Shown here: one piece after another, positions 1 through 64,000 of the stretch
How the letters are laid out: every line of letters starts with the position of its first letter
How positions within the stretch are numbered: the first letter of the stretch is position 1
Source of the DNA: Luteibacter sp. dw_328
Lineage (GTDB): Bacteria > Pseudomonadota > Gammaproteobacteria > Xanthomonadales > Rhodanobacteraceae
Length of the DNA: 64,000 nucleotides
Reading direction: 5' to 3'
Assembly: GCF_018449605.1 (NCBI RefSeq)
Contig: NZ_JAAVUW010000002.1
Span: forward strand, 186,001 to 250,000
The notes under the pieces: model-generated
What the model saw: the letters and a program-made list of their open reading frames with translations, nothing else
Told to the model about the DNA's origin: nothing
Database searches by the model: none
Made by a program: the position numbers and the translations under genes

Positions 1-873
1 CCCGTGCTTCACATCCAACCGAAGGGACAGATCAATCGCCCTCACGTTCTTGGTCAACGCCCCGCTCGAGATGAAATCCACCCCGGTCTCCGCAATCGCC
101 CGGATCGTATCGATCTCGACGTTGCCCGAAACCTCGAGCGGCATACGTCCCGCGGTGAACGTCACGGCCTCGGTAAGCATCGCCGGGGTGAAGTTATCGA
201 GCAGGGCGCGATCGGCGCCGGCATCGAGCGCCTGGGCCAGTTCGTCCAGCGTTTCCACTTCGACGATGAGCGGCAGTGCCGGGTGGATGCGGCGGGCGGC
301 CTCGACCGCGGCCGGAATGCCACCCGCGGCGATGATGTGGTTTTCCTTCAGCATCATCGCGTCGAACAGGCCGATGCGGTGATTGGTGCCGCCGCCGCAG
401 AGCACGGCGTACTTCTGCGCGCGACGCAGGCCGGGCAGGGTCTTGCGCGTATCCAGTACGCGCGTGCGCGTACCCGCGATGGCATCGGCATAGCGCGAGG
501 TCACCGTCGCCGTGGCCGAGAGTAATTGCAGGAAGTTGAGCGCCGAGCGCTCGGCTGTCACCAGTGCGCGCGCCTTGCCGGCAAGTCGGCAGATGATCGA
601 ACCGGCGGGAACGCGGTCGCCGTCGTGCACCAGCCATTCGATGCGCACGTCCGGGTCGAGCTGGCGAAAGCAGGCCTCGAACCAGGCGGCGCCGCAGAGC
701 ACGGCTTCTTCGCGGCAGGTGAGCACGGCGGTCGCAGTGGCGCTGGCGTCGAGCAGATCGGCAGTGGCGTCACCAGGGCCGATGTCTTCGGCGAAGGCGC
801 GCTGCACGTCCGCAAGGATCTCGCTGGCTGGCGGCAGGGCGTCGGCCAGGTGTTTCGGGTCGGGAGAGCTCAT
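1..873 (-). CDS. nadC: Nicotinate-nucleotide pyrophosphorylase (carboxylating), C-terminus cut by window edge
   Basis: Quinolinate phosphoribosyltransferase. It joins quinolinate to PRPP, releasing CO2, to give nicotinate mononucleotide in de novo NAD synthesis in the cytoplasm. The reading frame starts at ATG 873 on the minus strand and stays open to base 1, giving 291 residues against about 297 in E. coli, so only a few C-terminal residues and the stop are missing. Family motifs are clear: RVLDTRKTLPGLR, then GGGTNHRIGLFDAMMLKENH in the active site, VEVET, and ISSGALT near the C-terminus. The next upstream gene on the same strand is the DUF1631 gene, 62 bases away. Identification is firm; the true C-terminus cannot be seen. 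Confidence 0.95.
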   Translation of the reverse strand, partial: MSSPDPKHLADALPPASEILADVQRAFAEDIGPGDATADLLDASATATAVLTCREEAVLCGAAWFEACFRQLDPDVRIEWLVHDGDRVPAGSIICRLAGKARALVTAERSALNFLQLLSATATVTSRYADAIAGTRTRVLDTRKTLPGLRRAQKYAVLCGGGTNHRIGLFDAMMLKENHIIAAGGIPAAVEAARRIHPALPLIVEVETLDELAQALDAGADRALLDNFTPAMLTEAVTFTAGRMPLEVSGNVEIDTIRAIAETGVDFISSGALTKNVRAIDLSLRLDVKHG

Positions 874-892
874 CGTGTCGTGCTGTCCGTGG

Positions 893-923
893 AGGAAGGC
901 CGCTACCTTAGCGCGGCCTTCCT
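893..923. other. Intergenic hairpin between the DUF1631 gene and nadC
   Basis: Inverted repeat with an 11-bp stem (arms 893-903 and 913-923, core GGAAGGCCGC/GCGGCCTTCC) and a 9-base loop. It lies between the stop of the DUF1631 gene and the start of nadC, both on the minus strand. No T-run follows on the minus strand, so it is a weak or factor-dependent terminator or a processing site rather than a classic intrinsic terminator. Confidence 0.4.
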
Positions 924-935
924 TCGCTGGGGAGA

Positions 936-3224
936 TCACGCCGCCGGTGTGGTCGCCTCGGGCTGACGCAGGCGCTCGACGATGGCATCCATGGCGCGGT
1001 CGAACAGGAGCGAGGAGTCGAGCAGGCGCGCCGTGCCGTTGGCGAAGGCCTGGGCGAGACCGGCAAGACTGTGGTCGGCAACCTTGAGGCCGCGACGATT
1101 GACGAACAGGAAGCGCCCGCTGATCGGACTGACCCAGGACAGCTTGGCGCGATCCGTCGTGCCGTCTTCAGCCGTGAACTCGAGCCACTGGCCCACCTTG
1201 AGGTCGCGTGCCTGGGCGAGGTTTCGCTCGTCGAAGGCTTCGTCCATCAGGGCTTCGTTTTCGTCGTCCGGCTCCGGCTCGAGCATCGGCTCCTCGATAG
1301 CCTGGATGGATTCCGGCAGCGGCATGACGCTGGAGACCAGGGTGCCCGACTCCGTTTCCGGCGTGGACTCGCCGAGCTGCTGACGATAGAAGGCATGCAA
1401 CTGGCCGAGCAGCTGTTCGGTGTCGCCTTCCTGGAACGCCACCGAGGCAAGGCCGCGACGCAGCGAACGTTCGATACCGGGTAACAGCGAGCGCAGGTCG
1501 CGACGACCGTTGAGGTCGTACACCGGCCGCGCGCTGGCGATGAAGTCGTCGATGAAACGCAGCGACTCGCGGAACTCGGGGGACTCGTCACCCTGGCGAA
1601 GCAGGGTGAGCACGATGTAGTTCGCCCAGGCGCGCGTGAGCACACCGTAGATGAGTGGCGGCAACGCGGCCCCGCCGATACGGGTGACGATTTCCGACGC
1701 CGCGCGGCGACGCGCCTGTTCCAGCTTCTCGCGGCCGCGGGTGGACTCGGCGACGCGCTGTTCGGCCAGCTCGGCGCGCTTGCGGCTGACGTCGAGGAAT
1801 TCCTGCAGTTCGCTAGCCAGGCGCGTGAAGATCACCACGTCGTCGTCGAAGTCATGGAGCAGGCGCTCCACGATCGACTTGACCTTCTCGAACAGACGGC
1901 CATCGCGATCGGCATCGGCTGACCAGCCCTTGGCAGCGTCGGCGAGGGCGTCGAGCAGCTGGCGCGCAGGGTGCGACTTGTGCGCGAACATGCGGCGGTC
2001 GAGCAGGGCCACCTTGAGGTACGGAATCTGCAGGCGTGCAAGCAGCACCTGCATTTCGGCCGGAAGGTTGTGATCTTCGAGGATGAACTCGAAGAGCATG
2101 CCGACCAGGTCGATGGTGTCTTCATCCACGCCGGACACGTGCGAGGTCTGCTGGCCACGGAGCTGGCCGATCTGTGCGAGCAGCTGCTCCTTCAGGTGAG
2201 CGACGTCGCGCGTGACGTCGGCCTGGGTGGCAAGCGGCGTCGCCTGCGAGGGCAGGCTGGCGATCTGGCTTTGCAGCAGGGTCAACGCGCCGAGCAATTC
2301 GGCGGCGCTGGGCAGCGGGCCGGTCTGCATGGGCGGCGAGGTAGCCGCGCCCATGACGACGGAGGCGCTGTCGCGCCGTGCCGAAAAGAGGGCGTGCAGC
2401 GACTGCATGAACTCGGCAGCGGCGACATCCGTTACCGGCGCGCTGCCGGCCGCCTGGGGCGGAGCGACAGCTGTGGTCGCGGGGCCGACGGGCGCCGGCG
2501 CATCGCTGCGACGGGTGGAGATTTCGTGGCGCAACTGCGGAAGCACGCCCGCCGCGGCCAGTTCGTTGTTGATGTCGTCGTACAGCTCGTCGATGCCCGC
2601 GAGCACGTAGCGGTCGAACAACTTGTAGATGATGAGCTTGACGCGGACCTCGACCATCAGCTCGCGCATGGCCTGGCGGAACGCGGCAGCCAGGGCGGCG
2701 GGGCCGACCGGGTTGGACGCGTCGTCCATCTTGGTGCCACCGCAGATCACGGAGAGGCGCTGGTTGACGGCGAACAGGGCGCGCGCGAGGCGCTGCTCGT
2801 TCTTGCCGATCATGCTGGTGATGGCGAGCGACTCTTCCAGCTCGTTCTCGCCGACCAGGCTCAGCTCGATGTTGGCGAGCGGACGGGCGGCGCCGTCGGC
2901 ATTCGGCGCACGGGTGCGGCCGGCTGAAAAATCGGCCAGGTCGCGGGCGACCTGGCCGAGGAAGGTCCGCTCGACGATCGCGCGCTTCTTGCGGACTTCG
3001 CGCATGCCGTCGAAGAACTGGGTCTGTGCCGCGTTGTTCTCGGCCTTTTCGGCGAGGTCGAACAGGGCGTCGTCGATGTTCTCGAACATGTTGGTCGCAA
3101 GCGCATGGAGGCGCTTGGTCGCGAGCCCCCGCACGGTGACCAGAAGGGCGCCCACACGCTCGCTGCGCGGGTCGAGGCGCTGGCTCAGGTCAACGACGTT
3201 GGACGGCTCACTCGCGTTGGTCAT
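936..3224 (-). CDS. DUF1631 family protein
   Basis: A 762-residue protein matching the DUF1631 family, sometimes labelled thymidine-phosphorylase-like without biochemical support. It has no signal peptide or membrane segment, so it should be cytoplasmic. Most of it looks helical and charged. The middle part (about residues 225-330) is rich in Ala, Pro, Gln and Ser and looks like a linker. The last 100 residues hold a compact beta-type stretch (LKVGQWLEFTAEDGTT to SGRFLFVNRRGLKV) that resembles a PilZ-like barrel; this is inference. A GTG lies directly before the chosen ATG (3225-3227) and could be the start instead, with GAGAAG upstream serving either. Function unknown. Confidence 0.8.
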   Translation of the reverse strand: MTNASEPSNVVDLSQRLDPRSERVGALLVTVRGLATKRLHALATNMFENIDDALFDLAEKAENNAAQTQFFDGMREVRKKRAIVERTFLGQVARDLADFSAGRTRAPNADGAARPLANIELSLVGENELEESLAITSMIGKNEQRLARALFAVNQRLSVICGGTKMDDASNPVGPAALAAAFRQAMRELMVEVRVKLIIYKLFDRYVLAGIDELYDDINNELAAAGVLPQLRHEISTRRSDAPAPVGPATTAVAPPQAAGSAPVTDVAAAEFMQSLHALFSARRDSASVVMGAATSPPMQTGPLPSAAELLGALTLLQSQIASLPSQATPLATQADVTRDVAHLKEQLLAQIGQLRGQQTSHVSGVDEDTIDLVGMLFEFILEDHNLPAEMQVLLARLQIPYLKVALLDRRMFAHKSHPARQLLDALADAAKGWSADADRDGRLFEKVKSIVERLLHDFDDDVVIFTRLASELQEFLDVSRKRAELAEQRVAESTRGREKLEQARRRAASEIVTRIGGAALPPLIYGVLTRAWANYIVLTLLRQGDESPEFRESLRFIDDFIASARPVYDLNGRRDLRSLLPGIERSLRRGLASVAFQEGDTEQLLGQLHAFYRQQLGESTPETESGTLVSSVMPLPESIQAIEEPMLEPEPDDENEALMDEAFDERNLAQARDLKVGQWLEFTAEDGTTDRAKLSWVSPISGRFLFVNRRGLKVADHSLAGLAQAFANGTARLLDSSLLFDRAMDAIVERLRQPEATTPAA

Positions 3225-3302
3225 CACGCTTCTCTGGATTCTTACTGGCCCCCGCCCGAGGGGCCATTGTGCGGGAACGGATGCTTTAAAGTGTGACTCG
3301 CA

Positions 3303-3593
3303 TCACGGATTTTGCGCGAGGCCGGATTCTGCCGTAAAGCCTTGCAACTGGGTCGTGCCGATACCCGCTTCGGGCAGCATGACGGGGATACCGTCTTCCA
3401 CCCGATAGACCAGCTTGCCGTCCGTGGTGATGAGCCCTTCGGTGATCGCGTCGGTCACCTTCTCACCGGCGACGGTGTCGAGGCTGCCGGCGCGGATGGC
3501 GCCATTGAGGTTGTCGCGCTCGGTCGCGGTGAGCGGGCGCAGCGGTCGCTTGCTGACGGGGCAGCAGAGGATGTCGATAAGACGCTTGTCCAT
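3303..3593 (-). CDS. Trm112/YcaR-like small protein
   Basis: A 96-residue protein starting MDKRLIDILCCPVSK and containing VYRVEDGIPVML, the two hallmarks of the Trm112/YcaR family (N-terminal knuckle and C-terminal GIPVLL motif). E. coli YcaR is about 60 residues; here some 30 residues are inserted between the two halves. The usual CPxC zinc-knuckle pair reads CPVS, so one expected cysteine is serine and zinc binding is doubtful. I chose ATG 3593 because the family motif begins there; the frame is open 64 codons further upstream, but that stretch overlaps the divergent purE and has no similarity. In many proteobacteria this gene sits near lipid A or cell-envelope genes; here it is divergent to purE. 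Confidence 0.8.
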   Translation of the reverse strand: MDKRLIDILCCPVSKRPLRPLTATERDNLNGAIRAGSLDTVAGEKVTDAITEGLITTDGKLVYRVEDGIPVMLPEAGIGTTQLQGFTAESGLAQNP

Positions 3594-3669
3594 GGGAGCG
3601 GCCGCGAAGGGCCAACCTGTATGTAGATCGGGAATGCCCTTACAATAGCGACTTTTGGGTGCTCCGGCC

Positions 3670-4185
3670 ATGACTTCCAACGAGGTGAACGAGGCGAACG
3701 CACCGCGCGTTGGCGTGGTGATGGGCTCGCGTTCGGACTGGGAAACGATGGAGCACGCCTCGACCACGCTGACCCGCATGGGCATTGTGCACGAGGTCCG
3801 CGTGGTCTCCGCTCACCGTACGCCGGACCTCCTGTTCGACTACGCCGATGCGGCCCGTGGCCGTGGCATCCAGGTCATCATCGCGGGCGCCGGTGGCGCT
3901 GCCCACCTCCCGGGCATGATCGCCGCGAAGACCGCGCTGCCGGTCTTCGGCGTGCCGGTGCAGTCCAAGGCCCTCAATGGCATGGACTCGCTGCTCTCGA
4001 TTGCACAGATGCCGGCCGGCATTCCCGTGGGCACCCTGGCCATCGGCCGTGCCGGCGCGACCAATGCGGCCCTGCTCGCCGCCTCGGTGCTGGCCCTGCA
4101 CGACACCGCCGTCGCCGCCGCGCTGGACGCCTTCCGCGCCGAACAGACCCGCAACGTCCTCGATCATCCGGATCCGCGCACGTGA
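3670..4185 (+). CDS. purE: N5-carboxyaminoimidazole ribonucleotide mutase
   Basis: Class I PurE (171 residues). It converts N5-CAIR, made by PurK, to CAIR in de novo purine synthesis. The signature blocks are [13 protein letters not shown] near the N-terminus, SAHRTPD around residue 55, and [20 protein letters not shown] 3670 is preferred over an in-frame TTG at 3655 because a -10-like TACAAT at 3641-3646 would place transcription initiation near 3653. The purK start overlaps the purE stop by 4 bases (GTGA), so the two enzymes of successive steps are translationally coupled. Confidence 0.95.
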
Positions 4186-5336
4186 CCCGTAAGCTTCCTA
4201 CGGTCGGCATCCTGGGTGGCGGCCAGCTTGCCCGCATGCTTTCCCTCGCCGCCGCGCCGCTGGGCGTGCGCACCCTCGTGGTCGACGGCTCGGCCGAGGC
4301 CTGCGCCGGCCAGGTCACCGAACTGGTCGTAGCCGACTGGAACGACGACGAGGCGCTGGAAGCGTTCGCCGCCCGCGTGGACGTGGTCACCTTCGATTTC
4401 GAGAACGTGCCCGCCGCCACGGCCGAGCGCCTGGCGGGCCTCACCCATGTGTTTCCCAATCCGGGTGCGCTGTCCGTCGCCCAGGATCGCCTCGCCGAGA
4501 AGACCTTGTTCCGGGCCTCGGGGCTGAACACCCCGGATTTCGACCCCGTGGACAGTCGCGACGACCTGGTTCGCGCCGTGGCTCGGATCGGCGCACCCGC
4601 CATTCTCAAGACCCGCCGCCTGGGTTACGACGGCAAGGGCCAGTTTCGCCTGAAGACACCGGATGACATCGATGCCGCCTGGGCTGCCCTGGGTGAGGCT
4701 GCCGCCTCGGTGGGCTTGATCCTCGAAGCCTTCGTGCCCTTCGACCGCGAGCTGTCGGTCGTGGCGGTTCGTGGTCGCGACGGGGGGTTCCGCACCTGGC
4801 CGCTGACCCGCAACTGGCATGTCGACGGTGTCCTGTCGCTCAGCCTGGCGCCGGCTCCCGGCACCTCGGATGCGCTGGAACAGGCCGCCATCGGCCATGC
4901 CCGCACGATCGCCGAGACGCTGGACTACGTGGGTGTCTTCGCCCTGGAGCTGTTCGTCTGCGGTGGCGAGCTGCTGGGTAACGAAATGGCGCCTCGCGTC
5001 CACAACTCGGGGCATTGGACCATCGAGGGCGCCCATACCAGCCAGTTCGAGAACCACGTGCGCGCCGTCCTCGGCCTGCCGCTGGGCGACACCGGCGTGC
5101 GTGGTGCCAGCGCCATGCTCAACTGGATCGGCGACATGCCCGACCCGACGCCGATCCTCTCGGTCGCTGATGGCCACTGGCATGACTACGGCAAGGAAGC
5201 GAGACCGGGCCGCAAGGTCGGTCACGCCACGCTCTGCGCTCCGGATGCCGGCAGCCTGCGGGCGAAGCTGGCCGAGGTCGGCGTCGCGCTGGGCCGCGAA
5301 GAACAGGTCGCCCCGGCCGTCGACCTCCTCGGCTAA
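4182..5336 (+). CDS. purK: N5-carboxyaminoimidazole ribonucleotide synthase
   Basis: ATP-grasp enzyme (384 residues). It carboxylates aminoimidazole ribonucleotide with bicarbonate and ATP to N5-CAIR, the substrate of PurE. The N-terminus [16 protein letters not shown] is the family's first motif. Further blocks are [19 protein letters not shown] (ATP-grasp lid), ELSVVAVRG, and [27 protein letters not shown] for metal and ATP binding. It starts with GTG inside the purE stop. The coding sequence runs into the repeat-rich gap at 5337 without a clear terminator. Confidence 0.95.
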
Positions 5337-5880
5337 GCACCTCGCACCTCGCGTATGGCTCGCCTTCGGCTTCGCGGGCTCGGCTTTGCCGTCGCTCTCT
5401 ACACTTGGGCGTCTCGCGGGGAGACCTTGGTGCCCACTCTCGCGGCTCAGAAGGAGAGCCGTTGGCGTGGGTGTGGCCGCCCAAGCGGACCGTTACGGCC
5501 GTCGTGCTGGTACGGCCATTCCGGCTCGCCGAGCGCCTTCCTCGCGGCTGCTCCGCCTCGCGCGGACGATCGCGACCGGCGCGTGGGGGTTGCCGCTTGA
5601 CGATGGCGACGAGCCGGCAGCCGAAGCGGCGTTGCTTCGTCGGCTCGGCCCGCACGAACCTCAAGGATGGGAAGAGCCTTCGGTGCCCACCCTCGAGGCG
5701 AGTTCCGCACAAGTGGAGCGGCCGTAGGCCAAATAAGTACACGGCCGCGCAGCGGCCTTTCCGGTACGAAACGCGGAGGACGTGTCTGAGCAGCGAGGGT
5801 GGGCACCGAAGGCTCTGCGCCGCATCCCTCCACGCAAATGGCGGTGCAATGGCTCCACGGGGGAATCGACGAAGAACCAA
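5337..5880. repeat. Gene-free repeat-rich interval downstream of purK
   Basis: About 545 bases with no convincing gene: the open frames here differ in all six frames, lack ribosome sites and show no domain. The sequence holds three copies of GGTGCCCAC(T/C)CTCG-type sequence, at about 5429 and 5681 on the plus strand and about 5795 inverted. The second and third form a 23-bp inverted repeat (arms near 5674-5696 and 5795-5817) enclosing about 100 bases. Inside that are further GC-rich palindromic pieces around 5717-5757 (GGCCGTAGGCC, CGGCCGCGCAGCGGCC). This looks like one or more non-coding repeat units or a decayed element; no transposase or target duplication is visible. Confidence 0.5.
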
Positions 5881-5881
5881 T

Positions 5882-5913
5882 AAAAAGGCCGGGTCTCGCG
5901 ACCCGGCCTTTTT
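5882..5913. terminator. Bidirectional intrinsic terminator between the purK side and sodB
   Basis: A perfect 13-bp stem (5882-5894 with 5901-5913) with a 6-base loop CTCGCG. The left arm begins with five A and the right arm ends with five T, so it can end transcription in both directions. It ends the minus-strand sodB transcript 20 bases after its stop and shields the repeat region on the other side. Confidence 0.9.
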
Positions 5914-5932
5914 GCGTTCTACAGCGGGAAAA

Positions 5933-6511
5933 TCAGGCGAGATTCTTCGCCGCGAAGTCCCAGTTGACCAGGTTCCAGAACGCTTCCAGGTACTTCGGAC
6001 GGGCGTTGCGGTAGTCGATGTAGTAGGCGTGCTCCCACACGTCCGCCGTGAACAGCGGCTTATCGCTGCCGGTGATCGGCGTGGCGGCGTTGGAGGTGTT
6101 GACGATGGCCAGGGAGCCGTCCGGACGCTGCACCAGCCAGGTCCAGCCCGAGCCGAAGTTGCCGGCGGCGCTCTTGGCAAACTCTTCCTTGAACTTGTCC
6201 ACGCCGCCAAAGGCCTTGGTCAGGGCGTCGGCAAGCTTGGCCGGCGGCTCGGCGCCGCCGGGGGCGCGCATCGAGTTCCAGTAGAAGGTGTGGTTCCAGA
6301 CCTGGGCGGCGTTGTTGAAGATGCCGCCCGAGGAGGACTTCACGATCTCGACCAGATCCTTGCCCTCGAACTCCGTACCCTTGATCAGGTTATTGAGATT
6401 CGTGACGTAGGTCTGGTGGTGCTTACCGTAATGAAACTCGAGGGTTTCAGCGGAGATGTGCGGCTCCAGGGCGTTCTTCTCGTAGGGAAGCGGGGGAAGT
6501 TCGATCGCCAT
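5933..6511 (-). CDS. sodB: Superoxide dismutase, iron type
   Basis: Fe-dependent superoxide dismutase (192 residues, the usual length). It turns superoxide into oxygen and hydrogen peroxide; no signal peptide, so cytoplasmic. Metal ligands are His27 (EFHYGKHH), His74 (QVWNHTFYW), and the Asp and His of the [12 protein letters not shown] block near residues 157-161. The [11 protein letters not shown] motif favours iron over manganese. A good Shine-Dalgarno AAGGAG sits 8 bases before the ATG on the minus strand. It is divergent from grxD, so two redox-defence genes share one 109-base promoter region. Confidence 0.96.
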
Positions 6512-6574
6512 GTGCGGGACTCCTTAGCGTTGGCTGGGGGAAAGAAAGACGAAGCAGGGCGCCAGGCGCGGCAC

Positions 6575-6583
6575 TGCTACACT
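6575..6583 (+). promoter_or_regulatory. Possible extended -10 promoter for grxD
   Basis: TGCTACACT matches an extended -10 element (TGn followed by TACACT at 6578-6583). It is 37 bases before the grxD start. No convincing -35 hexamer lies 17 bases upstream, as expected for an extended -10 promoter. Support is by pattern only. Confidence 0.35.
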
Positions 6584-6620
6584 ACGCAACTATCAGCATT
6601 CTAATGATGAAACCCGACCT

Positions 6621-6944
6621 ATGGACGTCGTAGACGAGATCAAGGCCACCGTAGCGGCGCACCCCATCGTGCTTTTCATGAAAGGCACGCCGGAGTTCCC
6701 TACCTGTGGGTTCTCCGATCGCGCCGTCAAGGCGCTGGAAGCCGCTGGGGCGAACTTCTTCTCGGTCAACGTCCTGGCGGATCCGCGCGTGCGCGCGGGC
6801 CTGCCGCATTATTCGAACTGGCCGACGTTTCCCCAATTGTTCCTGTTAGGTGAATTCATCGGCGGATGCGACATCGTCGAGGATCTCCACGCCGCGGGTG
6901 AACTCAAGCGCATGGCGGTGGAAGTCGCCGGGGCCGAATCGTGA
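6621..6944 (+). CDS. grxD: Monothiol glutaredoxin, Grx4 type
   Basis: A 107-residue CGFS-class glutaredoxin. These proteins carry and transfer [2Fe-2S] clusters using glutathione and partner with BolA proteins. The active site is in FPTCGFSDRAVKAL around residues 26-40, with VLFMKGTPE before it, the cis-Pro loop in NWPTFPQLF, and the glutathione-binding GGCDI block. All invariant residues are present. The downstream SDR gene starts inside its stop codon (GTGA overlap), so both are made from one message. Confidence 0.95.
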   Translation: MDVVDEIKATVAAHPIVLFMKGTPEFPTCGFSDRAVKALEAAGANFFSVNVLADPRVRAGLPHYSNWPTFPQLFLLGEFIGGCDIVEDLHAAGELKRMAVEVAGAES

Positions 6945-7714
6945 GCGCATGGTCGTCCGTGGGGCTGCCCGATGACTGGGCGCCGGCCGGAGGCTCGCTC
7001 GCTGGCCGCGTCATCGTCGTCACCGGCGCCACGGGTGGACTCGGTAGCGAAACTGCGAAGGCCGTTGTCCGCGCCGGTGCGACCGTGGTGATCACGGGAC
7101 GCAAGGTGCGTGCACTGGAGAAGCTCTACGACGAGCTGGTCGCGCTCGGCGGTGCCGAACCGGTCATTCATCCGCTGGACCTCGAAAGCGCAACGCCGAG
7201 TGACTACGCGGCGCTCGCGGAAGGCCTCGAAAAGGAATTCGGCCGGCTTGATGGCGTGGTCCACGCCGCCGCGCATTTCAACGAACTCACGCCCATCGCC
7301 ATGCACAAGCCGGACGACTGGCTGCGCGCGATGCAGGTGAATGTCTCCGCGCCTTTTGCGCTTACCCAGGCGTGCATGCCGCTGCTTACGCAGGCTGACG
7401 ACAGCGCCGTCGTCTTCGTTTTCGACGACGCCGAACTCGTGTCGCGCGCGCACTGGGGTGGTTACGGCGTGTCCAAGGCGGCCGTGGAACGCATGGCCGC
7501 CGTGCTCCACGCTGAAAACGGCAAGGGCAGCATGCGCGTGCATGCCTTGCTCCCCGCACCGATGCGCACGGCCCTGCGTCGCGCTGCGTATTACGGTGAA
7601 AACACCCTCGAACGACCGCTGCCGACGGCCTCAGCCGAAGCGATCGTTTATCTGCTCTCGGGTGCCGGCGCGGATGCGCGCGGTGCCGTTCTCGATATTC
7701 GCAACACACACTGA
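6941..7714 (+). CDS. Short-chain dehydrogenase/reductase, YciK-like
   Basis: A 257-residue classical SDR. The Rossmann cofactor loop is VVTGATGGLGSETA at about residues 27-40. HAAAHF takes the place of the NNAG-type motif, and the catalytic Tyr and Lys are in YGVSKAAVE near residue 175. The extra 15 to 20 residues before the Rossmann fold and the overall pattern resemble YciK of enterobacteria, whose substrate is unknown. It begins with GTG overlapping the grxD stop by 4 bases. Substrate cannot be called from sequence. Confidence 0.8.
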   Translation: MSAWSSVGLPDDWAPAGGSLAGRVIVVTGATGGLGSETAKAVVRAGATVVITGRKVRALEKLYDELVALGGAEPVIHPLDLESATPSDYAALAEGLEKEFGRLDGVVHAAAHFNELTPIAMHKPDDWLRAMQVNVSAPFALTQACMPLLTQADDSAVVFVFDDAELVSRAHWGGYGVSKAAVERMAAVLHAENGKGSMRVHALLPAPMRTALRRAAYYGENTLERPLPTASAEAIVYLLSGAGADARGAVLDIRNTH

Positions 7715-7761
7715 CGTACCGCGCTGCCCGTCCCTAAGGGGCAGCCGTAAAGGAGTTTTAA

Positions 7762-8370
7762 ATGGAAGCGCAGATGACGACGTTGTCCGCGGGCATCCTG
7801 CTGTTCCTGATCATGGACCCGCTGGGCAACATCCCGTTGTTCCTCGCCCTGCTCAAGGACGTGCCCCCGCAGCGCCGCCGCAAGGTGATGGTGCGCGAGC
7901 TGCTGATCGCCCTCGCCGTGCTCATCGGCTTCCTGCTCGGTGGGCAGTACATCCTCAAGGTGCTCCAGCTGCGCCAGGAGTCGGTCAGCATCGGCGGCGG
8001 CATCGTGCTGTTCCTGATCGGCATCCGCATGGTGTTCCCGCCCGTTGAGGGCGGTGTGTTCGGCAAGCAGGGAGAGGGCGAGCCCTTCATCGTGCCCATG
8101 GCCATCCCCGGCGTGGCAGGCCCGTCGGCCATGGCGGCACTGCTGCTGCTGACCAATTCCCAGCCCGGCCGCACGGCGGAGTGGGGTATCGCCCTGTTCC
8201 TGGCCTGGCTGGCCACCGCGATCATCCTGCTGAGCTCCACCTTCCTGTTCAAATGGCTGGGTGAGAGCGTTCTCACCGCGCTTGAGCGCCTGATGGGCAT
8301 GCTGCTGATCGCGCTGTCGGTGCAGATGTTCCTGACCGGGTTGTCGGCCTACCTGCACATTGCCGTATGA
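7762..8370 (+). CDS. MarC/YhgN family integral membrane protein
   Basis: A 202-residue inner-membrane protein with about six hydrophobic segments, matching the MarC (NAAT) family. Typical sequence marks are LIMDPLGNIPLFLALL in the first helix and MAIPGVAGPSAMAALLLL in the fourth. A strong ribosome site (AAGGAG) precedes the ATG by 8 bases. The family was once linked to multiple antibiotic resistance, but that link was withdrawn for E. coli MarC, and no transport substrate is established. It stands alone between the SDR gene and the leader of the acyltransferase gene. Confidence 0.85.
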   Translation: MEAQMTTLSAGILLFLIMDPLGNIPLFLALLKDVPPQRRRKVMVRELLIALAVLIGFLLGGQYILKVLQLRQESVSIGGGIVLFLIGIRMVFPPVEGGVFGKQGEGEPFIVPMAIPGVAGPSAMAALLLLTNSQPGRTAEWGIALFLAWLATAIILLSSTFLFKWLGESVLTALERLMGMLLIALSVQMFLTGLSAYLHIAV

Positions 8371-8411
8371 ACCTACGAGGCAGTAGGGTTGCTGTCATAA
8401 TTCCCCGCGAG

Positions 8412-8448
8412 CATGTCCGGGGGTAGGCGCCGTCTACCTCCGGGCATG
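8412..8448 (+). promoter_or_regulatory. Long hairpin in the leader of the OlsF-like gene
   Basis: Arms 8412-8426 and 8434-8448 pair over 15 positions with two G-T wobbles; the loop is GCGCCGT. It lies in the 187-base gap between the marC homolog and the acyltransferase gene, followed by a C-rich then G-rich stretch (8456-8468) that can also fold. There is no T-run, so it is not a classic terminator. It could be a structured leader or an RNA-processing element. No known riboswitch consensus was recognised. Confidence 0.45.
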
Positions 8449-8557
8449 GGTCGCAGCCCCCCCAAGGGGCACTGAGGACGTTCGAAGGTATGAAAATCAC
8501 GACTCCGCTCCAGTCCCGCACGGTTTGCCCCGTCCGACGTCATAGGGAGCCCAAGTC

Positions 8558-10267
8558 ATGCTGAGCATCGATCAGACCCTGGCCGAGCGTCTGCCCTGGC
8601 TGGCCCAGCACCCTCTCATTCGTAAGCCCCTTGTTGGCATGCTGGAAAAGCTTGCCCACGAGAGCCGCTTCAACCAGACACTCGACCACGCCGGTACGGC
8701 GCTGGGCTTCGACTTCTGCGAACGCACGCTCGAGTACCTCGGGGTCAGCTGCCGCATCACCGAGCGTGAGCGCGAGAACATTCCCGTCGAGGGGCCGCTG
8801 CTCGTCGTCGCCAATCATCCACTGGGTATGGTCGACGCGATCGCCTTGCTGCAGATGATCGGCACCGTGCGTCGCGACGTGCGCATCCTGGGTAACGACG
8901 TGCTCGCGGCCGTGCCGCAACTCGGCCCCTTGCTGCTGCCCGTGGACGTGTTCGGCAAGGGCGGCGCCTCGAAGATGCGCGGCATCTTCCGCAGCATCGA
9001 AGCCGGCGAAGTGCTGGTGATCTTCCCGGCGGGCGAAGTATCCCGCATGGGCGCCAGCGGCGTGCGCGACGGCAAATGGTCGGACGGTTTCGCGCGCATC
9101 GCCATGCGCACCGGCGTGCCCGTGTTGCCCGTGCACATCGCTGCGCGCAACTCGGCCATGTTCTACGGCCTTTCCATGCTGGCCAAGCCGCTGAGCACCG
9201 CGATGCTTCCTCGCGAAGCGACCTCGGGCAAGCAGCGCGTCGGCTTCCGCATCGGGAAGTTGATCGACGCCGAGGAGATCAAGAAACTCAGCGGCGGTTC
9301 GCCTGAGCAGGCCGCCAAGCTCATGCGTCGCCACGTGTATCGCGTGGGCCGCGGCCGCGACCTGGTGTTCGGCGGACAGACGCCGCTGGCGCACCCGGAA
9401 CCGATCGAGCGAGTGGTTGCCGAACTGGAGAAGGCGGAGTTTCTTGCGGACCTTCCCGATGGCAAGCGCATCCTGCTCCTGCAGGGTTCGCAGGATAGTG
9501 CCGCGCTGCGCGAGATCGGTCGCCTGCGCGAACTCACGTTCCGTCGCGTCGGCGAGGGCACGGGCAAGCGCCGCGATCTCGACGCCTACGATCCGTACTA
9601 CGAGCACCTGGTGCTGTGGGATCCGAAGGCGCTGCGCATCGTCGGTTCGTATCGCTTCGGCCATGGCGGCCGGCTCATCGCGGAACGCGGTATTTCGGCG
9701 CTCTATACCTCAAGTCTTTTCGATTACTCGCCCGCACTCGAATCGCGCCTGGCGCAAGGTCTTGAGGCCGGGCGCAGCTTCGTCGCCCCGGCTTACTGGC
9801 GTTCGCGGGCGCTCGACCATCTGTGGCAGGGTATCGGCCTCTACCTGCAGCGCCACCGTGACCTTCGCTACGTGTTCGGGCCGGTGAGCATGTCGGTCAG
9901 CATGCCCCGTGAAGCCCGAGAGTGGATCACGGTGGCGCATCAGCATTTCTTTGGTGTTGAAGGACTTGCTGCCGCTCGCCAGCCCTTTGTCGTCCCCGAC
10001 GCCACCAACGTCGCGATCCGCGCCGAGCTGGAAGGCCTCGACCCGGCCGCCGGCCTGGGCAAGCTCAAACACCGCCTCGACGCCCTTGGCGTCTCCCTGC
10101 CGGTGCTGTACCGCCAATACGTCGATCTGGTTGAGCCCTCGGGCGTCCAATTTCTTGCGTTTGGCGAAGATCCTGACTTCTCAGGATGCGTCGATGGCCT
10201 CGTCATGTTGGATCTGGCTTCGTTGAAACCTGCGAAGCGATCCCGCTATCTCGGTAAATCTGCTTAA
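8558..10267 (+). CDS. Two-domain acyltransferase resembling OlsF (ornithine-lipid synthase)
   Basis: A 569-residue cytoplasmic or membrane-associated protein with two acyltransferase parts. Residues about 75-270 form a PlsC/LPLAT-type domain: NHPLGMVD is the HX4D catalytic motif, and FPAGEVSRMG the second block. Residues about 315-515 look like the OlsB-type GNAT domain (LRELTFRRVGEGTG, DPYYEHLVLWD, ERGISALYTSSLFDY, FGPVSMS). The order OlsA-like then OlsB-like is that of OlsF of Serratia/Flavobacterium, which makes ornithine lipids in two steps from ornithine and acyl donors. A bifunctional ornithine-lipid or other amino-acid-lipid synthase is the best guess; a hemolysin-type acyltransferase is the alternative name used for such proteins. 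Confidence 0.75.
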   Translation: MLSIDQTLAERLPWLAQHPLIRKPLVGMLEKLAHESRFNQTLDHAGTALGFDFCERTLEYLGVSCRITERERENIPVEGPLLVVANHPLGMVDAIALLQMIGTVRRDVRILGNDVLAAVPQLGPLLLPVDVFGKGGASKMRGIFRSIEAGEVLVIFPAGEVSRMGASGVRDGKWSDGFARIAMRTGVPVLPVHIAARNSAMFYGLSMLAKPLSTAMLPREATSGKQRVGFRIGKLIDAEEIKKLSGGSPEQAAKLMRRHVYRVGRGRDLVFGGQTPLAHPEPIERVVAELEKAEFLADLPDGKRILLLQGSQDSAALREIGRLRELTFRRVGEGTGKRRDLDAYDPYYEHLVLWDPKALRIVGSYRFGHGGRLIAERGISALYTSSLFDYSPALESRLAQGLEAGRSFVAPAYWRSRALDHLWQGIGLYLQRHRDLRYVFGPVSMSVSMPREAREWITVAHQHFFGVEGLAAARQPFVVPDATNVAIRAELEGLDPAAGLGKLKHRLDALGVSLPVLYRQYVDLVEPSGVQFLAFGEDPDFSGCVDGLVMLDLASLKPAKRSRYLGKSA

Positions 10268-10274
10268 ATTTCAA

Positions 10275-10301
10275 AGAGGTGTGCCTTTCTGGCGCACCTC
10301 T
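10275..10301. terminator. Hairpin after the OlsF-like gene
   Basis: An 11-bp stem with one G-T wobble (10275-10285 with 10291-10301) and loop TTTCT, beginning 8 bases after the stop codon. It is followed by AAGAAAAAG rather than T, so on the plus strand termination would be weak; position argues for transcript end or stability. Confidence 0.45.
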
Positions 10302-10361
10302 AAGAAAAAGTGGTATTTATCTAGTTGGCGTGAAAATGTTACGAATGTGTCATAGAATCGC

Positions 10362-10378
10362 GTTAAAGTTCGTTTAAC
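10362..10378. promoter_or_regulatory. Palindrome upstream of the Oar-like receptor gene
   Basis: GTTAAA-GTTCG-TTTAAC is a perfect 6-bp inverted repeat with 5-base spacer, 158 bases before the receptor start, in an AT-richer stretch (10310-10380) of an otherwise GC-rich region. It could be an operator for a dimeric regulator or part of a promoter. Evidence is the symmetry and position only. Confidence 0.35.
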
Positions 10379-10535
10379 AAGAGTCGCCGCCCGGATCAGT
10401 TGCGTGACCGGGATCACACCGGCCGAGTCTTTCAAAAATTGGGGATAGCTCTACGACTGTGTCACCCCGGCCTCGCGGCCAGGGACCCTTTCGTGCGGCC
10501 AAATTTTCGTTGTAAGTCACAGGGCAGACCATTAG

Positions 10536-13500
10536 ATGAATAGCCGTATCCGCGCCAAACTTCTGCCGTTCGCGATCGCATCGCTGCTCGCGGCACCTGC
10601 CTTTGCGCAGGAAACGTCCTCCACGATCAGCGGCCGCGTTCTCGACGCCGCCGGCCAGCCGGTGGCCAATGCCACCGTGCAGATCGTGCATGAGCCTTCA
10701 GGCACGACGAAGGTCGCTACGACCGATGCCAGCGGCCGTTACTCGGCGCAGGGTCTGCGCGTCGGCGGTCCGTTCGACGTGACCGCGAGCAAGGACGGCA
10801 CGCCGTCGGCCAAGCAGGACAACGTTTATCTCTCCCTCGGCGCCGATACTGCCGTCAACCTGACCGTGGGTGGCGCTAACGTCGCCGACGCGACCGCGCT
10901 GACCGGCGTCACCGTGTCCGCCGTCGCCGGCCAGTTCAACTCCGAGAACAAGGGTCTCGCCACCAACATTTCGCAGCGTGAGCTGAAGACCGTTCCGACG
11001 CCGAGCCGCAATATCGGTGACATCGCGCGCCGCGATCCGCGCGTGAATGTCGACCACGGCACCGGTGCGATCTCGGCCAACGGCCAGAACACCCGCGCGA
11101 ACAGCATCAAGGTCGACGGCCTGGGCGTGGGCGACCCGTTCGGCCTGAACTCGACGGGCATGCCGACGGTCGGCTCGCCGGTCTCGCTCGACACGATCGA
11201 CCAGTTCAGCATCTCGACCGCTAACTACGACGTCACCTCCGACACCATCGGTGCGGAAATCAACGCGGTCACCAAGTCGGGCACGAACGATTTCCACGGC
11301 TCGGTCTACTACGCGTACAAGAACGCGAACGACATGGTCGGCAAGGCGGGCTGGCTCAACCAGGACCGCGACTACACCGAGTTCGATCGCAACTGGACGG
11401 CCGGCGCGACCTTCGGTGGCCCGATCATCAAGGACAAGCTGTTCTTCTTCGTCGGTTACGAAAAAGAAGACGTCACGGGCCTCAGCTCCGGTGCCGTCAA
11501 CGGCCTCGACGCCTCGCTGGTCAACTCGACAACGAACAAGGTGTCGGCCAACGACCTGAATCGCGCGATTGCCGCCGCGAACGGTCTCGGCCTTGTGCCG
11601 GGTACGACGGGTGCCAACGCCGGCACGCTGGAAGACAAGCGTTACATCGGCAAGATCGACTGGAACATCACCGACGGTCACCGCGCCAACTTCGCCTACT
11701 CGCAGACCAAGGAAGGCAAGCCGAACCCGCAGGGTAACGGCACGTCGTCGATCGGCTTGTCCAGCTACTGGTACAACGTCAACACCAACATCAAGAACTA
11801 CACGCTGCAGGGCTTCGATGACTGGAGCGACGTGTTCTCGTCGGAAACCAAGGTCGGCTACAGCGACTACCAGCTCGACCGTTCGGTGTCGAACCAGCAG
11901 CCGCAGGTCACCCTGCGCGTGAACAACGGCCTGGTGACCACCGGCCCGGTGATCAACCTCGGCGAAGACCAGTTCAGCCATTACAACTCGGCCTCGGTGA
12001 AGTCGCTCAACGCGCTTTGGGTCGGCACGCTGTACCTCGGCGACCACACCATCAAGGGCGGTGTCGAGTGGGAGCGTAACCGCATCTACAACCTGTTCGG
12101 TCGTACGGAATTCGGTGCGTATACCTTCAACGGTATCGACAACTTCCAGAAGGGCCTGTACACGAACTACGCGTTGTACCAGCCGGCGCCGGGCTACAGC
12201 CTCAACGATATCGCTGCCCAGTGGGAGCTGCGTCGTCAAACCTTCTTCCTGCAGGATACCTGGCAGGTCTCGGACAACCTGTCGGTGCAGGCCGGTTTCC
12301 GCGTGAACAAGTACCTGACCGACGACAAGCCGCTGTACAACGCGACGTTCCAGCAGAAGTTCGGTTTCAGCAATGCCAACACGATCAACGGCAGCCAGCT
12401 GGTCGAGCCGCGCATGTCGTTCAACTACACCTTCGACAGCGAGTACAAGACCCAGCTGCGCGGCGGCGTTGGCCTGTTCCAGTCCGATCCGCCGACCGTG
12501 TGGATGACCAACCCGTACCAGAACAACGGTATCAACACGGTCACGTATTCCTACGATCGCACGACCGCCACCGGCAACCTTTGCAACCTGGGCGGCCAGA
12601 AGGGCATTCCGTGCCCCGCCTTCAGCCCGAACCCCCTCGCTCAGAACACCAGCGGCCCGGGCACCGTGCCGCAGATGGCGGTCGACACGGTCGACAAGAA
12701 CTTCCAGCTGCCGAGCGTCTGGAAGTCCTCCATCGCGTTCGACCGCGAGCTGCCGTGGGACGGCATCGTCGCCAGCATCGAGTACCAGCATCTCGATGTG
12801 CGTGACGGCATCCTCTACCAGAACCTGAACATCGGTGCTCCCACCGGTCTCCTGCCCGACGGCCGCTATACCTACTCGGGTTGCATTGGCGGTGCCACGC
12901 CGCTGGGTGGCTCGACGGGCTTCGCCTGTGGCGCCAATCCGACCGGTAACAACAACGCGACGGCGAACACGCGTGCTCGTGCTGACGGCCGCTTCGCCCA
13001 GGGCGTGACGTACCTGACCAACACCAGCAAGGGCGGTGCCGATTCGGTGACGCTGTCGTTCAGCAAGCCCATGGCGAACGGCTGGTCGTGGAGCATCGCG
13101 GCGACCGGCGGTCACTCGACCGAAGTCAATCCGGGCACCTCGAGCCAGGCGACGTCGAACTTCTCGAACAGCGCCTGGACCAACCCGAACGAAGACAAGG
13201 CATCCACGTCCAACACCAATATCGGCAAGCGCCTCAACGCGTCGCTGACGTGGCAGCACAACTTCTTCGGCGACTACGCCACGACCGTCAGCGCGTTCTA
13301 TGACGGCCATGACGGCGTCCCGTACAGCTGGATCTTCTCGAACGACGCCAATGGCGACAGCTACTCGAAGGACCTCGCGTTCATCCCGAACAAGGGCGAC
13401 GTGATCCTTCGCAATGCCACCGGCGGTGTCGCATCGCAGGCGCTGCAGGACCAGTTCTACGACTTCATCCAGAGCGACGACTACCTGCGTAAGAACCAGG

Positions 13501-13877
13501 GCAAGATCGCCAAGCGCAATGGCGCGCAGTCGGCCTGGGTCAACCAGATCGACCTGAGCCTGAGCCAGGAAATCCCGGGCATCTTCAAGGGCAACAAGGG
13601 TGAGATTCGCCTGGACGTCTACAACTTCCTGAATGTCCTGAAGAAGTCGTGGGGTGAGCAGTACTACGTGGGCTTCCCGTACACGCGCAACTTCGCCGCC
13701 TTCGGTGGCGTGGATCCGACCACGGGCAAGTACATCTACCAGCTGCCCACCGATGCGAACGGCAACTACCAGCCGGGCCTGAAGGGCTACTACGACGCCC
13801 CGACGGACAACAGCGCGACCAAGGTCAATCCGGTCTCGCGTTGGTCGGCGATGCTGACGGTTCGCTACACGTTCTAA
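10536..13877 (+). CDS. Oar-like TonB-dependent outer-membrane receptor
   Basis: A 1113-residue outer-membrane protein. Residues 1-24 are a signal peptide ending AAPAFAQ. Residues about 28-105 are a carboxypeptidase-regulatory-like beta domain (SGRVLDAAGQPVANATVQI). Residues about 125-250 are a plug domain (NISQRELKTVPTPSRN, NTRANSIKVDGLG). The rest is a long beta barrel ending in LTVRYTF, with the terminal phenylalanine needed for outer-membrane assembly. This architecture is that of Oar (Myxococcus) and Xanthomonad Oar-type receptors, thought to import or export large substrates such as peptides or glycans with TonB energy. No classic TonB box is obvious. The ligand is unknown, and no neighbouring uptake genes indicate it. 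Confidence 0.9.
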   Translation: MNSRIRAKLLPFAIASLLAAPAFAQETSSTISGRVLDAAGQPVANATVQIVHEPSGTTKVATTDASGRYSAQGLRVGGPFDVTASKDGTPSAKQDNVYLSLGADTAVNLTVGGANVADATALTGVTVSAVAGQFNSENKGLATNISQRELKTVPTPSRNIGDIARRDPRVNVDHGTGAISANGQNTRANSIKVDGLGVGDPFGLNSTGMPTVGSPVSLDTIDQFSISTANYDVTSDTIGAEINAVTKSGTNDFHGSVYYAYKNANDMVGKAGWLNQDRDYTEFDRNWTAGATFGGPIIKDKLFFFVGYEKEDVTGLSSGAVNGLDASLVNSTTNKVSANDLNRAIAAANGLGLVPGTTGANAGTLEDKRYIGKIDWNITDGHRANFAYSQTKEGKPNPQGNGTSSIGLSSYWYNVNTNIKNYTLQGFDDWSDVFSSETKVGYSDYQLDRSVSNQQPQVTLRVNNGLVTTGPVINLGEDQFSHYNSASVKSLNALWVGTLYLGDHTIKGGVEWERNRIYNLFGRTEFGAYTFNGIDNFQKGLYTNYALYQPAPGYSLNDIAAQWELRRQTFFLQDTWQVSDNLSVQAGFRVNKYLTDDKPLYNATFQQKFGFSNANTINGSQLVEPRMSFNYTFDSEYKTQLRGGVGLFQSDPPTVWMTNPYQNNGINTVTYSYDRTTATGNLCNLGGQKGIPCPAFSPNPLAQNTSGPGTVPQMAVDTVDKNFQLPSVWKSSIAFDRELPWDGIVASIEYQHLDVRDGILYQNLNIGAPTGLLPDGRYTYSGCIGGATPLGGSTGFACGANPTGNNNATANTRARADGRFAQGVTYLTNTSKGGADSVTLSFSKPMANGWSWSIAATGGHSTEVNPGTSSQATSNFSNSAWTNPNEDKASTSNTNIGKRLNASLTWQHNFFGDYATTVSAFYDGHDGVPYSWIFSNDANGDSYSKDLAFIPNKGDVILRNATGGVASQALQDQFYDFIQSDDYLRKNQGKIAKRNGAQSAWVNQIDLSLSQEIPGIFKGNKGEIRLDVYNFLNVLKKSWGEQYYVGFPYTRNFAAFGGVDPTTGKYIYQLPTDANGNYQPGLKGYYDAPTDNSATKVNPVSRWSAMLTVRYTF

Positions 13878-13904
13878 GCAAGCGCCCGGTTTCGCGGGAA
13901 AAAC

Positions 13905-13936
13905 AAGGCCGGTCCCCGGAAGGGGGTCGGCCTTTC
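13905..13936 (+). terminator. Intrinsic terminator after the Oar-like receptor gene
   Basis: GC-rich stem (13905-13917 with 13922-13934, core AAGGCCG/CGGCCTT, one wobble) with a GGAA loop, followed by TTCTCATT. It starts 28 bases after the receptor stop. Confidence 0.75.
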
Positions 13937-14054
13937 TCATTGGTGGCGGTCGCGGTCTTGACCCCTACGCCCGCCACGCGTGATCCTAGGCGGTCCGCTC
14001 CCGATCCGGAGCGGGGTTCGCCGCTAATTCGCGGTCAGAAGGACGAGTCACACC

Positions 14055-15452
14055 ATGAATGCCAATCAGTTCGGGGAGCCGGTATCCGGCAAGACGGTCA
14101 GTGCCCGCGTTTCGCCGGCCGGCGGCCTCGATATCCTTTCCCGCAACGAGGTCGCGCGCCTGCGCGACGCCAGCGGGTCCGGGTTGCACCAGCTGCTGCG
14201 CGGCTGCGCACTGGCGGTACTGACGTCGGGCAACCTTTCGGACGATCCGGGCACGATGTTCGGAAAGTATCCGGACTTCGATATCCAGGTGCTGCAGGAA
14301 GACCGCGGCATCAAGATCGAGCTGAAGAATGCGCCGGAACAGGCCTTCGTCGATGGCCGCATCATCCGAGGCATCAACGAGCTGCTGGTCGCCGTCGTGC
14401 GCGACATCGTCTACGTGTCGACGCAGCTGGAAGCGGGCGCCTTCGACCTGGATGACAGCGTGGGTATCACGCATGCCGTGTTCGAGATCCTGCGCAATTC
14501 GCGCATCCTGCGTCCGCAGATCGATCCGAATCTTGTCGTCTGCTGGGGCGGTCACTCGATCTCGCGCGACGAATACGAGTACACCAAGCGGGTCGGCTAC
14601 CAGCTCGGCCTGCGCGCCATGGATATCTGCACAGGCTGCGGCCCGGGTGCGATGAAGGGCCCGATGAAGGGAGCGACCATCGCGCATGCCAAGCAGCGTC
14701 GCAAGGGCAACCGGTACATCGGTGTGACCGAGCCGGGCATCATTGCCGCCGAGTCGCCGAATCCGATCGTCAACAACCTGGTGATCATGCCGGACATCGA
14801 GAAACGCCTCGAGGCCTTCGTCCGTCTCGGCCACGGCATCATCGTGTTCCCCGGTGGCGTCGGCACGGCGGAAGAAATCCTCTACATGCTCGGCATTCTC
14901 CTGCTGCCGAAGAACAAGGGCATTCCGTTCCCGTTGATCTTCACCGGTCCGAAGAACTCGGCGTCGTACTTCGAGCAGATCGACCGCTTCCTGCGGCTGG
15001 CGCTCGGTGACGAGATCGCGACGCACTACAAGATCATCATCGACGATCCGGCGGCCGTCGCCCACGCCATGGTCACGGGTATCGACAAGGTGCGTAATCA
15101 CCGCCTGGACAACAAGGACGCCTTCTTCTTCAACTGGGCGCTGGATATCCCGCTGCCGTTCCAGCAGCCGTTCCGTCCCAACCACGAGGCGATGGCTGGC
15201 CTGGCCCTGCATCGCGACCGTCCGCGTCACGAGCTCGCGGCCGACCTGCGCCGTGCGTTCTCGGGCATCGTGGCCGGCAACGTCAAGGAAGAGGGCGTGC
15301 GCGCCATCGAGCAGTTCGGTCCGTTCGTCATCGACGGCGAGCCGGAAATCATGCGCGCGCTGGACGACCTGCTGAAGGCGTTCGTCGAACAGCACCGCAT
15401 GAAGCTTCCCGGTGGTACGGCCTACGAGCCTTGCTACGTGGTACGTACGTAA
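14055..15452 (+). CDS. ppnN: Pyrimidine/purine nucleotide 5'-monophosphate nucleosidase
   Basis: A 465-residue protein of the PpnN/YgdH type (E. coli 454). The enzyme splits nucleoside monophosphates to free base and ribose 5-phosphate and, in E. coli, is tuned by (p)ppGpp. The core is a LOG-like Rossmann domain: GPGAMKGPMKGA binds phosphate, and FPGGVGTAEEILYMLG is the PGGxGTxxE catalytic motif near residue 270. The N-terminal 140 residues and C-terminal 100 residues match the extra domains that distinguish PpnN from small LOG proteins. It stands alone, with its own terminator at 15461. Confidence 0.92.
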   Translation: MNANQFGEPVSGKTVSARVSPAGGLDILSRNEVARLRDASGSGLHQLLRGCALAVLTSGNLSDDPGTMFGKYPDFDIQVLQEDRGIKIELKNAPEQAFVDGRIIRGINELLVAVVRDIVYVSTQLEAGAFDLDDSVGITHAVFEILRNSRILRPQIDPNLVVCWGGHSISRDEYEYTKRVGYQLGLRAMDICTGCGPGAMKGPMKGATIAHAKQRRKGNRYIGVTEPGIIAAESPNPIVNNLVIMPDIEKRLEAFVRLGHGIIVFPGGVGTAEEILYMLGILLLPKNKGIPFPLIFTGPKNSASYFEQIDRFLRLALGDEIATHYKIIIDDPAAVAHAMVTGIDKVRNHRLDNKDAFFFNWALDIPLPFQQPFRPNHEAMAGLALHRDRPRHELAADLRRAFSGIVAGNVKEEGVRAIEQFGPFVIDGEPEIMRALDDLLKAFVEQHRMKLPGGTAYEPCYVVRT

Positions 15453-15460
15453 AACTACGT

Positions 15461-15490
15461 AACGGCGTCGCCCTCGCGCGGCGCCGTTCT
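15461..15490 (+). terminator. Terminator after ppnN
   Basis: An 11-bp stem with one wobble (15461-15471 with 15478-15488, core AACGGCG/CGCCGTT), loop CCTCGC, followed by CTTCG. It begins 9 bases after the ppnN stop. The short T content makes it moderate. Confidence 0.65.
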
Positions 15491-15592
15491 TCGAGTTCCT
15501 GAACGGGACGCCGAAAGGGCGCCCCGTGCATCACATGTCCTAGACGACCCTCTGCGCGACGATGCACTCCGAGTCCACTGCCGGAGTTACCC

Positions 15593-15748
15593 ATGCTCGT
15601 CACCATCCTGCTCGTCATCCTCATTCTTGCCCTTGTCGGCGGCCTCCCCACGTGGGGTTATTCGCGGTCCTGGGGCTATGGTCCGAGCGGCGGCATCGGC
15701 GTTATCCTCGCGATCATCCTGGTCTGCTGGCTGCTCGGCGTCTTCTGA
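15593..15748 (+). CDS. DUF3309-type small membrane protein
   Basis: A 51-residue hydrophobic protein. It has two membrane-spanning stretches: LVTILLVILILALVGGLP at residues 2-19 and GVILAIILVCWLLGVF at 36-51. They are joined by an aromatic Trp/Tyr/Ser-rich turn (WGYSRSWGYGPSGG). This is the pattern of the DUF3309 family of tiny inner-membrane proteins, widespread in proteobacteria and of unknown role. A GGAG sits 7 bases before the ATG. It is too short for many gene callers. The two next small genes lie on the same strand, but nothing links them functionally. Confidence 0.8.
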   Translation: MLVTILLVILILALVGGLPTWGYSRSWGYGPSGGIGVILAIILVCWLLGVF

Positions 15749-15795
15749 TCCCCGGCGTCGGGGCGGCCACGTCCCGACGCCCGCTGGAGGAAGTC

Positions 15796-15930
15796 ATGGC
15801 TCGACCCCATCGTCCCGTGCCTGACACGGACAAGACGCCTCCCGGAACCTCGCCGCCGCCCTTCGACCATGAGCCGGTCGAGCGCCCCGGTCCCGATCCG
15901 GACACCGACGGTGAGCCCCTGGACACGTGA
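15796..15930 (+). CDS. Proline-rich 44-residue hypothetical protein
   Basis: A short frame with a strong ribosome site (GGAGG, 5 bases before ATG). Its stop overlaps the mpg start (TGATG-like, ATG at 15930). The product is hydrophilic and full of Pro and Asp (TPPGTSPPPFDHEP, then PGPDPDTDGEP), so it is likely disordered. I do not recognise a family. The ribosome site and coupling to mpg argue that it is translated; it may serve mainly to couple translation. Confidence 0.5.
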   Translation: MARPHRPVPDTDKTPPGTSPPPFDHEPVERPGPDPDTDGEPLDT

Positions 15931-16535
15931 TGGCGCACCGTCGCCCGCGCTGGCCGGGAGACATCCTGCCGCGCTCCTTCTATCAGCGAGACGCGCGTGT
16001 CGTCGCCCAGGCACTGCTCAACAAAGTCCTGGCCTGTGCGGACGGGCGGGCAGGGCGCATCGTCGAAGTCGAGGCGTATATCGGTGCCATCGACCCTGCG
16101 GCGCACACCTTCCGCGGGAAGACGCCGCGCAACGCCGTGATGTTCGGCCCGGCCGGGCACATGTATGTCTACTTCACCTATGGGATGCACTGGTGCGCAA
16201 ATACCGTCTGCGGCGACGTGGGCGAGGGCTCGGGTGTGTTGATCAGGGCGCTGGAACCGGTGGCCGGCATCGAGCGGATGCGCCAAGCGCGACCGAAGGT
16301 GAAGCGCGATCGCGAACTAGGCAGCGGTCCCGCACGGCTGGCCCAGGCCATGGGCATCACCGGGGAGCAGAACGGCATCGACCTGGTGCGCGCGCGGGAG
16401 TGTTACACCATCGTCGATGACGGGACGCCGTCTCCGGAGAACATACCCGGCTCGGCCCGGATCGGCATTCGGCAGGGAACGGACCTGCTCTGGCGCTGGC
16501 TGGTGGCAGGGAATCCCCACGTCTCCAGACCCTGA
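15930..16535 (+). CDS. mpg: 3-methyladenine DNA glycosylase, AAG/MPG family
   Basis: A 201-residue member of the alkyladenine-DNA-glycosylase family (known from human AAG and B. subtilis). It removes alkylated purines such as 3-methyladenine at the start of base-excision repair. Motifs: GRIVEVEAYIGAIDPAAHTF contains the catalytic glutamate. MFGPAGHMYVYFTYGMHWC inserts into DNA and contacts the flipped base. GSGPARLAQAMGI completes the pocket. Length matches the bacterial family. The ATG at 15930 overlaps the preceding small gene; a GTG one codon upstream (15927) is also in frame. Confidence 0.93.
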   Translation: MAHRRPRWPGDILPRSFYQRDARVVAQALLNKVLACADGRAGRIVEVEAYIGAIDPAAHTFRGKTPRNAVMFGPAGHMYVYFTYGMHWCANTVCGDVGEGSGVLIRALEPVAGIERMRQARPKVKRDRELGSGPARLAQAMGITGEQNGIDLVRARECYTIVDDGTPSPENIPGSARIGIRQGTDLLWRWLVAGNPHVSRP

Positions 16536-16622
16536 ATGAGTCCGCAAGATAGTGCTGTCCGGCCCTTGGCTTCGCTAATGGCGGGAGCTAGCCTGCATGG
16601 ATACATCGACAGGGAGTTCCTC

Positions 16623-16895
16623 ATGAAGCGCATCGTTGCCGCCATTTTTGCCACCGCCTTGTCCTGCGGCGCCGCCGCCGCGGATACCTTCCGCGTGGGT
16701 TCGCAGGTGGTCAGCACGGGAGATAGCGAGGGGCGTCTTCGCGAGGTTGCCGGCAAGCCCGATCGCGAGACGCCGATCGAAGCCCGGGGCGGTGGCCTGC
16801 AGGGTTATCGCCTGGAGTACTTCCAGAAGGGCAAATCGGTCCAGGTCGAGATAGTCAACGGACGTGTTCGCTCGATCACGCAGATCGACAGCTGA
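16623..16895 (+). CDS. DUF2845-type small secreted protein
   Basis: A 90-residue protein with a signal peptide (MKRIVAAIFATALSCGAAAAD, cut after Ala about residue 20). The mature part (FRVGSQVVSTGDSEGRLREVAGKPDR, then QVEIVNGRVRSITQ) fits the DUF2845/BamE-like pattern of small periplasmic proteins where a Gly-x-Pro loop precedes a beta hairpin. AGGGAG lies 6 bases before ATG. Function unknown. It is probably exported to the periplasm and may stabilise or sense envelope components; that is inference. Confidence 0.75.
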   Translation: MKRIVAAIFATALSCGAAAADTFRVGSQVVSTGDSEGRLREVAGKPDRETPIEARGGGLQGYRLEYFQKGKSVQVEIVNGRVRSITQIDS

Positions 16896-16908
16896 GCGCT
16901 ATCGTCGA

Positions 16909-16935
16909 GTGGTGATCCCGAGCCGGGATCACCAC
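16909..16935. terminator. Perfect hairpin after the DUF2845 gene
   Basis: A 12-bp perfect stem (GTGGTGATCCCG at 16909-16920 with 16924-16935) and a 3-base loop AGC. It lies 14 bases after the DUF2845 stop and ahead of a possible minus-strand gene end at 16946, so it may serve both. No T-run follows. Confidence 0.5.
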
Positions 16936-16945
16936 CCGTGGGGCA

Positions 16946-17113
16946 TCAGCCCGCGGTTTTCTTGGGGCCCTTCAAGGGCGTGCTGCGCGGCGTCTCCGGG
17001 AGAGGCGCGGTGCGCTTGTGCGAGTACACGTAGGAGATGAACGCGGCGGATGAACGATCCGGCGGCGGCGTGTCCACGGACTGGGTGACTGGTTTCTTGG
17101 GTGGCATGACCAT
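16946..17113 (-). CDS. Possible 55-residue basic hypothetical protein
   Basis: Minus-strand frame starting MVMPPKKPVTQSVDTPPPDR (ATG 17113; a second ATG at 17107) and ending PLKGPKKTAG. The product is basic, Pro- and Lys-rich, probably disordered. No strong ribosome site is visible and no family was recognised. The amino-acid make-up is plausible for a small real protein, and no other gene covers the 407-base gap 16896-17302. The rest of that gap (17114-17302) shows nothing I can name. Confidence 0.3.
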   Translation of the reverse strand: MVMPPKKPVTQSVDTPPPDRSSAAFISYVYSHKRTAPLPETPRSTPLKGPKKTAG

Positions 17114-17302
17114 CGTCTGAGTTGGGCAGGACGAGCCCGGCTGCGAAAGCCGGGGGTGAATCCGGCCAAACGAAGCCCGGGTCATCCAACATGCGCTTTC
17201 AGTTGTTAGTTGGGTGTAACGTGGTGGGCCCGGCAGTGCGACAGCCGTAACACCGACGTAACCCACCACGTGGCAAACGTGGTCTGACAGCGAGGGCACG
17301 TC

Positions 17303-17485
17303 ATGGAAACACAGAAACAGGTCGTCGGCCCGGCCGACGCCACCAAGATCGACCTTGAGCTGCGAACCGATATGAACTACTGGACGCGCGTGCTTGGCGT
17401 ATCCGAGACCTCCCTGCGCAATGCCGTGCTTCGCGTGGGTGGCCAGTCGTCCGACGTGCGCGCCGAACTGCGACGTCGTCGCTGA
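17303..17485 (+). CDS. DUF3606-type small protein
   Basis: A 60-residue protein with the DUF3606 core: MNYWTRVLGVSETSLRNAVLRVG, in which an aromatic pair YW, then GVS..L..AV..VG, makes a small helical unit, followed by a basic tail AELRRRR. The family is common in proteobacteria, often plasmid- or stress-linked, with no known function. GAGGG sits 8 bases before the ATG. The stop overlaps the start of the next gene by one base (TGATG), so the two should be co-translated. Confidence 0.75.
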   Translation: METQKQVVGPADATKIDLELRTDMNYWTRVLGVSETSLRNAVLRVGGQSSDVRAELRRRR

Positions 17486-17709
17486 TGGACGGTGTCGTTC
17501 GCCCGTTGCGCGTGTTTGTTTTCTATCCGTCGATGAATCTTCATACGTGGACGGTGCTGTTGCCTGGCGCGACGAAGCACGTGTTCCAGACCGAGGGCAC
17601 GGCGGTGGAGTTCGCACTGACGCGCGCGTCGGCCATGAAGGGCAAGGGTCGCGCTGTCGAGGTGCTGCGCGAGCGCGTATCTGGTGGCTGGGTGCTCGTG
17701 CCGTTCTGA
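17485..17709 (+). CDS. Small hypothetical protein coupled to the DUF3606 gene
   Basis: A 74-residue protein, MDGVVRPLRVFVFYPSMNLHTWTVLLPG. The middle and end (WTVLLPGATKHVFQTEGTAVEFALTRA, then GGWVLVPF) recall DUF2188-like folds: a beta hairpin, a helix carrying an A-x-E-x-A pattern, and a final strand. That resemblance is loose. The ATG overlaps the DUF3606 stop by one base, indicating translational coupling. No export signal; probably cytoplasmic. It ends 2 bases before the stop of the convergent acyltransferase gene. Confidence 0.6.
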   Translation: MDGVVRPLRVFVFYPSMNLHTWTVLLPGATKHVFQTEGTAVEFALTRASAMKGKGRAVEVLRERVSGGWVLVPF

Positions 17710-17710
17710 G

Positions 17711-18751
17711 TCAGGCAGCGGCAGGCCGCCGAAGGATCGACCGTCCCAGCATCCCACGGGCACTCATGATGGGGCGCTCGACGTACCGGTGGGCCACGGC
17801 ACCGATCGTTATCGCGAGAATGATCGCCACCAGGACGCTGACAAGGCTATTGGGGCGGAGCTCGGCTGCCCTGGTCACGAAATACCAGTGGAACAGATAG
17901 ATCGGATAGCTCCAGCGTCCGACGTTCGTCATCGCGCGTGACGCCAGCAGGCGGCCCATCGGCCCCGTGTCATCCAGGTTCACGAGCATGAAAACAGCCC
18001 AGAGCGCGCCCAGTGGAACGAATTTGTTGCCCAGCCAATAGTGCGGTGCGTCGGGGTAGTACATCGCCCGGAAGTAGTCGGTCATCGCGACGATAGCGGC
18101 GATGACCAGAACGCTGATGGCGACGGAGGGCATGCGGACGGCACGCGCCTTGATCGAAGGATAGATAACCGCACACAGCATGCCGATCAGGAAACAGGGA
18201 ATGTACCAACGCAGTTCCGGCGAGTTTTCCGTCGTTCCCGTGAAGGGAAACAGGACGGACGACACGACCCCGCATGCAAGCACGAACGTCGCCGACCACA
18301 TCGGTCCGAACCGGTTGTAAATCGCGATCGTAGGGACGGCCAGGGGGAAGAGCAGGACGTAGAACTTCAGCTCGACGGGAACGGTCCAGAGATGGGCGTA
18401 CCCCTTGGTAAGCGTCAAGGCATTCGTGACGTCCGCCCAAGTCGTAATGGTCGTCGTGCCGAAGAAGAAATAGAAGACGACCGCGATGACGAACAGCGGG
18501 ACGATACGCAGGCAGCGGGCCAGTACGTAGTCAGCGAGCGACCTCATGGTCGTGCCCCGCAGGAACAGATGATTGGTGAGCAGGAAGGCACTCAGGACGA
18601 AAAACAGCCAGACGCCGACTTTTCCCGTTCCCGGAAGATAAGGACGAGCACCAATAAAAATGCCATTGACGGAGTGAACCAGCAGTACAACGAGGCAGGC
18701 CAGGCCGCGTATGCCGTCGGCATTACGAAAATAGGCGCTTCGTTCCGTCAT
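17711..18751 (-). CDS. Acyltransferase-3 family membrane protein
   Basis: A 346-residue integral membrane protein of the acyltransferase-3 family (O-acetylation of surface sugars, peptidoglycan or lipids). The N-terminus shows the family signature RNADGIRGLACLVVLLVHS, with the catalytic-type His in the first helix. About ten hydrophobic segments follow, including GVWLFFVLSAFLLTNH, and the C-terminus ends in a basic stretch (GRSILRRPAAA). ATG 18751 was chosen because GGAAAG lies 8 to 9 bases before it and the family motif begins directly after. ATG 18766 is in frame as an alternative; frames further upstream run into the tRNA-Asn terminator. Acceptor unknown; no glycan cluster adjoins. Confidence 0.85.
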   Translation of the reverse strand: MTERSAYFRNADGIRGLACLVVLLVHSVNGIFIGARPYLPGTGKVGVWLFFVLSAFLLTNHLFLRGTTMRSLADYVLARCLRIVPLFVIAVVFYFFFGTTTITTWADVTNALTLTKGYAHLWTVPVELKFYVLLFPLAVPTIAIYNRFGPMWSATFVLACGVVSSVLFPFTGTTENSPELRWYIPCFLIGMLCAVIYPSIKARAVRMPSVAISVLVIAAIVAMTDYFRAMYYPDAPHYWLGNKFVPLGALWAVFMLVNLDDTGPMGRLLASRAMTNVGRWSYPIYLFHWYFVTRAAELRPNSLVSVLVAIILAITIGAVAHRYVERPIMSARGMLGRSILRRPAAA

Positions 18752-18792
18752 TTGCCCGCTTTCCATGATGATCGAGACGATCATGGTACACA

Positions 18793-18822
18793 AAGAAAAA
18801 GGGCCTGCATCGCTGCAGACCC
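18793..18822 (-). terminator. Intrinsic terminator of tRNA-Asn
   Basis: On the minus strand a 9-bp stem (18822-18814 with 18809-18801, GGGTCTGCA/TGCAGGCCC, one wobble) is followed by TTTTTCTTT (18800-18793). It lies just downstream of tRNA-Asn and before the acyltransferase gene. Confidence 0.85.
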
Positions 18823-18832
18823 TTTCAAAACC

Positions 18833-18909
18833 TGGCGCCCGAAGTTGGACTCGAACCAACGACCCCCTGATTAACAGTCAAGTGCTCTAACCGGCTGAGC
18901 TATTCGGGC
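18833..18909 (-). tRNA. tRNA-Asn (GTT)
   Basis: A cloverleaf folds cleanly on the minus strand: acceptor GCCCGAA/TTCGGGC, D-arm GCTC/GAGC, anticodon stem CTTGA/TCAGG with loop CTGTTAA (anticodon GTT), T-arm GTTGG/CCAAC with loop TTCGAGT. The 3' CCA is encoded. Confidence 0.97.
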
Positions 18910-18921
18910 GGGGAGCTGCGT

Positions 18922-18950
18922 ATTGTCTTTATGTGAGGTGGGGCTGTCAA
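18922..18950 (-). promoter_or_regulatory. Sigma-70-type promoter of tRNA-Asn
   Basis: On the minus strand a consensus -35 TTGACA (18950-18945) is followed after 17 bases by GACAAT (18927-18922). Transcription would begin a few bases before the tRNA 5' end at 18909. Confidence 0.65.
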
Positions 18951-18957
18951 GCGGGTC

Positions 18958-19494
18958 TCAGCGATTTCGTGAATGACGTGCGCCGCAGGCGCGTGCGACA
19001 TCGGCTGAGGCTGGTTCGGCGTGGCTATGGCCGTCTTTGGCGATAACGACGGTCAACGTCGTGGAGGCCTTGCCGCGCAGGCACAGCGCCAGCGTCTGGT
19101 TGCCGGGAGGAGCCTCCTTGCCTGGCCGCAGGAACGCGATGTCGGTGCGGAGGCCGATGGAGATGGCGGTCAATCGTGAGTCCAGCGCGTCTTCGACGGC
19201 GAGGACATCGCCCGTTGCCCGGTCCCGACTGATCCAGCCCACCCCCCAGTCGGTGCGTCCGCTGCATGTCCGCCCGTTTTCGCTGGGGCAGACCAGCGTG
19301 CCCCTCTCTCGATACAGCGCCGCCGTACGGGTGTGTTGAAGGGTGTCCATCAGGGCGTTCATGGCCGCCCGGAGCCGATGGCGCGCGATCGCCTCGGAAA
19401 GCGGCGGTGCGGCGACGGCCGCCATGACGGCTGCGATGGTCAGGACCATGAGGAGTTCGAGCCACGTGAAACCGCGGCAAGGCGGGCGGGGCAT
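18958..19494 (-). CDS. GspH/FimT-type minor pseudopilin
   Basis: A 178-residue protein with a type IV prepilin leader. The short basic N-terminus MPRPPCRG is followed by [21 protein letters not shown]; cleavage after Gly would put the conserved Glu at position 5. The hydrophobic helix continues into the charged [27 protein letters not shown], typical of GspH/FimT. The C-terminal half holds three cysteines ([16 protein letters not shown]) that may form disulfides. It is an orphan: no other pilus or secretion genes lie in the window. Role: minor pilin priming of type IV pili or a type II secretion pseudopilus, dependent on a prepilin peptidase elsewhere. Confidence 0.85.
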
Positions 19495-19622
19495 GGCGGT
19501 GCCGTGAAAGGGGAGGCCCGAATCGTGCCTTCGGCCGCGGACAGCCGTCTGTCGGTCATGGCCTCACACCGTGTAGGCATTGGCGCTTTAAACTCGGGGT
19601 CCGAACCAGCATATCGTCAGCC

Positions 19623-21644
19623 ATGACAGATCGCTTCCAGCTCGTCTCTCCGTTCCAGCCCTCAGGCGACCAGCCCGAGGCCATCCGTCGCCTTACCGAG
19701 GGTTTTGAGTCCGGTCTGGCGGCGCAGACCCTGCTTGGCGTGACCGGTTCCGGTAAGACCTTCACGATCGCCAACGTGATCGAGAAGATCCAGAAGCCGA
19801 CCATCGTGCTGGCACCGAACAAGACGCTGGCCGCGCAGCTCTACGGCGAGTTCAAGGAATTCTTCCCGAACAACGCGGTGGAGTATTTCGTCAGCTACTA
19901 CGACTACTACCAGCCGGAAGCCTACGTGGTTGCCTCGGACACCTTCATCGAGAAGGATTCGAGCATCAACGATCACATCGAACAGATGCGCCTGGCCGCG
20001 ACCAAGGCCCTGTTGTCGCGGCGCGATTCGCTCATCGTGGCGACGGTCTCGGCGATCTACGGCCTGGGTGATCCGGAAGACTATATGAGCCTCCGCCTGA
20101 TCCTCTCGCGCGGCGAGCACATCGAGCAGCGCGCCCTGATCAAGCAGCTCACCGAACTGCAATACGTGCGCAATGAGATGGAGTTGCGCCGTGGTACCTA
20201 CCGCGTGCGCGGCGAGATCGTGGATGTGTTCCCGGCGGAGTCGGAAGCCGAGGCGTTGCGCATCGAGCTCTTCGACGGTGATGTGGAAAACCTTTCCATC
20301 TTCGATCCGCTCACCGGCGAGGTCCTGCGCAAGGTACCTCGCTATACGGTGTACCCGAAGACGCACTACGCCAGCACGCGTCAAAGCGTGCTTAATGCGA
20401 TGGAGACGATCAAGGTCGAGCTCTCCGAACGACTCGAGCAGCTGTATCGGGACAACAAGCTCGTGGAGGCGCAGCGCCTCGAGCAACGCACGCGCTTCGA
20501 TCTCGAGATGATGGCCGAGGTGGGTTTCTGCCAGGGTATCGAGAACTACTCGCGGCATATGACGCGACGCGGTCCCGGCGAGCCGCCGCCGACCTTGTTC
20601 GACTACCTGCCACCCGATGCCTTGATGGTGGTGGACGAATCACACGTGACCGTGCCGCAGCTTGGCGCGATGTACAAAGGCGATCGCTCGCGCAAGGAGA
20701 CGCTGGTGGAGTTCGGTTTCCGTCTGCCCTCGGCGATGGATAACCGGCCGCTGCGTTTCGAAGAATGGGAGCGCCGTGCACCGCGTGCGATTTACGTGTC
20801 GGCCACACCTGCCAAGTACGAACTCGAGCGCGCGGACGACAACCCGGTGGAGCTGGTCGTGCGACCCACCGGCCTGATCGATCCGGAAGTCGAAGTGCGC
20901 CCCGTCCGCACCCAAGTGGATGATCTGCTTGGCGAGATTCGCCTGCGCGTGGGGATGGGCGATCGCGTACTCGTGACGACGCTGACAAAACGCATGTCGG
21001 AGAACCTCACGGACTACCTTTCCGAGCACGATGTGAAGGTGCGCTATCTTCATTCGGACATCGATACGGTCGAGCGCACCGAGATCATTCGCGATCTTCG
21101 CCTGGGCGAATTCGATGTGCTCGTGGGTATCAACCTGCTGCGCGAAGGTCTGGATATGCCGGAGGTCTCGCTCGTCGCGATCCTGGATGCCGACAAGGAA
21201 GGCTTCCTGCGTTCGCACCGCTCGTTGATCCAGACCATTGGCCGCGCCGCGCGTAACGTGCGTGGCAAGGCCATTCTCTACGCCGACGAGATCACCGGAT
21301 CGATGAAGATCGCGATGGAGGAGACGGCCCGTCGCCGCGAAAAACAGATCGAGTACAACGCGGCCCATGGCATCACGCCGACGACCGTGGTGCGGCGCAT
21401 CGCCGACATCATGGAAGGCGCGCGTTCCGACTTCGGTTCGCGTGGCAAGGGCAAGCGCGGGAAAGAGGCGAAAAAGGTGGCTGAAGAAGCCGCCGACTAC
21501 GGCTCACTCACGGCGGAGCAGGCCGGCTCGGCCATCAAGAAACTCGAAACGCGCATGTACAAGCATGCTCAGAACCTCGAATTCGAAGAGGCGGGCAAGA
21601 TCCGCGACGAGATTCACCGGCTCCGGGAGCGCGCCCTGCGCTAG
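19623..21644 (+). CDS. uvrB: Excinuclease ABC subunit B
   Basis: A 673-residue UvrB, equal to the E. coli length. It verifies DNA damage handed over by UvrA and recruits UvrC for the dual incision of nucleotide-excision repair. Walker A is [10 protein letters not shown] near residue 40. The damage-probing beta hairpin is [10 protein letters not shown] near residue 95. The helicase motif with DESH lies in [12 protein letters not shown], and QTIGRAARN marks motif VI. The C-terminal UVR domain binding UvrC is [20 protein letters not shown]. No SOS-box palindrome was recognised upstream. It converges on the minus-strand gtrA-type gene with 13 bases between stops. Confidence 0.97.
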
Positions 21645-21651
21645 GGCGCGC
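21629..21651. terminator. Hairpin spanning the uvrB stop codon
   Basis: A perfect 9-bp stem GCGCGCCCT/AGGGCGCGC (21629-21637 and 21643-21651) with a 5-base loop. The uvrB stop TAG (21642-21644) is inside it. It is the only hairpin between the convergent uvrB and gtrA-like genes, so it probably acts for both, although no T-run is present. Confidence 0.45.
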
Positions 21652-21657
21652 ACCTGG

Positions 21658-22047
21658 CTACCTGAAGGTGAAGTGCCGATGCCCGAGATAGCTCGTGAAG
21701 ATCGGCACGACGACACCGATGCCATGCGCTATCAGTTCGTCGTGCTCGCGAATGCCCAGGCCGGGCAAGACGAAACGGGCGAAGACCAGGCTTACCGCGA
21801 CCGTCTGGACGACGGCCGCCAGGTTGACGAGCAGGAAGCGGAACGCCTGCACGCGCCAGGTGAGCACGCCCGGCTCGAAGACGAACAGGCGATTGAGCGC
21901 AAACGCCGTCGCCATGCCGACGCAGTAGGCGAATACGATCGCAGCGACGTACGGTAGCCAGTGACTGAAAACCAGGCGAGAGCCCACGTTGGCTGCCGCC
22001 GCGATACCGCCGGCGATGACGAACTTCGCGAAGCGGGCGCTGATCAT
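21658..22047 (-). CDS. GtrA family protein, last gene of the arabinose-lipid-like operon
   Basis: A 129-residue inner-membrane protein with four hydrophobic helices, matching GtrA: FAKFVIAGGIAAAANVGSRL at the start and FTSYLGHRHFTFR at the end are typical. GtrA proteins are thought to help move polyprenyl-phosphate-linked sugars across the inner membrane, as in Shigella phage glucosylation. In mycobacteria a GtrA-like protein (Rv3789) acts next to the DprE1/DprE2 genes. Its ATG overlaps the preceding gene's stop (ATGA). Ending the operon that appears to make polyprenyl-phosphate-arabinose, it is the candidate flippase or flippase helper. Confidence 0.85.
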   Translation of the reverse strand: MISARFAKFVIAGGIAAAANVGSRLVFSHWLPYVAAIVFAYCVGMATAFALNRLFVFEPGVLTWRVQAFRFLLVNLAAVVQTVAVSLVFARFVLPGLGIREHDELIAHGIGVVVPIFTSYLGHRHFTFR

Positions 22048-24365
22048 CGTGTGCCGCCAACCGGCGGGGGCTCGTCCATCGCATCGAGGCGAGTACGCAG
22101 GCTCCAGCAGAGCGCGGCCATGACGAACAATCCAGCCAGGGCCAGGGTGCTCACGTGCGTCGCCCGGACGACGGGTTCGATGATCCAGACGACGCAGCCG
22201 TAGACCGCCGAACCGACCAAGGCGACCTTCGCCAGCCAGTGGCGCCACAGCAACAGGGCCGTGAACAGGCCGATGTACATTTCCAGGATGGATTGATAGG
22301 CCTGGTGATGGATGATGAAGCAGTCCAGCGTCAGCGCCAGGTCGATCGCGACGGCCATCGCGCCGATGGCGAATAGCCCGGCTGCCACCCGCCACTGGCG
22401 GATCGCCCTGTCCGCCGCTCCAAGCAGCCTCGGTACGAAGACCGCCCCGAGTAACGGCAGCGCGCCCGCGAGAGCGAAACGAAACGACGGGAGCAGGTAC
22501 AGGAAATCGGTGATCCGCAACGCTCCGTATCCCGACAGCACGGGCGTGGCCATTTCGCCGAACCCACACATGCTCATCCGTCCGAACATCAGCGTCTCGA
22601 ATCCGACCCACTTGATGTGCCACCAGCTGGCCAGGTCGAGCTTCGAGTAGGTGCGCATGATGGTGTCGAGCAGGCCGATGTCGTCCTCACCAAAACCGAA
22701 GGTTCCGGCAAAGGCGAACTTCACCAGCGCATTGCCGGGGGGCTGGACCATCTGCTGCCAGAGACTCCAGGGCGCCAGGATGCCGATGCCGACGACAGCA
22801 CCCGCGATGAGGCCAGGAATGCGCGGGATGCCACGCACGCAGACCAGCCAGAGCAGCATGGCGATGACGCCGAAGGCGGTGCCTCCATGCGAAAGCAGGG
22901 CAAAGGCCGACAGCGCCGCGCAGATGGCGATGGCCGCCGCCGAGGGTCGGCTGCGCACGAGCGAAAGCTGCGCGTCGGTTTGCATCACCGTGAGCAGGGC
23001 CAGCAGGCCGAAGGCCCCACCGAGAAGCTTGGGCCAGGTGTAGAGCGAGTTGAAGATCGCGAACGACGTGAGCGTCACGAGCGCCACCAGCGTGACGATC
23101 TGTTTGGTCGTCAGCCGAAGTTTGCGGCCTGCGACGACCACGGCGGGGATCCAGACGGTGTTGAGGATCATCCCGAACATCTGCTGGAGCGCAGCCGTCA
23201 TGTACAGGCCATCTTCGCGGAAGAAGAAGATCTGCGCCGACGTACGCAGCATGGCCAGGAGGCCGTAGCTCAAGGGCGGGCGGTCCGATACCTTCCACGC
23301 GCCGAATGGTGAAGGATTCAGGTCCTTTCCATTGAACAGGTACTCAGCGACGATCATCGGAAGCTGGTTATCCGTGGACCAGCGTACCGGTGTGAAACGC
23401 GCATTCATGGCCCATGGTCCGGCGCCGTTTTGCACCGTAGCGGCGAGGAACAGCAGGAAGGTTGCCGCCAGCAACCACAGAGCCAGGGGGAGTTTCCACG
23501 CATCCCAACTCTGTACCAGCGCTCCCGGCGCCCGACCCTCATGGCGCGCGCGGCGATGTACATGACGCAGGCTGAGCAAGGCGGCGATGCTGACGACGCC
23601 GGATACCAGCGCGCCGTAGGGAGCGGAAAAGAAGAACAGGAAGAACAATCCCATTCCCAGGATGCCGAAGCCGAGGAAGCCACCCGCGACCGGATCGCTC
23701 GTGGGGCTGATCCGGCGCAGGAGTGCACCGCCTGCCAGCATGACGCCCGCGACGATCGCGAACGCCAGCGCGAAGGGAGCGAGCAGCCCCAGGATGCCCG
23801 CCTTCAGGTACGACGTGGCGGAGACGGAGAAAGGCGTTCCCACCGAGAGGAATTGGGTGTGGCTCGTGGAGGTGCCGACCAGCTGCACCGGACCCTTGCA
23901 CCAGCGTTTGGGTACGTAGAGAAGCGCTTCGCTCCACTGATTGCCGACGCGGGCGGTGGCAACGGCCAACTGTCGACGGGAAGCGACGCACTCCAGGTTC
24001 AGCGATATACCGGAATCGCCGGCAAAACCGCTATGGGGCACCAGGAGAAACCGGGGCGCCTTGAACGCGGCCGAACGAATTTCTCCCGGCGCGGCGAGGT
24101 TTTCAGAGGTCCAGGACCGCCAGTAGGTCACGTCCTTCGACTGGAGGACGCTTTCGCGCAGCTCGTCGGCCTGTGGACGCACGTTCTGGAAGAAGCCGGT
24201 CGTGGTCTCCCAGCCGTTCGCTGCGATCAAGGCCCTGGCGGGTTTCTCGTGAAGCACACAAACCAGCACGCTGATCGCGAGCGCGACCAGCACGATGATC
24301 CGGGTGGCACGAAAAAGCCATGTCGGGCCGTTCCCCGTCGCCGCGGTATTTACCGGCAACGTCAC
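22044..24365 (-). CDS. Large multi-pass membrane protein, candidate GT-C-type sugar transferase
   Basis: A 773-residue protein I do not recognise by family. It begins with GTG inside the stop codon of the upstream gene (GTGA). The N-terminus has one membrane helix (IIVLVALAISVLVCVL). A soluble domain of about 165 residues, probably periplasmic, follows, with two cysteines (LNLECVASRR, KRWCKG). The rest is about eleven to thirteen hydrophobic helices with short polar loops. Such a topology and its place after lipid-sugar synthesis genes suit a GT-C glycosyltransferase that uses a polyprenyl-phosphate sugar on the outer face of the inner membrane. A clear catalytic DD/DE loop motif could not be assigned, so the activity is inference from context and size. 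Confidence 0.55.
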   Translation of the reverse strand: MTLPVNTAATGNGPTWLFRATRIIVLVALAISVLVCVLHEKPARALIAANGWETTTGFFQNVRPQADELRESVLQSKDVTYWRSWTSENLAAPGEIRSAAFKAPRFLLVPHSGFAGDSGISLNLECVASRRQLAVATARVGNQWSEALLYVPKRWCKGPVQLVGTSTSHTQFLSVGTPFSVSATSYLKAGILGLLAPFALAFAIVAGVMLAGGALLRRISPTSDPVAGGFLGFGILGMGLFFLFFFSAPYGALVSGVVSIAALLSLRHVHRRARHEGRAPGALVQSWDAWKLPLALWLLAATFLLFLAATVQNGAGPWAMNARFTPVRWSTDNQLPMIVAEYLFNGKDLNPSPFGAWKVSDRPPLSYGLLAMLRTSAQIFFFREDGLYMTAALQQMFGMILNTVWIPAVVVAGRKLRLTTKQIVTLVALVTLTSFAIFNSLYTWPKLLGGAFGLLALLTVMQTDAQLSLVRSRPSAAAIAICAALSAFALLSHGGTAFGVIAMLLWLVCVRGIPRIPGLIAGAVVGIGILAPWSLWQQMVQPPGNALVKFAFAGTFGFGEDDIGLLDTIMRTYSKLDLASWWHIKWVGFETLMFGRMSMCGFGEMATPVLSGYGALRITDFLYLLPSFRFALAGALPLLGAVFVPRLLGAADRAIRQWRVAAGLFAIGAMAVAIDLALTLDCFIIHHQAYQSILEMYIGLFTALLLWRHWLAKVALVGSAVYGCVVWIIEPVVRATHVSTLALAGLFVMAALCWSLRTRLDAMDEPPPVGGTR

Positions 24366-25660
24366 GCTGCACTCTCCGAAGCCAGCGCGGCAAGGCGCGT
24401 GCCGACCACGATGCTCTCGTTGATCGACCGATCCTCGGGGTAGTAGTACGACGTGTCGGCCATGAAGAAACCGGCGATCGGCGTCGCCATCGAAGGCAGC
24501 ATGTCGTAGAACCCGGGAGGGCACACCGTCTGGGCGAACTCGTACCGATGGCAATGGGTGGCCAGGACGCGGTCGCGGGTGAAGGCGGGGTTGAGCCGTG
24601 AAAGGTAGCCGAGCACTTCCTCGATCAGCTCATCGTTGCCCAGCTTCCACTTGGGGTGCGTCTTGGGCATGTAGAACGGTGCATAAAGGATGGATGCGCC
24701 CGTGTCGTTGAGGTTGGAGTACTCGATGACACCAGGGATCGCGATGCCTGGATCGTTGATGTTCATCCAGAAGTTTTCGGTGAGCGGCTGGCTCATCTTG
24801 ACGATGACGCAGGCCACCGGAATGTTCGTGATCGCGTCGATGCGTTCGGCGAATGCTTTCGGCAGGTCGGGTACAAGACGGGGGACATACTGAATGGGCG
24901 CAGTCGAGACGACCACGTCGGCAGGCAGCTCCGCCCCGTCAACAACGATACCCTTTACGCGGCCGTTCTCGGTGACGACCCGGTCGATGCCCGAACTCAG
25001 GTGGATCCTGCCGCCACGATCGAGAATGACCTTCTCCATCGCGCGGAGTACGGTCTCCGAACCGCCTTCGAGGTAGCCCATGGTTTCCTGCATGAGGCTC
25101 TTGCGCGACAGCCCGACGCGTTTGATGCGCGTGCCGATCCATGCGGCGGAGAGCTGTTCGGTGTACTCGAAGAACTTTAGCTCGAAGAGGCTTTTCCAGA
25201 GGACATCGTAGGCACGCTTGCCCACCCATTTACGAATCCAGGTGGTCGCGCTGACCTTGTCCAGCGGGCGCCAGTCCTTGATTCCCTTGGTGACCATGAC
25301 GTGGAGCGCGTAGCGTGCCTTGCTGACGATGCCCAATCCATCGAATGCAAGCAAGGCGAACGGCGTGCCCCACTTGTACAGGCGGCCGTTGTAGTAGAAG
25401 CCCATTTTCGTGTCGGTCCAGCGGAGCGTGTGCGACAGCTTCAGCTCGTCCAGGAGCGCGAACAACGGAAAGTCCGTCTTGCAGATGAAATGGTAGTAGC
25501 GCTCGATGGCGAGCCCGTCGAAGTCGAACGCAGCCGACATGCCGCCGATGCGATCGTCGCGCTCGTAAATGTCGACCTCATGGCCGCGCTTGAGGAGCTC
25601 CATGGCGGCCATAAGACCCATCGGGCCGGCACCGAGGACGGCGTAACGCTTGGAAGACAT
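24362..25660 (-). CDS. FAD/NAD(P)-dependent oxidoreductase, UDP-galactopyranose-mutase/amine-oxidase-like
   Basis: A 432-residue flavoprotein. The dinucleotide-binding motif is VLGAGPMGLMAAMELLKRGHEV at the N-terminus, followed by YERDDRIGGMSAAF, the GG-type FAD motif of the UGM, phytoene-desaturase and protoporphyrinogen-oxidase group. The C-terminal FAD motif is FFMADTSYYYPEDRSINESIVVG. GGAG lies 8 to 10 bases before ATG 25660. It is the fifth gene of the seven-gene minus-strand operon. A role in changing a sugar ring or oxidising a lipid-linked sugar is plausible. Substrate is open; the UGM-specific active-site residues could not be checked by eye. Confidence 0.7.
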   Translation of the reverse strand: MSSKRYAVLGAGPMGLMAAMELLKRGHEVDIYERDDRIGGMSAAFDFDGLAIERYYHFICKTDFPLFALLDELKLSHTLRWTDTKMGFYYNGRLYKWGTPFALLAFDGLGIVSKARYALHVMVTKGIKDWRPLDKVSATTWIRKWVGKRAYDVLWKSLFELKFFEYTEQLSAAWIGTRIKRVGLSRKSLMQETMGYLEGGSETVLRAMEKVILDRGGRIHLSSGIDRVVTENGRVKGIVVDGAELPADVVVSTAPIQYVPRLVPDLPKAFAERIDAITNIPVACVIVKMSQPLTENFWMNINDPGIAIPGVIEYSNLNDTGASILYAPFYMPKTHPKWKLGNDELIEEVLGYLSRLNPAFTRDRVLATHCHRYEFAQTVCPPGFYDMLPSMATPIAGFFMADTSYYYPEDRSINESIVVGTRLAALASESAA

Positions 25661-25675
25661 CACCAACTCCAACAA

Positions 25676-26644
25676 TCAACGTTTAAGAACAATGTGGCTG
25701 TAGCGCGGGTCGCAATAGCTTTCACGAACGGCTTCCTCGAACGGCGTCTGGCGGACACCGAACGTTTCAAAGGTGTCGATACCCTTGAAATCGTCACCCG
25801 CCGTCAGGGCGGCGAGCTGGGCGGCGGTGAACGGTGGCTTGCCACTGAATGCCCCGTACAGGCGCAGCAATGCATGAAACAGCCCGTAGGGAATGCGCAG
25901 GATCAGCGTGTGCAGTCCCTTGGCGCGTTTGATCGTCCGGATGATGTCGATATAGTCGATACGCGTATCGCCGACCACGTCGTAGATCGTCCCTTGTGGC
26001 TGGTTTTCGATGCAACGAACGATGCATCGGCAGAAGTCACGCTCGTAGAGCGGCTGGCGCATGTACTTGCCGTCGCCCGGGATCGGAAAAACCGGGGTTT
26101 TCGCCATGAACCGCGAGAGCCAGCCGAAGTGCTTGGGATCGAACCAGCCGAACATCAGGGTCGGCCGCAGCACGCAGTGAGGCGTGTCGCCGGCGACGAC
26201 AAGCGCCTCCTGGTCCTTCTTGGTGTTGGTGTAGTCGTCGTTCGCCACCGAGACCACGACCGAGGAGCTGACGTGCACGAGATAAGGCACCTCGTTTGCC
26301 CGGATCGCCGCCAGTACCAGTCGCGTGGCTTCCACGTTATTCCGGACGAATTCGTCGCGAAACTTGCTGGTGATCTGAGCGTGGAGCTGAACAACGCACT
26401 GGGCGCCTGCAAATGCGCCGGTCCAGTCGCCGGATACAGCGAGGTCCGCCTCGATGGCGGTCACGTCCGGGTGAAGCTCGCGCAGGATGCCGAGGTTGTA
26501 GGGGTGCTTGTCGATGGCGACCAGGTTCGAATAGCCCTGGCTCTTCAGTTCGACAATCAGGTTCTGCCCGACCAGGCCCGCGGCGCCGGTGATGACGATG
26601 CGGGCATCCTTCGCGATGGGGTGTTTGGCTGGCAACGTGGTCAC
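25676..26644 (-). CDS. NAD-dependent epimerase/dehydratase family protein
   Basis: A 322-residue extended SDR. The Rossmann loop is VITGAAGLVGQNLIVEL near residue 18. The catalytic pattern is VHVSSSVVVS followed by YTNTKKDQE (Tyr-x3-Lys), as in sugar-nucleotide epimerases and 3-beta-HSD-like enzymes. It starts with GTG overlapping the upstream SDR stop by 4 bases (GTGA). It lies in the middle of the operon that carries DprE1/DprE2-like genes. It may prepare or modify a nucleotide- or lipid-linked sugar; reductase or decarboxylase activity is equally possible. Confidence 0.75.
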   Translation of the reverse strand: MTTLPAKHPIAKDARIVITGAAGLVGQNLIVELKSQGYSNLVAIDKHPYNLGILRELHPDVTAIEADLAVSGDWTGAFAGAQCVVQLHAQITSKFRDEFVRNNVEATRLVLAAIRANEVPYLVHVSSSVVVSVANDDYTNTKKDQEALVVAGDTPHCVLRPTLMFGWFDPKHFGWLSRFMAKTPVFPIPGDGKYMRQPLYERDFCRCIVRCIENQPQGTIYDVVGDTRIDYIDIIRTIKRAKGLHTLILRIPYGLFHALLRLYGAFSGKPPFTAAQLAALTAGDDFKGIDTFETFGVRQTPFEEAVRESYCDPRYSHIVLKR

Positions 26645-27378
26645 AGCTTCAGCCGGCGAAAGATGAATTCCGGGATGTGGCGGATCACGAACATGATCGC
26701 CCACCAGAAGCGGGGCAGGTATGCCTCGCCCGCGCGCCGGTCGATCGCCCGCTCGATGCCTGCGGCGATGGCGTCCGGCGTCGCCCACAGCGCACCTTTC
26801 TTGAAGGCGGCCGTCATGGGGGTATCGACGAAGCCCGGCTTGATCGTGAGCACATTGACGCCATCCCGTCCCAGGCGTTGGCGGAGCCCGCTGAGGAACG
26901 TCGTCACGGCCGCTTTCGCTGCGCCGTAGACGTAGTTGCTCTGCCTGCCACGGTCGCCGGCAACGGACGAGATGACGGCGATGGTTCCCGCACGACGCGA
27001 CAACAGGTGGGGCACGACGGCCGTTACGAAGGCGATCGTCGAGGTGCCGTTGGTGGCGAACTCGCGTAGGGTCACCTGGACCGAGGCTTCGCACGCCGGT
27101 TGGTCGGGAAGCGTCCCGTGTGCCACCAGGACAATGTCGATCTCGCCAAGCGCGGTGATGGCCTGCTCGATAGCGCTGGCGTGCGCGTCGACATCGTTCA
27201 TGTCGAGAACGCCAGTGGTGACATCGGCCGCGCCGCGCACGCGCAGGTCATCGGCGATGTCCTTCAGCCTTGCCACGTTCCGGCCGAGCAGGTGCAGACG
27301 CGAACCGCTTGCGGCGTACAGCCGTGCGGTCGCCTCGGCGATCGCCGAGGTTGCGCCGGCAATGAGGATTTTTTGCAT
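26641..27378 (-). CDS. DprE2-like short-chain dehydrogenase
   Basis: A 245-residue classical SDR: ILIAGATSAIAEATARLYA at the N-terminus binds NAD(P)H, VAHGTLP replaces NNAG, and VYGAAKAAVTTFLSGL holds the Tyr-x3-Lys pair. The C-terminal tail FWWAIMFVIRHIPEFIFRRLKL is hydrophobic and basic and probably touches the membrane, as expected for an enzyme acting on a polyprenyl-linked sugar. DprE2 of mycobacteria reduces the 2-keto intermediate made by DprE1 to give decaprenyl-phosphoryl-arabinose. Only 2 bases separate it from the DprE1-like gene. Assignment rests on this pairing plus SDR motifs. Confidence 0.75.
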   Translation of the reverse strand: MQKILIAGATSAIAEATARLYAASGSRLHLLGRNVARLKDIADDLRVRGAADVTTGVLDMNDVDAHASAIEQAITALGEIDIVLVAHGTLPDQPACEASVQVTLREFATNGTSTIAFVTAVVPHLLSRRAGTIAVISSVAGDRGRQSNYVYGAAKAAVTTFLSGLRQRLGRDGVNVLTIKPGFVDTPMTAAFKKGALWATPDAIAAGIERAIDRRAGEAYLPRFWWAIMFVIRHIPEFIFRRLKL

Positions 27379-27380
27379 GG

Positions 27381-28685
27381 TCAGCTCTCCACTCGTCGCC
27401 AGAAGCTGGACGAAAAGCGTGGGTCGATGTATCGGCTGAATGCTTCCCACTGGGGGAAGTACTGGCGAAAGCGAGTGCCGGACATCCGGGCATCCTTTGC
27501 GGGATAGACGGCGCCGCCGGCCTCCGCGACAACGTCGTCCAGTCGATTCAGCAGATCGAGTGTGGTGGGGCCCCGGAAGGGGAAATCGAGCGCCAGCGTG
27601 GTGCCGGGGCGGGGAAACGAAAGCATGCCTGGGGACAGCTGCTCGCCGAACTGTTTGAGCACGGCCAGAAACGATCCGCCGCCCGCGGCTGCAATGATCC
27701 GTACCAGGGTCGCCATGGCGTCCATGGCCGCGCCGGGAGGGACGACACACTGGTACTGCAGGAAGCCGCGCGGCCCGTACAGTCGGTTCCATCCCCCGAT
27801 GGCATCCAGTGGGTAGAAGAACGGCTCGTAGTGGGTGACTGCGTGGGCGACTTTGCCGTGTTGGCGGTGGTAGTAGAACTGGTTGAATGCGCGCAGGGTA
27901 AGCGGGCCGATCATCGACACGGGCGGCGTGAGGGGGACGCTCAATCGCCGCGTGGCGGGAGTGGGTCGCGCTGAAGGGCGCGATGGCGCGTGATTCGCAC
28001 GGCTGAACAGGCCACGTCCCAGCGACGCGCCGGTGGCCGCACAATCGATCCAGGCCACCGTGTATTCGTAGTCTGCTTCGGATCCCGCAGAGAGCGCGAA
28101 AAACTCGGAAAGCTCGCCAAAGCGATGGCTCTCGGTAACCATCCACGGGCCCGCGATCCGGCGAAGCTGGAGGGTGGCGTGCGTAACGAGGCCCGTCAGG
28201 CCGAGGCCGCCGATGGTGGCGGCAAACCAGTCCGCGTTCTCGTCCGCAGTGCAGCGCATCCGGCTGCCGTCGCTGCGGAGGAGCTCGAATGCCCGGACAT
28301 GGTGGCCGAAGGTTCCCGAGCGGTGGTGATTCTTGCCGTGCACGTCGTTGGCGATGGCACCGCCCACGGTGACAAATCGCGTCCCCGGGGTCACCGGCAG
28401 GAACCAGCCCTGCGGCACGGCGAGGTCGAGGATGTCCGCAAGCAGGGTGCCTGCTTCACAGGTGAGTTCGCCGGTTGCCGGATCGAACGCAATAAAGCGA
28501 TCGAGCCCGCGTGTATGCAACAGCACGCCGCCGTCATTGAGGCAGCTATCGCCGTAACTGCGGCCGTTGCCATAAGGCAGGTAGGATGCGTCGCCCGGCG
28601 GGAGCGGTTGGTGGCGGTCGGTGACCCGCACCACGCGCGCCGTGGTACGCGGATACCGCCCCCAGGAGTCGGCGGGGCTGTCCAT
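27381..28685 (-). CDS. DprE1-like FAD-binding oxidoreductase
   Basis: A 434-residue flavoenzyme of the VAO/DprE1 type (M. tuberculosis DprE1 461). The PP-loop is YGNGRSYGD near residue 40. The FAD block TVGGAIANDVHGKNHH near residue 110 matches the mycobacterial enzyme closely, and YPAKDARMS near residue 397 holds the lysine equivalent to Lys418. DprE1 oxidises the 2-OH of decaprenyl-phosphoryl-ribose. The residue aligned with Cys387, the site attacked by benzothiazinone drugs, is Ala here (TLALDFP, Ala365). The ATG overlaps the HAD-UbiA stop by one base (TGATG). Confidence 0.82.
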   Translation of the reverse strand: MDSPADSWGRYPRTTARVVRVTDRHQPLPPGDASYLPYGNGRSYGDSCLNDGGVLLHTRGLDRFIAFDPATGELTCEAGTLLADILDLAVPQGWFLPVTPGTRFVTVGGAIANDVHGKNHHRSGTFGHHVRAFELLRSDGSRMRCTADENADWFAATIGGLGLTGLVTHATLQLRRIAGPWMVTESHRFGELSEFFALSAGSEADYEYTVAWIDCAATGASLGRGLFSRANHAPSRPSARPTPATRRLSVPLTPPVSMIGPLTLRAFNQFYYHRQHGKVAHAVTHYEPFFYPLDAIGGWNRLYGPRGFLQYQCVVPPGAAMDAMATLVRIIAAAGGGSFLAVLKQFGEQLSPGMLSFPRPGTTLALDFPFRGPTTLDLLNRLDDVVAEAGGAVYPAKDARMSGTRFRQYFPQWEAFSRYIDPRFSSSFWRRVES

Positions 28686-30136
28686 CAGATCGCCGATGCC
28701 ACGATGCCGCCTGCCGCGAGGAGAATGAAGCGGCTCACCTTGTCCATCACTGCGAACACGACCGGGTCGTCATGCATCACCCCGCGATGGGCCAGCGCCC
28801 AGGTGCGGCTGATCCAGTAGAGCAGGGGAGGGCACAGCAGCCACAAGCGGTGCGGGTGGTGATAGAGCGACTGGCTGGCCGTGCTGTCGACATAAAGCGC
28901 AAGCACGAGGACCGCGAGGTAACCACTCGATCCACCCAGTGACTGGATAAGCGGAATGTCTTCGACATCGTAGCCCCGTCCGTTCGCCTTCACCTTCCCG
29001 ATGCGCTGCATGGTCAGCAGTTCGGTGTATCGCTTCACCATGGCCAGGCTCAGAAAGATGAACATGGAGAAGGCGAGCAGCCAGAATGATGGCTTGCTCT
29101 GGATGGCGGCGGCGCCGGCGATGATTCGCGTTGTGTACAGCGTCGCAAGCACGACTACATCCAGCATCATGACCCGCTTGAGCCGGATGGAATATGCGGT
29201 GGTCAGGACGTAGTAGCCGACCATCACCGCCATGAACGTCGGCGAGACTAACCAGGCCAGTGCGAGACCGGCCATCAGCGTTATCGCTGCCACGACCGGA
29301 CCTGCCAGCAGCGGAAGCGTGCCGGAGGCGAACGGCCGGTGGCGTTTTCGATGGTGGTGGCGATCGGCCGGAAGGTCGAGGAGGTCGTTGGTCAGGTAGA
29401 CGCTGGAGGCGCAGAGGCCGAAACACAGGAACGCCAGCAGTGACCGGACGACAGCATCGACTTCGAAAATCCGGTGCGCCACCAGCACGGGCAGGAAGAC
29501 GAGGATGTTCTTGATCCACTGGTGAATGCGAAGCGCCTTCATCCAGGTGCGCAGACCGGCCCGAGCGGTTACGAAGCGGCGCTCGACGTTCGTGTGAGCC
29601 GCCGCCCGTCTGGATAGGGTCGTGCCGCTCTCCACGACGATGGCTGCGTGGGCGTGTTTCCACACCTGAAGATCGACGGTGGCGTTACCCACGTAATCGA
29701 AACCGCGCTCGCCAAAGCGCTCCACGAGGACGGCGCCCTTTCGCGTTCCTGCCAGATTTCGCTCGCCGTCACTCGCGAGCACCTCGTCGAAGACGCCGAC
29801 ATGCTCCGCCACTCGCTCGGCAAGGACGCGGTCCGATGCCGTGCACAGGATGATCTTCCGGTCGGCGCCCTGTTCCCGCAGCCATGCGATCAATGGTTCG
29901 TTATAGGGGAGGGACGAGGCGTCCAGGGTGACCCGCCGGGCGATCTCATGCTTCAGATGCGCCTTGCCACGCAGAAGCCAGGCGAGCATGGCGAAGACCA
30001 TCCACGGCTTGCTGGCGATCAGGCTCAGCGCCGACTCGATGAGCAGATCCGAATGGATCAACGTCCCGTCCAGATCGACGCAGACAGGCAGAGGGGATCC
30101 AACCGTTGTCCGGTTCAAGTCGAAAGCGTTGGCCAA
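28685..30136 (-). CDS. HAD-UbiA fusion, candidate polyprenyl-phosphate phosphoribosyltransferase plus phosphatase
   Basis: A 483-residue fusion. Residues 1-180 are a HAD-type hydrolase: VDLDGTL (nucleophile Asp21, Asp23), CTASD (motif II) and FDYVGNATVDLQVW as motif IV with Asn in place of the first Asp. Residues 195-483 are a UbiA-type prenyltransferase with eight to nine helices; NDLLDLPADRHHHRKRHRP (Asn250, Asp251, Asp254, Asp258) binds the Mg-diphosphate, and YSIRLKRVMMLD is the second motif. Similar basic motifs occur in mycobacterial Rv3806c, which makes decaprenyl-phosphoryl-5-phosphoribose. The attached HAD part could remove the 5-phosphate, giving the DprE1 substrate. The start is taken as TTG 30136, with AGGAG 8 bases upstream; no ATG lies before the HAD motif. 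Confidence 0.8.
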   Translation of the reverse strand: MANAFDLNRTTVGSPLPVCVDLDGTLIHSDLLIESALSLIASKPWMVFAMLAWLLRGKAHLKHEIARRVTLDASSLPYNEPLIAWLREQGADRKIILCTASDRVLAERVAEHVGVFDEVLASDGERNLAGTRKGAVLVERFGERGFDYVGNATVDLQVWKHAHAAIVVESGTTLSRRAAAHTNVERRFVTARAGLRTWMKALRIHQWIKNILVFLPVLVAHRIFEVDAVVRSLLAFLCFGLCASSVYLTNDLLDLPADRHHHRKRHRPFASGTLPLLAGPVVAAITLMAGLALAWLVSPTFMAVMVGYYVLTTAYSIRLKRVMMLDVVVLATLYTTRIIAGAAAIQSKPSFWLLAFSMFIFLSLAMVKRYTELLTMQRIGKVKANGRGYDVEDIPLIQSLGGSSGYLAVLVLALYVDSTASQSLYHHPHRLWLLCPPLLYWISRTWALAHRGVMHDDPVVFAVMDKVSRFILLAAGGIVASAI

Positions 30137-30310
30137 ACCGATGCTCCTGCAGTCCCTGTGAGCTCCTGGTATCGCGCGTGCTAACGGCGGCGACCTGAGC
30201 GGGCCGTATATTACTACGAGAGGTTGCCGGGAACCGGTCAGCCATGTGACAAGAGCGTCCCTGGCCAGCCCCATGGCGGGCCGTGACTGAAAAAAATCTG
30301 CCGCGACCTC

Positions 30311-30339
30311 TTGCGGACCCCGCCGGGCGCCGGTAAACT
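30311..30339 (+). promoter_or_regulatory. Sigma-70-type promoter of tRNA-Val
   Basis: TTGCGG (30311-30316) and TAAACT (30334-30339) are separated by 17 bases. Transcription would start near 30346, six bases before the tRNA. Confidence 0.65.
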
Positions 30340-30351
30340 GCGCAGCTCTTC

Positions 30352-30426
30352 GGGCGGTTAGCTCAGCGGTAGAGCACTACCTTGACATGGTAGGGGTCAC
30401 AAGTTCGATCCTTGTACCGCCCACCA
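30352..30426 (+). tRNA. tRNA-Val (GAC)
   Basis: Cloverleaf with acceptor GGGCGGT/ACCGCCC, D-arm GCTC/GAGC, anticodon stem CTACC/GGTAG with loop TTGACAT (anticodon GAC), and T-arm ACAAG/CTTGT. The 3' CCA is encoded. Confidence 0.97.
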
Positions 30427-30464
30427 CTTTTCCATAAAGCGAGAAGTGGCTTGAAGACAACGAT

Positions 30465-30492
30465 AAAGGGAGCCTCTCACGGCTCCTTTTTT
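30465..30492 (+). terminator. Intrinsic terminator of tRNA-Val
   Basis: GGAGCC (30469-30474), loop TCTCAC, GGCTCC (30481-30486), then six T (30487-30492), with AAA before the stem so it may also work toward the minus-strand gene ending at 30542. Confidence 0.9.
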
Positions 30493-30541
30493 CTTGCCTT
30501 GCGCTCAAGCAGCTAGGCACGCAACCCGTCCGTGTATTCAC

Positions 30542-31426
30542 TCAGGGTTTCTCGTTTGACGCCATCCCGCGATAAGCGCCGGTTGTAAAACGAGTCCTGG
30601 TCGAGGGCTGCTGATCTGGCTTGGTGCATTCATCGCCGTATAAGCTCAATGTGCCAACGGCGCGGGTTGATGTCGTTTGTTCCAGGGTGATGCGATTTCC
30701 TGCATAGACCCCGGTCGCTCGAAGGTCCATCCCTACCGCCAGCCTGTCGTTAGCACCGTGATCCAGTACCAGCCGATACCGGCATTCGAACTGATCGGCA
30801 CGGTTATCGTGCAGCCGACTCGCTGAGACCACGCCGACGTCCAGCGGCGCTTCGCGAATCAGCGACCGCTGTGCAGATGGCAGGGCAGGCAGCCCGTATA
30901 CCTTGCGATGTTCGTCTCCGTTGCGCATGAGAAACGAGCCGTATGCGCCTTCCCGCGGCTCATCGCCGAGGTTTATCGCGCTGGCGAATGCCGGGAGTTC
31001 CTTCTCGGAAACCATGTACATGCGCTCGCCCCAGACGACAGGCATGACATGGTCGGCAAAGCCGATACCACTCGGATCGTTGGGTTGCTCGTATTTCAGA
31101 AGCAGACTGCCGTCCGCTTGGGGAACCACCCTTCCCTTGTTCGCTGCGTAGGTACCAAGGCATCCCTGCCATGTGGCAGCAACGCCAGAACGGGGCGCGA
31201 GAGATACGGATACGTTTGCGCCAAGGCCATCGCCGGAATAATAGTCGCCAGCCCACGGAGTTCCCGGAGTCGCCGAATTTTCTTTGGCGATGGCGGCGCG
31301 CTGTGCGTCTACGGCGTGTTCGAAGGCTGCTTCGGTCGGGGAAGCGTAGCCAGGGGATGCGCCGCCGAGCAGCGCCAGAGACATCCCGAATAGGAAAAGG
31401 TGGCGGCTTTGCGCAAGCGAGTGCAC
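30542..31426 (-). CDS. Secreted protein of unknown function
   Basis: A 294-residue protein with a signal peptide (HSLAQSRHLFLFGMSLALLGGASPGYAS, cut near residue 28). I do not recognise the mature part. It looks beta-rich: WAGDYYSGDGLGANVSVSLAP near residue 60 is reminiscent of lipocalin-like 'tGxWxGxYY' openings, and KYEQPNDPSGIGFADHVMPVVWGERMYMV follows. Three cysteines (GCLG, FECRY, DECTK) may pair outside the cytoplasm. GTG 31426 is preferred as start because a GGAG-containing run lies about 10 bases upstream and the signal peptide begins there; a TTG 16 codons earlier is the alternative. It stands alone on the minus strand. Confidence 0.6.
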   Translation of the reverse strand: MHSLAQSRHLFLFGMSLALLGGASPGYASPTEAAFEHAVDAQRAAIAKENSATPGTPWAGDYYSGDGLGANVSVSLAPRSGVAATWQGCLGTYAANKGRVVPQADGSLLLKYEQPNDPSGIGFADHVMPVVWGERMYMVSEKELPAFASAINLGDEPREGAYGSFLMRNGDEHRKVYGLPALPSAQRSLIREAPLDVGVVSASRLHDNRADQFECRYRLVLDHGANDRLAVGMDLRATGVYAGNRITLEQTTSTRAVGTLSLYGDECTKPDQQPSTRTRFTTGAYRGMASNEKP

Positions 31427-31722
31427 GATCCCTGTCTCCCCGTACCCTGAAGCGCCATAGTCGGCTTCCTTCAATGGTAAATCAGTCTATCGGTTCAGTG
31501 GGATCGTAGGGGTCGTGGACGGCCTACGTCGGATTTTTCGATACTCGGACTGTGCTTACCTGAAGAGACTCCCTGGGCGGATGCCGGGTATTCGCGCGCG
31601 TCGGCAAGCTGTCTGTATGCGTCGCCGAAACTGGTCAGGATTCTCATGACTCCCTAGGTCGATGTGCTGCACGCTGGCTGTCATCCCGCCGGCGTTTCTT
31701 ACATCCGGCAGGAATCGACTTC
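31427..31722. other. Gap with no gene seen
   Basis: About 296 bases between the divergent secreted-protein gene and the coiled-coil gene. It must carry their promoters. The only pattern noticed is a loose direct repeat GACTCCCT(G/A)GG near 31567 and 31650. No hairpin, RNA or open frame can be supported. Confidence 0.3.
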
Positions 31723-32190
31723 ATGGAGCAGGCAATGAGCAAACGCAGCGGTATTCCTCCTTATCGTCCACGCCGAGCGGTCCAGTCGCCAGGGACCGTC
31801 GCAAGCCAGGCGGTGGGGGACGCCATCGCGACGACCCTGATCGGCATGCAGGTTCAGCTGACGCGCATCGACGGTCGGCTTAACCGGGTGGATGAGCGGT
31901 TCGACAGGATGGACGAGCGTTTCGACCGGATGGACGAGCGCTTCGTTCGGATCGACGAGCGTTTCGACAGGATGGACGAGCGCTTCGTCCGGATCGACGA
32001 ACGCTTCGTCCGGATCGAAGGTCGGCTCGATGGCATCGACCTTTCCCTAAAGGAAATCAGGGCAGATGTGCATGTTCTGACCGTGTGGAAGGAACGCGTC
32101 TTTGGCGTCATCATCACCTGCGGCGCCGTCGCCGCGATGCTGGCCTTCGCCATCAACATCATCAAGATGCTGGAACTCAAGTCGCCCTGA
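31723..32190 (+). CDS. Coiled-coil protein with heptad repeats and a C-terminal membrane anchor
   Basis: A 155-residue protein. Residues 1-45 are basic and Pro-rich. Residues about 50-104 are seven near-identical heptads of the type RxDERFx (DRMDERF, VRIDERF), a strongly amphipathic coiled coil. After a short charged helix, FGVIITCGAVAAMLAFAINII is a single membrane span, followed by a short tail KMLELKSP. Similar 'xDERFD' proteins occur in many bacteria and may form trimeric or tetrameric rods tethered to the membrane; function unknown. ATG 31723 has AGGA about 9 bases upstream; ATG 31735 with GGAG before it is equally possible. Confidence 0.65.
   Translation: MEQAMSKRSGIPPYRPRRAVQSPGTVASQAVGDAIATTLIGMQVQLTRIDGRLNRVDERFDRMDERFDRMDERFVRIDERFDRMDERFVRIDERFVRIEGRLDGIDLSLKEIRADVHVLTVWKERVFGVIITCGAVAAMLAFAINIIKMLELKSP
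31885..32031 (+). repeat. Tandem 21-bp repeat encoding heptads
   Basis: Seven consecutive 21-base units (consensus near CGGATGGACGAGCGTTTCGAC) lie in frame inside the coiled-coil gene. Units differ mainly by ATGGAC/ATCGAC and GAC/GTC at the end, showing recent duplication and exchange. Copy number could change by slippage in steps of exactly one heptad. Confidence 0.85.
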
Positions 32191-32275
32191 GCGGGCCGCC
32201 GCCGAGGCATCTGGCCGCACGCCCCGTGTCGCTCGACGGGCTACACTCACGCCAATCCCCGACGGAGTGGCGTGC

Positions 32276-32695
32276 GTGGCCTATCTACTGATCAAATCCC
32301 TGCACATCGTGTTCGTTATCGCCTGGATGGCGACGGTGTTCTATCTGCCGCGCATCCTGGTGAATATCGCTGAAGCGGGCAACGAGCCGGCGGTGAAGGC
32401 ACGGCTCGAGCTGATGGGCCGTCGGCTATACAAGTTCGGCCACAGCATGTTCGGTGTGGCCCTCGTGCTCGGGCTGATCCTCTGGTTCGTCTTTCACATC
32501 AGTGGCGGCTGGTTGCACGCGAAGCTGGCCCTGGTCGCGGTCATGCTCGCCTATTTCATCTGGTCGGGAAGGGCGCTCAAGCGCAGCATGGCGGGCGGCG
32601 CACTGCCTTCGTCGAAGGCGCTGCGTATCGGCAACGAGTTACCCGTGCTGGTGCTGCTGGCCATCGTTTACCTCGTCGTCGCCAAGCCATTCTGA
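32276..32695 (+). CDS. HemJ/CopD-type integral membrane protein
   Basis: A 139-residue membrane protein with four helices. Key marks are the His in LLIKSLHIVFVIAWMATVFYLPRILV, the block MGRRLYKFG, GGWLHAKLALVAVMLAYF and a C-terminal helix. This is the UPF0093/HemJ and CopD-like family; HemJ oxidises protoporphyrinogen IX in haem synthesis and binds haem through conserved His. The histidines in the first and third helices are present. Start is GTG 32276. It could be HemJ proper or a relative of unknown role; presence of another protoporphyrinogen oxidase elsewhere in the genome would decide. Confidence 0.7.
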   Translation: MAYLLIKSLHIVFVIAWMATVFYLPRILVNIAEAGNEPAVKARLELMGRRLYKFGHSMFGVALVLGLILWFVFHISGGWLHAKLALVAVMLAYFIWSGRALKRSMAGGALPSSKALRIGNELPVLVLLAIVYLVVAKPF

Positions 32696-32762
32696 GGTCT
32701 CGCCCGGTGCGACCCGGATCGGTCATGATCGGCGCTGACCCAACAAATGCAGGAATCGCCGG

Positions 32763-35700
32763 TTGAGCGACGGGAACGACATCGCGCCAGGCCTCATGGT
32801 GCTGCACGGCAACCGGCTGGAGGAGCTGCGCGATGTCCTCGTCGCCTGGTTGCGCCGGGCCCCGCTGAAGCCGCTCGAGGACGAATGGGTTCTGGTCCAG
32901 TCCAACGGCATTGCGCAGTGGTTCCGGCTGGCCCTGGCGCGCGCCGTCGAGGACGGTGGGCTGGGCATAGCCGCTGCCGTCAACGTCGAGTTGCCGGGCC
33001 GCTTCCTGTGGGTGGCCTATCGCGCGGTCCTCGGTCGCGATGCCGTGCCTCCCGAATCGCCTTTCGATAAATCCCGCCTGGTGTGGCGCCTGATGCGCCT
33101 CCTGCCTTCGGTGGCGCGCGAGCCGGCTTTCGAGCCGCTGGCTGCTTTCCTCGGTACGGACGGCGACGCCCGTAAATGCCATCAGTTGGCGGAGCGCCTC
33201 GCGGATCTCTACGACCAGTACCAGGTGTACCGCGCGGACTGGCTCGATGACTGGGCCGACGGCCGCGACGTGCTGCGCGACGCCCGCGGCGGGGCTCCCG
33301 CCATGGCTGCGCCCGATCGTTGGCAGGCGGCGTTATGGCGGCGACTGCTGGACGACGTCGGTGCCGATGAAGCGGACGGCCACCGCGCTGCCGTGCACGC
33401 GCGCTTCCTGCGCGCGGTGACGGAGGCCACCGAGCGTCCGAAAGCGTTGCCACGCCGCATCGTGGTCTTCGGCATGTCGTCGCTGCCCAGGCAGACGCTT
33501 GAGGCACTGTCCGCGCTGGCGCGATGGTCCCAGGTGCTGCTGGTCGTGATGAATCCTTGCCGGCACTACTGGGCGGATATCGTCGACGATCGCGAGCTGC
33601 TGCGCGCGGAGCGTCGCCGACAGGCGGCGAAGCCGGGCATGCCCGTGGAGCTGTCGGACGACGACATGCATCTGCACGCCAATCCGCTGCTCGCCGCCTG
33701 GGGTAAACAGGGGCGCGACTACATCCGGCTTCTCGACGAGTTCGACCATCCCGAGAGCTATCGCGAGCGATTCAACGCGTGGGATCAACGCATCGACCTG
33801 TTTGCCGAGCCTGCATCGACCCACCTGCTCGGACAGGTCCAGTCGGCCATTCTCGATCTCGAGCCGTTACCCGCCACGCCCAGGCCGATCGATGACGGCG
33901 ATACGTCGATCGCCTTCCATGTAGCGCATGGGCCGCAGCGAGAAGTCGAGATCCTGCACGATCAGTTACTTTCCCGATTTGAGGCGTCCGCGCAGGCGGG
34001 CGATCCCATCCTGCCGCGCGATGTCATCGTGATGGTGCCGGACATCGAAACCTATGGCCCGCATATCGACGCCGTTTTCGGTCGCGTGCCGCGTGACGAT
34101 CCACGATTCATTCCTTACAGCGTGGCCGACCGCGCGGCTCGCGGCACGGTGCCTGTCGTCATGGCACTCGATGTCCTGCTCGGCATGACGGAGTCGCGTT
34201 TCGGCGCGGGCGAGATGGCCGACCTGCTGGATGTCCCGGCGGTGCGCGAGCGTTTCGGGCTCGCCGAAGACGATCTGCCTTTGCTGCATCGATGGGTGGA
34301 AGGGGCGGGCATTCGCTGGGGTCTCGACGCCGCACAGCGTGCCTCGCTCGATCTGCCGGCCCTCGAACAGAACACCTGGGCCTTCGGGCTGCGCCGCATG
34401 CTTCTCGGCTACGCCGTCGGGGCGGGCGAGGCCTGGGGCGAGATCGAGCCTTACCCGGAGGTGGGTGGACTGGACGCCCGTCTGGTCGGGCCGTTGGCCG
34501 ACGTGCTGGAGCGCCTCGGCGATCACTGGCTGGCGCTGCGCGAGCCGGCTCCCGCCACGGAGTGGGGCGTGCGGCTGCGCCGCCTGTTGCGTGACTTCTT
34601 CGAGCCAGCGGAGCCCGACGACGGCATGCGCATCGAGCGCCTGCTGGACGCGCTCGACGCCTGGGAACGTGCGTGCGTGGAGGCCGCGTTCGATGATGCC
34701 CTCCCGATCCAGGTGGTGCGGGAGGCGTGGCTCGGCCAGTTCGACCAGGGTGGGCTCTCCAAGCGGTTCCTCGCTGGTGCGGTGAGCTTCGGCACGCTGA
34801 TGCCGATGCGCGCGATTCCGTTCCGCCTGGTCTGTCTGCTCGGCATGAATGACGGGGATTACCCACGCGCGCGCCCACCGATGGATTTCGACCTGATGTC
34901 GAGGCAGGGCGCATGGCGTCCGGGCGATCGCTCCCGTCGCGAAGACGATCGCTACCTGTTTCTCGAAGCGCTGCTTTCGGCGCGCGACGCGCTGCACATA
35001 GGCTGGGTCGGGCGCAGTGCGCGCGACAACGCCGAGCGTGCGCCGTCGGTGCTGGTGGGTCAGTTGCGCGACTATCTGGGCGCTGCCTGGCAAGGGCAGG
35101 GCGGCGCCGACCTCCTGCACGCGGTCACGGTCGAGCATCCCCTGCAACCCTTTAGCAGGGCCTATTTTCGCGCGGACGACGCCCGGCTGTTCACCTATGC
35201 GAGCGAGTGGCGCCAGGCCCACGACGACATTCAACGTGCTGTCGATGCGGACCTGGCCCCCGTCCTCGTGGATCGCCCGATCGGGCTGGGCGTGCTGCGC
35301 CGTTTCCTGCGTCATCCGGTGCGCGAATTCTTCCAGGCGCGCCTGGGTGTCCGCTTCGAAACGGCCGACACCGGCGGCGACGAGCGCGAGCCCTTCGCGG
35401 TGGACAGCCTGGGCCGGTTCGCCATGGCGGATACACTCCTTCGAGCTGCCCTGCGTAGTGAAGGCAGCGCCGTCGCAGCGATCGACGACGCGGCGGCGAA
35501 GCTGCAACGCAGCGGCGCCCTGCCGATGGGTGGATTCGCGGCACCGGTGCGCGCCGATCTCGAAGCGATCGCAGGCGCGGTTTACGGACGCTTCGTGGTG
35601 GAGCGGCGTGCGTGGCCGCACGAGGCGGGCAAGCGCGAGATCAGAATCGAGGTCGATGGCACGGCCATCGAAGACTGGCTGGCAGACCTTCGCGGCAACG

Positions 35701-36188
35701 ACCAGGGCCAACTGGCGGCCTTTCTGCTGTCGCCGTCCAACGTGCTGGATGCCGACGGTGGGCCCCGCGCTCATCGCCTCGTCATGCCCTGGGTCGATCA
35801 TCTCGTGGCGCAGGCCGCCGGTCTTGCCGTCGTCACGCGCTACATCGGGCCGGATGCCACGATCGTTCTCGAACCGCTTGCGGCTGACGACGCCATGGCG
35901 ATGTTGGTCACGCTGGTGCGCGCCTGGCGCGAGGGCATGGCCAGGCCTCGGCCGGTCGCGGTGAAGACGGCGCTGGCGTGGCTCAACGCGCGCTCACCGG
36001 AGGAGGCGCCGCAGGCTGCGCGCGCCACGTATGAAGCCACTCACGAACGGACGTACGGCGAACTCGACGGCGATCCGTACCTGCTTCGTGCCTACCCTGA
36101 TTTTGCTTCGTTGATGCAGGCTGGCTTTGCCGATTGCCTTGACCCTTATCGCGACTTCCTCGGCACCTTGCGCGTGGAGGTGTCATGA
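32763..36188 (+). CDS. recC: Exodeoxyribonuclease V subunit gamma
   Basis: A 1141-residue RecC (E. coli 1122), the Chi-recognising scaffold subunit of RecBCD, which processes double-strand breaks for homologous recombination. N-terminal GLMVLHGNRLEELRDVL and VLVQSNGIAQWFRLALA, then GRFLWVAYRAVLG, are characteristic. The C-terminal inactive nuclease-like fold includes FRLVCLLGMNDGDYPR. Start is TTG 32763 with AGGAA about 9 bases upstream; an in-frame ATG at 32796 would shorten it by 11 residues. The recB start overlaps its stop (ATGA), so recC-recB-recD are tightly coupled in this order, as is common in Xanthomonads. Confidence 0.95.
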   Translation: MSDGNDIAPGLMVLHGNRLEELRDVLVAWLRRAPLKPLEDEWVLVQSNGIAQWFRLALARAVEDGGLGIAAAVNVELPGRFLWVAYRAVLGRDAVPPESPFDKSRLVWRLMRLLPSVAREPAFEPLAAFLGTDGDARKCHQLAERLADLYDQYQVYRADWLDDWADGRDVLRDARGGAPAMAAPDRWQAALWRRLLDDVGADEADGHRAAVHARFLRAVTEATERPKALPRRIVVFGMSSLPRQTLEALSALARWSQVLLVVMNPCRHYWADIVDDRELLRAERRRQAAKPGMPVELSDDDMHLHANPLLAAWGKQGRDYIRLLDEFDHPESYRERFNAWDQRIDLFAEPASTHLLGQVQSAILDLEPLPATPRPIDDGDTSIAFHVAHGPQREVEILHDQLLSRFEASAQAGDPILPRDVIVMVPDIETYGPHIDAVFGRVPRDDPRFIPYSVADRAARGTVPVVMALDVLLGMTESRFGAGEMADLLDVPAVRERFGLAEDDLPLLHRWVEGAGIRWGLDAAQRASLDLPALEQNTWAFGLRRMLLGYAVGAGEAWGEIEPYPEVGGLDARLVGPLADVLERLGDHWLALREPAPATEWGVRLRRLLRDFFEPAEPDDGMRIERLLDALDAWERACVEAAFDDALPIQVVREAWLGQFDQGGLSKRFLAGAVSFGTLMPMRAIPFRLVCLLGMNDGDYPRARPPMDFDLMSRQGAWRPGDRSRREDDRYLFLEALLSARDALHIGWVGRSARDNAERAPSVLVGQLRDYLGAAWQGQGGADLLHAVTVEHPLQPFSRAYFRADDARLFTYASEWRQAHDDIQRAVDADLAPVLVDRPIGLGVLRRFLRHPVREFFQARLGVRFETADTGGDEREPFAVDSLGRFAMADTLLRAALRSEGSAVAAIDDAAAKLQRSGALPMGGFAAPVRADLEAIAGAVYGRFVVERRAWPHEAGKREIRIEVDGTAIEDWLADLRGNDQGQLAAFLLSPSNVLDADGGPRAHRLVMPWVDHLVAQAAGLAVVTRYIGPDATIVLEPLAADDAMAMLVTLVRAWREGMARPRPVAVKTALAWLNARSPEEAPQAARATYEATHERTYGELDGDPYLLRAYPDFASLMQAGFADCLDPYRDFLGTLRVEVS

Positions 36189-39100
36189 GCGTCGCGATGG
36201 AACCGCTGCGGCCACTGGTCATGCCGTTGTCGGGCATTCGCCTGATCGAAGCGAGCGCCGGCACGGGCAAGACCTGGACCATCGCCGCACTGTATGTACG
36301 CGCGGTGCTCGGTCATGGCATCGCCCAGCCCTTGCTGCCGCCGAACATCCTCGTGGTGACCTTTACCGAGGCGGCAACGCAGGAGCTGCGTGAGCGGATT
36401 CGCGCACGTCTGGTCGATGCGGCTCGTGCGTTTCGCGCTGGTGAGTCGGACGACGCGTTCCTCGCCGACTTGCTCGCCGCCTACCCGTCGACCGCGCATG
36501 CGGCGTGTGCGCGCCGTGTCGAGCTGGCCGCGCAATGGATGGACGAAGCCGCCATCTTCACTATCCACGGCTGGAGCCAGCGCATGCTGACCCAGCACGC
36601 GTTCGGAAGCGGTCACGCCTTCGTGCAGACACTCGAGCCTGACGAGAGCGAGCTCCTGGCCGATTGCGTGCGCGACTACTGGCGCCAGGCCTTCTATCCA
36701 CTGGACACGCGGCAGGTGGCTGCGGTGCTGGCGGAATGGAAGACGCCCGATGCGCTGATCCAGACGTTACGGCCCCTCCTCTTCGGCGGTGAGACCACGT
36801 TGCGGGTCAACGGTGAGGCTCTGGATGCGACGGATGTCGCCGCTTTGTTTGCGGCGCTGCGCGCATGGGAAGACGAGGACGCCCGCCGGCTCGCCGTCGC
36901 TCGCGACGCGTGGATGGGCGATGTCGAGCGCATCGAGGCCTTGCTGCGCGATGCCGTGCGGACCAAGGTACTGAAAAACAATATCCACCAGCCCGCCTCA
37001 CTCGAACGCAACCTGGCCGGCGTGCGCCATTGGCTCGAGACCGGTGAGGCTGGCGCGGTCGATGTCGCCCGCTACGGATCGTCCCGGCTGGACGGTGCCG
37101 TCAGCAAGGGCAACGTCCGGCCGGAGCATCCCGCTTTTGGTGCCGTCGAGCACTGGAGCGAGTGGCAAACGGGCAAGCCTGCGATTCGTTTTGCAATCCT
37201 GGCCGATGCCGTGGAGCGTGTTCGCGAGCGCTTCGCCGAGCAGAAGCGCCGGCGTGCCCAGATCGGCTTCGACGACCTGCTTGCGCGGCTCGATCGCGCG
37301 CTGGCGTCGGCCTCGGGTGCCGAACTCGCCGAGACGATCCGTCGGCAGTACCCGATCGCGCTGATCGACGAGTTTCAGGACACCGATCCACTGCAGTACC
37401 GTATCTTTCGGGCGGTGTACGCGCTCAACCCGGACGTGGGCCTGTTGCTCATCGGTGATCCGAAGCAGGCGATCTATGCCTTCCGCGGCGCCGATATCCA
37501 CACGTATCTTTCCGCGCGAAGCGAAGCTGAGGCGCCGCACTACAGCCTCGACACCAATCATCGGTCGAGCGAGGGTATGGTCGCCGCCGTCAACGCGCTG
37601 TTCGCCCGGGCGGAAGATCACCCGACCGGTGCCTTCCACTTCGCTAACCGCGGATTGCCATTCAACCGGGTGCAGGCGCGTGGACGGGCCGAACGCTTCG
37701 TCGTCGATGGAACGGACCAGCCAGCCCTGCACGTCTGGCTGCTCGACGACGAGGTGCCGGTCGGTGTGCGGATGTACCGCGAGCAGATGGCCGAAGCGTG
37801 TGCGACCGAGATCGTTCGCCTGCTGGAAGGGACAAAGCAGGGTGGCACGGGCTTCGCTCGCGAGGGGTCTGTCACGCCGCTGAAGCCCGCGGATATCGCC
37901 GTGCTCGTGCGCAGCCACAACGAGGCGTCGGAGATTCGATCCGCGCTTTCCGCGCGCCGCGTGCGCAGCGTTTTCCTGTCCGATCGCGACTCCGTGCTGG
38001 AGAGTATCGAGGCGCACGACACGCTGCTCTGGTTGCGTGCCGTCGCCGAGCCATCGTCGGACACCGCCATGCGAGCGGCGCTTGCCACGCGCACCCTGTT
38101 CCTGGGTTACGGCGAGCTCGAGCAACTGAATGTCGACGAACGCCACTGGGAGCGTCGCGGCCAGCAGCTCTTCGAGTTGCGCGAGACCTGGCGCCGTGCC
38201 GGTGTGCTGGCGATGCTGCATCGTTTTCTGCATGTTTTCGACCTGCCGGCGCGTCTGCTCGGTCAGGCCGGCGGCGAGCGCGCGCTGACCAACCTCCTGC
38301 ATCTTGCCGAACTTCTCCAGCAGGCCGCCTCGACGATCGAGGGCGAGCAGGCGTTGATTCGTCATCTTGCCGAGCGTATCGAGGACACGGCCAGCCATAC
38401 CGGCGAAGACCAGGTCGTTCGCCTGGAAAGCGACGACGATCTGGTCAAGGTCGTGACCATCCACAAATCCAAGGGCCTGGAATACCCGCTGGTGTTCCTT
38501 CCTTTCGTCTGCGCCAGCGGCGGTACGCGGCCGGGGCAGGGCTATCGATACCATGACGGCACCGGTTCGCAGCTCGAGCTGCTTTCGTCAGGGCACGAAG
38601 CGGCAGGCGAGTCGGTGCGGCAGGCGAAGGACGCCGCCGAGCGTGCCGCCCTGCAGGAGGATCTGCGCCTGCTCTACGTGGCGATGACACGTGCGCGCCA
38701 CGCCAGCTGGCTGGGCGTGGCGCCGGTCTGCTACAACGCCGCAAAGAAGCCCCAGGTGCATCGGTCGGCTTTCGGTCACCTGCTCAGCGGCGGCCAGGAC
38801 ATCGACAACGGCGCCATCGAGGGCCTTCTGCGCGCCATGGCCCGGGACGAACCCGCGATCAGCATCGACTACATGCCGGCGCCGGACGAGCGCAGCTACG
38901 AGGCGCCGGTACGCGACGAACGGCCGCTGCCCGCGCGCACGGCCCGGCTGGCGAAAGCGGAGCCGTGGTGGATCGCGAGCTACAGCGCCCTGCGTTATGC
39001 GGATAGCGAAGCCGTCGCACCCGAGACGGCGACCGATGACGTCATTGTCGAGTACGCAGGCGAAGTGGCGGCCGCCTCCGTCGAGGCGGCGACGATCCAC

Positions 39101-39832
39101 GCTTTCGAGCGGGGCGCGGAGGCGGGCACCTTCCTCCACGACCTGCTGGAATGGATGGCCGAGGAAGGCTTCGCCCAGATCGCGTCGGATCCGGAGCGCC
39201 TCCGCGACACCGTAGCCCGGCGTTGCGAACGTCGCGGCTGGGAGGCTTCCATCGACCTGCTCACCGACTGGCTGCTGGTGCTGCTACGCACGCCGCTGCC
39301 GGTTCCCGAGGGCGGTTCGTTCTCCCTGGGCTCGCTGGGTGACCCTTCGCGCTATCGCGCCGAGCTGGAATTTCTGTTCGAAGCGCGCCGGGTGGACACG
39401 CTGGCGCTCGACCGTATCGTTCGCGAGCACACGCTCGACGGGGCGCCGCGTCCGTCGCTCACGGCCGATCGCGTCAACGGCATGCTCAAGGGTTTCATCG
39501 ATCTCATCGTCGAGCACGACGGTCGCTGGTACGTGGCCGATTACAAATCGAACTGGCTCGGCGTGGACGAGCTGGCGTATACGCCAGCAGCCATGCGGCA
39601 CTCGATCCTCGATTCCCGTTACGAACTTCAGTACGCCCTGTACCTGCTTGCCCTGCATCGACTGTTGCGCTCGCGGCTGGGCAGTGCGTACGACTACGAC
39701 ACGCACGTGGGCGGGGCCATCTACATCTACCTGCGGGGCGCTGACGGAAACGGTCATGGCGTACATGTGGAACGCCCCGCGCGCGCCATGATCGATGCGC
39801 TTGACGCACTCTTCGAAGGAGCGTCCGCATGA
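36185..39832 (+). CDS. recB: Exodeoxyribonuclease V subunit beta
   Basis: A 1215-residue RecB: a 3'-5' superfamily-1 helicase with a C-terminal nuclease. Walker A is ASAGTGKT at residues 23-30. Motif II with the catalytic Asp-Glu is LIDEFQDTDPLQYRIF near residue 400. LVKVVTIHKSKGLEYPLVFLP and LYVAMTRARHASW are motifs V and VI. The nuclease core near residue 1105 is GFIDLIVEHDGRWYVADYKSNW, with the Asp and Lys used for metal-dependent cleavage, followed by YELQYALYLLALHR. It overlaps recC and recD by 4 bases on each side. Confidence 0.97.
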   Translation: MSVAMEPLRPLVMPLSGIRLIEASAGTGKTWTIAALYVRAVLGHGIAQPLLPPNILVVTFTEAATQELRERIRARLVDAARAFRAGESDDAFLADLLAAYPSTAHAACARRVELAAQWMDEAAIFTIHGWSQRMLTQHAFGSGHAFVQTLEPDESELLADCVRDYWRQAFYPLDTRQVAAVLAEWKTPDALIQTLRPLLFGGETTLRVNGEALDATDVAALFAALRAWEDEDARRLAVARDAWMGDVERIEALLRDAVRTKVLKNNIHQPASLERNLAGVRHWLETGEAGAVDVARYGSSRLDGAVSKGNVRPEHPAFGAVEHWSEWQTGKPAIRFAILADAVERVRERFAEQKRRRAQIGFDDLLARLDRALASASGAELAETIRRQYPIALIDEFQDTDPLQYRIFRAVYALNPDVGLLLIGDPKQAIYAFRGADIHTYLSARSEAEAPHYSLDTNHRSSEGMVAAVNALFARAEDHPTGAFHFANRGLPFNRVQARGRAERFVVDGTDQPALHVWLLDDEVPVGVRMYREQMAEACATEIVRLLEGTKQGGTGFAREGSVTPLKPADIAVLVRSHNEASEIRSALSARRVRSVFLSDRDSVLESIEAHDTLLWLRAVAEPSSDTAMRAALATRTLFLGYGELEQLNVDERHWERRGQQLFELRETWRRAGVLAMLHRFLHVFDLPARLLGQAGGERALTNLLHLAELLQQAASTIEGEQALIRHLAERIEDTASHTGEDQVVRLESDDDLVKVVTIHKSKGLEYPLVFLPFVCASGGTRPGQGYRYHDGTGSQLELLSSGHEAAGESVRQAKDAAERAALQEDLRLLYVAMTRARHASWLGVAPVCYNAAKKPQVHRSAFGHLLSGGQDIDNGAIEGLLRAMARDEPAISIDYMPAPDERSYEAPVRDERPLPARTARLAKAEPWWIASYSALRYADSEAVAPETATDDVIVEYAGEVAAASVEAATIHAFERGAEAGTFLHDLLEWMAEEGFAQIASDPERLRDTVARRCERRGWEASIDLLTDWLLVLLRTPLPVPEGGSFSLGSLGDPSRYRAELEFLFEARRVDTLALDRIVREHTLDGAPRPSLTADRVNGMLKGFIDLIVEHDGRWYVADYKSNWLGVDELAYTPAAMRHSILDSRYELQYALYLLALHRLLRSRLGSAYDYDTHVGGAIYIYLRGADGNGHGVHVERPARAMIDALDALFEGASA

Positions 39833-41706
39833 ATGCGCAGCTGATGGCATGGCTCGATCGCGGCGTGCAGGAGGCGAAACTTCGCTCGGTGGATCGTGCG
39901 TTCGCCAGATTTCTGTCGACCCTGGACGAGCATGGCGACGGGCGCGTCCTGATGGCGGCGGCGCTGGCCAGCCGTGAACTGGGGGAAGGCCATATCTGTG
40001 TCGATATCGAGGCACTTGCCGTCGTCGAGCCGGTGCTGGCCGATGCGGCGGCATGGCTGTCGGTATCGCCCCTGGTTGGTTCGTCGGAGGGCCAGCCGAA
40101 CACGCCGCTCGTGCTCGACGGTGGCCTGCTCTACCTGCGCCGCTTCTGGCGCGACGAGGCGCGGGTCGCCGATGCCATCCTGTCGCGGCTCGCACCGTCC
40201 GACGTACCCGCCGATCTTGCGCAGGAACTGGATCGTCTCTTCCCCGCCGAAGCCGGTGCGCTCAACTGGCAGAAGGTGGCTTGCGCCGTGGCGGCACGCG
40301 GGTCGTTCGCCGTCGTCACGGGCGGTCCGGGCACAGGCAAGACCACCACGGTGGTGCGTTTGCTCGGCCTGCTGCAAACGCTCGCGCACCGCCGCAACGA
40401 ACCGCGCCTGCGTATCCGGCTCGCGGCACCGACTGGTAAGGCCGCGGCCCGGCTGAACGCTTCGATCGCCGGGCAGATCGAGCGGCTGGATGTGGATGTC
40501 GCGGTGAAACAGGCGATTCCCGCCGAAGTGACTACCCTGCATCGTCTGCTGGGCAGTCGCCCGGATACGCGTTCCTTCAGGCACGACCGCGACAACCCGT
40601 TGCATCTGGATGTACTCGTCATCGACGAAGCGTCGATGATCGATCTGGAGATGATGGCCGCCACGCTCGATGCGCTGCCGCGCGATGCGCGATTGATCCT
40701 GCTCGGCGATAAGGATCAGCTGTCGTCGGTCGAAGCCGGTGCGGTACTCGGCGACCTTTGCGCGCGCGCGGATGCCGGTCACTACGATGTCGCCACGCGC
40801 GACTGGCTTACGGCGGTCTGCGGCGTCGACGTGAGCGAATGGACGGATCCTGGCGATGCGCAGTCGCTCGACCAGCGTGTCGTCATGTTGCGTCGAAGCA
40901 GGCGCTTCGGTGAAGACAGCGGCATCGGCGCGCTGGCGCAGGCCATCAACGCCGGCGACGCCATGGCGGTGACGCGCGCCTTCGCCAGCACGCGCGGCGA
41001 CATCGCTTTCGTCGCGCCGTCGGCCACATCGATTGCCGCGCTGGCCGTCGACGGCCGTGCGGGGGCGCCCGGTCATCGCCATTATCTGGACTGGATCGAA
41101 CGGGAGCGTCCCGCCATCGACGCTTCCTTCGAGGCATTCCAGCGATGGGGTGCGGGAGCGCTCACGGCCTACGCCCGGTTCCAGCTCCTTTGCGCCACGC
41201 GACACGGCGATGCCGGTGTGGACCGGCAGAACGAGCTCATCGCGCAGGGTCTGCTCGACCGTGGGCTGATCGACGCGGTGGCAGGGTGGTACGAAGGGCG
41301 CCCGGTCATGGTCACGCGCAACGACTACGCGCTGGGCCTGATGAACGGCGACGTCGGCGTGACGCTATGGGTACCGGACGGGCAGGGCGGCATGGCATTG
41401 CGGGTCGCCTTCGCCGTGATGGACGACCAGGGTGGCGAGCGCATGCGCTTCGTCGTGCCCAGTCGGTTGTCCGCCGTCGATACGGTCTATGCCATGACCG
41501 TGCATAAGTCACAGGGGTCGGAGTTCGAGCACACGGCCCTGGCGTTGCCGCCAGAACCGTCACCGGTGCTGACGCGCGAGCTGGTCTATACAGGAGTGAC
41601 GCGCGCGCGGACTCACTTCACGCTACTGGCCGCGCCGGACATCCTCGGCTATGCGGTCTCGCGAAAGACGCTGCGGGCCTCGGGGTTGCTTCGTCGGTTG
41701 ATTTGA
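39829..41706 (+). CDS. recD: Exodeoxyribonuclease V subunit alpha
   Basis: A 625-residue RecD, the fast 5'-3' helicase of RecBCD (E. coli 608). The Walker A motif is VVTGGPGTGKTTTVVRLL near residue 165, motif II VLVIDEASMIDLEMM near 265, and LLGDKDQLSSVEAGAVLGDLC follows. The C-terminal motifs are YAMTVHKSQGSEFEHTALALP and LVYTGVTRARTHFTLLA. Its N-terminal domain, which contacts RecB, is about 150 residues. No terminator is visible in the 13 bases before the convergent epimerase gene ends at 41720. Confidence 0.97.
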   Translation: MNAQLMAWLDRGVQEAKLRSVDRAFARFLSTLDEHGDGRVLMAAALASRELGEGHICVDIEALAVVEPVLADAAAWLSVSPLVGSSEGQPNTPLVLDGGLLYLRRFWRDEARVADAILSRLAPSDVPADLAQELDRLFPAEAGALNWQKVACAVAARGSFAVVTGGPGTGKTTTVVRLLGLLQTLAHRRNEPRLRIRLAAPTGKAAARLNASIAGQIERLDVDVAVKQAIPAEVTTLHRLLGSRPDTRSFRHDRDNPLHLDVLVIDEASMIDLEMMAATLDALPRDARLILLGDKDQLSSVEAGAVLGDLCARADAGHYDVATRDWLTAVCGVDVSEWTDPGDAQSLDQRVVMLRRSRRFGEDSGIGALAQAINAGDAMAVTRAFASTRGDIAFVAPSATSIAALAVDGRAGAPGHRHYLDWIERERPAIDASFEAFQRWGAGALTAYARFQLLCATRHGDAGVDRQNELIAQGLLDRGLIDAVAGWYEGRPVMVTRNDYALGLMNGDVGVTLWVPDGQGGMALRVAFAVMDDQGGERMRFVVPSRLSAVDTVYAMTVHKSQGSEFEHTALALPPEPSPVLTRELVYTGVTRARTHFTLLAAPDILGYAVSRKTLRASGLLRRLI

Positions 41707-41719
41707 CGCCACCACCCAT

Positions 41720-42730
41720 TCAATCGACCCCGTAATAGTCCTTGAACCAGGCAGCAAACTTCCCCAGCCCCACATCGATCGACGTCGAAGGCGCATACCC
41801 CACATCACGCCGCAGCGCCGACACATCCGCCCATGTATCCGGCACATCGCCCGGCTGCATCGGCAGCAGCCGCTTCTCCACCGTACGGCCGAGGTGCTTC
41901 TCCAGCAGGCCGATGAAATCCAGCAGCAGCACCGGCTCATCGTTGCCAATGTTGTAGACGCGGTACGGCGCTGCCGAGCTGCCGGGGTTTGGCGCGACCG
42001 GATCGTACGAGGGATCCGGCGTGGCCGGACGATCGAGCGTGCGAATCACCCCTTCGACCACGTCGTCGACGTAGGTGAAGTCACGGCTGTGGTCGCCATG
42101 GTTGTACACGTCGATAGGCTCGCCCTTGACGATGCGGCTGGCGAAGAGGATCGGCGACATGTCCGGGCGGCCCCAGGGGCCATAAACCGTAAAAAAGCGC
42201 AGCCCCGTGGTCGGCAGGCCGAACAGGTGGCTGTATGTGTGGGCCATCAGCTCGTTGGACTTCTTCGTCGCGGCGTACAGGCTCACCGGGTGGTCCACGG
42301 CGTCCTCCACGGCGAACGGCATCTTGCGGTTGGCCCCGTAGACCGAGCTCGACGAGGCGTAGACCAGGTGCCCCACGGCATGTCGGCGGCAGGCCTCGAG
42401 GATATTCACGAAGCCCACCAGGTTGCTCTGCACGTAAGCATGCGGATGGGTGAGCGAATAACGCACGCCGGCCTGGGCGGCGAGGTGGGCGACGCGCTCG
42501 GGCTGGAAGTCGGCGAAAGCGCGGTCGACGGCGGCCTGTTCGGCAAGGTCGGCCCGCACGTGCGTGTAGTGGGGGTGGTGCATGAAGCGGGCCACGCGAG
42601 CCTCTTTCAATGCCGGGTCGTAGTAGTCGTTGTGGTTGTCGAAGCCCAGTACGGTGTCGCCGCGGGCGAGCAGCCGCTCGGTGAGGTGGGAGCCGACGAA
42701 GCCGGCGCTGCCGGTAACCAGGATGCGCAT
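41720..42730 (-). CDS. NAD-dependent epimerase, UDP-glucuronate 4-epimerase-like
   Basis: A 336-residue extended SDR. The opening MRILVTGSAGFVGSHL binds NAD; NDYYDPALKEARVARF, HLAAQAGVRYSLTHPHAYVQSNLVGFVNIL and PVSLYAATKKSNELMAHTYSHLFGLPTTGLRFFTVYGPWGRPDM are hallmarks of the bacterial UDP-glucuronate 4-epimerase branch that makes UDP-galacturonate. The catalytic pair is Tyr-x3-Lys in YAATK. ATG 42730 was chosen at the Rossmann strand; a GTG at 42757 is also in frame. Likely role: supply of UDP-GalA for surface polysaccharide or lipopolysaccharide core. It is not clustered with glycan genes here. Confidence 0.85.
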   Translation of the reverse strand: MRILVTGSAGFVGSHLTERLLARGDTVLGFDNHNDYYDPALKEARVARFMHHPHYTHVRADLAEQAAVDRAFADFQPERVAHLAAQAGVRYSLTHPHAYVQSNLVGFVNILEACRRHAVGHLVYASSSSVYGANRKMPFAVEDAVDHPVSLYAATKKSNELMAHTYSHLFGLPTTGLRFFTVYGPWGRPDMSPILFASRIVKGEPIDVYNHGDHSRDFTYVDDVVEGVIRTLDRPATPDPSYDPVAPNPGSSAAPYRVYNIGNDEPVLLLDFIGLLEKHLGRTVEKRLLPMQPGDVPDTWADVSALRRDVGYAPSTSIDVGLGKFAAWFKDYYGVD

Positions 42731-42778
42731 GGAAGGACCTGCCAGGGAGCGATCCACCTAGTCTAACGGACGGCCGAT

Positions 42779-42807
42779 TTGACACGGCAGCACGGCTGAT
42801 CTAGCTT
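42779..42807 (+). promoter_or_regulatory. Sigma-70 promoter of the thrS operon
   Basis: A perfect -35 TTGACA (42779-42784), a 17-base spacer and TAGCTT (42802-42807) as -10. Transcription should begin near 42814, giving a leader of about 150 bases before thrS. Confidence 0.7.
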
Positions 42808-42864
42808 TTGCCCGATAACCACGCGACCAAGGTGGCCTGCGGTAACGCTGGCCGAGAGTGCGAC

Positions 42865-42891
42865 ATGCGGACTACGCGCCTCCCAACCTGA
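42865..42891 (+). CDS. Possible threonine-rich leader peptide upstream of thrS
   Basis: An 8-codon frame reads Met-Arg-Thr-Thr-Arg-Leu-Pro-Thr-stop; three of eight residues are threonine, the substrate of the gene that follows. GAGAG lies about 6 to 10 bases upstream as a weak ribosome site. A hairpin (42833-42853: GGCC, GCG, loop GTAA, CGC, GGCC) precedes it and a terminator-like stem follows at 42919. This is the layout of a transcription attenuator that senses charged tRNA-Thr. Eight codons with three Thr could also be chance. Confidence 0.4.
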
Positions 42892-42918
42892 TCCCACGCC
42901 ACGTCTTCGTCGTCACCG

Positions 42919-42945
42919 AAGGGCGTATGGCGCCCTTTTTGTTTG
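42919..42945 (+). terminator. Terminator-like stem directly before thrS (possible attenuator)
   Basis: GGGCG (42921-42925), loop TATGG, CGCCC (42931-42935), then TTTTTGTTT. It lies after the promoter and 17 bases before the thrS ATG, so it must be read through for thrS to be made. The segment GCGTA at 42923-42927 can pair instead with TACGC at 42873-42877 within the leader frame, offering a competing structure. Confidence 0.6.
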
Positions 42946-42961
42946 TCCGGAATTTGCAACC

Positions 42962-44863
42962 ATGATCCAGATCACGCTACCCGACGGCAGCCAGCGCCCG
43001 TTCGAGCATCCCGTTTCCGTGCAGGACGTTGCCGCCTCGATCGGCGCCGGCCTCGCCAAAGCCACCCTGGCCGGCAAGGTCGACGGCAAGCTGGTCGACG
43101 CCAGCTACACGATCGACCACGACGCCGCCCTCGAGATCGTCACCGAGAAGAGCCCCGAGGCGCTGGATATCCTCCGCCATTCCACGGCCCATCTGCTTGG
43201 TCAGGCCGTGCAGCGCCTTTTCCCGGGCGCGCAGGTGACCATCGGTCCGGTGATCGATAACGGCTTCTTCTACGACTTCGCCTACGAACGGCCGTTTACG
43301 CCGGACGACCTCGTCGTCATCGAGGCCGAGATGGAGAAGATCGTCAAGGAGCAGATCCCGGTCACCCGTTCGGTGAAGAGCCGCGACGACGCCATCACGT
43401 TCTTTCGTGGGCTTGGCGAGGAGTACAAGGCACAGATCATCGAAGGTATCCCGGCGAACGAGGAGCTCTCCCTCTACACCCAGGGTGAGTTCACGGATCT
43501 CTGCCGTGGCCCGCACGTGTCCAACACGGGCAAGCTGCGCGCGTTCAAGCTGATGAAGGTCGCCGGCGCCTACTGGCGCGGCGATTCCAACAACGAGATG
43601 CTGACCCGCATCTACGGCACCTCGTGGCTGAACGACAAGGACCTCAAGGCCCATCTGCTTCAGCTGGAAGAAGCCGAAAAGCGTGATCACCGCCGCATCG
43701 GCAAGCAACTCGACCTGTTCCACATGCAGGAAGAAGCGCCGGGCATGGTGTTCTGGCACCCGAAGGGCTGGGCCATCTGGCAGGCTGTGGAGCAGTACGT
43801 GCGCGGTGTTTACCGCAGCAGCGGCTATAAGGAGGTCCGTGGTCCGCAGATCATGGACGTCAGCCTGTGGAAGAAGTCAGGTCACTGGGACAACTACCAG
43901 GAGAACATGTTCTTCACCGAGTCGGAGAAGCGCACTTATGCGCTCAAGCCGATGAACTGCCCGGGCCACATCCAGATATTCAACACCCACCTGCACAGCT
44001 ACCGCGACCTGCCGATCCGCTACGGCGAGTTCGGCGGCTGCCACCGTAACGAGCCTTCGGGCGCGCTTCACGGCATCATGCGGGTGCGCGCGTTCACCCA
44101 GGACGACGGCCACATCTTCTGCACCCCGGCCCAGATCGAAGACGAGGTCGCGGCGTTCCACGCCCAGGCGATGAAGGTCTATGCCGACTTCGGATTTGAC
44201 GACATCGCCATGAAGATCGCCCTGCGTCCGGAAAAGCGCATCGGTGCGGACGAGGTCTGGGACAAGGCCGAGCACGCCCTGCGTGCCGCCCTCTCGGCAG
44301 CCGGCGTGGCATGGGAGGAGCTGCCGGGTGAGGGCGCCTTCTACGGCCCGAAGATCGAGTACCACATGAAGGACTCGATCGGCCGCGCCTGGCAGGTCGG
44401 CACCATGCAGGTCGATTTCATGATGCCCGAGCGCCTTGGCGCCGAATACGTGGACGAGAACTCACAGCGCCAGCATCCTGTCATGCTGCACCGGGCCATC
44501 GTCGGTTCGATGGAGCGTTTCATTGGTATCCTGATCGAACACCACGCGGGCTTGCTTCCGCCCTGGCTTGCCCCCATTCAGGCAGTAGTGTTCAGCATCA
44601 CCGATGCACAGGCCGACTATGTGCGCGAAGTCACCCAAACCCTTGTCGGACAAGGCTTCAGGGTTGAGGCCGATTTGCGCAACGAGAAAGTCGGATATAA
44701 AATCAGGGAGCATACGTTGCAGAAGGTCCCTTATCTCATCGTGGTCGGCGACCGCGAGAAGGAAACGGGCACCATTTCCGTACGTACCCGTGGCGGAGAG
44801 GACCTCGGCAGCATGCCGGTGGCCCAGTTCGTCGAAAAGCTGAAGGCCGAGACGCAGCGCTGA
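42962..44863 (+). CDS. thrS: Threonyl-tRNA synthetase
   Basis: A 633-residue class II synthetase that charges tRNA-Thr (E. coli 642). Residues 1-62 form the TGS domain ([21 protein letters not shown]). The editing domain holds [16 protein letters not shown] (HxxxH zinc-type motif) near residue 70 and [16 protein letters not shown] with the catalytic-type Cys just before it. The core has [10 protein letters not shown] (zinc Cys) and motif 2 [27 protein letters not shown]. The C-terminal anticodon-binding domain begins near residue 535. It leads the operon thrS-infC-rpmI-rplT. No strong ribosome site precedes the ATG. Confidence 0.97.
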
Positions 44864-44908
44864 TCGCTCGCGTCCGGCACCTGGTTCAATCTTCTGGAGG
44901 ATAGCGGT

Positions 44909-45436
44909 ATCGCTACGACCGATAACAAGGGTAATCGCAAGAACAAAGACATCCGTGTCCCGCAGGTCCGCGTGCTTGGCGCGGAAGGCGAGCAGCTCGG
45001 AATCATGCGGACGGATGACGCCATCAAGGCCGCTGAAGAGCTGGGCATGGACCTGGTCGAAATCCAGCCGAACGGCGATCCGCCGGTCTGCAAGATCATG
45101 GATTACGGCAAGTTCAAGTTCGAAGCCCAGAAGAAGGCCTCGGCTGCCAAGAAAAAGCAGAAGCAGGTCGAGATCAAGGAAGTGAAGTTCCGCCCCGTCA
45201 CCGACGAAGGCGACTACCTGATCAAGCTGCGCAAGATGCGTGAGTTCCTTGTAGAAGGCGACAAGGTCAAGGTCACGATCCGCTTCCGCGGCCGCGAAAT
45301 GTCCCATCAGGACCTCGGCCAGAACCTGGCCCGTCGGGTCCAGGGCGATATCGGCGAAGACGGCGTGGTGGAGTCCTTCCCCCGTCTCGAAGGCCGCCAG
45401 ATGGTCATGATGATCGGCCCGAAGAAGAAGATCTGA
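44909..45436 (+). CDS. infC: Translation initiation factor IF-3, with ATC start codon
   Basis: A 175-residue IF-3 (E. coli 180). It binds the 30S subunit, prevents 50S joining and checks the start codon. The N-terminal domain runs from [19 protein letters not shown] to [13 protein letters not shown], then a lysine-rich linker and the C-terminal domain with [14 protein letters not shown]. No ATG, GTG or TTG starts the complete N-terminus. ATC at 44909 lies 8 bases after a perfect GGAGG (44896-44900) and gives the expected length. The rare start is the classic self-control of infC: IF-3 discriminates against its own non-standard start codon. It lies 45 bases after thrS. Confidence 0.93.
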
Positions 45437-45461
45437 TCCCCCCCCCCGGAAGCGGCGCCCC

Positions 45462-45547
45462 TTGTGGGAGCCGCTTCAGCGGCGATCCCGCGGCAGCGGG
45501 CCACAACCACGGCGAGCACCCATTCGCCGATGAATCGGCTCCCACAA
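45462..45547. repeat. REP-type palindromic repeat pair
   Basis: Two inverted copies of a GTGG-type REP: TTGTGGGAGCCG... (type GCTTCAGC) from 45462 and ...CGGCTCCCACAA (type ATTCATC) ending 45547, with CCCGCGGCAGCGGG between. They lie between infC and rpmI. The remaining gap 45548-45735 holds a weak -10-like TATCAT near 45617 and the untranslated leader of rpmI; nothing else is recognised. Confidence 0.85.
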
Positions 45548-45735
45548 AGAGCCATCGGGCCTATTCAGGCGCGATAGGGGCCATAGGCACCACTGGCGCA
45601 GCCCTTCACGTTTCGGTATCATCGCCGGCTCGGCCCGTATGGATAGGCCGAACCACCGTACCCGGCAGGAAGGAAAGTGCGTTGCCCCTGGGCACGCCGC
45701 CGGAACAGTCAGCAACCCGAATACGGAGCATTCCG

Positions 45736-45933
45736 ATGCCCAAGATCAAGACCAACCGGGCGGCAGCGAAGCGTTTTCGCAAGACCGCATCTGGCAAGTT
45801 CAAGGCTGGTCACGCCTTCAAGTCGCATATCCTGACGAAGAAGTCGACCAAGCGTAAGCGCGGCCTGCGCGCTCCCAACCACGTGAAAGCCTGCGACACC
45901 AAGAGTGTGGCTCGCATGCTGCCGTATCTTTAA
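45736..45933 (+). CDS. rpmI: 50S ribosomal protein L35
   Basis: A 65-residue L35, the family's standard length: [23 protein letters not shown], then [10 protein letters not shown] and SVARMLPYL at the end. Highly basic and binds 23S rRNA. The frame is open upstream to 45682, but the family start is the ATG at 45736. It is followed after 14 bases by rplT. In E. coli L20 represses translation of this pair by binding the leader; whether that holds here cannot be read by eye. Confidence 0.97.
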
Positions 45934-45947
45934 GGGAGGGTTGAACC

Positions 45948-46307
45948 ATGGCTCGTGTTAAGCGTGGCGTTACCGCCCGTCGTCGTCATAAGAAAGTCAT
46001 CGGTCGTGCAAAGGGCTATTACAACGCCCGTCGCAAGGTCTTCCGCGTAGCCAACCAGGCCGTCATCAAGGCTGGTCAGTACGCCTACATCGGCCGTAAG
46101 CAGCGCAAGCGTCAGTTCCGCGCTCTGTGGATCGTCCGTATCAATGCCGCCGCTCGTCAGTTCGGCCTGTCGTACAGCCGCCTGATCAATGGCCTGGCCA
46201 AGGCTGAGATCGCCGTCGACCGCAAGGTCCTCGCTGACCTCGCCGTGCACGACATCAAGGCATTTGGCGTGATCGCAGAGAAGGCCAAGGCCCATCTGGC
46301 TGCGTAA
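45948..46307 (+). CDS. rplT: 50S ribosomal protein L20
   Basis: A 119-residue L20, needed early in 50S assembly. Sequence marks are [42 protein letters not shown], and [29 protein letters not shown] lies 8 bases before the ATG. Its transcript meets the terminator at 46356, which separates it from pheS. Confidence 0.97.
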
Positions 46308-46352
46308 TCCGCTTTACCACGCGTCGTAGCGATACGGCGCGATGATGGATAA

Positions 46353-47399
<1,047 letters not shown>

Positions 47400-47432
47400 T
47401 AGCCGTCGACCCCACGTTAACGAGTCGCTCCC

Positions 47433-49814
47433 ATGAAATTCTCTGAAAACTGGCTGCGTGAACTGGTTGCCATCGACGCGGATCGCGCGACGCTGGTCCA
47501 CGCACTGACGATGGCTGGCCTTGAAGTCGAAGAGGTCACCCCGCTGGGTGAGCACCTCGACGGCGTCGTCGTCGCCGAGATCGTCGAGGCGGTGAAGCAT
47601 CCCGAAGCCGATCGCCTGCAGGTGTGCAAGGTGGACGCGGGGCAGGGCGAGTTCCTGCAGATCGTCTGCGGTGCGCCGAATGCGCGCGTGGGCATCCGCG
47701 TGCCGCTGGCGAAAGTGGGCGCAAAGCTTCCGGGCAACATCGACATCAAGGCAGCGAAACTGCGCGGTGTCGATTCCTTCGGCATGCTCTGTTCGGCGAA
47801 GGAGCTCCTCATCGACGCCGATGCATCGGGCCTGCTGGAACTGCCGGCGGACGCCGTGATCGGTCAGCCGCTCGCCGAGTACCTTGGTCTGCCCGATGCC
47901 AGCATCGAACTGAAGATCACACCGAACCGCCCGGACGTGCTCGGCCTCAACGGCCTGGCGCACGACGTCGCCGCGCTGTTCGGTAGCCGCGTCAAGACCA
48001 TTGGCAGCGCCGCGGCGCCCGTCACCGCCAGTGCCGCTCGCGACGTCCGCCTGGAAGCGGGAGCCGATGCGCCACGTTACCTCGGTCGCATCATCGAAGG
48101 TGTCGACGCCAGCGTGTCGTCCCCGCTGTGGATGGCTGAGCGCCTGCGTCGCGCCGGTATCCGTCCGATCAGCGCCATCGTCGACATCACGCAGTACGTG
48201 ATGCTGGAGCTTGGCCATCCGTTGCACGCGTTCGACAACGATAAGCTCTCCGGCGCCATCATCGTGCGCCATGCGGGGCAGGGTGAAAGCCTCAAGTTGC
48301 TCGATGGGCGCGACGTGAAGCTCGATCCCTCCTTCGTGGTCATCGCGGACGAGGCGAACGCACTGGCCCTCGGCGGCATCATGGGCGGCTTCGACTCTCG
48401 CGTGACCGACACCACGCGCACCGTCTTTCTCGAGGCCGCGCACTTCGCGCCGGCGGCGATCATGGGTCGCGCGCGCAAGCTCGGCATGCATACGGATGCC
48501 TCGCATCGCTACGAGCGTGGCGTCGATCCAGCGCTGCCCAGGCGTGCGATCGAGCGCGCGACCGAACTGCTGCTGCAGATCGCCGGCGGCAGCGCGGGCC
48601 CGGTCACCGTGGCCGAGCGCCTCGAAGACCTGCCCAGCCATCCGCCGGTGATGCTGCGCCATGCCCGTCTCCGCCGCCTGCTTGGCATCGACGTGGCAGG
48701 CAGTGAGGTCACCCGCATCTTTACCGCCCTCGGCATGCATGTGGTCGAACTCGCGGACGGCTGGGAAGTCACGCCGCCGAGCAGCCGTTTCGATATCGAA
48801 CGCGAGGAGGACCTCATCGAGGAGGTCGCGCGCATTCATGGCTACGACCGCATTCCGACGCACATCCCGGCCGGGCAGATTGCCTTGCAGTCCGAGCCGG
48901 AAGCGCGCCTGAGCGAGATGGCCTTGCGCGACCAGATTGCCGCGCGCGGTTACTTCGAAGCAGTGACGCTGTCCTTCGTCAATGCCGACCTGCTTACCAC
49001 CTGGGGTGTCGATAAGGACTGGGTGCCCTTGGCCAACCCGCTTTCGGCAGATCTGGCCGTCATGCGCACCTCGTTGCTGCCGGGCCTGATCGAAGCACTG
49101 CGTCATAACCGCGCACGTCAGCAAGAGCGTGTGCGCCTGTTCGAAGTGGCCCGTAGCTTTCATGCCACGGGTGGCGCACCCGACGAAGTCGGCCGTGTCG
49201 CGGTGGTCGCCAGTGGCGCCGCGCGCGCCGAGCAGTGGGGCGAGCCGACCCGTCCGGTCGATTTCTTCGATCTCAAGGGCGATCTCGATGCGTTGATCGC
49301 CCACACCGGCGAGCCGCAGCGCTGGTCGGTCGACACCCAGGATCTTCCGTCCTGGCTGCATCCCGGCCGCGGTGCACGTGTCCTTCGCGACGGCCAGTCC
49401 GCCGGCTTCCTGGGTGCACTGCATCCGGCGCTGGCCAAGGCGCTGGACCTGGGTCCGGACGTCCACGTGATGGAACTGGCCCTTGAGTGGATCCTCACCC
49501 GTCGTCTCCCCAGCGCGGGACCCGTGGCCCGTTTCCCTGCCGTTCGCCGCGATATCGCCGTGGAATTGCCGGAAGAGGTGTCCTGGTCGGCCGTCGAGGC
49601 AGCCGTCCGCGGGGCCATCGGCGAGGTTCTCAGGGAGATCCGCCTGTTCGATCGGTACGCCGGGAAGGGGATCGACGAAGGACGAAAGAGTCTCGCTATG
49701 GGCTTGATTTTACAGGACGCTTCACGCACCCTTACCGACGAAGATGCCGACGCTCGCGTGGCAGAAGCGGTGGGGGCATTGGAGAAGACATGCAAGGCAA
49801 GACTGCGAGGATAA
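47433..49814 (+). CDS. pheT: Phenylalanyl-tRNA synthetase beta subunit
   Basis: A 793-residue subunit (E. coli 795). It opens [14 protein letters not shown] and carries an EMAP-like tRNA-binding domain ([30 protein letters not shown]) near residues 65-100. The B3/B4 editing region, which clears Tyr-tRNA-Phe, is around residues 210-370. The catalytic-like core and the C-terminal FDX-ACB domain ([18 protein letters not shown] to [18 protein letters not shown]) bind the anticodon. The stop is one base from the ihfA start. Confidence 0.97.
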
Positions 49815-49815
49815 G

Positions 49816-50115
49816 ATGGCGCTGACCAAGGCGGAAATGGCCGAGCGGCTTTTCCTCGACGTGGGTCTCAACAAGCGTGAGGCCAAGGAATTCGTGGACG
49901 CGTATTTCGAGGTCGTACGCGAGGCACTGGAACGAGGTGAGCAGGTCAAGTTGTCCGGCTTCGGCAATTTCGACCTGCGGCAGAAGAATCAGCGGCCCGG
50001 TCGCAATCCCAAGACCGGCGAAGAAATTCCCATCTCGGCCCGGCGGGTTGTCACCTTCCGTCCTGGTCAGAAACTCAAGGTAAGAGTCGAGGGTTATGCT
50101 GGATCCAGGGAATAA
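49816..50115 (+). CDS. ihfA: Integration host factor alpha subunit
   Basis: A 99-residue HU-family protein. As a heterodimer with IhfB it bends DNA sharply at specific sites. It starts [28 protein letters not shown]. The minor-groove arm holds [16 protein letters not shown] with the intercalating proline, and [10 protein letters not shown] closes the saddle. It follows pheT by a single base, the gammaproteobacterial pheST-ihfA order. Its last 20 bases overlap the merR-type gene. Confidence 0.96.
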
Positions 50116-50452
50116 CACCGAACTTCCGGCGATCCCGGCGAAGCGCTACTTCACCATTGGTGAAGTCAGTGAGCTTTGCGGCGTCAAGCCGCACGTCCTT
50201 CGCTACTGGGAGCAGGAGTTCCCGGCCCTCAAGCCCGTCAAGCGCCGCGGCAATCGCCGCTACTACCAGCGCCACGACGTGCTCATGATTCGCCAGATCC
50301 GCTCGTTGCTTTACGACGAGGGCTTCACCATCACGGGCGCCCGCGCTCGCCTGGAAGGCCCGCAGGCTCGTATGGAAGCGAGCATGTCGCACCAGATCGT
50401 CCGTCAGGTGCGTCTCGAACTGGAAGAAGTACTGACCCTCCTTCGTCGCTGA
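50096..50452 (+). CDS. MerR family transcriptional regulator
   Basis: A 118-residue regulator. The winged helix-turn-helix is [26 protein letters not shown] (residues 18-43) with the wing [14 protein letters not shown] helix for dimerisation follows ([20 protein letters not shown]). The short C-terminus has no metal-binding cysteine cluster, so it is not a metal sensor of the MerR type. This gene sits directly behind ihfA in most Pseudomonas and Xanthomonas relatives; its target is unknown. The start overlaps ihfA by 20 bases. Confidence 0.92.
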
Positions 50453-50478
50453 CCCGCTTCCGCAGGTCACGGCGTTGC

Positions 50479-50487
50479 TGCTACAAT
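50479..50487 (+). promoter_or_regulatory. Extended -10 promoter of tRNA-Pro
   Basis: TGC followed by TACAAT (50482-50487) is a strong extended -10 element, 12 bases before the tRNA 5' end. Confidence 0.6.
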
Positions 50488-50498
50488 CGTTTGCTCGT

Positions 50499-50575
50499 CG
50501 GGGTGTAGCGCAGCCTGGTAGCGCACTACGCTGGGGGTGTAGTGGTCGCGAGTTCGAATCTCGCCACCCCGACCA
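50499..50575 (+). tRNA. tRNA-Pro (GGG)
   Basis: Acceptor CGGGGTG/CACCCCG, D-arm GCGC/GCGC, anticodon stem CTACG/TGTAG with loop CTGGGGG (anticodon GGG), T-arm GCGAG/CTCGC with loop TTCGAAT. The 3' CCA is encoded. Confidence 0.97.
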
Positions 50576-50586
50576 TTATTCAAAAA

Positions 50587-50619
50587 AGCGGCGTCCCTCG
50601 CGGGGCGCCGTTTTTTTTT
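50587..50619 (+). terminator. Intrinsic terminator of tRNA-Pro
   Basis: GC-rich stem around CGGCGTCCC and GGGGCGCCG with loop TCGC, then nine T (50611-50619). It starts 12 bases after the tRNA. Confidence 0.9.
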
Positions 50620-50625
50620 GAACCA

Positions 50626-50709
50626 TGTGGGAGCCGATTCATCGGCGAAAAACCAACGAAGCGATGATGCGAAAGCCCTGCGCGGGAGCCGGCTTCGCCG
50701 GCGATAGCG
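50626..50709. repeat. REP-type repeat pair
   Basis: TGTGGGAGCCGATTCATCGG at 50626 and a variant GCGGGAGCCGGCTTCGCCGG at 50681, both in plus orientation, between the tRNA-Pro terminator and the glycine-rich lipoprotein gene. Confidence 0.8.
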
Positions 50710-50715
50710 ACAAGG

Positions 50716-51408
50716 TCAGGTAGAGGGTGCCATCGTCGCCGGGGTCGCAACCGCCGGCCCGGCCGCCGTGAATTCCCGCACCACCGACGCGGTCTTCGAC
50801 TTCCTCTTGAACTCCGTCGTGACCACCAGCCTCGAATGATTAGCCGCAACCGCATAGTGCTGCACGATGTCCCCGCGCTTGTCGTCGATGTGGATGACTA
50901 TCACCAGATCGTCGCCGTCCCAGCCCGCCCGCGTGACGTCACCCGCGTTGTCCTTGCCCGTCACCATCGGCACGTTGCTCGCACGGCCGTTGGACGAGAT
51001 CACGAGGTTGCCCGGCCGTATCGCGATGTCCAGTGTGTCGGGAAGCAGCAGGGCGCGACGAAGCATGTCGCCGCTTCCGCTGACGGCGTTGCCGGCGCCA
51101 CCGCCTGCACCTGCGCCACCACCCGCACCGCCGCCGTGCCGGCTGCCACCGCCCATGCCACCACCTCCCATGCCACCGCCACCTCCGTGACCGTGGCCGC
51201 CACCCATGCCGCCGCCGTGACCGGACCCGCCGGCCGCAGGCGCGGCGTCGGGGTCCTCGCTGTGGGATACGTCGACCACCCAGTGGCCGTCGAAGGAGTG
51301 CGGATGGTCGGGAGAGGCGGCCAACCGGATGCCGTTACTGGCGCAGCCAGCGAGAGCGACGATGCAGGCGATCGTCAGGCCACGCAGGGCAGGGTGGGAA
51401 CGGTGCAT
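50716..51408 (-). CDS. Glycine-rich lipoprotein of unknown function
   Basis: A 230-residue protein with a lipoprotein signal: basic start MHRSHPALRG, hydrophobic LTIACIVALAGC, lipidation at Cys22. A short domain (FDGHWVVDVSHSEDP) comes next. Residues about 60-110 are mostly glycine with regularly placed His and Met (GHGGGMGGGHGHGGGGGM). The C-terminal 110 residues form a beta-rich domain (LDIAIRPGNLVISSNGRASN, then VTRAGWDGDDLVIVIHIDD) that looks like a small barrel or sandwich. The Gly/His/Met run could bind metal or simply be flexible. No partner genes adjoin. Envelope location is predicted; the role is not. Confidence 0.6.
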   Translation of the reverse strand: MHRSHPALRGLTIACIVALAGCASNGIRLAASPDHPHSFDGHWVVDVSHSEDPDAAPAAGGSGHGGGMGGGHGHGGGGGMGGGGMGGGSRHGGGAGGGAGAGGGAGNAVSGSGDMLRRALLLPDTLDIAIRPGNLVISSNGRASNVPMVTGKDNAGDVTRAGWDGDDLVIVIHIDDKRGDIVQHYAVAANHSRLVVTTEFKRKSKTASVVREFTAAGPAVATPATMAPST

Positions 51409-51540
51409 CGATAGGGTCCAGGCTTGGGGTTATGGACTGTCCAACGTGAGCCAGAAAGTTACGTTGACCCGGCTCAAGATTTCCCGCGGTCCGCCGAAAG
51501 CCATCGTGTCCGCCGGTCACGGCGATCAAAGGGGATGACG

Positions 51541-52869
51541 ATGACGCTGGAAGCTCGCGAGCGCGCAAGCGCTGCCTTGAACGACGCTCGGGCCAAGGCC
51601 GCCCGCCTCGCCGATATCGACCCTTTCATGATCGACCTCTCCCTGCGCGAGAACCCCGTGGGTTCGCGCGTCGGCCAGACCCTGGACGAAAAGCTCGCGA
51701 TCCTGCCTCAGCTACGCACGTTTGGTTTTCGCAATATTTCGTTGGGCACGCTGGATTACGCGATTCCCGACGAACTGGAAGTCGACGATGACTTCATGAT
51801 CCGCCTGCGTGATACCGGTACGGACATGACTGGTTGCTTCGCCTTCACCGCGATGGGTATCGCATCGCCCGACGGCACGTTTACGCCCGATCCGTCGCAG
51901 CTGAAACTTCGTGACTATCGCGTGCCGAATACGGTGAGCGAGATCTACCTCAGTTCGTTCGGCATGGAAGGCATGTACGACCTTCCCACGCTCAAGCGGA
52001 GCCTGCCAGCGAGCGTCCAGTGGCTCAGGGAGAATATCGTCGGCGAGGATGGCGGGGCACCGCGCATCTTTATCAACATCGTCGACGGTTGCGATGCGTT
52101 CGCCGAGGCAAGCGACGCGACGTTCGAGATCATGGAGCTGCTTGCAGGGTTGCCGATCGAGGGCGTCACGATGGAGGACGACCGTGGCACCTACATGCCC
52201 TTCCAGGTCGGCGCCTATGTCGCCGCCGCGCGAGCGATCCTGCCGCCGTCGATGAAGCTGTTGATGCACATCCACTCTGGCGCGGGCTTCGAGAATGCCT
52301 CCATGATCGAGGCTTTGCTCAATGGTGCCGACGGTGCCTGGGGCGGCTTGCCGAAGCGTGCGGCGGTCATCGGCCACGCTTCCCTCGGCGAGTTGCTGGC
52401 CAACCTCGTCAGGACGGGCAACAGCAAGGTCACGAACACCTACCGCATGGACGAACTCCTGCCGTTGTCCACGGATCTGCAGGTGCTCGACGAGGCCGGC
52501 CCGGTGCCTGACGACCTGCCCATCTTTGGACACAACGCCTATCGGCTGTCGCTGGGTGCGTTCCGCCAGCGCCCCGATCGCTTCATGGACCTGCCGCCGG
52601 ACCGCATCGGCGGCGAGTATCGGTATCGCATCTGCCCGGTGGTGAGCGACGTGGAAGCGGTGCGTGGCCGGCTTGCCGAGGTGAGTGGCAAGCCGCCGGA
52701 GGACTATGCGGACGAGGTGATCACCATGATGATTCGTCTGATGCGCCGGGAACTCCGTCGCGGCCTGCGTATCGATTACGACGAGCCGGAGCAGGTCATG
52801 GCCCTGTACGCCCGCGCGCTGGCGGCCCTGGCACAGCTCGTGTCCATCTCCTCCGGGGAGCCGGCGTAG
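51541..52869 (+). CDS. HMGL-like (DRE-TIM metallolyase) family enzyme
   Basis: A 442-residue protein that looks like a TIM barrel of the HMG-CoA-lyase/isopropylmalate-synthase group. DPFMIDLSLRENPVGSRVGQ stands where the family has DxTLRDG, so the metal-binding Asp and Arg remain but the second Asp is Glu. GFRNISLGTLDYAIPDE follows. LLMHIHSGAGFENASMIEALLNGADG near residue 245 holds the His-x-His metal ligands. The C-terminal 100 residues are helical. ATG 51541 is chosen since AAAGGGG lies at the right spacing; ATG 51535 is too close to it. It is most likely a C-C bond lyase or aldol-type carboxyltransferase; substrate unknown. Confidence 0.6.
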   Translation: MTLEARERASAALNDARAKAARLADIDPFMIDLSLRENPVGSRVGQTLDEKLAILPQLRTFGFRNISLGTLDYAIPDELEVDDDFMIRLRDTGTDMTGCFAFTAMGIASPDGTFTPDPSQLKLRDYRVPNTVSEIYLSSFGMEGMYDLPTLKRSLPASVQWLRENIVGEDGGAPRIFINIVDGCDAFAEASDATFEIMELLAGLPIEGVTMEDDRGTYMPFQVGAYVAAARAILPPSMKLLMHIHSGAGFENASMIEALLNGADGAWGGLPKRAAVIGHASLGELLANLVRTGNSKVTNTYRMDELLPLSTDLQVLDEAGPVPDDLPIFGHNAYRLSLGAFRQRPDRFMDLPPDRIGGEYRYRICPVVSDVEAVRGRLAEVSGKPPEDYADEVITMMIRLMRRELRRGLRIDYDEPEQVMALYARALAALAQLVSISSGEPA

Positions 52870-52948
52870 TCTCCGGGGCCGTGGGACTAAGTTTTTGCCG
52901 TTTCCGCCGGTACACTGTCGGGGCCGTCGGTGGGGGACAAGGCAGGTC

Positions 52949-53896
52949 ATGAGCATCGAAGACATCATCCGCGAAGAAGACGTCGGGGTTTACAAGACCC
53001 TGCTCGAATCCACGCGTGCCATTCCCTGGAAAATCGAATGGGCGACGCTGAGCTTCGCCTACATCGGCCCGCAGATCGAAGAGCTGTTGGGCTGGGCGCC
53101 GCAATCCTGGGCGACGGTGCAGGACTGGGCGGATCGCATGCATCCGGAAGATCGCGCCTGGGTCTTCGACTTCTGCGTCTCGCAGTCCATGGCCGGCGTC
53201 GACCATGAAGCCGATTATCGGGCGCTGACCAAGACCGGTGAATACGTCTGGATTCGCGATGTGGTCCACGTCGTGCGCAATCCGGACGGCTCGCCGAATG
53301 CACTCATCGGCTTCATGTTTGACATCAGCGAGCGCAAGCGCACCGAAGAGAAGTTGCTCGACATGCAACGCGAACTGGAGGAGTTGTCCTTCAAGGACGG
53401 GCTCACTGGCGTCGCCAACCGTCGTCGCTTCGACATGGTCATGGAAATGGCCTGGCGGGACGCGCGGCAGAGCCGCCAGACCTTGTCGCTGGTCGTCCTC
53501 GATATCGACTTCTTCAAGCAGTACAACGATCACTACGGCCATCTGGAAGGCGACGAGTGCCTCAAGCGCGTCGCGTCGGCACTGTCGAACATCGTGCGGA
53601 ACCCCGACGACCTGCTTTGCCGCTTCGGTGGCGAGGAATTCGTGCTCCTGATGCAGAATACCGACGAGGCAACCGCCCTCGCGCTGGCCTGGCGCTGCCT
53701 CGACCTGGTGGAAAAGGCCATGATTCCGCATGGGGGTCTGGGCGCAGGCAAGCGGCTTACCCTTAGTGCGGGTGTGCATACCCTGGTGCCCAAGGAAGGC
53801 GACGAGATCCTGCCGGCGATTGCCGTGGCAGACCGTCGTCTCTACCTGGCCAAGCAGCGCGGACGCGCCCGCGTCGTCGCCGAAGGCGGCGACTAA
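52949..53896 (+). CDS. PAS-GGDEF diguanylate cyclase
   Basis: A 315-residue sensor cyclase with no membrane segment. Residues about 20-135 are a PAS_3-type domain: IPWKIEWATLSFAYIGPQIEELLGW, HPEDRAWVFDF, and the PAC tail YVWIRDVVHVVRNPDGSPNALIGFMFDISERK. Residues about 145-310 are the GGDEF domain with DGLTGVANRRRFD, DIDFFKQYNDHYGHLEGD and the active-site RFGGEEF. It should convert two GTP to cyclic di-GMP. The spacing for the RxxD inhibitory site is off by one (RNPDDLLCRFGGEEF), so feedback inhibition may be absent. The cytoplasmic PAS domain probably senses a small ligand or redox state. Confidence 0.92.
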   Translation: MSIEDIIREEDVGVYKTLLESTRAIPWKIEWATLSFAYIGPQIEELLGWAPQSWATVQDWADRMHPEDRAWVFDFCVSQSMAGVDHEADYRALTKTGEYVWIRDVVHVVRNPDGSPNALIGFMFDISERKRTEEKLLDMQRELEELSFKDGLTGVANRRRFDMVMEMAWRDARQSRQTLSLVVLDIDFFKQYNDHYGHLEGDECLKRVASALSNIVRNPDDLLCRFGGEEFVLLMQNTDEATALALAWRCLDLVEKAMIPHGGLGAGKRLTLSAGVHTLVPKEGDEILPAIAVADRRLYLAKQRGRARVVAEGGD

Positions 53897-53944
53897 CCAG
53901 GTCGCTCCATGCAGGCGACTACATCGATGACTACCGGCTCGAAA

Positions 53945-54012
53945 GGAGCCGATTCATCGGCGATGGGTACTTGCGCCACGGTCAGAAATCGCCGCTGAAG
54001 CGGCTCCCACAT
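53945..54012. repeat. REP-type repeat pair
   Basis: GGAGCCGATTCATCGGCGAT from 53945 (plus) and an inverted copy of the GCTTCAGC type (ATCGCCGCTGAAGCGGCTCC, within 53987-54012). They lie between the GGDEF gene and the AraC gene. Confidence 0.85.
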
Positions 54013-54025
54013 CGAGGGTGAGACG

Positions 54026-54499
54026 GTGGACCCGGAGATACTGCGCCGCCTGCTACGCGCAAAGGACCGGATGGATGCCGCCTCGAACGAGGCCTGGCCG
54101 GTGCACCGTCTCGCGCGCGTAAGCCACGTTTCCGAAGCGCATTTCGCGCGCTCGTTCAAGCAGGCCTTTGGTCTTCCTCCGCACCGCTACCTGCTCACTC
54201 GCCGCCTCGAGCGGGCAAAGGCCTTACTGCGGGACACAGCGTTGCCTATCCTCGACATCGCACTGCAGACAGGCTGGAACAGCCTGGGTACGTTCGGCCG
54301 CGTGTTTCACGATGTGAATGGAAAGAGTCCCAGCGCGTGGCGCGCTTTTGAGCAGGCTGCCCGGCATAAACTGGCCGAGGTGCCGCACTGTTTCGTCAGC
54401 GCCGCCTACAGGCCCGACATCACGACCGCAGTTTCGGAGAAGCGACGGATCGTGCAGGCTGGTAAAAAAGGGGCTCCCAACAAACCGGAGTTCTCATGA
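54026..54499 (+). CDS. AraC family regulator, DNA-binding domain only
   Basis: A 157-residue protein in which the AraC double helix-turn-helix occupies the first 100 residues: WPVHRLARVSHVSEAHFARSFKQAFGLPPHRYLL and ILDIALQTGWNSLGTFGRVFHDVNGKSPSAWR. There is no N-terminal effector domain; the C-terminal 55 residues (HKLAEVPHCFVSAAYRPD) are short and basic. Start is GTG. Its stop overlaps the VOC gene start by 4 bases (ATGA), so regulator and enzyme are made together, and the VOC gene may be its target. Similar AraC-VOC pairs are common in proteobacteria. Confidence 0.88.
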   Translation: MDPEILRRLLRAKDRMDAASNEAWPVHRLARVSHVSEAHFARSFKQAFGLPPHRYLLTRRLERAKALLRDTALPILDIALQTGWNSLGTFGRVFHDVNGKSPSAWRAFEQAARHKLAEVPHCFVSAAYRPDITTAVSEKRRIVQAGKKGAPNKPEFS

Positions 54500-54909
54500 G
54501 CCAGGGTATCGGAGTAGTAGGGCTGTACGTTCGCGACCAGGACGAAGCCCTCGAGTTCTATGTCGAAAAGCTCGGATTTCGTGTCCACACCGACGCGCAA
54601 AACGGCGACTTCCGCTGGCTGACCGTGCAGCACCCGGAGCAACCCTCGCTGCAGTTGGGTCTGTTCAAGCCGCAGGCACCGGTGCTCGACGAGGCGACCG
54701 CGCAAACGATGAGCGAGGTGGTGGCGAAAGGCGCCATGCCGCCGCTGGTACTGAACGTCGACGACTGCCGTGGCGCCTACGAACGCATGCGCGCCCGTGG
54801 TGTGGAATTCACACAGGCGCCCGAAGAACGCTACGGCAATGTCGACGCCAACTTCCGTGATCCCTCGGGCAACGGATGGAAGATGATCGAGTCCCGTCGG
54901 CCTCAGTAG
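54496..54909 (+). CDS. VOC (glyoxalase/bleomycin-resistance) family protein
   Basis: A 137-residue protein of two beta-alpha-beta-beta-beta units. GVVGLYVRDQDEALEFYVEKLGFRVHTD is the typical opening, and NVDANFRDPSGNGWKMIE the ending. Typical His metal ligand near the N-terminus (position of 'H' in VxHxxL) is not obvious; the C-terminal Glu-type position is present in KMIES. It may act as a metal-dependent lyase or isomerase, a dioxygenase, or a ligand-binding resistance protein. Translationally coupled to the AraC gene. Its 3' end overlaps the 3' end of the convergent serA by 7 bases. Confidence 0.82.
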   Translation: MSQGIGVVGLYVRDQDEALEFYVEKLGFRVHTDAQNGDFRWLTVQHPEQPSLQLGLFKPQAPVLDEATAQTMSEVVAKGAMPPLVLNVDDCRGAYERMRARGVEFTQAPEERYGNVDANFRDPSGNGWKMIESRRPQ

Positions 54910-56138
54910 AGCGCGCGTGCCTTGAGGGTGCCTTCGATCGCCGCCAGTTCGTTACGCAACGAGGCGGCGTGTTCTTCTGTGGTGGTCACGTCGATCACCA
55001 CGTAGCCCACCTGGCCGGACGTTTGCAGGTACTGGCCGTCGATGTTCACCGCGGCGCGCGAGAACACGTCGTTTACCCGCGACAGCACGCCGGGAATGTT
55101 CCGGTGGATGTGCAGCAGGCGTCGGCTGGTCGGGTGACCGGGCAGGGATACCTCGGGGAAATTCACCGCGGAGAGTGTGCTGCCGTTGTCGCTGTAACGC
55201 ACCAGCTTCGACGCCACCTCGATGCCGATGTTCTCCTGAGCCTCGGCGGTGCTGCCGCCGACGTGCGGGGTGAGGATGACGTTGTCCATGCCCACCAGTG
55301 GCGAGATAAAGGGGTCGGTATTGCCCTTCGGCTCCACGGGGAAGACATCGATGGCCGCGCCGGCCAGGTGCTTCGAGCGCAGCGCGGCAGCGAGCGCATC
55401 GATGTCGACGACGGTACCGCGCGACGCGTTCACCAGCATCGAGCCGGGGCGCATGCGGGCGATCTCGGCGGCACCGATCATGTTTTTCGTCTGTGCCGTT
55501 TCCGGCACGTGCAGGGTCACCACGTCGGCACGCTCGAGGAGGTCTTCGAGGCTCGAGGCCGGCCGGGCGTTGCCGAGCGAAAGCTTGGCTTCCACGTCGT
55601 GGAAGATCACCCGCATGCCCAGCGATTCGGCGAGCACGCCAACCTGGGTGCCGATGTGGCCGTAGCCGACGATGCCGAGGACCTTGTCGCGAACCTCAAA
55701 GCTGCCGGCCGCCGATTTCGACCAGCCGCCACGGTGGCACTCGGCATTCTTTTCGGGAATGCGGCGTACCAGCATGATCGTCTCGGCGATGACCAGCTCG
55801 GCCACGCTGCGGGTGTTGGAGTAGGGCGCGTTGAACACCGGCACGCCCAGGCGCTCGGCTTCCGCGGTATCCACCTGGTTGGTGCCGATGCAGAAGCAGC
55901 CGACGGCAATGAGGCGTCGCGCTTCGGCCAGGACCTCGGCCGTAAGGTGGGTGCGCGAGCGGATGCCCACGATGTGCGCGTCGGCAATGCGCTCCTTGAG
56001 GTCGTCCTCGGAGAGCGACTTCTCGTGGAACTCGATCTGCGAGTAGCCGGCCTGACGGAAGGTATCCAGCGCGCTGCGGCTGACGCCTTCGAGCAGCAGG
56101 ACCTTGATGTCTTCTTTCGGGTACGACGTGCGCTTCAT
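54903..56138 (-). CDS. serA: D-3-phosphoglycerate dehydrogenase
   Basis: A 411-residue enzyme (E. coli 410). It oxidises 3-phosphoglycerate to 3-phosphohydroxypyruvate, the first step of serine synthesis, with NAD. The Rossmann motif is GIVGYGHIGTQVG near residue 157. Catalytic Arg is in NASRGTVVD, Glu in VFPVEP, and His in TPHVGGSTAEAQENIG. The last 75 residues form an ACT domain (LHIHRNIPGVLSRVNDVF) through which serine gives feedback inhibition. It is divergent from the D-2-hydroxyglutarate-dehydrogenase-like gene, sharing a 123-base promoter region. Confidence 0.96.
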   Translation of the reverse strand: MKRTSYPKEDIKVLLLEGVSRSALDTFRQAGYSQIEFHEKSLSEDDLKERIADAHIVGIRSRTHLTAEVLAEARRLIAVGCFCIGTNQVDTAEAERLGVPVFNAPYSNTRSVAELVIAETIMLVRRIPEKNAECHRGGWSKSAAGSFEVRDKVLGIVGYGHIGTQVGVLAESLGMRVIFHDVEAKLSLGNARPASSLEDLLERADVVTLHVPETAQTKNMIGAAEIARMRPGSMLVNASRGTVVDIDALAAALRSKHLAGAAIDVFPVEPKGNTDPFISPLVGMDNVILTPHVGGSTAEAQENIGIEVASKLVRYSDNGSTLSAVNFPEVSLPGHPTSRRLLHIHRNIPGVLSRVNDVFSRAAVNIDGQYLQTSGQVGYVVIDVTTTEEHAASLRNELAAIEGTLKARALY

Positions 56139-56261
56139 GGCCGGGCTTCAGATCCGTGGACGAGAGACTCACTATGCCAGAGAGTGCCGTTCATGTTGCA
56201 GCGCAGTGGACGCATGGCCGTCGCGCTGGCACCCTGCCGGGGAACCCCGAGCGAGAGCCCC

Positions 56262-57644
56262 ATGACCGATCCGCGCCTGTCCGAGCTTGCCCGCCTGCTG
56301 CCCGAGCTCAAGTTGTCCACCGACCCCGGCGACCTTGAACACCACGGTCGCGACTGGACGCGGCGCTGGGCGCCCGCTCCTTTGGCAATCGCCTATCCCG
56401 CCTCGATCGAGGAAGTACAGGGCATCGTCCGTTGGGCCAACGACGCGGGCGTGGGCGTGGTCCCCTCGGGCGGCCGGACGGGCTTGTCGGGCGGTGCCGT
56501 CGCGGCGCACGGTGAGATCGTGGTCAGCCTGGACCGGATGAACCGGGTACTCGACTTCGACCCGATCGACCGGACGCTGACCGTCCAGCCGGGCATCGCC
56601 CTCGAGGCGGTGCACAACGCGGCCCGGGAGCGCGGTCTGCTCTATCCCGTGGATTTCGCCGCCCGCGGGTCCTGTCAGATCGGTGGCAACATCGCGACCA
56701 ACGCAGGCGGCATCCGGGTCATCCGTTATGGCAATACGCGCCAGTGGATCGCCGGGCTCAAGGTCGTGACGGGCACCGGTGAACTCCTCGATCTCAACCG
56801 TGGCCTGGTCAAGAACGCGTCCGGCTACGACCTGCGCCACCTGGTGATCGGTTCCGAAGGCACGCTCGGACTCGTCGTCGAGGCCACGCTGAGCCTTACC
56901 TCCCCGCCGCCGCCTTCCCAGGTGATGCTCCTGGCGGTGCCGGCGATGGACGCGTTGATGAAGGTGTTCGCCGAGGCGCAGCACCGCCTGACGCTGGGTG
57001 CCTTCGAGTTCTTCACCGATCGCGCCTTGCATCATGTGCTGGCCCACGGTGCGCAGCGACCCTTCGAGGAAACGTATCCGTTCTACGTCGTCACCGAGTT
57101 CGACGCGGCGGATGAGAAGGTCGAGGCGGCGGCGCTGGCCTTTTTCGAGTTCTGCCTCGACGAAGGCTGGGTGGTAGACGGCGCGATCAGTTCGAGCGAG
57201 GCGCAAGCCGCCGCCCTGTGGCGTCTGCGTGAGGGTATTACGGAGAGCCTCGCGCCCCATAAGCCCTACAAGAACGACGTCTCCGTGCGGATTTCTGCCG
57301 TACCGGCCTTCATGGCCGACATGCAGGCCCTGCTCGCGGCGGAGTACCCGCACTTCGAGGTGGTCTGGTTCGGCCACATCGGCGATGGCAACCTGCACAT
57401 CAACGTGCTTAAGCCGGCCGACCTGGACAACGCGGCGTTTGTCGAACAGTGCGAGCACGTCACCTCATTGCTCGTCGACACGCTTCAACGGCATGGCGGC
57501 AGCATCTCCGCCGAGCACGGCATCGGGCTGGTGAAAAAAGCATGGCTGGGCAGCGTACGCAGTGAGGCGGAGATCGCGCTGATGCGGGGCATCAAGGCGG
57601 TTTGGGATCCGAACGGTGTCATGAATCCCGGGAAGCTGCTGTAA
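56262..57644 (+). CDS. FAD-linked oxidase, D-2-hydroxyglutarate-dehydrogenase-like
   Basis: A 460-residue VAO-fold flavoprotein. FAD-binding block: VPSGGRTGLSGGAVA near residue 70 and GSCQIGGNIATNAGGIRVIRYGNTRQW near residue 140. The C-terminal FAD-oxidase domain shows WFGHIGDGNLHINVLKP (metal and substrate site) and SAEHGIGLVKK. It fits the D-2-hydroxyglutarate/D-lactate/glycolate dehydrogenase group. Its divergent pairing with serA supports D-2-hydroxyglutarate as substrate: SerA can reduce 2-oxoglutarate to D-2-hydroxyglutarate to regenerate NAD, and a dehydrogenase of this type recycles it, as shown in Pseudomonas stutzeri. GAGAG precedes the ATG. Confidence 0.85.
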   Translation: MTDPRLSELARLLPELKLSTDPGDLEHHGRDWTRRWAPAPLAIAYPASIEEVQGIVRWANDAGVGVVPSGGRTGLSGGAVAAHGEIVVSLDRMNRVLDFDPIDRTLTVQPGIALEAVHNAARERGLLYPVDFAARGSCQIGGNIATNAGGIRVIRYGNTRQWIAGLKVVTGTGELLDLNRGLVKNASGYDLRHLVIGSEGTLGLVVEATLSLTSPPPPSQVMLLAVPAMDALMKVFAEAQHRLTLGAFEFFTDRALHHVLAHGAQRPFEETYPFYVVTEFDAADEKVEAAALAFFEFCLDEGWVVDGAISSSEAQAAALWRLREGITESLAPHKPYKNDVSVRISAVPAFMADMQALLAAEYPHFEVVWFGHIGDGNLHINVLKPADLDNAAFVEQCEHVTSLLVDTLQRHGGSISAEHGIGLVKKAWLGSVRSEAEIALMRGIKAVWDPNGVMNPGKLL

Positions 57645-57649
57645 CCGGT

Positions 57650-58813
<1,164 letters not shown>

Positions 58814-58816
58814 AGC

Positions 58817-58895
58817 ATCGCCGCTGAAGCGGTTCCCACAGGCAGCCGCTTCGTGGCTACGGCCGGCTTGGTGTGGGAGCCGCTTCAGCGGCGAC
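58817..58895. repeat. REP-type repeat pair
   Basis: An inverted GCTTCAGC-type copy (58817-58841) and a direct copy of the same type (58872-58895) facing each other right after pip. Confidence 0.85.
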
Positions 58896-58896
58896 G

Positions 58897-58920
58897 GTTG
58901 CCCGGCGCAAGCCGGGCAAC
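58897..58920. terminator. Perfect GCAA-loop hairpin between convergent pip and nuclease genes
   Basis: GTTGCCCGGC/GCCGGGCAAC is a perfect 10-bp stem closed by a GCAA tetraloop. It stands between the stops of pip (58813) and the minus-strand nuclease gene (58931). There is no T-run, so termination may be factor-dependent. Confidence 0.5.
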
Positions 58921-58930
58921 CCCTCTCACC

Positions 58931-61666
58931 TCAGAACAACCCCAGCGGCAGCGTCAGCATATCCACCACGAAACCATCGTGGTCGGACGAACCCATCGCC
59001 TTCTTTGCATCGGTAGCCGTGGCCGAATCGTCCAGCGTCTGCACCGGTGCGTCGAGGTTGCCGCGGCCGTACTGCATCTTCAGGAACAGGCCGCGCGCCA
59101 CGGTATTCAGCAGCGCGTTGTCGAGTACCTGGTGGGTCGGTACCTGGCGCGGAGCCTGGCCCTGGATGTTGCCGAAGTTCTCGGTGAACAGGAACGAGTA
59201 GCGATCCTGTTCCGGCACCGAATCCACGGCATTCCACAGCGTCGGTTTCACCAGGTTCTTGCCCAGCTTCAGCAGGTTCTGGCTGTCGTCGTAACGGCCC
59301 GCAATCAGGCCAACCACGTCGGTGAAGCCGTCACTGAACTGGTAGGAGTTGAAGTCGCCCACCACCAGCAGCGGTGCAAGCAGGTTCTTCCGGTCCGTCT
59401 GGATCGCCTGCACCTGGGTGGCGAGGGATTTGGCCTGTAGGAAGCGCTTCTCGCGGTCGCGATCGGCGGCGTCGCCGGTCTTGTCCACGTTCTGGCGAGC
59501 CTTCGGATGGACGGCGATCACGTTGACACGCATGCGGCCGATGATCGACGGCACCTCGGCGGTCAGCAGCAGCGGCGGATGGTCGTGCAGGAACGAGACG
59601 GAACCTTCGTCGTCCCAGGTTTCGTCCGCACCCAGCTGACGCACGTCGAGCACACGCACCCGGTCCGTACGGACGAGGAAGCCGACGTTGATGCCACTCG
59701 GATCGTGGCCCGGCTGGAGGATGGCTTCGTACTGCGCCGGGTAGTCGTCACCCAGCTGCTTTGCCAGACCCTGCAGGACGGCCAGGCTCTTCACTTCCTC
59801 GACCGAGAGGATGTCCGGCAGCTTGAGTACGCTACCGATGTACGCCGAGAGTCGCTGCGTCTTCAACGCGACCTGGGCCGGCGTCGGCTCGGTGTCGCCG
59901 CCGCTGCAGGTGAAGGTCGTATTGAAGTCCGAGTCGCAGAAGCGCTCCATGTTGAACGCACCCACGCGTGTTGCATAGAAGGGACGCGAATCGACCGCGC
60001 GCGGCAGCGTAGCGGCCTTCTTGATCGTGATCTTCGTTGGGATGAAGGTGTACATGCCGAAGGCGTAGGACATCACGCCTTCGGCCTTGAAGGTCGTGCC
60101 TGCGTTGAACGGGGTGTTTGCCGCCACTGCACCGAAGTCGGCCGTGTTCATCTTGAACACTTCGGGGTTACCCGACCAGTTGGGCAGGTTCACACCCGCA
60201 GGCACCGGCACGGTGTAACGCACGCCCGGCTTGCGCAGCGAGCGTGTGCCGTTCGCGGTGATGTACACCTCGGCAAAGGGCTCGTTGCTGAAACGCAGGT
60301 TACCGGTCGTGATCATGCCATTGTCGATCACGACGCGCATGCCGACGTAGCACTGGTAGTTCGTCGTGCCGCAGGAAAGCGCATTCGGATCCGTCGACGG
60401 AATGCTGTTACCGAACGCCACAGCCCTCGGCAGGTGCGCGCCGTGCATGCTCGTGGTGATCGTGGCGTTTTTCAGCTCGGGCAGGTTGAAGTAGTTGTCC
60501 ACCGTGGCTTCGACATCGACCACGTCGCCCGACTTCACTGTCGGCGCCGTGCTGGTGAACACGTAGATGCCATTCGAGGTGAGCGGGTCGGCATCGGCGC
60601 GATTGTCCGGCGTCTGGATGGTGAAGCCGGCGGGGCCGACCGCCGTGACGATGTTCGCGTGCGTGGCGACACGTTTGCCGACCAGCGGCGAGACCTGGCC
60701 CGTGCCGGTGACCTGCCAGATTTCCGCGGCGACAGGGATTTCATTGAGGATCGCGCCCACCGCTGCGCTTTTCGCAATGGTGACATCGCCTGTCGCGTCG
60801 CTCAGGTTGACGCGGAACGCCTTGTCGGGACCGGCGGCCTTTGCGCCGTGCACCGTGACGTTGAGTGTGGCGCTGTTGCTGCCGGTCGGAATCGTCAGTG
60901 TGGTATCGACGGCGTCGTAGTCACCGGCGGCTACCGTAGCGGTGTCGTCCGCCGTTGCAGCGTGCACGCTCACGTCGGTGGTCACCGGCTGGCTGAGCGT
61001 CACGGCGAACGGCAGCGTGACGTCGTCGCCATTGCGCAGGCTCACCGTGGCATCGGCGACGGAAAGGCTCGGCCCCTGAGCGACGCAGGGCGACGTGCTG
61101 GCGCGCGGCGCCGTCGGTGCGACCTTGACCCAGTCCGCCGAGTTGTCGCCACTGGACTGCGGGAAGCCGGCAGGGTTCGTCTTGCGGCCATAACCCTGGT
61201 CCGTATTGCTGCTGCCGAGCGTGGCAAGCGGCGTGCCCAGCTTGTAGGCCGACCCGGAGCTCAGGCCCACCTGGTCGATCACCGTGCCCGAGCCATTGAG
61301 CAGGGCGAGGCCGCCATCGTCCGTGACGCCTGTCGAATACTTCAGGTCGGGCGTGACGCTGCCGGAGTAACCGGAAGCTGCCGTGTTCGCGAGCAGCAGG
61401 AAACAGCCCGGGGCGACCGACGTGCCCGCCGGGAACGTGAAGCGTGTGCCGGTCGTCCCGGCCGAGTTGGACGCGTTGAGTTTGTAGCCGGAAACGTCCA
61501 GTGCCGCGGTGCCGGTGTTCTGCACCTCGACGAACTCGTCGTTGCCCCCGGCGGGTCCGCGAACGCGGAACTGGGTGATCGTAAGGTCCGCGGCTTGCAG
61601 CGGAAGAACGGCCATAAGGCCTGCCAGCGCCGCCCATGTGGCGCGCCGTGTCGTGGTCAAACGCAT
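58931..61666 (-). CDS. Large secreted nuclease: lamin-tail, Calx-beta-like and endonuclease/exonuclease/phosphatase domains
   Basis: A 911-residue secreted protein. Residues 1-26 are a signal peptide (AALAGLMAVLPLQAA). Residues about 27-175 fit a lamin-tail (LTD) domain (NDEFVEVQNTGTAALDVSGYKL). Residues about 195-300 look like a Calx-beta domain (LSVADATVSLRNGDDVTLPF). Residues about 310-540 hold an OB-fold-like region. The C-terminal 320 residues are an EEP nuclease: YATRVGAFNMERF, ILSVEEVKSL, LLVVGDFNSYQFSDGF and SSDHDGFVVD give the metal and His/Asp catalytic residues. This is the ExeM/NucH-like family of extracellular DNases that degrade external DNA for nutrients or biofilm control. GAGGGG precedes ATG 61666. 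Confidence 0.85.
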   Translation of the reverse strand: MRLTTTRRATWAALAGLMAVLPLQAADLTITQFRVRGPAGGNDEFVEVQNTGTAALDVSGYKLNASNSAGTTGTRFTFPAGTSVAPGCFLLLANTAASGYSGSVTPDLKYSTGVTDDGGLALLNGSGTVIDQVGLSSGSAYKLGTPLATLGSSNTDQGYGRKTNPAGFPQSSGDNSADWVKVAPTAPRASTSPCVAQGPSLSVADATVSLRNGDDVTLPFAVTLSQPVTTDVSVHAATADDTATVAAGDYDAVDTTLTIPTGSNSATLNVTVHGAKAAGPDKAFRVNLSDATGDVTIAKSAAVGAILNEIPVAAEIWQVTGTGQVSPLVGKRVATHANIVTAVGPAGFTIQTPDNRADADPLTSNGIYVFTSTAPTVKSGDVVDVEATVDNYFNLPELKNATITTSMHGAHLPRAVAFGNSIPSTDPNALSCGTTNYQCYVGMRVVIDNGMITTGNLRFSNEPFAEVYITANGTRSLRKPGVRYTVPVPAGVNLPNWSGNPEVFKMNTADFGAVAANTPFNAGTTFKAEGVMSYAFGMYTFIPTKITIKKAATLPRAVDSRPFYATRVGAFNMERFCDSDFNTTFTCSGGDTEPTPAQVALKTQRLSAYIGSVLKLPDILSVEEVKSLAVLQGLAKQLGDDYPAQYEAILQPGHDPSGINVGFLVRTDRVRVLDVRQLGADETWDDEGSVSFLHDHPPLLLTAEVPSIIGRMRVNVIAVHPKARQNVDKTGDAADRDREKRFLQAKSLATQVQAIQTDRKNLLAPLLVVGDFNSYQFSDGFTDVVGLIAGRYDDSQNLLKLGKNLVKPTLWNAVDSVPEQDRYSFLFTENFGNIQGQAPRQVPTHQVLDNALLNTVARGLFLKMQYGRGNLDAPVQTLDDSATATDAKKAMGSSDHDGFVVDMLTLPLGLF

Positions 61667-61801
61667 TCGAATATCCCCTCGAGTCGTTGAGATGTACGCG
61701 ACCCGAAGCACCCCGCAACCCCTGCGTGGCGTTCCCCCTGCGGATCCGCCGGCGAAGTGTGCCGCGAATTTATGACAGGGGGATGTGACGCACCCGACGA
61801 C

Positions 61802-62440
61802 TCAGGAAGGTTTCTGCTTGGTCCCGAAGATCTTGTCGCCGGCGTCGCCCAGGCCGGGGAGGATGTAGCCGAGCTCGTTGAGATGATCGTCGATACAGGC
61901 GACGTAGATCTCGATATCCGGGTGGGCGGCTTCGATGCGCTTCAGACCCTCGGGCGCGGCCACCAGGAAAAGGCCCTTGATCTTCTTCGCGCCGGCCGCC
62001 TTGAGCATGTCGACGGTGGCGACCAGGGTACCCGCGGTGGCCAGCATGGGATCGACGATGATCGCCGTGCGCTCGTCCATGCCGCCACTGAGCTTCTCGT
62101 AATAGGCGACCGGCTCGAGCGTCTCTTCGTCACGCTGCAGGCCGACGACGCTCACCTTGGCGGCGGGAATCATTTCCAGCACGCCGCTGAGCATGCCCAG
62201 ACCGGCACGCAGAATCGGCACGATGGTGACCTTCTTGCCCTTGATGTGCGTGACTTCGACCGGGCCCGCCCAGCCCTCGATCATCTTGCACTCGGTTTCC
62301 ATGTCGGCCGTCGCCTCGTACGTGAGCAGCGCTGCGACTTCCGAAGCGAGTTCGCGGAACTCCTTCGTGCTGATGCCGGCACGGCGCATCAGGCCGAGTT
62401 TGTGCTGGATGAGGGGGTGGCGGACTTCGACGATTTTCAT
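61802..62440 (-). CDS. upp: Uracil phosphoribosyltransferase
   Basis: A 212-residue enzyme (E. coli 208). It salvages uracil with PRPP to [27 protein letters not shown] and [17 protein letters not shown] open it. The PRPP loop is [22 protein letters not shown], and [17 protein letters not shown] closes it, contacting uracil. ATG 62440 matches the family start; another ATG two codons upstream (62446) is possible. No ribosome site is obvious for either. No terminator is seen in the 135 bases between it and the nuclease gene start. Confidence 0.96.
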
Positions 62441-62533
62441 GGGCATGCGGTCGATGGCAAGGATGCCGCGATTGTCGCATGCGAGAGCCTTCCAGCCAGA
62501 TGGCCGGAACCCCTGGGGTCAGGGCAGGGACAC

Positions 62534-62631
62534 TTGTAGGAGCCGATTCATCGGCGATCCCGCGGCAGCGGGCAAGGTTGCGGCGGCAAGGTTGACGCGA
62601 GTCCCCATCGCCGATGAATCGGCTCCTACAG
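62534..62631. repeat. REP-type inverted pair
   Basis: TTGTAGGAGCCGATTCATCG from 62534 and its inverted copy ending CGGCTCCTACAG at 62631, both of the ATTCATC type, with CCCGCGGCAGCGGG after the first. Only 5 bases separate it from the psiF-type stop. Confidence 0.88.
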
Positions 62632-62636
62632 ATTTT

Positions 62637-62954
62637 TTAGCCCTTCAGGCAGGTGCTCATGAAGGTCTTGCGCTCGTCGCCCTTCAGGCTCTTGGCCGAA
62701 GCGTCCTTGTTGCAGGACGTCATCTTCTGCTGCTGGGTCATCTTGGCCGGTGCCGGGGCGTCGCCCTTCAGGCAGCTGCTCATGAAGGTCTTGCGGTCAT
62801 CGCCCTTCTTGCCTGTCGCCTGTGTGTTGCATGTCGACATGCGTTGTTGCTGCGGCGTCAGTTCTTTCTTGGCGGCTGCCTGTGGGGCGGCCATCGCACC
62901 GGCGGAAAAGGCGAGCAGGGAAGCAACGGCAAGGACACGAAGCTGCATACACAT
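62637..62954 (-). CDS. PsiF-repeat periplasmic protein
   Basis: A 105-residue secreted protein with a signal peptide (MCMQLRVLAVASLLAFSAGAMAA). The mature part has two PsiF repeats: LTPQQQRMSTCNTQATGKKGDDRKTFMSSCLKG and MTQQQKMTSCNKDASAKSLKGDERKTFMSTCLKG, each with two Cys (C-x-N, S-C-L-K-G). PsiF of E. coli is phosphate-starvation induced; function unknown. No Pho box was recognised upstream. ATG 62954 has AGGGG about 8 bases before it; ATG 62948 is an alternative. Confidence 0.88.
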   Translation of the reverse strand: MCMQLRVLAVASLLAFSAGAMAAPQAAAKKELTPQQQRMSTCNTQATGKKGDDRKTFMSSCLKGDAPAPAKMTQQQKMTSCNKDASAKSLKGDERKTFMSTCLKG

Positions 62955-63062
62955 GGCAAACCCCTACGTGACGCCGGGCGAATCCGGCGTGCCTGAGCTT
63001 ACCCCTCACGGTCATCCCTTACAAAAGGGGATTCAGCAGGCCTGGCGGGTGGGGCAGGCTCT

Positions 63063-63127
63063 TTGTGGGAGCCGATTCATCGGCGATGCTTTCGCGAGCA
63101 CCCTTCGCCGCTGAAGCGGCTCCCACA
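63063..63127. repeat. REP-type inverted pair of mixed types
   Basis: A direct ATTCATC-type copy (63063-63087) faces an inverted GCTTCAGC-type copy (63104-63127), between the PsiF gene and the aminotransferase gene. Confidence 0.85.
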
Positions 63128-63159
63128 TGGAGCGATCCAGATAGAGCAGTGCGTCGGCC

Positions 63160-64000
63160 TCAGGCCGCCTTGGTCGACGACGCCGACCGACGCGGGCCTT
63201 CCTTCAGCGCATGACGAATTTCCTCGACGATGAGGTCCACCTCGGCACTGGTCACCCGGAAGTGCGGCGTGAAGCGCAGCGAGTTGGCACCACCATGGAT
63301 CACGCCGACGCCGCGCTCACGCATGTATTCCTCGGTCGAGCCTTCGCCGTAGCACTTGTAGTCCGCCGCCAGCTCGCAGGAGAACAGCAGGCCGGTGCCC
63401 TGGACCTTGGTGATCATGCCGCCGAGCTCGCTCTTGAGGCCTTCCAGCTTCTGCAGGAATTCCTGGCCGCGGTCGCGGATGTTCGCGCGGACCTCGTCGG
63501 TCAGCTCCGCAAGCGTCGCGACGGCGACATCGAGGGCGCGCGGGTTCGCGGTCATCGTGTTGCCGTAGATGCCCTTGCGATACAGGCCGGCGACGCGGTC
63601 GGTCACCGCAAGCACGGAGAGCGGGTACTGGCCGGCGTTGAGCGCCTTGGAGAAGGTCTCCATGTCCGGCGCTTCCAGGGATTCGAAGCCCGGGTAGTCG
63701 ATGATGGACAGCACGCCGTGCGCACGCAGGCCGGCCTGGATCGAATCGACCAGGAGCAGGGTGCCGTGCTCGCGCGTCAGTTCGCGCGCGGCGGCGTAGA
63801 ACTCCGGCGTGAGCGCACGGCCCGGATCGCCTTCGCCCATGACCGGCTCGAGGAACATCGCCTCGATGAACCAGCCCTGGCGGTCGGCCTCGGCGAACGC
63901 GGCCTTCAGCGAGGCCACGTTGTAAGGCTCGACGGTGATCAGCGTGTCTTCGTTGCGGAAGCTGGCCAGGTGCTGCTGATAATTGCGACGCGACGAATCG
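63160..64000 (-). CDS. Class III pyridoxal-phosphate aminotransferase, N-terminus cut by window edge
   Basis: The last 280 residues of a fold-type I, class III aminotransferase; the frame is open to the window end, so the N-terminal third is missing. Asp in LLLVDSIQAGLRAHG pairs with the cofactor pyridine, and Lys in DMETFSKALNAGQYPLSVL forms the Schiff base. KGIYGNTMTANPRALDVA binds the phosphate from the partner subunit, and NSLRFTPHFRVT is the usual C-terminal substrate-carboxylate Arg block. The SIQAG (instead of EVQTG/EVQ) around the Asp is unusual and sets it apart from ArgD/GabT. Specificity cannot be assigned; the missing part would help. Confidence 0.82.
   Translation of the reverse strand, partial: DSSRRNYQQHLASFRNEDTLITVEPYNVASLKAAFAEADRQGWFIEAMFLEPVMGEGDPGRALTPEFYAAARELTREHGTLLLVDSIQAGLRAHGVLSIIDYPGFESLEAPDMETFSKALNAGQYPLSVLAVTDRVAGLYRKGIYGNTMTANPRALDVAVATLAELTDEVRANIRDRGQEFLQKLEGLKSELGGMITKVQGTGLLFSCELAADYKCYGEGSTEEYMRERGVGVIHGGANSLRFTPHFRVTSAEVDLIVEEIRHALKEGPRRSASSTKAA

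What the first reader, a model, noticed from the sequence alone, without database searches (positions are those of the whole stretch)
21658..30136. Seven-gene overlapping operon that looks like a Gram-negative polyprenyl-phosphoryl-arabinose pathway
HAD-UbiA, DprE1-like, DprE2-like SDR, epimerase, UGM-like flavoprotein, a 12-helix-type membrane protein and GtrA follow one another on the minus strand. Four junctions overlap by 1 to 4 bases (GTGA, ATGA or TGATG), one gap is 2 bases and one is 15. In mycobacteria the UbiA-type phosphoribosyltransferase, DprE1/DprE2 and a GtrA-like protein make and move decaprenyl-phosphoryl-D-arabinose for cell-wall arabinan. Related sets are known for pilin arabinosylation in some Pseudomonas and Nod-factor arabinosylation in Azorhizobium. 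A stand-alone operon with its own candidate transferase in this kind of organism suggests an undescribed D-arabinofuranose-bearing surface structure.
Basis: partly seen in the sequence, partly recalled or inferred. Interest (0 to 1): 0.78.

Follow-up and report, generated by a model that had tools for sequence, protein, structure and literature searches.

The report
Mobile cassette for lipid-linked pentose
A soil-type bacterium carries a compact set of genes, gained from elsewhere, that should build a rare five-carbon sugar on a lipid carrier and attach it outside the cell; the first steps match a published pathway to D-arabinose, but two extra enzymes that travel with it suggest that the finished sugar is something else, possibly L-xylose.

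Summary
The seven-gene operon is real and its coordinates and junctions check out. PPPRS (HAD-UbiA), DprE1 and DprE2 match mycobacterial enzymes with solved structures and keep the catalytic residues. The general pathway (polyprenyl-phosphate pentofuranose, flippase, GT-C transferase) was published in 2024 (PMC11127046), which also mentions unexplained Xanthomonas systems with several epimerases. The route to polyprenyl-P-D-arabinofuranose is therefore not new.

What I add: (1) PPPRS-DprE1-DprE2-epimerase-flavoprotein-GtrA recurs as a six-gene cassette in Gamma-, Beta- and Alphaproteobacteria. (2) The epimerase goes with DprE1: 16 of 16 epimerase genomes in a 200-genome order sample have it; 0 of 168 DprE1-less genomes have the epimerase. 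(3) In 40 of 64 module loci etf genes lie nearby (20 also rhamnose genes, an O-antigen context); two Lysobacter loci have pilin genes instead. (4) In this Luteibacter it is a clean 8.6-kb insertion between uvrB and tRNA-Val. (5) The large membrane protein is one of several unrelated ones in a variable slot.

Two extra conserved enzymes make plain D-Araf an unlikely end product. My boldest reading: Araf to Arap (flavoprotein), then C4 epimerisation to L-xylopyranose, known as a partial side branch in Xanthomonas and Ralstonia O-antigens.

The parts
28685..30136 (-). PPPRS: N-terminal HAD phosphatase fused to UbiA-type polyprenyl-phosphate phosphoribosyltransferase (TTG start; possible ATG at 30274)
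   Evidence: NF006088 673 bits over cutoff 351; UbiA and HAD Pfam hits; PDB 8j8j Mtb DPPRS E=1.2e-29 with the NDxxDxxxD motif and the KRYxE residues aligned; DxDGT motif seen in the sequence
27381..28685 (-). DprE1-like FAD oxidase (C2 oxidation of polyprenyl-P-ribofuranose)
   Evidence: PDB DprE1 E=2.9e-78 over 8-433; HGKNHH and YxAKD conserved, position of Mtb Cys387 is Ala (the residue number is recalled); NF053785 365.6 bits, below the curated cutoff of 500
26641..27378 (-). DprE2-like SDR reductase
   Evidence: Best PDB hit is Mtb DprE2, E=9e-27, with Ser/Tyr/Lys aligned; NF005489 over its cutoff, NF053786 (DprE2) 174.8 bits below cutoff 250
25676..26644 (-). EPI: extended SDR of nucleotide-sugar epimerase/dehydratase type; proposed epimerase acting after DprE1/DprE2
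   Evidence: PF01370 E=5e-20; TGAAGLVGQN, Y138 and K142 invariant in 14 of 14 aligned; aligns over 261 columns with RmlB; no solved structure at E<=1e-15; goes with DprE1
24362..25660 (-). FAD flavoprotein, amine-oxidase superfamily (NF005560/PRK07233); proposed sugar ring isomerase or other tailoring enzyme
   Evidence: PF01593 E=2e-36, NF005560 522.7 bits over cutoff 252; orthologue at 50% identity or more in 16 of 16 EPI genomes of the order sample
22044..24365 (-). Large polytopic membrane protein (773 aa), candidate GT-C glycosyltransferase in a variable slot
   Evidence: No significant Pfam, NCBIfam or PDB match; 14 hydrophobic segments by a crude hydropathy count; one of several unrelated large membrane families found in or near the module
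21658..22047 (-). GtrA-family protein, candidate flippase for the lipid-linked sugar
   Evidence: PF04138 E=2.8e-16; no NCBIfam hit; GtrA found in 69 of 80 EPI loci
21659..30285 (.). Approximate extent of the inserted cassette between uvrB and tRNA-Val
   Evidence: Locus L182 aligns up to window 21658 and again from 30286, with 3 bases between the two blocks in L182; 11 of 11 same-genus loci read look empty there
30352..30426 (+). tRNA-Val(GAC), right-hand border of the insertion
   Evidence: Read by eye from the sequence; ARAGORN finds tRNA-Val(gac) 75-120 bp after uvrB in 10 of 11 relatives, the eleventh ends at a contig edge
19623..21644 (+). uvrB, left-hand border of the insertion
   Evidence: Pfam UvrB domains

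Best explanation
It is a horizontally acquired operon for an extracytoplasmic pentosylation system. Supported by homology: the UbiA domain puts ribose-5-phosphate from PRPP on polyprenyl phosphate, the fused HAD domain removes the 5-phosphate, and DprE1/DprE2 invert C2 to give polyprenyl-P-D-arabinofuranose. Inferred: the epimerase and the flavoprotein then convert that lipid-linked arabinofuranose into a further pentose (leading candidate L-xylopyranose), GtrA moves it across the inner membrane, and the large membrane protein, a swappable GT-C-type transferase, adds it to an acceptor, most often an O-antigen-type glycan, perhaps pilin in some lineages. The confidence given is for the pathway class plus 'further converted beyond plain Araf', not for the named sugar or acceptor.
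For: Homology with conserved catalytic residues. Published mechanism for the same PRP-PPPRS architecture, with DprE1/E2 homologues reported in Araf systems (PMC11127046). Six-gene cassette in 13 of 19 PPPRS loci read, in 7 of the 8 EPI genomes of a 398-genome phylum sample (the eighth is cut by a contig start) and in the 3 plasmids read of 7 hit. EPI goes with DprE1: 16 of 16 against 0 of 168 (Fisher P=3.6e-15, not corrected for kinship); 12 of 13 genomes whose EPI was not seen beside DprE1 carry a DprE1 match elsewhere, one of these with a stop inside. Pairwise distances of PPPRS, DprE1, DprE2 and EPI correlate at 0.76-0.92 over 59 loci, not corrected for species kinship. etf motifs in 40 of 64 module loci, rml motifs in 20 of these 40; rmlA, rmlB and gmd by HMM in X. 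phaseoli. Unrelated membrane proteins swap near the module.
Against: No biochemistry. The membrane protein has no detectable GT-C family relation, and 12 of 64 module loci showed no large polytopic ORF nearby by my criterion. NCBI's DprE1 and DprE2 models score below their curated cutoffs. 24 of 64 module loci show no etf motif, and 2 of those have type IV pilin motifs beside the module. In this strain the operon is not in the presumed O-antigen locus, which lies on another contig, so the acceptor is inferred only from relatives. EPI or the flavoprotein could act on a different substrate.
Confidence: 0.7

Rival explanations
1. The operon makes and transfers plain D-arabinofuranose. EPI and the flavoprotein act elsewhere, for example on the acceptor or as a parallel sugar route.
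For: DprE1/DprE2 are complete, and Araf systems with DprE1/E2 homologues are reported.
Against: EPI and the flavoprotein sit inside the same cassette in three classes, and EPI was not found in any DprE1-less genome of the order sample.
Confidence: 0.13
2. EPI is a C3 epimerase like Citrobacter ORF13, so C2 plus C3 inversion gives lyxofuranose (or xylofuranose, if DprE is bypassed). The flavoprotein has another role.
For: ORF13 is a GalE-like SDR that turns Ribf into Xylf; EPI is an extended SDR with a YxxxK pair.
Against: PMC11127046 knows no Lyxf in any solved glycan; a C3 epimerase alone leaves the conserved flavoprotein unexplained. I had no ORF13 sequence, so I could not compare it with EPI.
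Confidence: 0.15
3. The flavoprotein works on the polyprenyl chain (a phytoene-desaturase-like redox enzyme), marking the carrier lipid for this pathway, while EPI alone sets the sugar.
For: Profile comparison favours CrtI (97.8% probability, 248 columns) over UGM (80.7%, 70 columns); a phytoene dehydrogenase is its best PDB profile hit.
Against: Its usual neighbour and co-inherited partner is a sugar epimerase. UGM belongs to the same flavoprotein superfamily (recalled) and is among its PDB hits (1i8t, E=6.7e-9).
Confidence: 0.15
4. The acceptor is a type IV pilin or another protein, as for TfpW of Pseudomonas.
For: Pilin arabinosylation uses a related PPPRS. In two Lysobacter loci (L108, L114) three prepilin motifs and a pilC-like motif lie beside the module. 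A GspH-type pseudopilin gene lies at 18958-19494 in the window, just beyond uvrB.
Against: Prepilin motifs were found in 2 of 64 module loci, against etf motifs in 40 and rml motifs in 20. The window's pseudopilin gene lies outside the inserted cassette.
Confidence: 0.18

Closest known systems
Three-component pentofuranose systems, Citrobacter youngae O1/O2 ORF12-15 (PMC11127046)
   Same: HAD-phosphatase fused N-terminally to a UbiA-type PPPRS; lipid-linked pentose; an SDR epimerase (in O2); small membrane flippase candidate; large membrane transferase or candidate
   Different: Here DprE1/DprE2 plus an extra extended SDR and a conserved flavoprotein; GtrA instead of the small transporter ORF14; the membrane protein has no family match
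Mycobacterial decaprenyl-phosphoryl-arabinose pathway (Rv3806c, Rv3807c, DprE1, DprE2, Rv3789)
   Same: PPPRS, DprE1 and DprE2 homologues with catalytic residues conserved; GtrA-type flippase candidate (that Rv3789 is GtrA-like is recalled; PMC11127046 calls it SMR-family)
   Different: The 5-phosphatase is a fused HAD domain; EPI and flavoprotein added; compact mobile cassette; Gram-negative host
Xanthomonas systems with multiple epimerases or GT-Cs mentioned in PMC11127046 (discussion read; its supplementary figure not seen)
   Same: Probably the same cassette (inference): six-gene modules in 11 named Xanthomonas species among the 80 loci kept
   Different: There only noted as unexplained; here its gene content, dependence and spread are measured
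Pilin arabinosylation in Pseudomonas (TfpW) and Azorhizobium NoeC/H/O/P (names from the finding and recall; of these only PMC11127046's remarks on the Pseudomonas system were read)
   Same: Lipid-linked Araf built from a UbiA-type PPPRS
   Different: No sequence comparison with TfpW or Noe proteins could be made; extra enzymes here

Membership tests
Three-component pentofuranose glycosylation system (PMC11127046) | PPPRS with a phosphoribose phosphatase | tested here: met
   HAD+UbiA fusion, DPPRS best structure hit, motif residues aligned
Three-component pentofuranose glycosylation system (PMC11127046) | Small membrane flippase | tested here: inconclusive
   GtrA family E=2.8e-16; transport not testable; the prototype uses a different small transporter
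Three-component pentofuranose glycosylation system (PMC11127046) | GT-C fold transferase (GT136 in the prototype) | tested here: inconclusive
   Large polytopic protein without family match; GT136 itself not compared; no fold prediction was obtained
DprE1/DprE2 epimerase pair | Both subunits homologous with catalytic residues | tested here: met
   E=2.9e-78 and E=9e-27 to the Mtb structures; NCBIfam scores below curated cutoffs
UDP-galactopyranose mutase (PF03275) | GLF domain | tested here: not met
   No PF03275 hit for P0005 or any of the 36 members of A4 at E<=0.01; hhalign to UGM covers only 70 columns of the nucleotide-binding part; no PF03275 hit in the own genome at E<=1e-30
Extended SDR sugar epimerase/dehydratase | TGxxGxxG and YxxxK motifs | tested here: met
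   TGAAGLVG and Y138-K142 invariant in 14 of 14; 261-column alignment with RmlB
L-xylose (L-Xylp) biosynthesis | Strains with the cassette carry L-Xyl in a surface glycan | not tested
   L-Xyl reported for R. solanacearum (PMC10450222 passages) and X. campestris pv. begoniae (title in a reference list); presence of the cassette in those strains was not checked

The most novel reading that the evidence does not exclude
The six-gene cassette is a biosynthetic route to L-xylose in bacterial surface glycans. The C4 epimer of D-arabinose is L-xylose (stereochemistry, own knowledge), but C4 is tied up in the furanose ring. A ring isomerase (the flavoprotein) would turn polyprenyl-P-Araf into Arap, and the GalE/RmlB-like EPI would then invert C4 to give polyprenyl-P-L-Xylp for periplasmic side-chain addition. 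This uses exactly the two extra conserved enzymes. It fits the non-stoichiometric, pyranosidic beta-L-Xyl side branch of Ralstonia OPS and the 'partially L-xylosylated L-rhamnan' of a Xanthomonas, as well as the cassette's place beside L-rhamnose genes in many relatives.
Probability: 0.3. Interest if true: 0.82.

Novelty: new variant of a known kind. Interest (0 to 1): 0.56.

Why it matters
If right, it extends the DprE1/DprE2 lipid-linked pentose route beyond arabinofuranose to a further pentose, and gives a testable origin for L-xylose on the LPS of plant-associated bacteria. In the listings of six full-text searches naming L-xylose I saw no title or abstract start that proposes a route; the library holds open-licence papers only and most listed papers were not opened. 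It would add a flavoenzyme and an SDR acting on polyprenyl-phospho-sugars, useful for glycoengineering. It also shows the pathway moving as one compact cassette with a swappable transferase slot, a plausible source of surface-antigen variation.

Tried and rejected
UGM membership of the flavoprotein: rejected on sequence. Plain Araf as sole product: disfavoured by the DprE1-linked EPI and the flavoprotein. A pathway unique to this strain: rejected. Base composition as a sign of foreign origin: not informative (operon GC 0.636, window 0.646). Direct test in Ralstonia: not reached. Paralogues of the flavoprotein (29-31% identity) in three same-genus genomes and in G190 lie in other etf-side loci without EPI and gave no clue to function. 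P0006 in plasmids: no match in 72,556 records. PPPRS in phages: one partial hit. EPI against solved structures: none at E<=1e-15.

Thresholds differ between searches (E<=1e-30 for PPPRS, 1e-60 for EPI, DprE1 and the flavoprotein). The Fisher P and the distance correlations ignore relatedness. My gene calls in fetched loci are mechanical ORFs; the etf, rml and pilin counts are short-motif matches, not HMM calls. The hydropathy count is crude.
Full report
OBSERVATION. The first gene most likely starts at TTG 30136 behind AGGAGC. The window lies in a 5.05-Mb genome in 21 contigs.

PARTS. The HAD-UbiA protein matches NF006088 (673 bits, cutoff 351) and, by sequence search of solved structures, M. 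tuberculosis DPPRS (E=1.2e-29), with the NDxxDxxxD motif and the KRYxE residues aligned. The residues tested in Citrobacter ORF15 are in PMC11127046. The N-terminal HAD motif DxDGT is present. DprE1 (E=2.9e-78) and DprE2 (best PDB hit, E=9e-27) keep HGKNHH, YxAKD and Ser/Tyr/Lys; NCBI's own DprE1 and DprE2 models score below their strict cutoffs. EPI is an extended SDR with invariant TGAAGLVGQN and Y138xxxK142 in 14 of 14 sequences; it aligns with RmlB over 261 columns and has no solved relative at E<=1e-15. The flavoprotein is NF005560/PF01593. All 36 members of A4 match PF01593 and none PF03275. Profile comparison is closer to phytoene desaturase than to UGM (comparison alignments of only 4 UGM and 2 CrtI sequences). 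The 773-aa membrane protein has no significant family match. GtrA is PF04138.

CASSETTE. Of 19 PPPRS loci fetched in the order, 13 hold PPPRS, DprE1, DprE2, EPI, flavoprotein and GtrA (in L054 the GtrA gene is on the other strand), 1 shows only the first three, and 5 PPPRS alone. In 398 genomes across the phylum, 8 have EPI; 7 of these show the whole module and the eighth is cut by a contig start. Seven plasmids have EPI; the three read (Burkholderia, Agrobacterium, Rhodobacteraceae) show the six genes in the same order.

DEPENDENCE. In a 200-genome sample of the order, PPPRS occurs in 41 (E<=1e-30), DprE1 in 32, EPI in 16 and the flavoprotein in 20 (E<=1e-60), 16 of them at 50% identity or more. 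All 16 EPI genomes have DprE1, PPPRS and that flavoprotein (one flavoprotein, in G096, with a stop inside); none of 168 DprE1-less genomes has EPI. Of 15 loci where EPI was not seen beside DprE1 (mostly Thiotrichaceae, some on cut contigs), 13 genomes were held; 12 of them carry a DprE1 match elsewhere, one with a stop inside, and G208 has none. Thus EPI and the flavoprotein look downstream of DprE1, not the reverse. Over 59 loci with all six genes, distances of PPPRS, DprE1, DprE2 and EPI correlate at 0.76-0.92, the flavoprotein with these at 0.62-0.73 and GtrA with the others at 0.37-0.43 (species kinship not removed).

CONTEXT. In X. phaseoli the cassette has rmlA and rmlB (HMM) and etfBA on one side and gmd on the other. 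In X. axonopodis, X. arboricola and S. maltophilia rmlA/rmlB-type genes lie beside it by sequence (rmlC of the S. maltophilia locus by HMM). A motif count over the 64 loci with five or more module genes finds etfB-type motifs in 40, rml-type motifs in 20 (each of these also with etf), neither in 24, and prepilin motifs in 2 of those 24. Recall: the xanthomonad O-antigen locus is bordered by etfA. The two prepilin loci are Lysobacter (L108, L114), each with three pilin-type motifs and a pilC-like motif; there the acceptor may well be pilin, which counts against a single O-antigen reading. In the window's own genome the etf locus is on contig C19 and holds gmd and an export-type ABC ATPase (best hits teichoic-acid and galactan exporters, below cutoffs); reading its ORF starts I saw no cassette gene other than a GtrA-like one there. 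The cassette sits instead between uvrB and tRNA-Val. In 11 of 11 same-genus loci read (of 12 other genomes searched) the two flanks are adjacent (tRNA-Val seen in 10; L191 ends at a contig edge), and the L182 alignment breaks at 21658 and resumes at 30286.

SLOT. At least seven clusters of large membrane proteins, unrelated by blastp at 1e-8, occur in or near the module (clusters 2, 3, 6, 7, 9, 11, 13). The window's own is found in 3 of 200 order genomes including itself and in 11 of 80 EPI loci. 52 of 64 module loci have a large polytopic ORF by my criterion. None of seven representatives has a convincing Pfam match (one weak below-cutoff HupE hit). This is what a swappable transferase would look like, but it is not proof. 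A methyltransferase cluster occurs in 12 loci.

LITERATURE. PMC11127046 was read as outline, parts 1-4 of 8 of the text, and the epimerase and discussion sections. It establishes the three-component pathway, says that Araf systems carry DprE1/E2 homologues, knows no Lyxf, and notes unexplained Xanthomonas systems with several epimerases or GT-Cs. PMC10450222 (passages): R. solanacearum OPS has beta-L-Xyl as a minor branch, all residues pyranose. PMC5786101 (one passage, in the reference list): title of a paper on X. campestris pv. begoniae, a partially L-xylosylated L-rhamnan. PMC3071791 and PMC11976392 (find only) gave nothing of use.

MECHANISM. Supported by homology: steps to polyprenyl-P-Araf. 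Inferred: conversion by EPI plus the flavoprotein, flipping, transfer. The named sugar L-Xylp is my boldest reading. It needs one ring isomerisation and one C4 inversion, which is what two extra enzymes could supply. Against it: the flavoprotein's sequence leans to CrtI, ORF13 shows that an SDR can act at C3, and no strain with known L-Xyl was checked for the cassette.

VERDICT. A real, conserved, mobile variant of a known pathway, with a specific open question about its product.

Noticed in passing
17711-18859, minus strand: Acyltransferase-3 family gene (PF01757) beyond uvrB and the GspH-type gene; could O-acetylate a glycan, but lies outside the inserted cassette.
   Followed up: no
L108 and L114 (Lysobacter), about 17100-19330: Three prepilin-type motifs per locus and a pilC-like motif beside the cassette, suggesting a pilin acceptor in that genus.
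   Followed up: partly
L082 11072-12252: In X. phaseoli ATCC 49119 the flavoprotein matches as two pieces in different ORFs, so it looks interrupted there; G096 also shows one stop inside.
   Followed up: no
L119, L126, L131, L132, L134: In Thiotrichaceae EPI and the flavoprotein stand with a methyltransferase-like gene and, in 4 of these 5 loci, a 113-115 aa EamA/SMR-like protein where others have GtrA (the EamA hit is below cutoff).
   Followed up: partly
L155-L158: Three other Luteibacter genomes and G190 without the cassette have a distant flavoprotein paralogue (29-31%) in glycan-type loci near etfBA.
   Followed up: partly
L164 581-8498: The own genome's etf-side locus holds gmd and an export-type ABC ATPase, suggesting an ABC-exported O-antigen.
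   Followed up: partly
phage record MT837543.1 (H8): A 6.6-kb human-faecal phage record encodes a partial UbiA/PPPRS-like stretch (30% identity over 41% of the query).
   Followed up: no
L064, L078, L095: Three Luteibacter cassettes carry a flavoprotein only 48-50% identical to the window's although EPI is 75-77%, as if that gene had been replaced.
   Followed up: no
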